The notes under the pieces: model-generated
What the model was told of the DNA's origin: nothing
Databases searched by the model: none
What the model saw: only the letters and a program-made list of their open reading frames with translations
Shown: positions 1 through 37,974 of the stretch, in pieces
Position numbering within the stretch: the first letter of the stretch is position 1
Layout of the letters: every line of letters starts with the position of its first letter
NCBI GenBank assembly: GCA_036702865.1
Contig: DATNQD010000060.1
Coordinates: 1 to 37,974, forward strand
DNA from: Trichocoleus sp.
GTDB lineage: Bacteria; Cyanobacteriota; Cyanobacteriia; Elainellales; Elainellaceae
Direction of reading: 5' to 3'
DNA: 37,974 bases
Made by a program: the position numbers and the translations under genes

Positions 1-606
1 GACTCCCAGCATGTGGAAGGGGTGCATCAGAATGTTGTGCTCTGCTTGGAACACGAACATGAAGTTGAAGGTGCCGCTGATACCCAAGGGCATCCCGTCA
101 GAAAACGAACCTTGCCCGATCGGGTAGATCAAGAAGACTGCGGTTGCAGAAGCTAGAGGCGCAGAGTAAGCAACGCAAATCCAAGGACGCATGCCCAAGC
201 GGTAGCTCAGTTCCCACTGGCGACCCATGTAAGCAAATACACCGATCAGGAAGTGGAATACCACCAACTGGTAAGGACCACCGTTGTACAGCCACTCGTC
301 AAGCGAAGCAGCTTCCCAAATGGGATAAAGGTGCAGACCGATCGCATTAGACGAAGGAATGACTGCGCCAGTGATGATGTTGTTGCCATAGATGAGCGAA
401 CCAGCAACAGGCTCCCGGATACCGTCAATATCAACTGGAGGAGCAGCGATGAAGGCGATGATGAAACAGATGGTGGCAGACAGTAAGCAAGGAATCATCA
501 ATACACCGAACCAACCGACATAAATCCGGTTGTCAGTGGAAGTGACCCAATTGCAAAACCGCTCCCACAGATTTGCGCCTTCGCGTCTCTGAAGAGTAGT
601 AGTCAT
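1..606 (-). CDS. psbA: Photosystem II reaction centre protein D1, 5' part only (runs off the window)
   Basis: D1 binds the primary-donor chlorophylls, pheophytin, QB and the Mn4Ca cluster in the thylakoid membrane. The reverse strand from the ATG at 606 encodes the first 202 residues, starting [18 protein letters not shown] and ending HPFHMLGV at H198-V202. D1 is normally about 360 residues, so roughly 55 percent is present. Counting from Met1 places chlorophyll ligand H118, redox-active Tyr161 (LIYP), Mn ligand Asp170 (FSDG) and H190/H198 where expected. Residue 130 is Gln (GRQWEL), the state typical of the low-light or standard D1 form, whereas high-light forms carry Glu130. The gene is monocistronic as far as visible, with its own promoter at 679-707. 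Identification is essentially certain; whether other psbA copies exist cannot be seen here. Confidence 0.98.
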
Positions 607-1072
607 GATTGCTTTCGTTACGAGAATAATGAATGGAATTTGAAGATGTATGAGCAAGTTTTTGCTTGCTTGTCATTAATACTAGGCTGACTCTCTTATT
701 TTGCCAAGAATAGTGATTGTTTGTAATTTTTATTTATGAACCAATGTAAATGGTAAAAGAGAGCGTTTAAACTGAATCTGTTTACTTATCTTTACAGCTT
801 CAAATTAATACAAAACTGCTTGAATTCCAGTCAAGAATGCCTATTGGCAAATTCTACGTAACGTATGGAACAATAGTACATTTTTGCAGTTAGCATCTCA
901 TCAAGAATTAACAACTCGATCGCCCCCCTGCTAAAGGAGCTTTTCAGCAGTAATTTCTGTTACTTAATTTATTAATAGTTTGCTTAAATTCACAAGAATG
1001 GCAAAACTGCCTCAGCCTGCTGAAATTGTTGCTGCTGCTTCGCTGAGAAGTATTGAGTCCTGTTGCAGAAAC
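607..1072. other. Intergenic region between psbA and the hydrolase gene
   Basis: No convincing gene is visible. The left part holds the psbA promoter and leader. A hairpin with arms CTGCTAAAG and CTTT-TC-AGCAG lies at 928-950. It lacks a T-run on either strand, so it is only a weak terminator candidate for the minus-strand hydrolase gene. The short plus-strand ORF that enters this region is antisense to the hydrolase 3' end and has no family resemblance. Confidence 0.5.
679..707 (-). promoter_or_regulatory. Candidate sigma-70-type promoter of psbA
   Basis: Read on the minus strand, TTGGCA (702-707) and TAGTAT (679-684) are separated by exactly 17 bases, about 70 bases upstream of the psbA ATG. 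The predicted leader contains a small hairpin, AGCAA-GTTTTT-TTGCT-like, at about 652-670. Assignment rests on spacing and position only. Confidence 0.55.
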
Positions 1073-1972
1073 TTAATGAATTTGTTGCAAAGCTTTTCTC
1101 AGAAGTCCAATGACGATTTCTGGCATCTCCAGGTGAGGCAAAACACCAGCACAGGCGATCGCCCAGTTTTCCTTAATAGCTTGAGGATTGAGTGCCGCTA
1201 ATCGCTGCCTTGCTGCTGGCTTGCTAAACCGCGATGCTTCTCCCCAAACAAAGGCTGATGGAACGTTCAGTTGCGGTATGTAAAGCGACAAATCAAAACA
1301 TAAGTCGCCGCGCAATGAGGATAGTGCTGCATATTCGGCATTGAGCTGTTTGGCCGATGTGAGATAGGCTTGCACCATTTCTGTGGTCACCCGCGATCGA
1401 TCGGCAAATAGCACCTGCTCTAGAAACGATCGAACGGCAATTTCATTCGCTGCTCCGGCTTGATAGATCAAGCGATCGAGGCCGGGAATTCCAGCAATTT
1501 GAGCAGGCAATCCGCGTCCATAATCGGAACCAAAATCAGCATAGCCCGCAGGCGAAACGAGAAAGAGCGATTGGCAGAGATCAGGACGTTGAATTGCCAG
1601 ACGAATCACGAGACCTGCCGTTAGCGACGAAGCAACCACAGTTGCAGGAGTGCCGATCGTTTGCAGCAGTTCGGTCAAAATGAGCAGATAGTCTTCTGCC
1701 CGATAGTCTTTCATGGGATGAGTAGACTGTCCCCAGCCAATTAAATCAGGGGCAATCACGCGATAGTCAGGCGCAAACGCTGGATATACTTTTGACCACT
1801 CATAAGCAGAAGACCCTCCGCCCAAGCTATGCAGAAATACTAGAGGTGGTAAATCTTCACCTGCATTTGAACTGTCCCGCCAGGGGCGATCGGTTGGTGT
1901 GTAGTAGACCATGACACCGAAACTGGTGGGAATGATGCGTTGTCCGAAGCCGGGGGGTTGGAAAGGGAGCAT
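1073..1972 (-). CDS. Alpha/beta-fold hydrolase
   Basis: A 299-residue alpha/beta hydrolase, probably cytosolic, substrate unknown. An oxyanion-type segment LHSLGGGSSAYEW lies at about residues 48-59, followed by DLIGWGQS. The nucleophile elbow is VVASSLTAG with Ser116, a departure from the usual GxSxG. The likely catalytic His is in LPHLEMPE near the C terminus. The region where the acid residue is expected reads WGEASRF, so Glu may replace Asp. I chose the ATG at 1972 (MLPFQPPGFG) because a longer in-frame start at 2095 would overlap the upstream gene and adds a Cys/Arg-rich extension unlike the family. The preceding same-strand gene ends 94 bases upstream. Fold assignment is strong; function is not determined. 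Confidence 0.85.
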   Translation of the reverse strand: MLPFQPPGFGQRIIPTSFGVMVYYTPTDRPWRDSSNAGEDLPPLVFLHSLGGGSSAYEWSKVYPAFAPDYRVIAPDLIGWGQSTHPMKDYRAEDYLLILTELLQTIGTPATVVASSLTAGLVIRLAIQRPDLCQSLFLVSPAGYADFGSDYGRGLPAQIAGIPGLDRLIYQAGAANEIAVRSFLEQVLFADRSRVTTEMVQAYLTSAKQLNAEYAALSSLRGDLCFDLSLYIPQLNVPSAFVWGEASRFSKPAARQRLAALNPQAIKENWAIACAGVLPHLEMPEIVIGLLRKALQQIH

Positions 1973-2066
1973 GGGAGGGTGAATTATCCTTGGAGCAGCA
2001 ACATCGCACAATCTATATTTTCTGCGATCGAATTCGCATTTTTCCGCCTTTTCCTGCTTACATCTC

Positions 2067-2780
2067 CTAGAGCATCCATTCCAAACCGACTCCAACTCGG
2101 CTGTCTTTACGCTGAGGGGCGTTTTGGTTTTGCAGATCGGCAGAGATTCTCAAGTCATGGGTCAGCGCATAGCCGATAGAGAGGGTAGAAAGCCCGACTT
2201 CTTCTTCTGTGCCGGGAGCAACCCAACTCTGCGTTAGAAAGACATCAGCTGCACCTGTGCGGGAAAGGGCAAGCATGACCCGTACTCCAACATTCACGCC
2301 ATTCGTTGTGTAGCGATCGGTTTCGAGATGGCGATAGCCTACCAAGGGAGCAACATTGACGCGGCTGCCCAATGGCAAGAGGTAATAGTGTAAGTCGGCT
2401 CCATAGGCTTCCTGATCACGCTTGAATGCAGTTTCATAATTGGCACTGAGCGTCAGGTGCGATCGACCCAAAAAAACATCTTCAATTCCGGCATGAATGC
2501 CTGCTGCCTGTTCGCGGGAGGGAAACTGAGTGTAGCCTAGCCGCAGACGAGTCCGAAAGCTTGGATCATTGCGGATCTCAGATTGCACATCAGGAATATT
2601 TTCTAGCCACCGCTGCAAAACTGGGCTGTCTTCAATCAGTTGAGGGGGGAGATCGAACTGTTCAGCTTTGGAGGGGGTTGGAGTAGCGGGGGAGGGGACT
2701 GTTTGTGCCTGGGTTGTCGCTGTGAAGGCGAGACTTATACTCAGTGCCGTCCAGCAAATCCGCGAAATGGAATAAGTCAT
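2067..2780 (-). CDS. Secreted, probably outer-membrane beta-barrel-like protein of unknown function
   Basis: About 237 residues from the ATG at 2780. The N terminus (MTYSISRICWTALSISLAFT) is a typical Sec signal peptide, with likely cleavage after TTQAQ. A Pro/Thr/Ser-rich linker follows. The remainder alternates hydrophobic and polar residues (LRLGYTQF, VNVAPLVGYRHL, LSIGYALTHDLRISADL) as in beta strands, and the chain ends VGVGLEWML, resembling the aromatic terminal strand of outer-membrane barrels. A longer start at 2843 would put charged residues before the signal peptide, so it is disfavoured. I do not recognise the family. Localisation is inferred from the signal peptide and strand pattern. 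Confidence 0.7.
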   Translation of the reverse strand: MTYSISRICWTALSISLAFTATTQAQTVPSPATPTPSKAEQFDLPPQLIEDSPVLQRWLENIPDVQSEIRNDPSFRTRLRLGYTQFPSREQAAGIHAGIEDVFLGRSHLTLSANYETAFKRDQEAYGADLHYYLLPLGSRVNVAPLVGYRHLETDRYTTNGVNVGVRVMLALSRTGAADVFLTQSWVAPGTEEEVGLSTLSIGYALTHDLRISADLQNQNAPQRKDSRVGVGLEWML

Positions 2781-3050
2781 TCTTGCCGTGAAACAAATGA
2801 ACTGATGCCCGCAGTCTAGCTTCTCATAAGAACCCTTGTCCAAACTCTAATTTGGCTTTTATCCATTTGATTCTGCTCACGATAACCCCCATTGGTGCTG
2901 CTTCGCTCACAGCAAGTCTATATCCGTCTCGATTTTTCTACACCTAACTTGATCCATGATCAAAAATCTGGGGGAACTCTGAGCTTGGAATTTCTCCAAC
3001 TAATCTGCTATTTCTATCTATTTGTCGTCTCATTGCAAAAAGCAGCCACC

Positions 3051-4025
3051 ATGCAAGCACTAGTGACCGGAGTTGCAGGATTTATTGGGTATCATTTGGC
3101 GCAGCGTCTGTTGAGAGACGGCATCGAGGTTTATGGAATTGATAACCTGAATGATTACTATGATGTCAACCTAAAGAAAGCCCGTCTGGAGCAGCTCACC
3201 GGGCAACCTGGCTTTACATTTCAATTCCTGGATTTGAGCGATCGATCGGGCATGGCAGATCTCTTTCAGACTGCTCGCTTTGATGTTGTCGTGAATATGG
3301 CGGCGCAGGCAGGAGTTCGCTATTCTCTGACGAATCCCTGGGCTTATGTGGATAGCAATGTCACAGGCTTTGTCAATCTGCTGGAGGGTTGCCGTCAGAG
3401 CAACGTTAAACACTTAGTTTTTGCTTCTTCTAGCTCAGTGTATGGCGTGAATCCAAAAGTGCCATTTGCTACGAGTGACAATGTGGATCATCCGATTTCG
3501 CTGTATGCGGCAACCAAGAAAGCCAATGAGCTAATTGCCCACACCTACAGTCACTTGTATCAGCTCCCGACGACTGGACTTCGTTTCTTCACGGTTTATG
3601 GGGCGTGGGGTCGTCCTGATATGGCGTATTTTAAGTTTGTACAGGCAATCGAGTCTGGTCAGGCGATCGATGTTTACAACTATGGCGAAATGCAGCGCGA
3701 CTTTACCTATATTGATGATGTGATTGAGGGTGTGGTTCGTGTCATGCATCAGCCCCCAGCCAATCCAGATACAGTTCCCTACAAGCTATATAACATCGGC
3801 AACCATCAACCTGTCTCGCTGCTGCGGTTTATTGAAATTATTGAGCAAGCACTCGGCAAGCAAGCCAACAAAAACTTCCTGCCCATGCAGCCCGGAGACG
3901 TTCCCACAACCTATGCTGATGTGGAAGACTTGATGCGCGATGTTGGATTTAGACCTGATACCTCAATCGAGGTCGGGATCGATCGATTTGTGAGCTGGTA
4001 TCGGGACTATTACGGCAGCAAGTAA
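3051..4025 (+). CDS. NAD-dependent epimerase/dehydratase, UDP-glucuronate 4-epimerase type
   Basis: A 324-residue extended short-chain dehydrogenase. The NAD-binding glycine motif GVAGFIG (residues 7-13) is at the N terminus. It is followed by the adenine-site acidic segment GIDNLNDYYD, the catalytic Ser/Thr region FASSSSVYG (about 125-132) and YAATK (Tyr152, Lys156). Length and the DNLNDYYD signature match the UDP-glucuronate/UDP-glucose 4-epimerase branch that supplies sugars for extracellular polysaccharide (known for the family; exact substrate inferred). The ATG at 3051 places the Rossmann fold at the start. The frame is open upstream to 2892, but that extension is not conserved-looking. 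It converges with the class-V aminotransferase gene downstream. Confidence 0.88.
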   Translation: MQALVTGVAGFIGYHLAQRLLRDGIEVYGIDNLNDYYDVNLKKARLEQLTGQPGFTFQFLDLSDRSGMADLFQTARFDVVVNMAAQAGVRYSLTNPWAYVDSNVTGFVNLLEGCRQSNVKHLVFASSSSVYGVNPKVPFATSDNVDHPISLYAATKKANELIAHTYSHLYQLPTTGLRFFTVYGAWGRPDMAYFKFVQAIESGQAIDVYNYGEMQRDFTYIDDVIEGVVRVMHQPPANPDTVPYKLYNIGNHQPVSLLRFIEIIEQALGKQANKNFLPMQPGDVPTTYADVEDLMRDVGFRPDTSIEVGIDRFVSWYRDYYGSK

Positions 4026-4065
4026 GGAGATTGGGGAGGTATTACAGGATGAAGCATGAATTGTT

Positions 4066-4104
4066 GGGTAATTGCAACTTTTAATGACCACTTACCCATT
4101 ACCC
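4066..4104. terminator. Weak convergent hairpin between epimerase and aminotransferase genes
   Basis: Arms GGGTAAT (4066-4072) and ATTACCC (4098-4104) enclose a 25-base loop between two convergent genes. There is no clear T-run, so termination is a guess from position. Confidence 0.3.
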
Positions 4105-4165
4105 TCCCCTTGAATCAAAATTTCTGCTGGATCAATCCCAATCTCCGCCCGATCGCCACACTGAA

Positions 4166-4191
4166 GATTAAGTGACTCGATTAAGTGACTC
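4166..4191. repeat. 13-bp perfect tandem duplication at the aminotransferase stop codon
   Basis: GATTAAGTGACTC occurs at 4166-4178 and again at 4179-4191. The second copy covers the first two bases of the minus-strand TGA stop (4190-4192). Confidence 0.9.
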
Positions 4192-5470
4192 AATGCGTAG
4201 CAATTTCGCTTAAAACAGTCAGCAATCGATCGATTTCTTCGAGCGTGTTGTAATGCACCAAGCCGATGCGTACCATGCCACCGATCGCTTCCACTCCTAA
4301 TCGTTCGGTCAGGTTCAGGGCATAGTAATTGCCGTTCCAGGTAAAAATGCCTTGCTCGCCCAAAATTTCGGCAAGCTGACGTGGCTCATAGCCTTCCAGA
4401 CGAATTGCGACTGTAGGAGTTCGTTGGTCAAAGCGATCGGGTTCTCTGATGCCAAAGAACTGTAAGCCTGGAATCTGAAGCAGCCCGGAGATTAGAACTT
4501 CAGATAAATTGTGCTCATAGGTTTTGATTGCTTGCATCGCGGCAACCAGCGCCGATCGACGGTTTTTACTGCCAGGAGCGACCTGATAGCCAATCTGAGC
4601 CAGATAATCGATCGCAGCAGTGGTGCCTGCCATCGCTTCGTGGTTTTGCGTTCCGGTTTCCCAACGATGGGGAATGGTGTCCCAGGATGGACGAACTTTA
4701 TAGGGTCGTAGACGGGTGAGATGCTCTGCCTTGCCATAAAGAACTCCGGCATGAGGCGCAAAAAACTTGTAGGGGGAGCAGGCGAGAAAGTCGCAGTCTA
4801 AGGCTTGGACATCGATCGCGCCATGAGGTGCATAGTGAACTGCATCAACATAGACCCAGGCTCCGACCGCATGAGCCAACTGCACAACTGCTTTGACATC
4901 GTTGATCGTGCCAACCGCATTCGAGGCATAGCCCATTGCCACCAGCTTTGTTCGATCGGTGATCTGCTGCTGCAAGTCTGCCATGTCTAGCGTGCAGTCT
5001 TCAGGGTGAATATCAACCCAGCGAATCACAGCCCCCTGTTCTTGCAGCATTGTCCAGGGTGTGACATTGGCATCATGGTCGAGTCGCGTCACCACTATCT
5101 CATCCCCCGGTTTTAGTTCACGGGCGATCGATCGACTGATCGCAAACGTCAGCGTTGTCATATTTGCCCCAAACACGATCTCTGTAGGGGTACAGTTGAG
5201 AAAGTCTGCCATTGCTTGATGTGCAGCTTCGATCGTTTGGTCAGTCCGATGACTGGTGAGAAATGCCCCATGTGTATTGGCATTCGCGGTTGCCAAATAT
5301 TCCCCGATCGCCTGAATCACGGATTGAGTGACTTGTGTCCCACCAGGGCCATCAAAAAATACAGCAGGCTTGCCGTTGATTGTTTGCGTCAGTGCTGGAA
5401 ATTGAGCGCGTATCCAGGTGAGATCGATCGGCGGGAGGGCAGGATTTGGGGCGATCGGCAGGAGGGTCAT
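4190..5470 (-). CDS. Class-V aminotransferase, cysteine-desulfurase-like (VC1184 subfamily type)
   Basis: A 426-residue PLP-dependent fold-type I enzyme related to NifS/SufS. The PLP Schiff-base Lys is in CSPYKFFAPHAG (Lys235), with cofactor residues in VYVDAVHYAPHG (Asp209, His212). The N-terminal FFDGPGGTQV and NANTHGAF segments match the cysteine-desulfurase-like family. Cysteines are seen only at about 93, 159, 226 and 231. The C-terminal region where SufS/NifS carry the persulfide-forming Cys (here GNYYALNLTERLGV) has none, so true desulfurase activity is doubtful. It follows the sulfonate ABC genes on the same strand after 148 bases, which suggests a role with sulfur compounds (inference). 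Start is the ATG at 5470. Confidence 0.85.
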   Translation of the reverse strand: MTLLPIAPNPALPPIDLTWIRAQFPALTQTINGKPAVFFDGPGGTQVTQSVIQAIGEYLATANANTHGAFLTSHRTDQTIEAAHQAMADFLNCTPTEIVFGANMTTLTFAISRSIARELKPGDEIVVTRLDHDANVTPWTMLQEQGAVIRWVDIHPEDCTLDMADLQQQITDRTKLVAMGYASNAVGTINDVKAVVQLAHAVGAWVYVDAVHYAPHGAIDVQALDCDFLACSPYKFFAPHAGVLYGKAEHLTRLRPYKVRPSWDTIPHRWETGTQNHEAMAGTTAAIDYLAQIGYQVAPGSKNRRSALVAAMQAIKTYEHNLSEVLISGLLQIPGLQFFGIREPDRFDQRTPTVAIRLEGYEPRQLAEILGEQGIFTWNGNYYALNLTERLGVEAIGGMVRIGLVHYNTLEEIDRLLTVLSEIATH

Positions 5471-5618
5471 GGGTAGGGTTCTCCGTAGCGATGTGAACCA
5501 AGAACAATCTTTAGTCTAGGCGATTGCTCCTTCCTACATCTCTCCGTTCCCATTCTTCTGCTGTTCCAGTGAAAAGTTGCCCCTGTCAGCGTGATTTGTT
5601 TTATCTACCTCTGCTGCT

Positions 5619-6380
5619 CTACCGCTGCAAAATTCGGCTTAAAATTCGAGTCTTTAACTCAGTAAAAGCAGCATCCCCGGAGTCGCGTGGACGAGGCAAT
5701 GCGATTGGCAGATCGAGATCGACTTTACCCTGATCCAAAACGATGACGCGATCGGCAAGATAAACCGCTTCTTCTACATCATGCGTCACTAAAATTGCTG
5801 TAAATTGCTGTTCCTGCCATAGCGTCTGAATGAGTTGCTGCATTTCCAACCGAGTTAAAGCATCAAGTGCACCCAATGGCTCATCTAACAGCAGTAATCG
5901 GGGTTGGCTAACCAGTGCCCGTGCCAGTGCAACTCGCTGCCGTTGACCGCCGGAAAGTTGGGTGATCCAAGCCTGTGCTCGATCGCCTAATCCCACCTGA
6001 TCGAGTGCCCAACGGCTGCGCTGCCGTCCTTGCTTGCTGTGCAAACCCAGTGCCACGTTATCTAACACTCGTCGCCAGGGTAACAGTCGCGCATCCTGAA
6101 ACATGATTCTGGCGTTTGCGTTTAGCCCCTTAAGCGTCCGACCATCTTGAAAAACTTGCCCACTGCTGGGGGATTCTAGCCCTGCAATCAGCCGTAACAG
6201 GGTGCTTTTGCCACAACCACTCCGACCCACGATCGCCACGAACTCTCCTGGCTGCACAGTGAGATCAATCTCCTGCAACACGGAAACAGCATTAAACGCT
6301 TTACTTAAGTGATGAATCTGAATAGAAGTTCCATCACTGACATAATTTGGATTGACGTCGAGCGATTCTAAAACATTCAT
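5619..6380 (-). CDS. ssuB: ABC transporter ATP-binding protein, aliphatic sulfonate type (SsuB-like)
   Basis: A 253-residue ATPase of the nitrate/sulfonate/taurine importer group; it drives uptake from the cytoplasmic face. Walker A is GRSGCGKST (about 52-60), the signature [15 protein letters not shown], and Walker [15 protein letters not shown] followed by the H-loop VTHDVEEA. A strong Shine-Dalgarno GGAGG (6387-6391 on the reverse strand) sits 6 bases before the ATG at 6380, fixing the start. It is the last gene of the ABC block and starts 12 bases after the permease stop, so the two are co-transcribed. Sulfonate rather than taurine or nitrate is inferred from the neighbouring ssuD and ssuE. 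Confidence 0.9.
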
Positions 6381-6392
6381 TGTAATCCTCCT

Positions 6393-7205
6393 TCACTTAT
6401 TCGCGAGATGTTGACTCGGATGCCAGGGCAACCACCAGCGCTCTAAACCCCGCACGATCGAATCTGCAAATTTGCCCAGCAGCGCATAAAGCAAAATGCT
6501 CAGCACCACAACATCTGTTTGCATAAATTCTCTGGCGTTCATTGCCATGTAACCAATCCCAGAATTAGCAGCGATCGTTTCTGCCACAATCAAGGTCAGC
6601 CACATAATTCCTAGCGCATAGCGTACACCAACCAATACACCCGATAATGAGCCTGGAAGAATAATCTGCCAGAACAGATCAGACGATCGAAGCCCATATA
6701 CTTTTCCCATTTCAATCAATCCTGGATCGATCGAGCGAATGGCATAAAAGGTATTGATGTAAATCGGAAAAAATACGCCAATTGCCACTAAAAAAATACG
6801 TGCTGGATCACCAATGCCAAACCAGAGAATGACCAGTGGAATCATTGCCAGGTGAGGAATGTTGCGGATCATCTGCACTGAACTATCCGTGAACTTTTCG
6901 GAAAGAGGTGAAACCCCGTTAAGAACTCCCAAGAACAAGCCAATGCTGCCACCGATAACAAATCCGACTAATGCTCGCCAGGTACTAATCTGCAAATTTT
7001 TTGCTAATTCACCGCTGGCAGTTAGCTGTACTGCTGCCTCAAAGATTTGGGTAGGAGCAGGTAGAATTCGCGTGGCAATCAGTCCTGCTTGCGACAGAAT
7101 TTGCCAAATGATCAGAAGGGCGATCGGCACTAACCAGGGGATGAACTGTTGCCAGGGAAGACGGTTCCAGGCTGATAGGGATGATTTAGAGAACGTGAGC
7201 TGCAT
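6393..7205 (-). CDS. ssuC: ABC transporter permease, aliphatic sulfonate type (SsuC-like)
   Basis: About 270 residues with roughly six hydrophobic segments and the BPD_transp_1 coupling region (EMGKVYGLRSSDLFWQIILP, the EAA-like loop). It forms the inner-membrane channel for the ATPase encoded 12 bases downstream. The ATG at 7205 (MQLTFSK) is preferred; an upstream in-frame TTG at 7232 is possible but has no ribosome-binding site. It lies 52 bases after the SfnB-like gene. This permease/ATPase pair has no adjacent binding protein, so it may work with the lipoprotein encoded at 13109-14167 (inference). Confidence 0.88.
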   Translation of the reverse strand: MQLTFSKSSLSAWNRLPWQQFIPWLVPIALLIIWQILSQAGLIATRILPAPTQIFEAAVQLTASGELAKNLQISTWRALVGFVIGGSIGLFLGVLNGVSPLSEKFTDSSVQMIRNIPHLAMIPLVILWFGIGDPARIFLVAIGVFFPIYINTFYAIRSIDPGLIEMGKVYGLRSSDLFWQIILPGSLSGVLVGVRYALGIMWLTLIVAETIAANSGIGYMAMNAREFMQTDVVVLSILLYALLGKFADSIVRGLERWWLPWHPSQHLANK

Positions 7206-7257
7206 AGATTTGCCAACTGAATTGTGAATCAAAAAAAATGTTCAGGAGCAAAAGAAT

Positions 7258-8445
7258 TTAAGAGTAGAAGTCTGGTGTTGGTAATTTGTCGTTCAGCGCC
7301 CAATCCCCGATCGCTCGAATTTTGTAATCGACTGGATCATGTAAGGTGAAGGTGCGGAGGTTGCGCCAGTAGCGATCGAAGCCATATTGAGCAGCGGTCG
7401 ATCGGGCTCCCATAACATCAAAAATTTTGCTGGTGATGTCTAATGCAATGCGAGTCACAAATGCTTTTGCAGCCGCAATGGCAATAGCACATTCTCCCCG
7501 CTGTTGTGCCGTCAAATTCCATTCTTGTTCCCAGGCTGCTTGCAAGGTTTCACCCGCGCGATCGATTAAGTGGGTTGCTGCTTCCAGGTTTGTCCACATT
7601 TCACCGTAATCATGCAGAATGTAGGGATCGTTCGTCGCTTGCTCGACACCAGAATTAAACCAGGGTCGCGTTTGCGTTCGTGTATAGCTGCGTGCTGCCT
7701 GGAATGCCCCCTGAGCAATCCCTAAGTAAATGTTTGCTAAGTTTAATTGTGTCAGGCAAGCGCGAATCGTACTAAAGGGTTGAGGTGTAGCTGTTCTGCT
7801 GCCCAAGATCTCAGAGCGATCGACCCGGACGTTTTCAAAGAGAACGCTGCCGCTGTCCGTTTGGCGTTGTCCGATGTTATCCCAATCCGATTGAATCAGG
7901 ATGCCTGATCGCTGTGTGGGAATTGCCAGAATCATCAGGTCTGACGTTTCAGCGTGGACTGCAGTAATTGGCAGAATATCTGAGTCTTTAGAACCAGAAC
8001 AAAAGCTTTTTGCTCCCTGCAACCGAAAATCTGTCCCTTCTGGTGTCAAAATGGCTCTTCGATCGAGCGGATTGAGTGCGTTGCACCAGAACCAATTATG
8101 CTGAACGGTTTGGGAATAATACTCTTCCTTCTGTTCCCGAGAACCGAAGATATGCGGAATGATGATACCTAAATGATGGTAAGAAAAAACATGGGCGATC
8201 GAGCTATCCACTGCGGCAAACTTGCGTGTGATTTTGAGTGCTGTAATCCAGCTTTCCCCCAATCCACCGTACTCTTGAGGAATGATTAGTTTGAGTAAGC
8301 CGCTGGCACGAATCCGATCGCGTTCTGTTTTGGGTGTACCCCCAGCTTTATCGCGTTCGATCGCCGTTTGAGCAAATTCAGCCGAAAGGACATCGGCTTG
8401 AGCAAGATAATCAGCGTTTAAGGTGTTACGGGGGAGAAGTTGCAT
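7258..8445 (-). CDS. SfnB/DszC-like flavin-dependent monooxygenase of the acyl-CoA dehydrogenase fold
   Basis: About 395 residues with acyl-CoA dehydrogenase N, middle and C-terminal domains. The C-terminal segments VMGARSTAAQYGFDRYWRN and LHDPVDYKIR are characteristic of the DszC/SfnB branch, whose members use reduced flavin and O2 on organosulfur compounds such as dibenzothiophene or dimethylsulfone-derived substrates. The substrate here is unknown. Reduced flavin could come from the SsuE-like reductase in the same cluster (inference). I selected the ATG at 8445 (MQLLPRNTL); a TTG at 8481 in frame is less likely. It lies between two sulfonate-type ABC units on the same strand, consistent with a sulfur-acquisition enzyme rather than fatty-acid oxidation. 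Confidence 0.82.
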   Translation of the reverse strand: MQLLPRNTLNADYLAQADVLSAEFAQTAIERDKAGGTPKTERDRIRASGLLKLIIPQEYGGLGESWITALKITRKFAAVDSSIAHVFSYHHLGIIIPHIFGSREQKEEYYSQTVQHNWFWCNALNPLDRRAILTPEGTDFRLQGAKSFCSGSKDSDILPITAVHAETSDLMILAIPTQRSGILIQSDWDNIGQRQTDSGSVLFENVRVDRSEILGSRTATPQPFSTIRACLTQLNLANIYLGIAQGAFQAARSYTRTQTRPWFNSGVEQATNDPYILHDYGEMWTNLEAATHLIDRAGETLQAAWEQEWNLTAQQRGECAIAIAAAKAFVTRIALDITSKIFDVMGARSTAAQYGFDRYWRNLRTFTLHDPVDYKIRAIGDWALNDKLPTPDFYS

Positions 8446-8539
8446 AGGAAAGCAGGGGTCAGGGAAAGCGAAGGCTGCCAATCTTTAGGGGAATAGATTA
8501 AGTTACAGAGTTGGGTTACAAATCGATCTCGGTCATTCT

Positions 8540-9313
8540 CTAAAGGGTTACTTCTGTGAGTGGTCTTTCTTCTAAAGGATGTTCTTCATTTGAGTGGTCG
8601 AGTTCTGCCAATAGTCGTTCTTTCCAACGCTGTAAATTTTGTTCAGTGCGTTTGCGAGGACGTGGTAAATCAGGCGTAAATTCTCGATACACTCGACCCG
8701 GATTACCGCGCATCATCATAATTCGATCGCTCATCACCAAAGCTTCCTCAATATCATGAGTAACGAGAATTAGCGTCGGGCGATCATCATTCCAGATGTG
8801 CAGCAGGTGATCCTGTAACGATGTGCGAGTGAGGGCATCCAGGGCACTAAACGGCTCATCCAGAAGCAAAATTGAGGGTTGGGTGACAAGAGCACGGGCG
8901 ATCGAAACTCGTTGTGCCATGCCACCCGATAACTGACGCGGAAGTGCCTGAGCCGATTCAGTCAGACCCACTTTGGCGAGAGTCTCAGCAATTCGAGCAT
9001 CCCGGTTGCGAGTCGCTTTGCCTAAGCCAAATTTGACATTATCCCAAACCGTGAGCCAGGGCATCAAACGCGGCTCCTGAAAAATCACGTCAATTTCTGG
9101 GTGAGGAGCGGTGATGGCTTGATGGTTGAGTGACACCCGACCCGATGAAGGAGGCTCCAATCCTGAAATAATCCGCAGTAATGTACTTTTGCCGCAGCCA
9201 CTCGTTCCGACCAGGCTCACAATTTCTCCTGGATTGACCTGTAGACTGACATCTTCCAGGGCAACAAATCCGTTGCTAAATCGCTTGTAAACGTTCTCAA
9301 TTTGAAGCATCAT
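8540..9313 (-). CDS. ssuB: Second sulfonate-type ABC ATP-binding protein (SsuB-like)
   Basis: A 257-residue ABC ATPase with Walker [12 protein letters not shown], signature LSGGMAQRVSIARAL, Walker B ILLLDEPFSALDAL and H-loop VTHDIEEA. It pairs with the permease ending 10 bases upstream. The start is MM at 9313/9310, preceded by GGAGGGC, a good ribosome-binding site for either codon. It differs clearly from the ATPase at 5619-6380 (LSGGM versus LSGGQ signature), so the cluster holds two distinct transporters rather than a recent duplication. The C-terminal tail is rich in Glu/Leu and of unknown role. The substrate is inferred from context. Confidence 0.9.
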   Translation of the reverse strand: MMLQIENVYKRFSNGFVALEDVSLQVNPGEIVSLVGTSGCGKSTLLRIISGLEPPSSGRVSLNHQAITAPHPEIDVIFQEPRLMPWLTVWDNVKFGLGKATRNRDARIAETLAKVGLTESAQALPRQLSGGMAQRVSIARALVTQPSILLLDEPFSALDALTRTSLQDHLLHIWNDDRPTLILVTHDIEEALVMSDRIMMMRGNPGRVYREFTPDLPRPRKRTEQNLQRWKERLLAELDHSNEEHPLEERPLTEVTL

Positions 9314-9323
9314 GCCCTCCAGG

Positions 9324-10187
9324 CTATCCCTGAGACAGGTAAGAATCTTGCCAGTACAAGAGCCGCTTGCCGATCGCCTCTAAGATTGCATCCGTCAGCT
9401 TACCCAGAACAGCAAACAGAAAAATGCTCGCAATAATCAAATCTGGGCGACCTGTCGTTTGTCCATCTACCAGCAGAAAACCGAGTCCCTGACTTGCGCC
9501 CATAATCTCAGCCGCAACAACAAACATCCAGCCTAGCCCTAAACCGCTGCGCAACCCGACTAGATAGGCAGGAAGTGTCGCAGGCAGAAACACGCGCCAG
9601 ATCAGTTGCAGTTGATTCAACCGATAAACTTTGCCAACTTCAACCAGCTTGCGATCGACCTGCTGCACCCCCATCATGAGATTGAGATACAGAGGAAAGA
9701 AAACACCGACTGCAATCAGCGCAATTTTTGAGGTTTCGTAGATCCCTAACCAGAGCAGAAAGAGCGGGACCCAGGCAAGCGAAGGAATGTTTCGCAGGGC
9801 TTGCAACAATGGATCAAGCAGATCGTGAATCAGCCGAGAATAGCCTGTCAAGGCTCCTAAGAGCGTAGCCACAAAACCCCCCAGGAGAAATCCTAGAAAA
9901 AGGCGATAGAGGGTAATACTGACGTGTCCTAGCAATTCTCCGGTTGTTGCTAAATGACTGAGCGTGAGAGCGATCGTGGATGGAGCAGGCAGTAAGTTAG
10001 GCGGAAATACGCCAATGCGCGACAGAAATTCCCAGAGCAGTAACAAAGTGATGGGCAAAATCAACCCAATCCCCTGACGCAACCTGTTTTTGCGTTTAGT
10101 GGCGCGATCGCTGAGAACGCGATTTGGAATAGATGAAATCAGGCGAGAAGATGGAGTTGAGGTCGAACGGCTCATCAATTTCCGCAT
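9324..10187 (-). CDS. ssuC: Second sulfonate-type ABC permease (SsuC-like)
   Basis: A 287-residue inner-membrane permease with a basic N-terminal tail (about 35 residues) and approximately six membrane segments (for example IGLILPITLLLLWEFL). The EAA-type loop VEVGKVYRLNQLQLIWRVFL couples it to the ATPase. It starts 8 bases after the stop of the binding-protein gene and ends 10 bases before the ATPase gene, a compact binding-protein/permease/ATPase unit. Met1 at 10187 is used; Met5 at 10175 is an alternative. The family includes sulfonate, taurine and nitrate permeases; ssuD/ssuE neighbours favour sulfonates. Confidence 0.88.
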   Translation of the reverse strand: MRKLMSRSTSTPSSRLISSIPNRVLSDRATKRKNRLRQGIGLILPITLLLLWEFLSRIGVFPPNLLPAPSTIALTLSHLATTGELLGHVSITLYRLFLGFLLGGFVATLLGALTGYSRLIHDLLDPLLQALRNIPSLAWVPLFLLWLGIYETSKIALIAVGVFFPLYLNLMMGVQQVDRKLVEVGKVYRLNQLQLIWRVFLPATLPAYLVGLRSGLGLGWMFVVAAEIMGASQGLGFLLVDGQTTGRPDLIIASIFLFAVLGKLTDAILEAIGKRLLYWQDSYLSQG

Positions 10188-10195
10188 CCATTCAC

Positions 10196-11254
10196 TTAAG
10201 AACCAACCGCTTTTTTCACAAATTGAGGATCGATTAGCGCTTCTGCGGTTTGCTCAATGTTGACAGAAGGCTGAACGACACCGCTGCGCTTTAACACATC
10301 CCCAGCCGCGACGATCGCCTGCTTTTGTGAGTTTCCAATCACTGGATCTGATAGATTGGTTCGCTCTAGTTGCTTTGCGGCGACTGCCTCGCTGAGCTTT
10401 GACTCCTTCGCCAGAATTGCCTGAAGCTCTTTGGGGTTAGCAACCGACCACTGTCTAGCTTTCTCGTAAGCAGCAATCACACGTTGCACATAATCAGGAT
10501 GCTCTTGAGCGAACGCCTCGCGCACATTGAGAACACCGTAGCTAATTAAATCAGGATTGCGATAAAACAAGCGTGATCCCTTTTCTAGCTCAGTTTTTGC
10601 CATATGTGGATCGAGTCCTGCCCAGGCATCAACGTCTCCTCGTTCTAAGGCAGCTCTGCCATCAGCATGTTGCAGCGGCACAAGCTCAATATCTTTTTCA
10701 GATAACCCAACTTGATCAAGAGCACGCAGCAAAAAGATGTAGGGATCTGTTCCCTTGGTTGCCGCAACTCGTTTTCCTTTTAGATCTTCCACTTTGTTGA
10801 TTGGCGAGTCCGATCGCGTCACCAATGCTGTCCATTCAGGCTTGGAGTAAACATACACAGCTTTGATAGGATTGCCGTTTGCTTTCCCCAATAGGGCTGC
10901 TGCTCCTGCCGTTGAGCCAAAGTCGATGCTGCGGCTGTTAAGAAACTCCAGTGCTTTATTGCTGCCAGCACTCTGTATCCACTCAACTTTAACGTTGTCT
11001 TTTGTCAAATCTTCTTCCAGCCAGCCCTTCTCTTTGAGAACCAGGCTCACCGGATTGTAGTAAGCAAAATCAACTTTAATGCTGTCAGGCTTTGCGGCAG
11101 TTGCCGTCGGTTGGGCAGCTTGATTGCTACAACTGCTGATGACTAATACCAGACTGAGCGCGATCGAAAATAAGGTAGAAAATCCAGGTAGCGTTTTAGA
11201 ATTAAAGCGATGAAAAGCCGCTTTGAGAATTCCGAAGAGGTTTGACGTTCTCAT
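10196..11254 (-). CDS. ssuA: ABC substrate-binding lipoprotein, aliphatic sulfonate type (SsuA-like)
   Basis: A 352-residue periplasmic binding protein. The N-terminal hydrophobic stretch TLFSIALSLVLVISSCSNQ carries a lipobox with the acylated Cys near residue 41. The mature part has the NMT1/OpuAC-like pattern: FGSTAGAAALL, GKRVAATKGTDPYIFLLRAL and DGRAALERGDVDAWAGLDPH, typical of SsuA proteins. It captures the sulfonate and delivers it to the permease encoded 8 bases downstream. It follows the SsuE-like gene after 82 bases. It is a distant paralogue of the lipoprotein at 13109-14167, sharing the DAWAG/DAWVI region. Ligand specificity cannot be read from sequence. Confidence 0.9.
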   Translation of the reverse strand: MRTSNLFGILKAAFHRFNSKTLPGFSTLFSIALSLVLVISSCSNQAAQPTATAAKPDSIKVDFAYYNPVSLVLKEKGWLEEDLTKDNVKVEWIQSAGSNKALEFLNSRSIDFGSTAGAAALLGKANGNPIKAVYVYSKPEWTALVTRSDSPINKVEDLKGKRVAATKGTDPYIFLLRALDQVGLSEKDIELVPLQHADGRAALERGDVDAWAGLDPHMAKTELEKGSRLFYRNPDLISYGVLNVREAFAQEHPDYVQRVIAAYEKARQWSVANPKELQAILAKESKLSEAVAAKQLERTNLSDPVIGNSQKQAIVAAGDVLKRSGVVQPSVNIEQTAEALIDPQFVKKAVGS

Positions 11255-11336
11255 GAAGACTGCGATCGAAATAGTGGAAGAGAAATGGAAGGGAGATGTG
11301 GGTCAGGAAGACTGCCCAGAATAGCAGTGTGTTGCG

Positions 11337-11897
11337 CTAGCGATTTGCCCCAGCCGCAACGAGAGAGGGTTGAATCGCTGAGATCAGTTCATACACAGAA
11401 TTTTGCAGGCGCTGCTCAATCTCAATGTCAATAAACTGATAGCCGCCGCTGTCTTGCCGCTGTAATTGCGAGTCAACAACATAAACGCCGGACAGAACGT
11501 TCCTTGCGCCCAGAACAGAGAGAACAGGCTTCAGCGCATAGTCGATCGACAGCAGATGGGCGATCGTGCCACCAGTCGCAATTGGAAGAATGGTTTTACC
11601 TGCTAGTGCATTTTGAGGTAATAAATCGAGTAAGGCTTTAAGTACACCTGTATAGGCTGCTTTATAAACAGGTGTGGAGATAATGACTGCATCAGCAGAT
11701 TCAACTGCTGCAACAAACTGTTTAATGTCTGAGTGATCAAATTGGGCAAATAATAAGGCTTCCGCAGCGATGTCTCGCACTGAAGTGAGCTGATGAGATA
11801 CTTGCTCCCGATCGAGAATGGTTTGAGCATATTCCAGCACACCATAAGAGCGAGATGGATGAGAAGGGCTTCCGGCAATTAAGACAACTTTAGGCAT
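11337..11897 (-). CDS. ssuE: NADPH-dependent FMN reductase, SsuE type
   Basis: A 186-residue flavodoxin-fold reductase that supplies FMNH2 to two-component monooxygenases. The FMN phosphate loop is GSPSHPSRS near the N terminus, and the second flavin loop is STPVYKAAYTGVLKALLDLLP, diagnostic of the SsuE family. Length matches E. coli SsuE (about 191). The gene starts 45 bases after the ssuD stop, so enzyme and flavin supplier are coupled. It could also serve the SfnB-like monooxygenase further down the cluster (inference). Confidence 0.93.
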   Translation of the reverse strand: MPKVVLIAGSPSHPSRSYGVLEYAQTILDREQVSHQLTSVRDIAAEALLFAQFDHSDIKQFVAAVESADAVIISTPVYKAAYTGVLKALLDLLPQNALAGKTILPIATGGTIAHLLSIDYALKPVLSVLGARNVLSGVYVVDSQLQRQDSGGYQFIDIEIEQRLQNSVYELISAIQPSLVAAGANR

Positions 11898-11942
11898 AAT
11901 TAACGTTTTCCAAAGAGCAAATGATGATTGAGCAAGGATTAA

Positions 11943-13091
11943 TTAACTGGCATTCGCAGGGATTTTCTCGTTGGCGATAATTTCCCCGATCGGGCTGACA
12001 TAGCGGCTGGGCGTGAACTTTGGCACATCAACCAGCGGCAGCTTCGGGAAAACGAGTTCTGCAAAGCGGTAGGACTCTTCTAAATGCGGATAGCCTGACA
12101 AGATGAAGGTATCAATGCCCAAATCAGCATATTCCTGCATCCGAGCCGCAACGGTATCTGGATCACCGACCAGGGCTGTGCCTGCTCCGCCGCGAACGAG
12201 TCCCACACCTGCCCACAAATTTGGGCTGACTTCCAGGTTTTCTCGTTTGCCATTGTGTAGCTGCATCATTCGGCGTTGCCCTTCCGATTCAGCCTTACCC
12301 AGCGCTGCTTGAGCTGCCGCGATCGTGTCATCATCCAGATATTTGATCAGATCATTTGCCGCATCCCATGCCTGCGATTCTGTCTCACGGACAATGACAT
12401 GCAGACGAATCCCAAAGCGCAAGGTGCGCCCCTGTTCTGCAGCTAACTGTCGCACTTCTCGAATTTTTTCTGCCACCTGTGCCGGAGGCTCACCCCAAGT
12501 CAGATACAGATCAACGTGCTTGGCAGCAACCTGTTTGGCAACGGTAGATGATCCACCAAAATAGAGCGGAGGATAAGGCGACTGAACTGGAGGAAACAAG
12601 ACTTTTCCGGCTTTGACATCAAGATGCTGTCCTGCAAAATTGACCGTTTCACCCCGCATCAGATCGCGCCAAACGGTTAGAAATTCATCCGTGAGTTCAT
12701 ATCGCTCTGCGTGGTTGAGATGAACGCCATCTGCTGCCATCTCTGCTGAGTCACCACCCGTCACAATGTTAATCAGCAGCCGCCCCTGCGACAAGCGATC
12801 GAAGGTTGCTGCCATCCGGGCTGCGACGCCAGGCGAAGTTAAACCAGGACGAATTGCCACCAAAAACTTCATGCGCTTTGTAGCTGAAATTAGGGTGGAA
12901 GCAGTGACCCAGGCATCTTCACAAGACTTTCCAGTGGGGAGTAGTGCGCCTGCATAACCGAGCGAATCGATCGCGCCTGCCAGTTGTCGCAGATAGTCTG
13001 GTGTTAACGCTCGTCCGCCGAATGAGGTTCCCAGATAGCGACCATCGCCGTGAGTTGGAATAAACCAAAGTACGTTCATTTCTTGTGTCAT
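11943..13091 (-). CDS. ssuD: FMNH2-dependent alkanesulfonate monooxygenase
   Basis: A 382-residue luciferase-like TIM-barrel enzyme that splits alkanesulfonates into aldehyde and sulfite using FMNH2 and O2. The N terminus [19 protein letters not shown] and the segments [25 protein letters not shown] and [18 protein letters not shown] are closely typical of SsuD, and the length matches E. coli SsuD (381). The start is the ATG at 13091 (or 13079), 17 bases after the upstream stop; a longer in-frame start at 13124 would overlap that gene. A G-rich stretch upstream may act as ribosome-binding site. It is the second gene of the cluster. Confidence in the product is high. Confidence 0.95.
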
Positions 13092-13108
13092 AATTGACGA
13101 CCCCACGA

Positions 13109-14167
13109 TTATTTTGCTTGCCAAATGGCATCACTGACTTTGATGGGTTTTGGAATCAGCTTGAGCGTTTGAAATGTATCTGCAATTTGCTGCTGACCGT
13201 TCGTCGCTTCAGCATCGATCGCTTTCACTCCGTAGCCTCTTCGCTGTTCTGCCAGTTGCAGTGCAGCCTGATCGATTTTGAGTTCTGTTGAGAGAAACTG
13301 CGCTACTTCAGTCGGATGCTGCTTTGCCCAATCGCTTACTTTGCCCAATTCATCAACCAGTGTTTTAGCTAGGGCAGGCTGTTCATTGACAAACTTCTGC
13401 GTTGAGAGGAAGAAGCCACGATTTGCCACAATTCCCTGACCGTCGCGCAGCACCTTAGCACCGATCGCTTTTTCTGTTGCTGCCAAAAATGGGTCCCAAA
13501 TCACCCAGGCATCCACGCTTCCTTGTTCAAAGGCAGGACGAGCATCGCCCGGTGGCAAGAAAACTGTTTGCACATCGCTATACTCCAATCCGGCTTCTTC
13601 CAGTGCTTTAACAAGCAGATAATGCACATTTGAGCCTTTGTTGAGCGCAACTCTCTTACCCTTCAAATCTGCAACAGTGCGAATGGGAGAATCTTTGCGA
13701 ACAACGATCGCTTCTGCGGCTCCGCCCAAGGGTTCATAGGCAACGTAGGCGAGTGGTGCGCCAGCGGCTTGAGCAAACACAGGAGGTGTCTCGCCTGTAT
13801 AAGCAAAGTCAATGCTGCCCACGTTCAGCGCCTCTAGCATTTGTGGTCCAGCGGCAAATTCGTTCCACTGCACAGTTGTTCCTTCTGTCTGCAATCGCTT
13901 TTCTAGCTCGCCCTGACTCTTCAACAAATTCAAGACAGTTGCAGATTTTTGGTAGCCAATCCGCAGCACCTGCCCTGTAGGAGAAGCTGTCGATGAAGCA
14001 GAAGTTGAGTTGGAAGTAGTACAGGCGGCAATCGTCAGGCTTAATCCTAGACCTACAGCCAACAGCAGGAAAAAGCGTCTGGTAGAACGGGATAACTGGA
14101 GGCTGGCGATCGTCTGTTGCCAGACCGAGAAAGACTTTGTGTTGAGAGCATTAAACCATTGCCGCAT
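13109..14167 (-). CDS. ssuA: ABC substrate-binding lipoprotein, aliphatic sulfonate type, first gene of the cluster
   Basis: A 352-residue binding protein with a long N-terminal tail, a hydrophobic segment [20 protein letters not shown] whose final Cys sits in a lipobox (about residue 49), then a Ser/Thr-rich linker. The mature domain shows the SsuA pattern: [55 protein letters not shown] and DAWVIWDPF. The TGETPP segment is typical of sulfonate-binding proteins. It lies 17 bases before ssuD and is probably the first gene of the transcript, downstream of the candidate promoter at 14311-14339. It may feed the permease/ATPase pair at 5619-7205, which has no binding protein of its own (inference). 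Confidence 0.93.
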
Positions 14168-14546
14168 AGAAATTCTCAGGTGAGATTAGTCTGACCGACG
14201 ATCGCGATTGAGCCAACCTTCAGGAGTTGCTGAGAAGTTGGGAAACTGCTTTAATTTCTTTCAATCTACGGTAAATCGGTCAGGATACTGTTGTTATTTT
14301 GATAAGCAGCAATATGACATAGCTAAAGGTGAATTGCAAGCGCTTTTTGAAGTGAATTTCATGCGGATCGTTGGTTGAAACGATGCAGAACTCTCTAAAA
14401 CCTCGATAATTCGAGCGACTTACCGTATTTTAAGGTTTGACAACTTTGTTTGGAAAATGCAATATGCAGACCTATTCCTTGTGAAATCTCTTCCCGCTGA
14501 AATAAAGGGATGACCTTACAAATTGAATTCCTGCAACGCTCCTGGC
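14168..14546. other. Regulatory gap upstream of the sulfonate cluster
   Basis: No gene is visible. Besides the minus-strand promoter candidate it contains a perfect inverted repeat CTCGA-TAAT-TCGAG at 14402-14415, about 65 bases upstream of that promoter, a plausible activator site. It also holds a plus-strand promoter-like pair TTGACA (14437-14442), N17, CAATAT (14460-14465) pointing into the 3' end of the downstream flavoprotein gene, possibly antisense. Both are pattern-based. Confidence 0.4.
14311..14339 (-). promoter_or_regulatory. Candidate promoter of the sulfonate cluster
   Basis: On the minus strand TTGCAA (14334-14339) and CATATT (14311-14316) are 17 bases apart, about 145 bases before the first ssuA ATG. 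Moderate match to a sigma-70 promoter; position is the main argument. Confidence 0.4.
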
Positions 14547-15986
14547 TTACTTCACTGCAACCGCCAATAGCATTTTTGCCATTTCTGCTGCCTGCAAGCG
14601 GATTTCTGGAACAGCAGTCGTTTCCCAGAGTTTGCCCTTTCGGGGTGTACCGAGGGTGAAAAACTGTTGAGATGGCTTGCCGCTGCGATCGATTAATGCC
14701 CCATTCCCTGCGACTGCCAGACCAAGAAACAGCGGATCAGGATGTATCATTCCTGCTGCAAGCAGTTGTTGGATCAGCGGGTTTCTTAGTTGCCGATAAT
14801 CGCACTCAGAGCCAGTACAGTTTGCCACCAGGCTCGACCGCACCTGCATCAAATCCATTGTCCCGCGTTTGCGAATCACAACGGTTACACTGCCTGCATC
14901 TTCCCAAAAAGACTGAATTCGACCTGCATGGATCTGTAGCTGCCCGGTGTGGCGTAACTCGGCAAGAGTTTGGGCGATCGAGGGCGCGATTCGATGCCGA
15001 TGCACTTCCCAATACGGACGAACATGGCGAAGAAAGCGACGCTGTTCACTGAGCGGCAAAGATTGCCAAAGGGTCTGAGTTTGGGGACGTAAAGCATCGA
15101 TCACCGATCGCCAATCTTCTCCTTGAGCAACTGCTTGATCCACTTCCTGTCGGATCGATTTCAACAATGAGCGAACTGTGCGCGATCGAAGTTCCGGCAA
15201 GCAAAATGAATGAGCAGGAACGGCTCGATGTGCCTGGGGTAATAAGCCTCGTCGTGACACTAAATGAATTTGTCCCTGATGTCCCTGCTGCTGAAGCGTC
15301 ATCACTTGATCGATCGCCGTTAATCCAGACCCGATTAGCAATACTGGATCAGCAGAGGGTAAATGGCTCAGTCGCTCGTCAGCCCAAACTGAATGCACAT
15401 ATCGATCGCTCTGATAAAAGTGAGAATCTTCGATAGCTAGATGACGGGGCGGAAAATTGCCTATTGCCAAGACAACGCGATCGACCGGGAGCGCTTTACC
15501 AGATTCTAGTTTAATGACGAGCTGCGGTTGCTCTGGTTGAATGGCAACGACGTTATCAGTACAACAATAGAGCCGAGCGATCGAAGAACAGGCAATTGCA
15601 TCCTGTAAAACGGATTGAACATATTTTCCATATTGATGACGTGAAACAAAAGCAACATGATCTGCATCTCTGGGTGAATGTTGCTGTAACCACTTGAGAA
15701 AATGATCAGGTTGATGAGGAAAGAGACTCATTTTACCAACCGGAACATTCAGCAAGTGACAGCCTCGTTCTGTGCGATAAGCAATACCCTGCCCCAACTT
15801 TGGCTGGCGATCGATCAAGTAAATGTCTAAAGGTGTTGTTGCCTCTTGCAAAAGATGAACCGCAACCAGAACACCGCTTAATCCACCGCCCACAATCCCG
15901 ATTTTTGCTGGCGGCTGAGCTGTCGGTTTTGGGAATTTCGCAACTCGAATCGGACGCTGACTCAAACTATTAATGAGATTGGTCAT
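14547..15986 (-). CDS. FAD/NAD(P)-binding protein, YdhS/COG4529 type
   Basis: A 479-residue flavoprotein with the dinucleotide motif KIGIVGGGLSGVLVAVHLL (about residues 28-46). Further features are the family segments GQGIAYRTERGCHLLNVP and GKMSLFPHQPDHFLKWL, and a second nucleotide motif PVLLIGSGLTAIDQVM. These match the NAD_binding_9 FAD-NAD(P) proteins (YdhS group), whose reaction is unknown. It lies upstream of ssuA on the same strand, separated by the 379-base regulatory gap, and is divergent from the Crp-family gene. A ribosome-binding site AGAGGTGG precedes the ATG at 15986. Co-occurrence with sulfonate genes suggests a redox role in sulfur scavenging (inference). Confidence 0.85.
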   Translation of the reverse strand: MTNLINSLSQRPIRVAKFPKPTAQPPAKIGIVGGGLSGVLVAVHLLQEATTPLDIYLIDRQPKLGQGIAYRTERGCHLLNVPVGKMSLFPHQPDHFLKWLQQHSPRDADHVAFVSRHQYGKYVQSVLQDAIACSSIARLYCCTDNVVAIQPEQPQLVIKLESGKALPVDRVVLAIGNFPPRHLAIEDSHFYQSDRYVHSVWADERLSHLPSADPVLLIGSGLTAIDQVMTLQQQGHQGQIHLVSRRGLLPQAHRAVPAHSFCLPELRSRTVRSLLKSIRQEVDQAVAQGEDWRSVIDALRPQTQTLWQSLPLSEQRRFLRHVRPYWEVHRHRIAPSIAQTLAELRHTGQLQIHAGRIQSFWEDAGSVTVVIRKRGTMDLMQVRSSLVANCTGSECDYRQLRNPLIQQLLAAGMIHPDPLFLGLAVAGNGALIDRSGKPSQQFFTLGTPRKGKLWETTAVPEIRLQAAEMAKMLLAVAVK

Positions 15987-16142
15987 CTTGTTCTTCCACC
16001 TCTTTCATTATCCTGGTTCTTGTCGTGGCTTTTGGCGCAACCAAAGGGTTATCAGTGTAAATGGCGCACGGGTGAAGTGAATAGCGATCGATCAGGATAC
16101 ATATTTTTCTCCCGCTTCAAAATTGACGTAACTTGAGTTTGT

Positions 16143-16161
16143 ATTACAACCGTATTGTAAT
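16143..16161. promoter_or_regulatory. 19-bp palindromic operator candidate in the divergent promoter region
   Basis: ATTACAA (16143-16149), spacer CCGTA, TTGTAAT (16155-16161): perfect 7-bp arms around a 5-bp spacer. It lies between the divergent flavoprotein and Crp-family genes, 102 bases before the regulator ATG. Dyad symmetry fits a dimeric regulator, possibly the Crp-family protein itself. No similar site was noticed upstream of ssuA. Confidence 0.55.
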
Positions 16162-16263
16162 TCATTTGCAATTTATGCCAACTACAACACGGTTTGAAGC
16201 CCTTCCCGAAGCATGCGATGATGAAAAAGTACTTGAGCAGCAAAAAACCTGGCAAATCAGGCG

Positions 16264-17046
16264 ATGGGCAAGCGCACGAATCGCAACCTGTTAGAGACCC
16301 TAATCCAACAAAATTACTTATTCAAAGATCTGGATAAGAAATGGTTGGCAGGGTATTTACCGCCCGAAACGCTGGTTGTGGAAAAGCTTTACTCAAATCG
16401 GTTAGTCTACACGGCATTTCGTCCGGACTCCTGGATCGATGTGCTTTACCTGATCCTGGAAGGCGGCCCCATCATTATTCGTAGTGCCCCGCTCGATCGC
16501 ATTATTGCCCTCAGCTATCCGGGTAGCTGCTTTGGGATGCGGAGTTTACCCGTTAGCTACGGTAAGGTAGGCTATGCTTTTCCCAGCCAGGTAGAAGCCT
16601 ACAAAACAACAAGCGTGGTTAAAATTCCGCTGGATCTGCTGCGATCGCTTTATCAAGAAAATGAAGCCTTCCGCAATCGCTACGATAAGCTGTTTGAACT
16701 GCGCGAAAAATTTCAGTATCACCTGCTCAATTGCAGCGCCTATCCACCGCAAGCCGTCGCTTCTCTGTTGCGGGCACTGGTTTATCAGGAGCGATCGCTG
16801 GGCAATCAACCTGATGCATCAGGCGTATATACGTTTGATTTGCCAACCGATATCATTGCGCGTGCTTGCCAGCTCAATCATCGAACGGTTGAACAGGTCA
16901 TCAAAGGGATGCACAAGGTTGGATTGGTTGAACCCGCAAAAGAAGATGATCTCTCAAATGATATTCTGCGCGTGATTGATGCAGAAGGTTTAAAGGAAAC
17001 CTACAGCGCAACGCGAGATAAAGTTTCCTGGTGGCCTCTACGCTAA
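16264..17046 (+). CDS. Crp/Fnr-family transcriptional regulator
   Basis: A 260-residue protein with an N-terminal cNMP-binding-like beta-roll (VLYLILEGGPIIIRS, LSYPGSCFGMRSLP, KTTSVVKIPLDLLRSL; about residues 60-130). A dimerisation helix and a C-terminal winged helix-turn-helix follow (DLPTDIIARACQLNHRTVEQVIKGMHKVGLVE; about 195-227). The beta-roll lacks the canonical cAMP phosphate-binding RxS motif, so another signal is likely. Synechococcus CysR, a Crp-type regulator of sulfur starvation, is a known precedent, and this gene is divergent from a sulfur-scavenging cluster; a CysR-like role is inference. The ATG at 16264 is the first start after an in-frame stop at 16234. Confidence 0.85.
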   Translation: MGKRTNRNLLETLIQQNYLFKDLDKKWLAGYLPPETLVVEKLYSNRLVYTAFRPDSWIDVLYLILEGGPIIIRSAPLDRIIALSYPGSCFGMRSLPVSYGKVGYAFPSQVEAYKTTSVVKIPLDLLRSLYQENEAFRNRYDKLFELREKFQYHLLNCSAYPPQAVASLLRALVYQERSLGNQPDASGVYTFDLPTDIIARACQLNHRTVEQVIKGMHKVGLVEPAKEDDLSNDILRVIDAEGLKETYSATRDKVSWWPLR

Positions 17047-17208
17047 GCCCTTTTGCTGAATAACATTCTCTTTCATTCTTTAGCACTGCTTCTTATCATT
17101 TCCATAGCGATGTCATCACAGCGTCATATCCCTCGTTTAAGGTGTTCTGTGAAGTGAGCCTGGGGCAACCGTCCTTGGTGATCTACGGCTGATGTGAGGA
17201 GTGGAACA

Positions 17209-17823
17209 GTGAGCCAAAATAAGCTGGAACTCGATCGCATCATCTTCTTTAGCGATGCGGTTTTTGCGATTGCGATAACGCTATTAGCATTAAATGTTAA
17301 GCCTCCTGATGAGAGCAATTCGGCTCAACTGCCTTTTGTTTATTTGCTCTCGATCGTTTTTCCAAAATTTCAGAGCTATGTTATTAGTTTTTTAGTCATT
17401 GCAATCTACTGGGTCGGTCATCATCGCTACTTTCGATACATTAAACGATATGACTATACCCTGTTCTGGTTAAATATCATTTTTTTAATGTGCATTGTGT
17501 TTCTGCCGTTTCCAACTGCACTTCTAGATGATTATGGCGGTCATCGTGCGGCAGTGATGTTCTATGCTGGCAGCATGACAATTACAGGATTGATGAAAGT
17601 TTTAATATGGTGTCATGCCTCTTATCGTCATCGTTTGATCTCACACTCTCTTTCAAATGGAGTCGTTCGTTCACTAACCTACCGCGCCTTAATTCCGCCA
17701 ACTGTATTTTTAAGCTCAATTCCGCTTGCCAGTTTCAGTCCAACGATCGCTGAAATCTCCTGGCTTTCCATCCTGATTATGTTTGTGCCTTGGCGGCGGT
17801 TAGAACGCCGATTTAGCCTTTGA
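17209..17823 (+). CDS. TMEM175-family (DUF1211) membrane protein, putative potassium channel
   Basis: About 204 residues from the GTG at 17209. GAGGAG (17196-17201) sits 7 bases upstream, which favours this start over an earlier in-frame GTG at 17194. The hallmark R-I-x-F-F-S-D motif (DRIIFFSDAVFAIAITLLAL) opens the first membrane helix; about six helices are predicted by eye. Bacterial TMEM175 proteins form tetrameric K+-permeable channels in the cytoplasmic membrane. The gene stands alone on the plus strand; convergent to the efflux cluster. Length matches bacterial members (about 200). Confidence 0.88.
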   Translation: MSQNKLELDRIIFFSDAVFAIAITLLALNVKPPDESNSAQLPFVYLLSIVFPKFQSYVISFLVIAIYWVGHHRYFRYIKRYDYTLFWLNIIFLMCIVFLPFPTALLDDYGGHRAAVMFYAGSMTITGLMKVLIWCHASYRHRLISHSLSNGVVRSLTYRALIPPTVFLSSIPLASFSPTIAEISWLSILIMFVPWRRLERRFSL

Positions 17824-17847
17824 AGCGAGATGGCTTCTAAGCCCTGC

Positions 17848-17970
17848 CTAAGTTCCAGGTTTGAAATAGTCGAGCAGTCGATCGCCTGAGTCGGCTCGAA
17901 TCAAAGCACAGAAAACATGGCTGGCTTGCAACTGAGTCAAAGTTTGATGAAAGGCTTGAGTAAATTGCAT
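17848..17970 (-). CDS. Small ORF of 40 residues directly downstream of the DHA2 transporter gene
   Basis: An ATG at 17970, three bases after the transporter stop codon, opens a 40-codon frame. It begins MQFTQAFHQTLTQLQASHV, contains FCALIRADSGDRLLDYF and ends at TAG 17848-17850. Codon choice resembles the neighbours, and there is an AGGG just before the start. The tight spacing suggests translational coupling in the efflux operon. I recognise no family; it could also be the surviving end of a decayed longer gene. Existence is uncertain. Confidence 0.35.
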   Translation of the reverse strand: MQFTQAFHQTLTQLQASHVFCALIRADSGDRLLDYFKPGT

Positions 17971-17973
17971 GCC

Positions 17974-19563
17974 CTAATGAGCCACTGCTCCGCCCGTCGG
18001 CTTTGCCTTTTTGAAGAACAGAATCGCAATTCCACTTAACAGCAAGGTAATTCCGATAAAGTAAAAACAGTCGTTAAACGCCATCACAAAAGCTTCTCGA
18101 CGTACCACTGAGTCGATCGCCGCAATGGCTTGATTTTTAGCTGTCTCCAAATCGGCTCCCCGCCCAGCAAAGTACTGAGTCATTTGCTCAATCCGCTGCT
18201 GAGTTTCTGGATCGTAGAGCGAGACGCCTTCCCCAATGCGGTTGGAGTGAAACTGCTCCCGGCTTTTCAGCAGCGTTGCCAAAACTGCAATGCCAAACGA
18301 GCCACCCAGATTTCGCATCATGTTAAACAATCCAGAGGCAGAGCCAGCCAACGCAGGGGCAATTTGAGCTGTAGCGATCGAAGAGAGCGGCACCATAATC
18401 AGGGGTTGACCGAACGCGCGCACCATCTGCGACCAGCGCAATTGATCCAGTCCGGTGTCATGGGTCAGATTGGAATTCATAAAGCAACTGACTGCAAATA
18501 AAGTCACCCCAATCGCAATCAGTAGCCGAATGTCGATGCGCTGCATCAGTTTTGGCACGATCGGCACAATAAATAACTGGGGTACTCCTGCCCACATGAT
18601 GACTTCCCCAATTTGCATCGCATTGTATTGCTGAATTTGAGCCAGATAGAGCGGCAGGACATAAATTGAACTATACAAGCCAATTCCTAATGCCACATTC
18701 ACAACACTGGATAGACCAAAGTTGCGATGAGCCAGCAATCGAAGTTCAATAAACGGGCGGCGACGAGTTAACTCAACCCAGAAAAAGATGGCTAAGAAAA
18801 TTGTTGCGATGATGGACAAACGAACAATAAATGTTGAGTCAAACCAGTCCTTGCGGCTACCCTCTTCCAACACCACTTGTAGCGATCCTAAACCGATCGC
18901 CATTGCAGTAATTCCGCCCCAGTCTCCCTGTTTTAGTAAATCCAGACGAGCTGGTTCCTGTCTCACTCCATACCAGACACAGGCAATGAGCATCAACCCC
19001 GGAATTACGTTGAGATAGAAGATATATTCCCAGCTAAAATTTTCAGTGAGCCAACCTCCTAGTGTTGGACCGATCGAAGGTGCAAAAGTTGCAGTAATCG
19101 CAAACATTGCCAGACCGATCGGCTGCTTAGAACTAGGCAAATTTTTAAGAATAAAGGAAAACGCCATCGGGATCAGCGTACCGCCCGTGAAGCCCTGTAA
19201 TGCCCGAAACACAATCATCGAGGGCAGGTTCCAAGCCCAGGCACAGCAAACCGAAAATAGAATAAACAGTGCTGTATTCACCAGCATATAGCGGCGAACG
19301 GAGAACACTTGAGACAGCCAGCCTGTCATCGGAATGACAACAATTTCAGCCACCAGATAAGCGGTTGAAATCCACGATCCCTCTTCCAGCGTTGCCCCTA
19401 AAGATGCCTGAATATCCTGAAGCGAAGCGTTCGTAATTTGGATATCCAGCACTGCCATAAATGCGCCTAGAATCGCGCCAAATAAGCCGATCCAGGTTCT
19501 AAGCGATACCGTATCCGATCGCGGTTGTTGAGGGACGATCGCGCGTTGACGGGAAAGATTCAT
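17974..19563 (-). CDS. DHA2-family MFS drug exporter (EmrB/QacA type)
   Basis: A 529-residue, approximately 14-helix proton-coupled exporter. The helix 1 motif AVLDIQITNASLQDIQASLGA, the GWLSQVFSVRRYML loop and the FRALQGFTGGTLIPMAF segment are typical of EmrB. The gene ends with FFKKAKPTGGAVAH. With the HlyD-type adaptor encoded upstream at 21123-22514 it could build an EmrAB-type system spanning the envelope (family knowledge; pairing inferred from gene order). An EntS-like MFS gene lies between them, 86 bases away, which is unusual for emrAB. Transcription is presumably controlled by the upstream MarR protein. Confidence 0.92.
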   Translation of the reverse strand: MNLSRQRAIVPQQPRSDTVSLRTWIGLFGAILGAFMAVLDIQITNASLQDIQASLGATLEEGSWISTAYLVAEIVVIPMTGWLSQVFSVRRYMLVNTALFILFSVCCAWAWNLPSMIVFRALQGFTGGTLIPMAFSFILKNLPSSKQPIGLAMFAITATFAPSIGPTLGGWLTENFSWEYIFYLNVIPGLMLIACVWYGVRQEPARLDLLKQGDWGGITAMAIGLGSLQVVLEEGSRKDWFDSTFIVRLSIIATIFLAIFFWVELTRRRPFIELRLLAHRNFGLSSVVNVALGIGLYSSIYVLPLYLAQIQQYNAMQIGEVIMWAGVPQLFIVPIVPKLMQRIDIRLLIAIGVTLFAVSCFMNSNLTHDTGLDQLRWSQMVRAFGQPLIMVPLSSIATAQIAPALAGSASGLFNMMRNLGGSFGIAVLATLLKSREQFHSNRIGEGVSLYDPETQQRIEQMTQYFAGRGADLETAKNQAIAAIDSVVRREAFVMAFNDCFYFIGITLLLSGIAILFFKKAKPTGGAVAH

Positions 19564-19629
19564 AGCAGGAGATGGAGGATAAGGAATAGAGGATCGAACC
19601 GAAGGTGCCCTCGCTGCTTTGATAATTAA

Positions 19630-19653
19630 GAGAACTCAATTGAGAGAACTCAA
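19630..19653. repeat. Direct repeat across the EntS-like stop codon
   Basis: GAGAACTCAA occurs at 19630-19639 and 19644-19653, a 14-bp period. The second copy covers the minus-strand stop at 19650-19652. Confidence 0.85.
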
Positions 19654-20918
19654 GTCTTAGCTGCAGGTAAAATTCCCATCGATCGATAAATTGGGCGAAC
19701 TACCTGCCGTAATTTTGGCAAGTGCCGCAAAAATAGCATCGATCCGAGGATACAAAAAACTCCATCGATGACCAAAGTCGTAGGTGCGCCTATCCAGCTT
19801 GCCAGCGTACCGCCAAACAAATTGCCTAAGGGAACCATGCCCATAAACGACATGATGTAGAGGCTCATGACTCGTCCGCGTTTGTCATCCTCGACTAGCG
19901 TTTGAATTACAGTGTTACTTGAAGCAAATTGCAGCAAAAACCCAAAGCCAACCAGCATCATTGCAGCAGTTGAAAGCCAGAGGGTACGGGAAAACGCAAA
20001 CAGGATTAACCCACATCCCAGAACTGTTGGCGCAATGGCAATAAACCGACCCAAGCCCACAACATTTTGTCTCAAGCTCAAGAACGTTCCAGCAAACAGT
20101 GCCCCAACGCCTGCCGCAGCGGTAAGGATGCCAAGTGTCTCTGCATTCCCTTTCAAAATTTCTGTTGCAAAAATGGGTAGCAGCACGACATATTGCATCC
20201 CCATAAAGCTCACCAGTGCCAACAGCATCAAGATCGATCGCATTGGCACAAAATTGTAGGCATAGCGAAAGCCCTCTGCCAGACGGTGCAGCAAATCATT
20301 GAGTGAAGTGACCTGATTCGCTGAGTTCGATCGCGCCTTCACCTGCATTGCTAATAAAGAAGCGATGACAGCAATATAGCTCAAGCCATCAATCAGAAAA
20401 CAATATCCTGCCCCCACTGCGGCAATAATTACCCCTGCCACTGCCGGACCCACAAGCCGTGCCCCGTTAAACATTGAAGAGTTGAGGGCAATTGCATTCG
20501 GCAGGTCTTCTCTTCGCTCCACCATTTCCGAAACAAACGCCTGACGAGTGGGAGCATCCACTGCATTGACCACGCCCTGAAACAGCGCTAGAAGCATAAT
20601 CTGCCAGATCTGAACTGCACCACTAAAAGTTAGGACAGCCAGAGCCAGCGACTGTATCATCGACAAAATTTGGGTGACAACTAACACCTTGCGCCGATGC
20701 CACCGATCGCCCACAACGCCCCCAAACGGAGTCAGAAAGAATGCCGGAATTTGACTCGCAAACCCAACTAACCCCAACAAAAAGGGTGATTGTGTCAGGT
20801 GATAAACCAGCCAGATTGTCGCAATCTGTGTCATCCAGGTGCCAATCAGCGAAACTCCTTGCCCCATAAAAAAGAGGCGATAATTGCGCGATCGGAAAGC
20901 AGGCAGGGAGAGGCGCAT
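19650..20918 (-). CDS. MFS transporter, EntS/DHA3-like
   Basis: A 422-residue, 12-helix MFS protein. The N terminus FRSRNYRLFFMGQGVSLIGTWM and the loop GVVGDRWHRRKVLVV, then VVNAVDAPTRQAFVSEMVERRE and LNSSMFNGARLVGPAVAG, are diagnostic of the MFS_3 (EntS enterobactin-exporter-like) family. Substrate unknown; in cyanobacteria such proteins are linked to siderophore or drug export. It lies within the marR-hlyD-MFS-emrB cluster, 204 bases after the adaptor gene and 86 bases before the DHA2 gene, so co-regulation is likely. Confidence 0.9.
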   Translation of the reverse strand: MRLSLPAFRSRNYRLFFMGQGVSLIGTWMTQIATIWLVYHLTQSPFLLGLVGFASQIPAFFLTPFGGVVGDRWHRRKVLVVTQILSMIQSLALAVLTFSGAVQIWQIMLLALFQGVVNAVDAPTRQAFVSEMVERREDLPNAIALNSSMFNGARLVGPAVAGVIIAAVGAGYCFLIDGLSYIAVIASLLAMQVKARSNSANQVTSLNDLLHRLAEGFRYAYNFVPMRSILMLLALVSFMGMQYVVLLPIFATEILKGNAETLGILTAAAGVGALFAGTFLSLRQNVVGLGRFIAIAPTVLGCGLILFAFSRTLWLSTAAMMLVGFGFLLQFASSNTVIQTLVEDDKRGRVMSLYIMSFMGMVPLGNLFGGTLASWIGAPTTLVIDGVFCILGSMLFLRHLPKLRQVVRPIYRSMGILPAAKT

Positions 20919-21122
20919 AAGCGTTGTCTGTGATCAATCTGTGATCGATATTGCGGATATGGTGCGATCGCTGCTGTTGGATGAATGTTGAATGGAATGA
21001 GGAAGCAAATTAGAGGAGGGGAAACGCAAGGGAGACAAAGATAATGGATGAGGAATAATACATCTTGTGAGAATCCTGTCACCCATCACCTATCATCAAT
21101 GACCTACCCATAACCTTCTACC

Positions 21123-22514
21123 TCACTTCACCCGCACGCTAATTTCTGCAGACATCCCTGGGGTAATTTGTCCTTCATAACCACGAATGCTCTCTGGATC
21201 GAAGGTGATTTTGACCGGGATACGCTGCACAACTTTTGTGAAGTTGCCAGTCGCGTTGTCGGGAGGGAGGAGCGCAAACTGGGAACCCGAAGCAGGAGAG
21301 AGGCTATTGACACGACCCGTGAAAGTTTTTCCTGGGAAAGAGTCAAGCTCAATTTCAACTTCTTCGCCAGGACGCATTGTATCAACCTGCGTTTCCTTGA
21401 AGTTCGCTGTGATCCACATATCCTGTCCCACAACTGCCATGAGCGGCTGACCCACCTGAACTCGTTGACCCACTTCTGCAGTCTTCCGTCCGATCCGTCC
21501 TTCTGCCGGGGCAGTGATGTTGGTATAGGAAAATTGAAGTTGCGCTTCTGCAAGATTGGCTTGAGCCTGCGCGATCGATGCTTGGGCTGCTGCATATTGG
21601 CTACGATTCACATCTGTTTGAGACGTTCCTGCCTGTGCCTGTTGCAGTCCACCTCGACTCGCTTCCAGTTGTGCTTGTGCTTGAGTAACACCTTGCTGCG
21701 CTTGAGCCAGTTCTGCTCTTGCCTGGTTAACCCCCTGTTGGGCAGCATTCCGCTGAGCCAGTGCAGTTTGGTAAGAAGCACGGGCTGAATCAAGCTGTTG
21801 CTGAGACACTGCACCGTTTTCAAATAGCGTTTGATAGCGGTTAAAGTCTGCTTGAGTTTTTTGTAAGTTAGCTTGTGCTTGTTCCAGTTCTGCTTGAGCT
21901 GCCGGAACGCCTGCCTGAGCAGCAGCAACGCCAGCCTGAGCATTCGAGATTGCAGCAATTGCCTGGCTCACCTGTCCCTGTGCTTCTAGTGTCTGGCCCT
22001 GATTCGTTTGCCCAGCAAGAGAAATGTTGGCTTGAGCAGCTTGGGCTTGCCGTTGAGCTACTGCCAGGGCTGCCTGGGCTTGCTGAACTTTCACCTGGTA
22101 GTCATGCGGATCAAGCTGGACTAAAAGTTGTCCGGGAGAAACGACCTGGTTGTCCTCCACGGGAATTGCAGAGATTGTCCCCGCGACGCGGCTGCTCACT
22201 TGATAGATATGTCCAGCAACCGTGGCATTGTCTGTCGTTTCATGCGCCGAGGCATATTGCCACCAGCGGAACCCGGCTGTACCCGCAACGATCGTCCCTA
22301 GCCCCAGTGCGCTTGCCAGAATAAATTTGATCGGTCCGCGACGGGGTGACTTTGGCTGAGGTTGCTGCACTCGTTCTGAAGTGATCTGCTCTTCCGGTTG
22401 AACCGGGGGTGCATCTGGTTGAACGGTTTGTAGCGATGTTTCTTGTGGTGGTGATTGAGGTTCCAGAGTTCTTGTACCTCGTCCGTTCGTTGAGTAGCGA
22501 CTGGTATCGTTCAT
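21123..22514 (-). CDS. HlyD/EmrA-family membrane-fusion (periplasmic adaptor) protein
   Basis: A 463-residue adaptor. A Pro/Gln-rich cytoplasmic tail (about 70 residues) precedes a single membrane anchor (KFILASALGLGTIVAGTAGF). The biotinyl-lipoyl-like half motif VSSRVAGTISAIPVEDNQVVSPGQLLVQLD follows. A long Ala/Gln-rich coiled coil covers about residues 145-320, with recurring AQAG/QAQA units. The returning lipoyl half is YTNITAPAEGRIGRKTAEVGQRVQVGQPLM. The hairpin is unusually repetitive. It would bridge the inner-membrane exporter to a TolC-like channel, which is not encoded here. It follows marR after 197 bases; no clear Shine-Dalgarno precedes the ATG. Confidence 0.92.
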   Translation of the reverse strand: MNDTSRYSTNGRGTRTLEPQSPPQETSLQTVQPDAPPVQPEEQITSERVQQPQPKSPRRGPIKFILASALGLGTIVAGTAGFRWWQYASAHETTDNATVAGHIYQVSSRVAGTISAIPVEDNQVVSPGQLLVQLDPHDYQVKVQQAQAALAVAQRQAQAAQANISLAGQTNQGQTLEAQGQVSQAIAAISNAQAGVAAAQAGVPAAQAELEQAQANLQKTQADFNRYQTLFENGAVSQQQLDSARASYQTALAQRNAAQQGVNQARAELAQAQQGVTQAQAQLEASRGGLQQAQAGTSQTDVNRSQYAAAQASIAQAQANLAEAQLQFSYTNITAPAEGRIGRKTAEVGQRVQVGQPLMAVVGQDMWITANFKETQVDTMRPGEEVEIELDSFPGKTFTGRVNSLSPASGSQFALLPPDNATGNFTKVVQRIPVKITFDPESIRGYEGQITPGMSAEISVRVK

Positions 22515-22711
22515 GAGGAAAACCCCGTGTAATGATGGTACGAGTAGATTTATTTAGAACACGTAGTATTAAACAATGTAAATCCCTTGGTAAGGTTCGG
22601 CTTCCCTCTCTTGAGTGAGAATGCCTCCCACGATCGAGTGAAATGAAGCAACTAAAAATTAGTCCAAGGGTGGAAAGAGTAAGAAGCAACTCCTAAAGGC
22701 AGCGTGGGAAG

Positions 22712-23182
22712 TTAAGCCAGATTGTCGATCATCAGATCAACCCATTCCGAGAGTTGCTGCTGTTGCGCTTCTGAAAGCCCCTGAAGCGTCTCATCTCGAA
22801 CTTTCTGGGCTATTGGAGGAAGAACTGTTTCGAGTTGCCGTCCAGCATCAGTCAACCAAATTCGCCAAACTCGTCGATCGTTCTGATCGCGCTCTCGCCT
22901 CACCAATCCTCGCTCTTCCATCCGATCGATTACACCGGTTAAAGTGCCACCAACCTGGCAAAGCCGATCGCCCAGATCAGAAGTTGCTAAACCGTCTTGT
23001 TCCCAGAGGCAGCACAAAACAAGCCAGTGGAAGGGTGTAATGCCATAGGGTTCCATGCGCTCCTGGAAGCGGCGGGTCATTCGCAAAGACAAAAGCTTGA
23101 TGCGATACCCAATTCCATGTGGAGCTTTAACTGCTTGCCAGCGAGAAACCGGTTCAGAGTAGGGCAAGGTCTGTACCATCAT
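22712..23182 (-). CDS. MarR-family transcriptional regulator
   Basis: A 156-residue winged-helix regulator: N-terminal dimer helix, recognition region GLATSDLGDRLCQVGGTLTGVIDRMEERGLV and wing RRERDQNDRRVWRIWLTDAG (the D-x-R-x-x-x-x-x-LT signature). It is first in the minus-strand efflux cluster and probably represses it, releasing on ligand binding as EmrR does (family knowledge; role inferred). Start is either ATG of the MM pair (23182 or 23179). An imperfect palindrome overlaps the start and may mediate autoregulation. Other MarR roles cannot be excluded. Confidence 0.9.
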   Translation of the reverse strand: MMVQTLPYSEPVSRWQAVKAPHGIGYRIKLLSLRMTRRFQERMEPYGITPFHWLVLCCLWEQDGLATSDLGDRLCQVGGTLTGVIDRMEERGLVRRERDQNDRRVWRIWLTDAGRQLETVLPPIAQKVRDETLQGLSEAQQQQLSEWVDLMIDNLA

Positions 23183-23199
23183 AAGTACTTCGTACGCTT
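23183..23199. promoter_or_regulatory. Candidate MarR operator overlapping the marR start
   Basis: Imperfect inverted repeat AAGTAC-TTC-GTAC(G)CTT at 23183-23199, immediately upstream of the marR ATG. The word GTACCATCAT from the adjacent marR start (23173-23182) recurs on the opposite strand upstream of the adaptor gene near 22533-22542. Pattern-based. Confidence 0.35.
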
Positions 23200-23523
23200 A
23201 CTATTAATATACTATGTTTTTTGAGGAAAACAAGCTTTTGCCAGCAAGGAATTACCTACCCCTGACCTTCAGCATGTTGAATAGGGGGCGTTGAAAGCAT
23301 CAGTCTTTCATTGCTGAATTCAAAGATAGTTCACCTCCCTCATCTCCCAGATTAGGAGAAACAAGTCTTCAAAATCTCCTGAAATCAGAGGGTTTAGGAG
23401 GCAGTGCAGGAACTTGATTTAAAGCTTCCTATTTCTATCTTCGATTCAGCAACGCAAGTCTTGAGTCACTATGCTAGTCACTATGCCAGAAAAGCTCGAT
23501 CGACTGAAGCTCCAGGCTCAGAC
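23200..23523. other. Intergenic region without a supported gene
   Basis: It contains AT-rich promoter-like sequence for marR (TAGTAT/TATTAA words near 23200-23216). A plus-strand frame from 23482 (MPEKLDRLKLQAQ) runs antisense into the next minus-strand gene and is not credible. Nothing else stands out. Confidence 0.4.
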
Positions 23524-23868
23524 TTACCGTTCCTCTAAAGGGCTGATCCAGGGCTTGGTAGCAGTCTGGTTATATCGCTCTTCCAGCCAGATCCTGACAT
23601 CTTCTTCTGAGATCCAATCACCTGATTCTCCAGTCATCGGATCATGAGTATGCCAAATTGGATTGCCCTTAAAGTCGTAAGTTTTCCAAACCTGCGGTTC
23701 ACTCGAGACTTCAAAGACTTTTCCTAAAGAAAGCCAAATTTGCTCCAGCCAATGTGTTAATTGGAGATCAAACGAATTTTGATGCCGAGAAAGCCATTTC
23801 TCTTCGATCGGCTCTAGAGGAATTAACTCTAGCTTTTTGTATTCCAACCACTGTTTCTGAGTTCTCAT
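23524..23868 (-). CDS. Conserved-looking small hypothetical protein (114 residues)
   Basis: A 114-residue soluble protein with no signal peptide or membrane segment. It is rich in Trp, Glu and acidic/basic pairs, with a distinctive C-terminal half WKTYDFKGNPIWHTHDPMTGESGDWISEEDV that looks like a folded, conserved domain. A strong Shine-Dalgarno GGAGG lies about 9 bases before the ATG at 23868, supporting real translation. The segment WLEQIWLSLGKVF is likely helical. I do not recognise a family and assign no function. Its start overlaps, on the opposite strand, a plus-strand ORF beginning at 23867. Confidence 0.7.
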   Translation of the reverse strand: MRTQKQWLEYKKLELIPLEPIEEKWLSRHQNSFDLQLTHWLEQIWLSLGKVFEVSSEPQVWKTYDFKGNPIWHTHDPMTGESGDWISEEDVRIWLEERYNQTATKPWISPLEER

Positions 23869-24208
23869 GAATTATTACCTCCTCACGACATCACCCTATC
23901 TAAACCTAAGCCAATGCTCTATTCACAAACTAGTAAAAGCACTGTACTTTCTATTTCATTTAGGCGATCGTCATGAATTCAATTCTATTGAGAGTGTGCC
24001 CATTTCATTAGAACAACTCACCCTCTTTGCTAAAAGTCCACGATCTCCTAACCCATTATCATCGGTATTGAGAAACGCTGGCTATGAAGCCAACTGCTGG
24101 GACATCTCTTTACATAGTGTAAATACTTTCAGCTTTGTTGAACTTCGTACTTTCTGTTCACCTGATCGGGTGATATTTGCAGATAAATCAGGGGATAAAG
24201 AATCATGA
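23867..24208 (+). CDS. Doubtful hypothetical ORF (113 residues)
   Basis: An open frame from the ATG at 23867 to TGA at 24206-24208 that shares two bases with the start of the divergent gene. It has no recognisable Shine-Dalgarno; the bases after its ATG are the other gene's ribosome-binding site. The protein has no membrane segment. A stretch such as LSSVLRNAGYEANCWDISLHS looks protein-like, and codon use is acceptable. A real gene might start further downstream. No family recognised. Confidence 0.3.
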   Translation: MNYYLLTTSPYLNLSQCSIHKLVKALYFLFHLGDRHEFNSIESVPISLEQLTLFAKSPRSPNPLSSVLRNAGYEANCWDISLHSVNTFSFVELRTFCSPDRVIFADKSGDKES

Positions 24209-24548
24209 TTCTGTTCTCAAGGCTTCATCCTCATGGGTTTAATCGAGCTTCCCAGAATTACAACAAAAGAAGTTGATAGTTCAATTAAAAATATCTATCG
24301 CAAGAGGTACTACTTAGATGAATCAGCTACGTTTTAAGAATGTTTTTTAGAGAAACAATAAAAAGTTTTTTTGATAACGATGAAAGCAGATGAAAGCAGA
24401 TGAAAACAACAGATTAACTTTGGAAAACCAAAAAGACATTTCTTCGCCCTGTCATACTAAACCTGATTAGCAGTGATTCAGTAAAACAGCAAATATTATT
24501 GTCTCTGATAGCCGAAAAGACTTAATTTCTCCGATCGACCTGTTACCC
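24209..24548. other. Intergenic region with a small ORF and a 10-bp triplicate repeat
   Basis: A 34-codon plus-strand frame (24233-24337, MGLIELPRITTKEVDSSIK start) might be a remnant. GATGAAAGCA is repeated in tandem at 24379-24388 and 24389-24398, with a one-base variant at 24399-24408. No terminator with a clear T-run was found for the flanking genes. Confidence 0.4.
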
Positions 24549-25961
24549 CTATTCCGGGTTCGCCGCCATTTCCTGATCCTGAAACAAAGATAGTTGCACA
24601 ATAACAGCTGTTCCGGGATGCAGGTCATCAGACTGGAAAGGAACCATCTTGCTGGATCTCGCAGGGCTAATAATCTGAATTTCACCTTGCATCTGTCGGA
24701 TGAGGTCACGCGCAATTGCCAACCCTAAACCTGTCCCCGGAATGCCGGTTGTCGCTTGTGCACCACGATAATGTCGCTCAAACAAATGCTCTAAATCCTG
24801 CTGCGGAATACCGGGACCTGTATCAGCAATAACGATCGCCTGTTGTTCAGGCATTGCCTCAACCCCAATGTAAACTTGTCCTCCCGCTGGAGTATATTTC
24901 AAAGCGTTATCAATCAGGTTGTTCAAAACTTCCCGTAATGCTTTGGGGTCAATTAGCACTGGAGGAAGTGTTTTGGGAATGGCAGTTGTTAAAGTGATTT
25001 GCCGATCTTGGGCGATCGCTTCGGCTGAAGTCAGGAGAGGGTCAAGGACTTCTTCGATCGGGTGAGGCGTAATCTCTAGCATTGCTCCGGTCACCCAGCT
25101 AGCACCTGGTAAAAGCAGGTCTGGGTTTGCTTCAGAACTTGCCAAAGCAAGGGGCTTGTGGGGAACTTGACCGGGAATATCAAAGGTCGGCGGGGCTGTT
25201 TCAGATGCAGCGTTGAGCAGAGGTGCTTCTGAATCCCAATCTAGTGCCGCATCAAACTGTTGCAGTAATTCCTGAAGCCGATCGCTTTCGCTCACAATCC
25301 CTTCTGCAACTGAATAATTGACGTCTCCAGGTCTAAGCCGTTTGATTAAGAGCTTGCCGAAAGTTCGGAGGGCGGTTAGTGGGTTTCGAAACTGATGCAG
25401 AAGCGTATCAAACACATCCTGTTTTTGCTCCCGCATTTGCCGCATTTGCCGCAGATCTTGGGTAATCCATTGCGATCGCTGATCCAAGACACACCCAATT
25501 GCAAGCGTATGGGCAATTTGTTCGATCTGCTGGCGTTCTGAGTCATTCCAAGCCCGATCGGCGCGTGCTGTTACCAAAAGCCCCATCACCATATTTTCAT
25601 GAACGAGAGGAAGCACCACCTGCTGCTGGCGAGTTAAAGCTCGTTCTGCTGCCTGCCATGGAAGTAGTGTTGTCTCATCTGCTGAAACTGGGGTCGCTCG
25701 ACTGTCACCCGAAAGTTCTGGCAAAAGCCATCGTCCCGTTTCTTCTCGTCTTCCTTGAAATAGCAGCGTTAGAATTCGCTCTTCGCCCCACTGCACTACA
25801 GCATCAGGATAGGCGGCAATGGGGATAAGTTGAGTATCTGCTAGTTCGGTCAATTCTTCTGTCAGGTAGACAATACTCAATGCTGCTCCTAGCCCATCCG
25901 TTAACAGTCGGATCTGCGATCGACAAAGGGCAACAAATTCAGAGCTAGCAGGCGTCAACAT
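24549..25961 (-). CDS. Sensor histidine kinase with N-terminal GAF-like domain, Hik2/CSK-like
   Basis: A 470-residue soluble two-component kinase. A GAF-like domain covers about residues 5-160. A helical linker (RQMRQMREQKQDVFDTLL) and the phospho-acceptor H-box LLHQFRNPLTALRTFGKLL with His189 follow. The ATPase domain has the N-box LREVLNNLIDNALKYTP, G1 VIADTGPGIP and G2 GTGLGLAIARDL. The H-box and GAF layout resemble cyanobacterial Hik2, the relative of chloroplast sensor kinase, which reports photosynthetic redox state and salt. Cys13 near the N terminus matches the region where Hik2 holds its Fe-S ligand (family knowledge, mapping inferred). About 80 residues between HisKA and ATPase domains form an acidic/Pro-rich insertion. 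No response regulator is adjacent. Confidence 0.85.
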   Translation of the reverse strand: MLTPASSEFVALCRSQIRLLTDGLGAALSIVYLTEELTELADTQLIPIAAYPDAVVQWGEERILTLLFQGRREETGRWLLPELSGDSRATPVSADETTLLPWQAAERALTRQQQVVLPLVHENMVMGLLVTARADRAWNDSERQQIEQIAHTLAIGCVLDQRSQWITQDLRQMRQMREQKQDVFDTLLHQFRNPLTALRTFGKLLIKRLRPGDVNYSVAEGIVSESDRLQELLQQFDAALDWDSEAPLLNAASETAPPTFDIPGQVPHKPLALASSEANPDLLLPGASWVTGAMLEITPHPIEEVLDPLLTSAEAIAQDRQITLTTAIPKTLPPVLIDPKALREVLNNLIDNALKYTPAGGQVYIGVEAMPEQQAIVIADTGPGIPQQDLEHLFERHYRGAQATTGIPGTGLGLAIARDLIRQMQGEIQIISPARSSKMVPFQSDDLHPGTAVIVQLSLFQDQEMAANPE

Positions 25962-26290
25962 GGATAATTTCTGAGAATCCTTTACAAAACTTTTACAAGA
26001 TAGAAGCAGCTACGTTCGTCATCGAGAAGGGAAGCAGCAGATGCCAACAAAGATTAAAAGCTGTTTGCTACATCAATTTATCTAGTTTTGTCCACTTGAC
26101 GTTCTGGGCTAGATGACCTGTAACGACTGCTCACATTGAACCTGCTTGCGCTTTTGGGATGCATTACCCTGAAACAATTCTACTGACAGAATCGCAATCG
26201 AGGGGCAAAATCGCGAATCTATTATTTCAGTAGGAGAAAAATTTGACTTATCGATTGTCTTTAGATTTTGTATCAATTGCTTAAAGGAAG

Positions 26291-26319
26291 TTGAAATTCT
26301 AAACTCAAGCCGATATACT
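26291..26319 (+). promoter_or_regulatory. Promoter of the DUF3155 gene
   Basis: TTGAAA (26291-26296), 17 bases, TATACT (26314-26319): a near-consensus sigma-70 promoter. A start near 26326 would give a leader of about 90 bases. Confidence 0.65.
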
Positions 26320-26338
26320 TTGCACGGTCTTAGTATTT

Positions 26339-26354
26339 TGTAACTAGAGTTACA
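26339..26354. promoter_or_regulatory. Palindrome TGTA-N8-TACA (NtcA consensus) in the DUF3155 leader
   Basis: TGTAACT-AG-AGTTACA has perfect 7-bp arms and satisfies the NtcA consensus GTA-N8-TAC. It lies about 20 bases downstream of the -10 box, a position expected to repress rather than activate. A hairpin in the leader RNA is an alternative reading. Confidence 0.5.
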
Positions 26355-26414
26355 TTAAACCCTAGGAACACAAAATCCTTGTAGCGTTGTCAAAAGAGAG
26401 AGGAGGTACAGAGG

Positions 26415-26732
26415 TTGGCAAGGAGACGTAAGCGTAAGAGCCGCCGCCGTTTGGAAGGACGTAGAATTCTGGAACTTGTGCCCCAGTACAGCATCGAGAG
26501 CGGCGAAGAGAAGCCTGTTACAGCAGCCCGGAAATTTATTCAGGCTGAAGGCATTTTGCCACCCGCCCTGCTGTTGGTGAAACGTAATGAGCATACCACC
26601 GATCGCTACTTCTGGGCGGAGAAGGGTCTATTTGGTGCTCAATATGTTGAAGAAAATCACTTCCTATTTCCTAGCCTGCGGGTGATGGAAGAGGATGGGG
26701 ATGAGGTTCCTGTTGGTGCCGCGAGTCGCTAG
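26415..26732 (+). CDS. DUF3155 domain-containing protein
   Basis: A 105-residue cyanobacterial protein of unknown function. The very basic N terminus (ARRRKRKSRRRLEGRRILE) is followed by PQYSIESGEEKPVTAARKFI and a C-terminal domain FWAEKGLFGAQYVEENHFLFPSL, all typical of DUF3155. Translation starts at TTG 26415-26417, placed by the Shine-Dalgarno AGGAGG 8 bases upstream; no ATG is available nearby. The basic tail suggests nucleic-acid or ribosome contact (inference). It has its own promoter and a possible NtcA-type palindrome in the leader. Confidence 0.9.
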   Translation: MARRRKRKSRRRLEGRRILELVPQYSIESGEEKPVTAARKFIQAEGILPPALLLVKRNEHTTDRYFWAEKGLFGAQYVEENHFLFPSLRVMEEDGDEVPVGAASR

Positions 26733-26844
26733 TTTTTATAAATTTCCACAATCTAAATCAGCTTTTTCAGTCCAAAGTTAAGCTTGGTATTGCAGTCTCT
26801 ACAGCCTTGAAGTCGGTTTCATAGAGCAAGCCTGCGTCAGGTCT

Positions 26845-26936
26845 CCTGCAATGTTTAATCTAAACTGCGGACTTGAAAATTTGATTTTCGCCTGCAATGT
26901 TCAATTTGAACTGCGGATTTGAAAATTTGATTTGTG
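26845..26936. repeat. Two-copy 46-bp tandem repeat containing a compensated stem
   Basis: Copies at 26845-26890 and 26891-26936 agree at 40 of 46 positions. Each contains a small inverted repeat, GTTTA-ATC-TAAAC in copy 1 and GTTCA-ATT-TGAAC in copy 2. The T:A pair of copy 1 is replaced by C:G in copy 2, so the stem is preserved. Flanking GCA/TGC bases extend it. No further copy was seen in the window. Confidence 0.8.
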
Positions 26937-26989
26937 GAAAGTTATCTAGCAGTTAAGCATCCTAATCGATAAACTTAATACCTTAAAAT

Positions 26990-27024
26990 CTATAGGCGGG
27001 GTTGCTTTTGACCTCGCCTTATAG
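26990..27024. terminator. Strong hairpin between DUF3155 and the acetyltransferase gene
   Basis: CTAT-AGGCGGGGT (26990-27002) pairs with ACCTCGCCT-T-ATAG (27011-27024): a 13-bp stem with one bulged T and one G:T pair, closed by an 8-base loop. The tail has only a short T-run, so it may terminate DUF3155 transcription inefficiently or act as an RNA structure. Confidence 0.5.
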
Positions 27025-27136
27025 TTTGTAATAAACTTTTGAGCGAATCATCCCTCTAGAGAATTAGGCTATCCTGCTCAAACGCCGCAAGAATCTCTAC
27101 CTTCAGGAATTTGTCTCTGTATCCAATTATTCCTTT

Positions 27137-28336
27137 ATGGCTTCTCAATTTCAGTACAGTCCCCTAACTACGCCCGATAGCACCAAACAGCTCAGCGCCA
27201 TTTTAGGACAGTGCTTTAATTTTCCGGCAGGAATGACAGGGCAGTTTATGCAGCATTTGGGGCTGGAAAACTTCCGCATCCTGCAGCAATCAGGGCAGGT
27301 GGTCGGTGGATTGGGAATTCTGCCAATGGGACAGTGGTGGGGTGGGCAATGTCTTCCTATGGGTGGGGTTGCAACAGTTGGGATTGCGCCAGAGCATCGT
27401 GGATCAGGAGCAGCGCTCGTGATGATGCAACAGGCAGTCAAAGAACTTCATGCCCGAAATATTCCCCTGTCTGCCCTTTATCCAGCTGTTCCGCATCTCT
27501 ATCGCAAAGCAGGTTATGAACAGGCAGGCATATTTTGCGGCTGGGAGATTTCGACAGACAGGATTCGGCTCACCGATCGCTCCTTGCCGATTTATGCTGT
27601 CTCACCCTCAGAACAGTCAGTCTTTCAGCCACTTTATGATCAGCAGGCAAAGCAGATGAACGGCTTGCTCGATCGTCATACTTCAATTTGGGCAAGGATT
27701 CTTCGAGCAGATCCGCCTGAAACCGTCTATGGCTACTTGTTTGGTTCACGCGAACAGCCAGAGGGATACATTATTTTTTCTCAAGCTCGCACTCCTGATA
27801 CAGCAATCCTATCGTTGCGGAACTCCATGATTCAGGTTCGGGATTGGGCAGTGCTGACGCCTGCTGCTGCCAGAACTTTTTGGACAATTTTGGCAGACCA
27901 TCGATCGCAGATCAAAACGATTCAGTGGAAGGGAGCAGCGATCGATCCATTGACGCTAGTGCTACCCGAACAGGCTGCTCAGCCGCAAACAGTGGAACGC
28001 TGGATGCTAAGAATTATCAATGTTCAGGCTGCTCTGTCACAGCGGGGTTACCCGATCGGCGTTGAAACTGAGTTGCATCTGGAAGTGCAAGACGATTTGA
28101 TTCCTGAAAACAACCGGAAATTTGTGTTGTCTGTGGCGCAAGGGCAGGCAGAAGTGACTCTGGGCGGACGGGCTGAAATGCATCTCTCAATTCGCGGACT
28201 GGCTGCCCTCTATGCTGGACTCTTCACCCCCCAACAGCTCCAGCTAACTGGACACCTTGAAGCCACTGAAACCGCTCTTAGCGCCGCTAGCCAGCTTTTT
28301 GCTGGATCATCCCCCTGGCTCCCCGACTTTTTCTAA
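27137..28336 (+). CDS. Eis-like GNAT N-acetyltransferase
   Basis: A 399-residue protein with an N-terminal GNAT domain, a second degenerate GNAT-like domain and a C-terminal SCP2-like domain, the three-part Eis architecture. The acetyl-CoA loop is VGIAPEHRGSGAALVMMQ (about residues 80-97). The conserved ALYPAVPHLYRKAGYEQAG follows. In mycobacterial Eis the C-terminal carboxylate of a terminal Phe takes part in catalysis; this chain also ends in Phe (LPDFF). Eis-type enzymes acetylate amines, including aminoglycosides and lysines; the natural substrate here is unknown. The ATG at 27137 has no obvious Shine-Dalgarno. The gene is convergent with the corrinoid transferase gene. Confidence 0.9.
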   Translation: MASQFQYSPLTTPDSTKQLSAILGQCFNFPAGMTGQFMQHLGLENFRILQQSGQVVGGLGILPMGQWWGGQCLPMGGVATVGIAPEHRGSGAALVMMQQAVKELHARNIPLSALYPAVPHLYRKAGYEQAGIFCGWEISTDRIRLTDRSLPIYAVSPSEQSVFQPLYDQQAKQMNGLLDRHTSIWARILRADPPETVYGYLFGSREQPEGYIIFSQARTPDTAILSLRNSMIQVRDWAVLTPAAARTFWTILADHRSQIKTIQWKGAAIDPLTLVLPEQAAQPQTVERWMLRIINVQAALSQRGYPIGVETELHLEVQDDLIPENNRKFVLSVAQGQAEVTLGGRAEMHLSIRGLAALYAGLFTPQQLQLTGHLEATETALSAASQLFAGSSPWLPDFF

Positions 28337-28371
28337 CCGCGTTTATCTCATCCCAAACCCACCATGCCCTG

Positions 28372-29505
28372 CTAAAAATCTACGCCTCGCTTCAACTCCA
28401 TGCCCTTTTCGGCATAGTGTTTGTGGCAGAAGACTTCTGAGTGAACGCTGGCGAGATCAAAATAGTCGGGTGGGTTTTTGCAGCGTCCTGTGATAATCAC
28501 CTCTGTATCACAAGGTTTTCGCAGAAGTGCCTGGACGATCGGCTGTTGGGGCAGCAGTTCCAGATCAACCGTAGGATTCAGCTCATCTAGAATAATGGTT
28601 TTGTAGAGTCCAGAGGCAATGGCAGCACGCGCAATCTCCCAGCCTCGCTCTGCTTCAACATAGTCAAGCTCTTGTTGCTGTCCGCGCCAGACGATCGCAT
28701 CTCGACCGCAACGCTGATGATCGACCAGGTTTGGATAGCTTTGGCGGAGTGCGGCAATTGCTGCATCTTCGGTATAGCCAGACCCGCCCTTTAGCCACTG
28801 CATAATTAAAACGCGGTGAGATTTATCCTGACTGATGCCTTTGCCTAGCGCCTGCAACGCTTTCCCTAGTGCACTCGTTGACTTACCTTTGCCTGACCCC
28901 GTATAAATTTCAATTCCCTCGATGCCATGCGCTACTGCATTGGGATGGTAGTGTGCCCTCATCTCAGAATGCAGATCGGCAATATCCAGCAAGGATTGAG
29001 GTGCGCCTCGTCCTGTGGCAATGATCTCCAGATCTTCAGACTTCCGCTTGAGCGTCTGCACCACTTCATCGACTGGCAGCAGCCCCAGGTCGAGTACCGG
29101 ATTTAGCTCGTCTAACACCACAACAGAGTAAAGCCCGGAAGCAATCGCTCCCTTTGCAACATCCCAACCCCGCTGTGCTTCAATCCGATCGAAGCGAGTA
29201 ATGGCTTCAAGCCCAAAAAACTCTGCCCGCCCCGTGCGAACTTGATCGATCAAATGTGGAAAGCCTCGCCTCAAAGCCTCGATCGCAGCGTCTTCGTCAT
29301 ACGTTCTTCCGGGTCCTTTGAGAAAGCGCAATAGCAAGACTCTCGTTTGGCAGCCGGTGTGAATGCCAAGCCCGATCGATCGCAACACGACCCCCAACGC
29401 TGCCTGAGACTTTCCTTTCCCTGCTCCATCGTAAATATGGATTTGCCCGACTAAACGTTCAGAGCGGTTTTGAGCCGTGCGGATACCGATGCCAGTCCTT
29501 GCCAT
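28372..29505 (-). CDS. cobO: P-loop ATP:corrinoid adenosyltransferase, tandem two-domain form (CobO/BtuR type)
   Basis: A 377-residue protein made of two homologous CobO-like halves. P-loops are DGAGKGKSQAALG (about residues 26-38) and TGSGKGKSTSALG (near 200). Each half repeats LKG.G.TYDEDAAI/YTEDAAI, RGWDVAKGAIASGLY/RGWEIARAAIASGLY and VVLDELNP/IILDELNP, then ATGRGAP/ITGRCKNPP. Single-domain CobO/BtuR is about 180-200 residues and adenosylates cob(I)yrinate in B12 synthesis. The duplication makes an intramolecular pseudo-dimer. Both halves keep the P-loop and the DELN motif, so both may be active. It has no B12-gene neighbours here and no cobalamin riboswitch was seen upstream. Confidence 0.88.
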   Translation of the reverse strand: MARTGIGIRTAQNRSERLVGQIHIYDGAGKGKSQAALGVVLRSIGLGIHTGCQTRVLLLRFLKGPGRTYDEDAAIEALRRGFPHLIDQVRTGRAEFFGLEAITRFDRIEAQRGWDVAKGAIASGLYSVVVLDELNPVLDLGLLPVDEVVQTLKRKSEDLEIIATGRGAPQSLLDIADLHSEMRAHYHPNAVAHGIEGIEIYTGSGKGKSTSALGKALQALGKGISQDKSHRVLIMQWLKGGSGYTEDAAIAALRQSYPNLVDHQRCGRDAIVWRGQQQELDYVEAERGWEIARAAIASGLYKTIILDELNPTVDLELLPQQPIVQALLRKPCDTEVIITGRCKNPPDYFDLASVHSEVFCHKHYAEKGMELKRGVDF

Positions 29506-29606
29506 GACTTTAAGATAACTCTTGTACTTGGATTCTACCGAAGGTCAAGCTGAATGTTCAGCCCCAATCATTAACTTGTACGAATTAACCATCAATCTAT
29601 ATCTAG

Positions 29607-29763
29607 AGCTTTGCAGCATACCAAAAATATCCCATCCCCTACATCTAGGGCAACCAATTTAGAATAATTCCTCCTAACGCCCCAACTAGCACCCGAATTA
29701 TGTCCCTTTTTGAGCGGCAACAATGGCTTAGGCGACTTGGCACCATAACAGGCTGCAAAAGCT
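29607..29763. mobile_element. MITE-like segment with imperfect terminal inverted repeats
   Basis: AGCTTTGCAGC (29607-29617) and GCTGCAAAAGCT (29752-29763) are inverted copies differing by one T, 134 bases apart. The interior has no convincing gene. A minus-strand frame covering it (29592-29819) translates to text such as KSPKPLLPLKKGHNSG, the kind of low-complexity product often called in dispersed cyanobacterial repeats (recollection, unverified). No target-site duplication is obvious. Confidence 0.35.
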
Positions 29764-30102
29764 GGTAGGACAAGTCTGCTCAGACATCGCTTTTGGAGGA
29801 ATGTGAATTGTTTTGCCAATTGCTGAATTGTGCCCTCAGCTTCTACAGACGATTTAACTCTATCCGGAATGTTGAAACACCTTATGAATTAGTAGTTAAT
29901 TCTCTGCGTGCTGATAATTCTGTCTTTAGTCTTCTGTCACACGAACCTGGGCTGAAATCTTTGCTGATTCGATCGCGTTGGCTCCCATCAGATGCTAATT
30001 GTCCTGCAATCATGCTCTGCTGCTGACGCTATCCCTATTTAATAGGGGATCAAATTTGCGCCGAAAATTTAGACCCTTTCTGGAAATTTGACAGTCTGTC
30101 TT

Positions 30103-30132
30103 TTGACAAGGTTCTCAGTTGTGAGACATATT
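30103..30132 (+). promoter_or_regulatory. Promoter with embedded operator for the PepSY gene
   Basis: TTGACA (30103-30108) and CATATT (30127-30132) are 18 bases apart. The spacer contains a perfect inverted repeat TCTCA-GTTG-TGAGA (30113-30126), a good position for a repressor. The regulator is unknown. Confidence 0.5.
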
Positions 30133-30167
30133 CATCACGCCTCTACTTTTGGCGAAAGGCATTGATT

Positions 30168-31616
30168 ATGAGCAAATCTGCAACAGCTTTGAACCAGACA
30201 TCAATTGTGCAATCTCCTGGTAATCGGTTTTACCGTACAGTCTGGCGCTGGCACTTCTACGCCGGTTTATTTGTCATCCCCTTCATGCTGATTCTGGCAG
30301 CAACAGGAATCATTTATCTCTTCAAACCTCAGTTAGATGCTGCCATGTATCACAATTTAATGTTTGTGCAACCTGGTGCAGCTATGCTGTCTTACACAGA
30401 GCAGGTACAGTTTGCTCAGAAAGCATATCCTGATGCAACCGTGACTCAGGTTACACCTAATATTGCACCCGAGCGCAGTACTGAAGTGCTATTAACGACG
30501 GCTGATGAACGCAATCTCATGGTATTTGTCAATCCTCATACTGGACAGGTGCTAGGCGAGCGTGATGAATTACACAACCTCCAGGCGATCGCTCGCAAGA
30601 TTCACGGCGAGTTAATGATTGGCAAGTTGGGGGATTATCTAGTTGAACTGGCAGCTTGTTGGGGACTGGTGCTGCTGCTCTCAGGACTGTATCTGTGGTT
30701 GCCGCGCAACAAGTTTGCAGTCTTAGGAACCCTCATCCCACGCCTATGGAGTCAGAATCAGCGGGTGTTCTGGCGGGATTTACACGCCGTTCCTGGATTC
30801 TATGGCATCCTCCTGATTGGTTTTCTGATTCTCACAGGCTTACCCTGGACTGGCTTTTGGGGTGAAACCTTCGCCCGTGTGAATGGGCAGTTTCCAGCCC
30901 AGATGTGGGATGACATTCCTCAATCAACGGTACTAACAGGTTCACTTAATCAGCGAGGGCAAGTTGTGCCTTGGGCAGTAGAACAGCTACCGATGCCCAA
31001 ATCGACTACATCTGCACATAGCAGTCACTCAGGTCACGGTGATGCAGGTTCTACAACTTCTCAGGATGGCATTGCCTCTGGTACCCCGGTTGATCTCAGT
31101 TCTGTGATTGCGTTAGCTCAAGCCAAAGACGCGCCTCCTGGCTTTAGTGTGACTTTACCCGAAGGAGAAACGGGTGTGTATACCGTCTCAGCGTTTCCTG
31201 GTGATCCGGCTCAGGAAGTGACGATGCACATTGATCAATACAGTGGTGAAGTGTTAGCAGATGTACGTTGGAAGGATTATGGACTGGTTCCTAAAGCAGT
31301 GGAAATGGGAACTGCAATTCATATGGGCAGGTATTTTGGCTTCGCTAACCAGCTGCTAATGCTGATTGCAGCGTTGATTGTGATGCTGCTTTCATTCACT
31401 GGAGCTGTGATGTGGTGGCAGCGCCGCCCTCAAGAATCTGGTCTAATTGGTGCTCCAGCAATGCCACCTCATGTGCAAAATTGGCGGGGTCCGTTCGTGA
31501 TTGTTGCGGTTCTAGGAGTGGCGTTTCCTCTGGTCGGTCTTTCGCTGGTGATTGTGCTACTGCTGGACTATTTTGTGTTATCTCGTATTCCTGCACTCAA
31601 GCGAATCTTTAATTAA
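30168..31616 (+). CDS. PepSY-associated membrane protein (PiuB-like)
   Basis: About 482 residues with roughly four to five transmembrane helices. The first is FYAGLFVIPFMLILAATGIIYLF; later ones are near LAACWGLVLLLSGLYLWLP, GFYGILLIGFLILTG, LLMLIAALIVMLLSFTGAVMWW and the C terminus. PepSY segments face the periplasm. A loop HSSHSGHGD is His-rich and could bind metal. Family members are iron- or copper-responsive inner-membrane reductase-like proteins (PiuB group), so a metal role is inferred. The ATG at 30168 with an upstream AAAGG is preferred to the TTG at 30162. The gene stands alone with its own promoter. Confidence 0.85.
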   Translation: MSKSATALNQTSIVQSPGNRFYRTVWRWHFYAGLFVIPFMLILAATGIIYLFKPQLDAAMYHNLMFVQPGAAMLSYTEQVQFAQKAYPDATVTQVTPNIAPERSTEVLLTTADERNLMVFVNPHTGQVLGERDELHNLQAIARKIHGELMIGKLGDYLVELAACWGLVLLLSGLYLWLPRNKFAVLGTLIPRLWSQNQRVFWRDLHAVPGFYGILLIGFLILTGLPWTGFWGETFARVNGQFPAQMWDDIPQSTVLTGSLNQRGQVVPWAVEQLPMPKSTTSAHSSHSGHGDAGSTTSQDGIASGTPVDLSSVIALAQAKDAPPGFSVTLPEGETGVYTVSAFPGDPAQEVTMHIDQYSGEVLADVRWKDYGLVPKAVEMGTAIHMGRYFGFANQLLMLIAALIVMLLSFTGAVMWWQRRPQESGLIGAPAMPPHVQNWRGPFVIVAVLGVAFPLVGLSLVIVLLLDYFVLSRIPALKRIFN

Positions 31617-32262
31617 GACGTAGAGCACTAAACGTACTGCAAATTAGCTCTGTATGGCTCTTGATACTGGGATAGCCTGATTGCGATGCGTTCAAATTTT
31701 AAGTGATGGATCGCCGTTATCCCACTGAGCAACAACCGATCGACAGGCATCAAAATAGCATCCCAGTATTCTTGTAGCTTGCCAGCCTACTGTCTGCTTC
31801 TGGATCCTGGCGTCATTGGTGAGCATCAGCTAACTTGCCCAAACACTGCTTTGTCCAGCTTCAAACACTTCAAAAGTGCTTACTTGGCGACCTAACAGAA
31901 GCACAGTTTACTTTTCAAAAGCAGATAATCCAAGGATTGGGATAGTACATCCTGGACTTAGCTGAAACTTCCCGACAAATTAAATCCATTTGTACGTTGG
32001 CGTAAATTATAGAATTTCGTGTTTTTCCATAGCCTGAAACCCTCTTTCTTCCAGTGGGCCGTTTTGCTGTCAGCAAATGGTTAAGGGATTATTCCTGCTA
32101 GAGCGCTTCACCAAACAGTACAAAAGTCATAGTACAAAAGTTTAATCTTGGAAATTATTAATATAGAAGCGATATAAGTTTGTCGTGATACCCAATTTGT
32201 ACGAATCATCGCCAGACCCGTATCTGTCATTCTAAAAACAAGCGCCTGTCTCCCCATCCCCA
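31617..32262. other. 646-base gap upstream of fraC
   Basis: No credible gene. ATACTGGGAT (31664-31673) is inverted as ATCCCAGTAT (31760-31769), a possible relic of a small element. A 44-codon minus-strand frame (31692-31826) and an in-frame plus-strand stretch ending near 31946 look like chance or decay. AGTACAAAAGT is directly repeated at 32117-32127 and 32131-32141. A TTGGAA, N19, TATAAG pair at 32148-32178 could be the fraC promoter. Confidence 0.4.
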
Positions 32263-32814
32263 ATGTTTCCTCTCCGCGCCATTGCCCTTCAGATTCTGTT
32301 CCTGCTGCTCTCGATCGCAATTGAAGCAGTGATTTTGCACCGTAAGCTCAAGGTTTCCCCCCAGCAGAGTGTTCAGTTTGCCACTTCAATTAATCTCCTT
32401 TCAACAGTGTTGGGATGGCTAGTGCTTTTTAGCGTTCTGACGATTCCCTTCGGACTACCGCCTAGCTGGAGCTTAAATCTAGATGTTGCACTGTTGAATT
32501 TTGTTCTGTTTAATCAACTGTCTTCTAGCACAGCCAGTACGCTGATTTTCCTGGGATTCATCACCTTTTTTGCGAGTTTTCTGGTGAAGCAACTGGGTTT
32601 ACTGTTTTTGAAGTGGCTATTGCAGCCGACACTGAATTTCCGTCCGCTGAGCCAGCCGAACCCAGTTAAATATGTCATGCGCGACCCGCGTACCAAAATT
32701 CAGGGAGATGCCCTACCCCAAGCCGCTGCTATTCTGGAAGCCAATGCCTGGAGCTATAGCGCGATCGTCCTGGTGCTCGTTGTTCGCTTTGTGATCGAGA
32801 ATGCTACGGGTTGA
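32263..32814 (+). CDS. fraC: Filament integrity protein FraC
   Basis: A 183-residue membrane protein with about three helices (FPLRAIALQILFLLLSIAIEAVIL, LLSTVLGWLVLFSVLTIPFG and STLIFLGFITFFASFLVKQL). Sequence, length and the downstream order match FraC (about 179 residues in Anabaena). FraC is needed for filament integrity and for septal-junction communication, acting at septa with FraD (family knowledge). Start is the ATG at 32263. It is first of a fraC-fraD pair, with fraD beginning 12 bases after its stop. Confidence 0.9.
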   Translation: MFPLRAIALQILFLLLSIAIEAVILHRKLKVSPQQSVQFATSINLLSTVLGWLVLFSVLTIPFGLPPSWSLNLDVALLNFVLFNQLSSSTASTLIFLGFITFFASFLVKQLGLLFLKWLLQPTLNFRPLSQPNPVKYVMRDPRTKIQGDALPQAAAILEANAWSYSAIVLVLVVRFVIENATG

Positions 32815-32826
32815 TGGAGAGCAACA

Positions 32827-33885
32827 ATGAATAATTTCTTCAAATTTTTTGTTCAACTCAGCATTTTTCGGAGGATACGCGACTTCCTGGGCAACCAGTT
32901 GCAGCGGGCACAATCCGAACTGAAAAAAGTGCAGCCTTTTTCCTGGCAAACGGCATTGCTGCTGAGTCTGCTGTCCTGGCTTGTCGTTTTACTTTTACAA
33001 GAGCCGATCGCCGAAAAATTTGTCTCTTTCTTTGGCTGGTTCTTTTTGATTTTGGGCGTTGATTGGGCACTTCTGGGACGCTTGCTCACCGTACCGATTC
33101 TGGGACTTAAAATTCGTTATGGTCCTTGGGTGACGGGGGCGATCGTGACACTTGCCCTCTACAGCAACCGCTTATTGCTTCAAGATGTTTCCAGTGCCCT
33201 GACCACCTATCCGCTTCTTTCTGCCCTGATTGCCAGTTTGCCAAAATTTTTGCGTCCGGGTCCTGAATTCCGTCTCCCTGATCCTGCTGGACGACAAGAT
33301 ATTGTGCTGCTGCTGTTGCTTGGTAGTCTTTATAGCTGCTGGTTTCAACTGTACTTTGTTCTGCAAGATCTGGTCGAGCAGTATCCCAGCGTTTTAGCCG
33401 ACGACTTTAGCCGCAGTGGGTTTGTTGTGCGCTTCGATCGCAGCGATACGCAAGTCTCAAACGGTGTACCTATCCTCAATGTAACTGAGGCAACGATTCG
33501 TAATGAACTGGACAGGCGCACATCCTGGATTGAAACGCAGCAGTGGCTCCGCGACATCCAATCTCAGATTCCTCAAATTGCTACGATCGTTCGCTATGAA
33601 GTATTTGGCAGACAGCCTCAGACCAAAGAATATCAACTCTGGCGACTCAACGCCAAAACGCTCAGCAATCCTCAAGATCCGGCAAGTCTTTTACTACAGC
33701 TTCAAGCCCTGTGGTATGGTTCTAGCTCCCTTGGCAGTGGCTATATTCTCCAGCGCACCTGCACCGTTCAGCAGGCTCTACTCCAAATTCCCAATAGCCT
33801 TTCTCCAATTAAAGGAAGTAACTATCAAATGCAATGTGGACCGATCGAGTCTCCTTTGCCGGGAGTGGTTGGGAGGGAAGAGTGA
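32827..33885 (+). CDS. fraD: Filament integrity protein FraD
   Basis: A 352-residue protein (Anabaena FraD about 343). An N-terminal basic/Gln-rich helix is followed by about five membrane segments (residues about 40-195, such as TALLLSLLSWLVVLLL and FFGWFFLILGVDWALLG). A periplasmic C-terminal domain follows from about 200 (DDFSRSGFVVRFDR, ETQQWLRDIQSQIPQI). FraD is a component or assembly factor of septal junctions in filamentous cyanobacteria. GGAGAG precedes the ATG at 32827. The stop at 33883-33885 is overlapped by an 11-bp tandem repeat. Confidence 0.9.
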   Translation: MNNFFKFFVQLSIFRRIRDFLGNQLQRAQSELKKVQPFSWQTALLLSLLSWLVVLLLQEPIAEKFVSFFGWFFLILGVDWALLGRLLTVPILGLKIRYGPWVTGAIVTLALYSNRLLLQDVSSALTTYPLLSALIASLPKFLRPGPEFRLPDPAGRQDIVLLLLLGSLYSCWFQLYFVLQDLVEQYPSVLADDFSRSGFVVRFDRSDTQVSNGVPILNVTEATIRNELDRRTSWIETQQWLRDIQSQIPQIATIVRYEVFGRQPQTKEYQLWRLNAKTLSNPQDPASLLLQLQALWYGSSSLGSGYILQRTCTVQQALLQIPNSLSPIKGSNYQMQCGPIESPLPGVVGREE

Positions 33886-33905
33886 AGAGGCTTAGAAGAG
33901 GCTTA
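33884..33905. repeat. 11-bp tandem duplication at the fraD stop
   Basis: GAAGAGGCTTA at 33884-33894 is repeated at 33895-33905. The first copy begins inside the fraD TGA. Confidence 0.9.
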
Positions 33906-34070
33906 GTCCATCTGCTGGTTCAGGCATCAGGACGACAAAACAGCGAGATGAATAGTGGTGCAATGCAGACAAGAGATTGGGGAATAATAGGGGTTAAGTT
34001 TTTCAGTAAATGCCTTCTTGCTGTCAAGCCTCAACCTCTTGCTTCTTGTCTTTGACGCTTACCCCCTCTT

Positions 34071-34850
34071 ATGAATCCCATTCGTACTGCTGTTATCGCC
34101 AGTAATGTCTTTCGTGAAGTGATTCGCGATCGTGCCCTTTATTTGATTGGCTTTTTTGCAATTTTGATCGTTGCTGCCAGTGCACTGCTGCCAGAAGTTG
34201 CTGCCAGTCTGGAAAACAAGATTATTTTGGATGTTGGCTTAGCTGCGATCGGGATTTTAGGGCTGCTGATTGCAGTCTTTGTTGGCACTGGACTGGTGAA
34301 CAAGGAAATTGAAAAGCGCACCGTCTATGTGATGATTGCCAAGCCAATCAGCCGGGCTGAATTTATTGTCGGCAAACATTTAGGGCTTTCAGCTGTGTTG
34401 GCAGTGCTGGTTGCGGCAATGACGCTGATTTACTTAGGGGTGCTGCAAGTTCAGCAGATTCCCTTTCCGCTCAGCAGTATTTTGATTGCCGAATTCTTTC
34501 AGCTTCTCGAACTCTCGCTGATTACAGCCGTAGCAATTTTATTTGGCGTGTTTACGAGTTCCCTGCTGGCAACCCTGCTGACGATCGCCATCTATTTTAT
34601 GGGGCATTTCAGCCGCGATTTGGTGGCGCTTGGCGCACTGTCGAAAGATCCACAAGTCCAGCGGATTGCAGATAGCATCTATCTCGTTCTGCCTGACCTA
34701 TCGCGACTAAACCTGAAAAATCAAGCAGTCTATGGTACAGATCTCCTGCCCCAGCCTAATGAATTATTAGGAGACGCTGCTTATGGACTGGTGTACATTG
34801 TGCTGCTTTTAGCGATCGCCACCCTCGTTTTCTCGCGGCGCGAATTTTAG
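34071..34850 (+). CDS. fraE: ABC-2 type permease, filament integrity protein FraE
   Basis: A 259-residue membrane protein with about six helices and the ABC-2 pattern: FREVIRDRALYLIGFFAILI, GTGLVNKEIEKRTVYVMIAKPISRAEFIVGKHLG and a C-terminal YIVLLLAIATLVFSRREF. It lies third after fraC and fraD, as fraE does in Anabaena (about 260 residues). FraE is an ABC transporter permease needed for long filaments and heterocyst function; its ATPase is encoded elsewhere. The 185-base gap after fraD suggests a separate or weaker coupling than fraC-fraD. Its TAG stop abuts the gatC stop with no spacer. Confidence 0.88.
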   Translation: MNPIRTAVIASNVFREVIRDRALYLIGFFAILIVAASALLPEVAASLENKIILDVGLAAIGILGLLIAVFVGTGLVNKEIEKRTVYVMIAKPISRAEFIVGKHLGLSAVLAVLVAAMTLIYLGVLQVQQIPFPLSSILIAEFFQLLELSLITAVAILFGVFTSSLLATLLTIAIYFMGHFSRDLVALGALSKDPQVQRIADSIYLVLPDLSRLNLKNQAVYGTDLLPQPNELLGDAAYGLVYIVLLLAIATLVFSRREF

Positions 34851-35159
34851 CTAGTCTCCGCCTCCCATAATTTGAGGCACTTTGAAGAACTCGCCTTGCA
34901 GAGAATCTTCCCGATCAGGCGCATTGTCGAGGATCTGATCTCGCTCTGGATAAGGCTGTAGATGATCGGCGCGAGTCACATTAACCACATCGATCGCCCT
35001 TGCCGTTGGCGGCACTTCACTGGTATCTAGCTCGCTCAACTGCTGAAAATATTCCAGAATGCTGCTCAACTGGGTCGTAAACTGCTCTTCCTCAGCTTCT
35101 GTAAGTTGGAGCCGGGCAAGATTTGCGACTTTATGAACTTGGCTGCGATCGATCATCAT
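34851..35159 (-). CDS. gatC: Asp-tRNA(Asn)/Glu-tRNA(Gln) amidotransferase subunit C
   Basis: A 102-residue GatC, the small subunit that stabilises GatAB during transamidation of mischarged tRNA. Diagnostic text includes HKVANLARLQLTEAEEEQFTTQLSSILEYFQQLSELD, then RADHLQPYPERDQILDNAPDRE and the C-terminal FFKVPQIMG. Length is typical. The start is MM at 35159 or 35156. It is convergent with fraE and their stop codons are adjacent (TAG|CTA). gatA and gatB are not nearby, as is common in cyanobacteria. Confidence 0.95.
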   Translation of the reverse strand: MMIDRSQVHKVANLARLQLTEAEEEQFTTQLSSILEYFQQLSELDTSEVPPTARAIDVVNVTRADHLQPYPERDQILDNAPDREDSLQGEFFKVPQIMGGGD

Positions 35160-35266
35160 GGCTGGTGTCGAAGTGTCAGGGTTGAAGTGAAATGTAGTTT
35201 AGCCCCCAATCTTGATCAGGCTGAGGGCTAGTAATGATGCTTATCATTTTAGGCAGCAAGGTGGCT

Positions 35267-35788
35267 TTAGAAGAAAACATCGAGCTTGGCGCGCCCGGTT
35301 GTTTTAAGCCAGTTTTGCGCCTCAATGTAGTTGTTGGGTGCAACGCGAATGGCGCGCTGCCAATAATCAGCAGCCTGGTCAAAATACTGGTCGGCTTTGT
35401 CTGCGTCTCCGGCTTCTTGTGCTTGCTCTCCCAAATAGTGATAGAGAACGGCAACATTATTTAATGCCTGAGGCATTTTGGGGTTCTGTTCCAGGGCTTC
35501 GTGGTAAAGCTCCAGGGCGCGATCGTGCTCTCCGTTGCTCGCGAAAATTAAACCCATGTTGTAGAGAACATAGCTGCGATCGTAGGGATCTTCTTCGAGT
35601 TTCAGGGCTTCCTCGTAGTTTGCCATTGCTTCTGCATATTCGCCATCCGCCTGGGCAGACATCCCATCCCGATAGTAGGCGAAGGCTTCTTTTGCCTTAT
35701 AGCTCGCTGGCAGCATCTTTAAGATCATGTCTGCCATGACCGTAAAGGTCTTATCAATAAAGTTATCGTTGCGTTGAGATCTGGGCAT
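35267..35788 (-). CDS. ycf3: Photosystem I assembly protein Ycf3
   Basis: A 173-residue thylakoid-associated tetratricopeptide protein, the exact usual length. [27 protein letters not shown] is the conserved N terminus. Three TPR units follow, with signatures [42 protein letters not shown] and [19 protein letters not shown]. Ycf3 chaperones PsaA/PsaB into photosystem I. It lies 107 bases upstream of gatC on the same strand; the start is the ATG at 35788. Confidence 0.97.
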
Positions 35789-36152
35789 AGTTGCCTCGAT
35801 GCATTAGGTTACTAAACGACGGAAATTAAAGCTGAGATGAAAGCAGCATTCCTCCCTAGAATAGCTTGTCCGTTGCTGAAAATGCCGCTGACTTGTTTGA
35901 GAATTTGCTGGGGTTCGATCGGCAACAGGGTACTTAAACCAACTAATTTGTGATGCAAATCAGACAGCTTGTTGTTTTGAGTTACGTAAAGCGGCTGTTT
36001 CGATCAACAAAGGCAAGCTGAGGAGATCACGGAGGACAACCCCTTTAAGTCACGCGATCGCTCCTGGGAAAACCACATACTAAGGTTTATCTTCCTAGCT
36101 TTCTCGCAAGCCACTTCTAAAGCTAATGCCTTACTTTTCCCATTCTGGTCGT

Positions 36153-36182
36153 TCTGATTTTCTCAAGTCTGATTTTCTCAAG
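36153..36182. repeat. 15-bp perfect tandem repeat
   Basis: TCTGATTTTCTCAAG at 36153-36167 and 36168-36182. Confidence 0.9.
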
Positions 36183-36390
36183 AATGTTGTTGTTTTTGCG
36201 GATGGCTCTGTTACCTGGACAAGTGATTGCTCTGAACCTGTTGTCTCACAACCTGTGCCCCAACCCAAGACAATGACGCGATCGATCTCATGCTTGGCAA
36301 TGCCAAAACAGATAGTGACGATTACAACAACAGTTCAAATTTCAGCAGTTTAAAGCCTATTATTGCTGCAACTAACCCTAACCATGCAAA

Positions 36391-36413
36391 AAGCGCCCCA
36401 ATTGCAGGCGCTT
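36391..36413 (-). terminator. Intrinsic-terminator-like hairpin
   Basis: AAGCGCC (36391-36397) and GGCGCTT (36407-36413) form a 7-bp stem with a 9-base loop. A T-run (GGCGCTTTTTGC) follows on the minus strand only. It may stop leftward transcription leaving the putative transposon end. Confidence 0.5.
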
Positions 36414-36503
36414 CTTAACTTCTAGCTTTTCAGCTTCTAATTGTCCATTAAAGAATTGATTTCCAGTTTAAAGAATTATTTTCACTTTTAGTGCTAAATC
36501 TAT

Positions 36504-36549
36504 AAACAGCCTCAAAAGCTTGCTGCATAAATATTCGAGGCTGTTTTTT
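36504..36549 (+). terminator. Strong intrinsic terminator inside the putative transposon end
   Basis: AAACAGCCTC (36504-36513) pairs perfectly with GAGGCTGTTT (36537-36546), with a 23-base loop and a run of six T (36544-36549). No plus-strand gene ends nearby, so it may block transcription entering the element. Confidence 0.65.
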
Positions 36550-36550
36550 G

Positions 36551-36579
36551 TTGATTTACTCTCTAGGCAATCTTTAAAT
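36551..36579 (+). promoter_or_regulatory. Possible tnsB promoter overlapping the 21-bp repeat
   Basis: TTGATT (36551-36556), 17 bases, TTAAAT (36574-36579). The -10 lies within the first 21-bp repeat, so repeat-binding protein would compete with polymerase. Confidence 0.35.
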
Positions 36580-36661
36580 CGAACTACTTCACAAATTTTT
36601 AATTGCCCTTTATTCTTTAAATCGAACTACTTCATTTTTAATTTACCTCAGAAAAGCCGTC

Positions 36662-37837
36662 ATGTCCATATCCAATTCCTCGGAAACTTGCTTTCCTTCA
36701 GAAGGTTCAGAACTGGAACAGGCGCAACAGGGTAGCTCGCCTATCCTTCTTAATGAGGTTTCACCAGGGGTTCAGCAGAAAATCGATCTCATTGATGTCA
36801 TCCTTCAAGCACCTAACAGGAAAGCTCGAAGGGAAGCCATTCTTCATGCAGCCAAGACATTGGGCAAGACGACTCGTACTATCCGCTCAATGATGAAGAA
36901 GGTTGAGAAGGAAGGGGTTGCAACGCTTGGGGTTGGTCGCAAAGACAATGGGCAGTTTCGCATCTCTGACCAATGGTTCAGATTCATTCTAGAAACTTAC
37001 GAGTGGGGACAACGAGAGGGCTCTCGCATCAATAAAAATGGGGTTTATGTTCATTTAGCCGCTTTGGCATCTCAAGGAGAAGCATTACGAGATAAAAACT
37101 ATGCCAATCGCTTCAAGGGCTATTCTGAAGTGCTTGAGGATTTAATTGCAGGAAAACATCCCTCTCATGTAACTGTTTACAAGGTTATTAAGTTTCAGCT
37201 TGAGCAGCAAGAGAGAAAGGTGCGTCATCCAGGTTCGCCTGCTGAACGACAAGTTATCCAAACCACTGAAGGAATTATAGAACTGACTCATAGCAACCAA
37301 GTTTGGCAGTGTGACCATACTAAACTCGACGTTTTGCTAGTCGATGACGACGGAGAATTAATTTTGCAGTTAGACGACAAAGAGGAGGAGATTATCGGTC
37401 GTCCTTTCTTAACCTTGATTATGGATAGTTATTCGGGGTGTATCGCAGGGTTTCATGTGGGCTTTGAAGCAGCAGGCTCTCATGAAGTAGGTTTAGCCTT
37501 GCGTCATGCCATGTTGCCCAAGCTCTATGGACCAGAATACAAACTTCAGAAGGAGTGGAATGTTTTTGGTGTGCCAGGGCATTGGTTAACCGATCGCGCC
37601 AAAGAGTTCAAGTCTAATCACTTGAAGCAGATTTCAATACAGGTAGGCTTCAAGCGGCGCTTGAGGGCTTTTCCATCAGCAGGCGGACTAATCGAATCTA
37701 TTTTTGACAAGATTAATAAGGAAGTACTATCTCATCTTCCAGGCTATACGGGGTCGAATGTAGCAGGACGACCTACAGATGCTGAAAAGCACGCATCTCT
37801 AACATTAGACGAGCTAGAGAAGATGTTGGTGAGCTAA
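36662..37837 (+). CDS. tnsB: TnsB-like Mu-type DDE transposase, 3'-truncated
   Basis: 391 residues versus about 580 for TnsB of type V-K CRISPR-associated transposons. Order: disordered N terminus; helix-turn-helix region about 41-90 (KARREAILHAAKTLGKTTRTI); second DNA-binding region about 100-190; RNase-H-like domain with NQVWQCDHTKLDVLLVD (Asp218), LIMDSYSGCIAGFHVGFEA, HWLTDRAKEFKSNHL (Asp311) and GGLIESIF (Glu345). The stretch LSHLPGYTGSNVAGRPTDAE is very close to CAST TnsB as I recall it. An acidic insertion (LDDKEEE) lengthens the loop after Asp218. The frame stops two codons after LEKMLV, where homologues continue into the C-terminal barrel and TnsC-contact region. An IS4-type transposase end abuts there. 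Likely inactive unless complemented; tnsC, tniQ and any cas12k are not in the window. Confidence 0.85.
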   Translation: MSISNSSETCFPSEGSELEQAQQGSSPILLNEVSPGVQQKIDLIDVILQAPNRKARREAILHAAKTLGKTTRTIRSMMKKVEKEGVATLGVGRKDNGQFRISDQWFRFILETYEWGQREGSRINKNGVYVHLAALASQGEALRDKNYANRFKGYSEVLEDLIAGKHPSHVTVYKVIKFQLEQQERKVRHPGSPAERQVIQTTEGIIELTHSNQVWQCDHTKLDVLLVDDDGELILQLDDKEEEIIGRPFLTLIMDSYSGCIAGFHVGFEAAGSHEVGLALRHAMLPKLYGPEYKLQKEWNVFGVPGHWLTDRAKEFKSNHLKQISIQVGFKRRLRAFPSAGGLIESIFDKINKEVLSHLPGYTGSNVAGRPTDAEKHASLTLDELEKMLVS

Positions 37838-37974
37838 GTACAGGACAAAAATTGCAGAACGTGGAAAAACTCATCGGCGAACACCTCCAGATTCAGTAGT
37901 ATTTGACGCAGGTGGTCGAAACCATAGCGAAAGATACTCTTGGCTCTACGTCCATGTTTTTTGATTGGAATTGT
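37834..37974 (-). CDS. IS4-type transposase, C-terminal fragment (runs off the window)
   Basis: The reverse strand is open from the window edge to TAG at 37834-37836, encoding 46 residues: IKKHGRRAKSIFRYGFD, then HLRQILLNLEVFADEFFHVL and QFLSCT. This matches the C terminus of cyanobacterial IS4-like transposases by recollection. Its stop overlaps the end of the truncated tnsB frame, so the element terminus must lie within a few bases of 37832. This implies insertion of the IS into tnsB. Confidence 0.7.
   Translation of the reverse strand, partial: TIPIKKHGRRAKSIFRYGFDHLRQILLNLEVFADEFFHVLQFLSCT

What the first reader, a model, noticed from the sequence alone, without database searches (positions are those of the whole stretch)
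36662..37974. CAST/Tn7-type TnsB cut off by an IS element
The tnsB frame keeps an intact DDE triad but ends at LEKMLV-Ser-stop, exactly where homologues continue. A minus-strand IS4-type transposase stop codon overlaps the last bases. This looks like a Tn7-like or CRISPR-associated transposon inactivated by IS insertion, or one whose TnsB is now a truncated DNA-binding and catalytic fragment that could still bind transposon ends. The rest of tnsB, tnsC, tniQ and possibly cas12k should lie beyond the IS.
Basis: partly seen in the sequence, partly recalled or inferred. Interest (0 to 1): 0.75.

Follow-up and report, generated by a model that had tools for sequence, protein, structure and literature searches.

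The report
CRISPR-guided jumping gene broken by insertion
In this cyanobacterial genome a CRISPR-guided transposon of a known type has been cut short by a smaller jumping element that landed inside its transposase gene, leaving what looks like an ordinary dead remnant.

Summary
A frame at 36662-37837 encodes the first 390 residues of a TnsB transposase with D218, D311 and E345 intact, and stops exactly at an IS end at 37834. The IS is a 1142-bp IS4-family element; two other copies in this genome have 9-bp target duplications. The TnsB belongs to the type V-K (Cas12k) CAST lineage: V-K TnsB profile E 2.3e-91, and 80% identical to TnsB of a complete V-K CAST in filamentous cyanobacterium CCP2. 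The matching transposon end begins at 36442. The lost part is about 245 residues, not 190: everything after the catalytic core, including parts that ShCAST needs for transposition. The best explanation is a one-ended, immobile CAST remnant. Broken tnsB frames are not rare (10 of 79 related loci). A residual end-binding role is possible but has no positive evidence. New member of a known kind, low interest.

The parts
36437..36441 (.). CTAAT, predicted 5-bp target duplication flanking the tnsB-side transposon end (partner copy not found)
   Evidence: Sequence read. In CCP2 the equivalent 5 bp (AGTAA) stand outside both ends. The partner here was not found.
36442..36661 (+). tnsB-proximal transposon end (right end in the convention of PMC9938897): TGTCC terminus, two TTAAAGAATT repeats (36448, 36468) and two identical 21-bp repeats (36571-36591, 36614-36634); TnsB-binding role inferred
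   Evidence: Alignment that starts at 36442 with CCP2 (71% over 263 columns, E 2e-29, running 38 bp into tnsB) and shorter pieces with G023; repeats; a similar TGT-start end upstream of tnsB in 15 of 17 clade loci scanned.
36662..37837 (+). truncated tnsB: residues 1-390 from tnsB, codon 391 completed and stop supplied by the IS
   Evidence: PADLOC TnsB_0_V-K E 2.3e-91; ShCAST TnsB E 1e-73.
37825..37833 (.). GTTGGTGAG, predicted 9-bp target duplication of the IS (right copy not found)
   Evidence: 9-bp duplications at two other copies, ATTCAGTCC and GGGGCGGAT; junction search negative here.
37834..37974 (-). left 141 bp of a 1142-bp IS4-family element, with its terminal inverted repeat and the 3' end of its transposase (stop at 37836-37834)
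   Evidence: 100% match to C28, C52 and C62; transposase of the C28 copy: NF033591 E 8.5e-88, 294.7 bits against a cut-off of 152.

Best explanation
This is the tnsB-side end of a type V-K CAST that was inactivated when an IS4-family element inserted after codon 390 of tnsB. Shown: the transposon end, a tnsB frame intact up to the insertion, the exact IS boundary, and the V-K lineage of the TnsB. Inferred: the cas12k side of the element was lost, so one end and about the first 390 of some 635 TnsB codons remain. If translated, the 391-aa product could fold into the two end-binding domains and the RNase H-like catalytic core. It would lack the middle, oligomerisation and C-terminal domains and the TnsC-binding hook, so it should not carry out transposition.
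For: Lineage: PADLOC V-K profile E 2.3e-91; ShCAST TnsB E 1e-73 against 5e-17 for the best non-V-K chain; the tree places it with CCP2 and BC1401 (100/98) inside a 19-row clade. CCP2 carries a complete element: both ends, tnsB, tnsC, tniQ, cas12k, array, truncated repeat, and a tRNA-Ala outside the far end. IS: full copy, inverted repeats, 9-bp duplications at two other copies. Loss of the rest. Past purifying selection: dN/dS 0.09 and 0.11 against CCP2 and BC1401. Loss of activity: ShCAST TnsB without residues 476-584, or without 570-584, loses transposition (PMC9371665, passages); this protein ends at the ShTnsB equivalent of residue 366.
Against: Absence of the rest is argued from a 90-contig draft. 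Three IS left ends (C60, C62, C52) but only two right ends (C28, C20) are assembled, so one right flank is missing and the target duplication of this copy is not shown. The order of events is inferred. TniQ, tracrRNA and array were not searched in the own genome. For 10 of the 18 other clade rows cas12k on the same contig was not shown, and one genome (L127) had none; at 27 and 55 kb the cas12k could belong to another element.
Confidence: 0.82

Rival explanations
1. The CAST is interrupted but otherwise still whole: the rest of tnsB, tnsC, tniQ, cargo and cas12k lie beyond the IS and were lost only in assembly.
For: The contig stops inside the IS and the third right-hand IS junction is unassembled.
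Against: Several kilobases of single-copy genes would have to be missing from an assembly rated 100% complete. No other piece of this tnsB, close tnsC, third cas12k or second end was found.
Confidence: 0.13
2. The truncated TnsB is kept as an end-binding protein that represses its own promoter or competes with active TnsB at related ends.
For: The DNA-binding and catalytic parts are intact in frame, the end repeats beside it are present, and the frame shows past purifying selection.
Against: The two other tnsB genes in this genome are only 58% and 44% identical over their best matched parts, and the 18-bp core of the end repeat has no other close copy (besides the two window copies one hit, with 3 mismatches, against 23 for the reversed-pattern control). 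One locus stops at the same residue (L137), but its TnsB continues past that stop, so it is no conserved truncation. dN/dS mostly reflects the time before the insertion.
Confidence: 0.04
3. Assembly artefact: the join between tnsB and the IS is not real.
For: The contig end lies in repeated DNA.
Against: The boundary falls exactly at the IS terminus known from other copies, and 141 bp of IS are read beyond it.
Confidence: 0.01

Closest known systems
Type V-K CAST of filamentous cyanobacterium CCP2 (PVWD01000102.1, the same contig as G010:C58 by length and match)
   Same: TnsB 80% identical over residues 1-390, matching transposon end upstream of tnsB
   Different: CCP2 is complete from end to end with Cas12k, array and tRNA-proximal end; the window keeps one end and part of tnsB. 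PMC9938897 names strain CCP2 among CAST carriers (passage); the passage does not say which of its elements.
ShCAST (Scytonema hofmannii type V-K)
   Same: TnsB homologous over ShTnsB residues 16-366; the model aligns with ShTnsB 36-367
   Different: Separate TnsB clade; cut at the ShTnsB 366 equivalent, so the middle, oligomerisation and C-terminal domains and the hook are missing (domain names from PMC9527255 and PMC9371665, passages)
IS4-family insertion sequences (NF033591)
   Same: Transposase above the curated cut-off, inverted ends, 9-bp target duplications at two other copies
   Different: No difference noted; the window copy is cut by the contig end

Membership tests
Type V-K CAST (as lineage of the remnant) | TnsB of the V-K type | tested here: met
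   PADLOC TnsB_0_V-K E 2.3e-91; ShCAST TnsB E 1e-73 against 5e-17 (PseTnsAB), 5e-14 (Tn6677) and 2e-7 (Tn7); tree
Type V-K CAST (as lineage of the remnant) | TGT-type transposon end with repeats upstream of tnsB | tested here: met
   36442-36661 aligned with CCP2 and in pieces with G023; similar ends in 15 of 17 clade loci scanned
Complete type V-K CAST | Full-length TnsB | tested here: not met
   Frame ends at residue 391; the missing part matches only the C40 and C67 tnsB genes and one hit at E 0.125
Complete type V-K CAST | tnsC next to tnsB | tested here: not met
   Only the tnsC genes of the C40 and C67 elements match (32% and 28% identity) and one hit at E 0.87; the place beyond the IS itself is not assembled
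Complete type V-K CAST | tniQ next to tnsB and tnsC | not tested
   No own-genome search was made with tniQ; the contig ends before it
Complete type V-K CAST | cas12k | tested here: not met
   cas12k matches in the own genome belong to the C40/C57 and C67 loci only (query the C40 piece of 218 aa)
Complete type V-K CAST | tracrRNA and CRISPR array | not tested
   Not searched in the own genome outside the window and C40, where Rfam gave nothing at the gathering threshold
Complete type V-K CAST | Second transposon end with 5-bp target duplication | tested here: not met
   Besides the window, 4 pattern hits with 2-3 mismatches (control 2); on inspection none taken as an end; no second place for the inner repeat
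IS4-family IS | IS4-type transposase | tested here: met
   NF033591, 294.7 bits against a cut-off of 152; Pfam DDE_Tnp_1; tested on the C28 copy
IS4-family IS | Terminal inverted repeats and target duplication | tested here: met
   Ends match; 9-bp duplications at the C52/C28 and C62/C20 copies. For the window copy the duplication is not shown.

The most novel reading that the evidence does not exclude
The IS-truncated TnsB is still made and acts as an end-binding dominant-negative repressor that protects the genome against re-entry of closely related V-K CASTs.
Probability: 0.03. Interest if true: 0.5.

Novelty: new member of a known kind. Interest (0 to 1): 0.15.

Why it matters
It adds one clear case of how CRISPR-guided transposons die in cyanobacteria: a common IS breaks tnsB and the rest of the element is no longer seen. 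It also points to a TnsB clade, separate from ShCAST, whose complete members (such as CCP2) could be tested for activity. The remnant itself changes no current view.

Tried and rejected
Empty-site approach: a protein search with the neighbouring gene (35267-35788) gave a match in 35 of 35 genomes, one of them (G020) only weak. The 871-bp stretch 35790-36660 was then compared with the 29 other loci kept: one matched over 44 bases (L107), two over 14 bases, the rest not at all. So no uninterrupted site could be read.

tRNA next to the tnsB-side end: none in the window. Of the 79 loci, 55 were handed to ARAGORN; 51 have no tRNA in the DNA held and four (L139, L151, L164, L166) have one 2.4 kb or more before the tnsB frame. 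This is no evidence against CAST: in PMC9938897 the tRNA lies at the other end (passages), and in CCP2 it does.

Second end: of the four further hits of the end pattern, one (C53:1408) is followed by CTAAC, one base off the predicted CTAAT. I looked at it again: no end-type repeats, no IS end and no tRNA near it, and ordinary frames on both sides. Rejected as chance.

Recurrent truncation at residue 390: considered because L137 stops at the same place. tblastn shows TnsB continuing past that stop, so it is an independent broken gene. Of 79 loci, 10 have frames ending under 100 residues past residue 390 (the cut-off is mine); L133, L137 and L197 continue as TnsB past the stop.

Weak or empty searches: Pfam at the default threshold gave no family for the window protein; rve came at E 0.0016, below its curated cut-off, with three further weak names. 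NCBIfam gave only a sub-threshold IS481 match. Rfam gave nothing in the window or C40 at the gathering threshold. Paper searches (listings) showed no title about IS-broken V-K CASTs; this does not show that none exists, and PMC9938897 itself speaks of degenerated cas12k copies (passage).

Full report
What is there. The window is one whole contig (C60, 37974 bp) of a 5.93-Mb, 90-contig genome. A frame at 36662-37837 encodes 391 residues. Residues 1-390 are TnsB. At 37834 the sequence changes to CTAAGTACAGGACAAAA, the end of an IS, which supplies the third base of codon 391 and the stop. The contig stops after 141 bp of the IS.

The IS. A full copy lies at the end of contig C28, 1142 bp long with matching ends. 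Its transposase is an IS4-family protein (NF033591, 294.7 bits, cut-off 152). Two other copies could be paired across contigs by 9-bp duplications: C52 with C28 (ATTCAGTCC) and C62 with C20 (GGGGCGGAT). For the window copy the expected right junction was searched and not found. So three left ends but only two right ends of this IS are assembled, besides a 75-bp left-end piece in C40.

The TnsB. It matches the PADLOC V-K TnsB model at E 2.3e-91 and ShCAST TnsB at E 1e-73, far ahead of PseTnsAB (5e-17), Tn6677 (5e-14) and Tn7 TnsB (2e-7). The triad D218, D311, E345 is invariant in 31 aligned rows. In a tree of 74 rows it groups with CCP2 and Phormidesmis priestleyi BC1401 (100/98) inside a 19-row clade (100/98) apart from ShCAST. 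Eleven of 85 candidate rows were dropped before the tree: seven with frames under 420 residues and four left with 250 or fewer after trimming. The tree program warns of long branches (own C67, L182, own C40 and others). dN/dS against CCP2 and BC1401 is 0.09 and 0.11, with dS already above 1; for three more distant rows dS was saturated.

Is the clade type V-K? Of 19 handles given to a Cas12k search, 18 were searched (L121 not held) and 17 had a match; the Spirirestis genome (L127) had none. By matching contig lengths, 8 of the 18 non-window clade rows (CCP2, Nostoc NMS7, KVJ20, FACHB-152, FACHB-892, Dendronalium L134, N. linckia, G023) have cas12k on the same contig and strand downstream of tnsB, about 4 to 55 kb away; for the other ten this was not shown. 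CCP2 has everything on one 18.8-kb contig: tnsB-side end, tnsB, tnsC, tniQ, cargo, cas12k (NF038191 E 2.5e-199), a repeat array, a truncated repeat followed by a spacer whose first 14 bases match the tRNA-Ala just outside the far end, and AGTAA outside both ends. In PMC9938897 (passages only) the tRNA-side end is called left, so the window holds the right end; that paper names strain CCP2 among CAST carriers.

The transposon end. Similarity to CCP2 and G023 upstream of tnsB begins at 36442 with TGTCC. Of 17 clade loci scanned for such an end, 15 have one and L129 and L131 gave no clear one. Repeats lie at 36448/36468 and 36571/36614.

What is missing. With CCP2's TnsB C-terminal part as query, only the two other own tnsB genes match, plus a hit at E 0.125; with its TnsC only the C40 and C67 loci, plus a hit at E 0.87. 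cas12k is found only at C40/C57 and C67. The end pattern has one perfect hit, the window, and four others with 2-3 mismatches (reversed-pattern control: 2); none has supporting features in what I inspected. The inner repeat has no close second place. TniQ, tracrRNA and arrays were not searched genome-wide. Hence the rest of the element is probably gone, though a draft assembly cannot prove it.

What the product could do. A predicted model (mean pLDDT 75.5, pTM 0.49) aligns with ShTnsB residues 36-367 (Z 23.6, 321 residues; rmsd 16.6, so the domains are placed differently), and its core aligns with retroviral integrases. The Mu-transpos_C domain of CCP2 TnsB lies at 431-484, beyond the cut. ShTnsB has NTD1, NTD2, DDE, middle, oligomerisation and C-terminal domains (PMC9527255, passages), and loss of its last 109 or last 15 residues abolishes transposition (PMC9371665, passages). 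The window protein ends at the equivalent of ShTnsB 366 and lacks all of that, so it should be inactive as a transposase; this is inferred by homology, not tested.

Verdict. A one-ended remnant of a V-K CAST broken by an IS: real, well explained and ordinary. Broken tnsB frames occur in 10 of 79 related loci.

Noticed in passing
L012 (own contig C40) 75-4164: A second V-K-type CAST in the same genome with full tnsB, tnsC and tniQ frames, whose cas12k frame breaks off at 218 aa in a 141-bp stretch shared with contig C57.
   Followed up: partly
own contig C67 about 110372-130194 (L064, L082): A third V-K-like element with tnsB, tnsC and tniQ frames and a cas12k frame of 651 aa about 18 kb away; its TnsB is only 44% identical to the window's over the best matched part.
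   Followed up: partly
L127 (Spirirestis rafaelensis MAG): Carries a tnsB of this clade, but no cas12k was found in the genome.
   Followed up: no
own contigs C48, C68, C32, C4, C64, C12: Related IS copies, 74-80% identical at the left end (65% over a full-length copy in C64); the CTAAGTAC terminus was read in C48, C68 and C32.
   Followed up: no
L005/L023 (own contig C40) 7156-7231: A 75-bp piece of the left end of the same IS without the rest.
   Followed up: no
window 4190-14167: A run of minus-strand genes that looks like sulfonate uptake and use (two ABC transporter sets, binding proteins, monooxygenase-like proteins); names are from recall on reading the translations, not from a search.
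   Followed up: no
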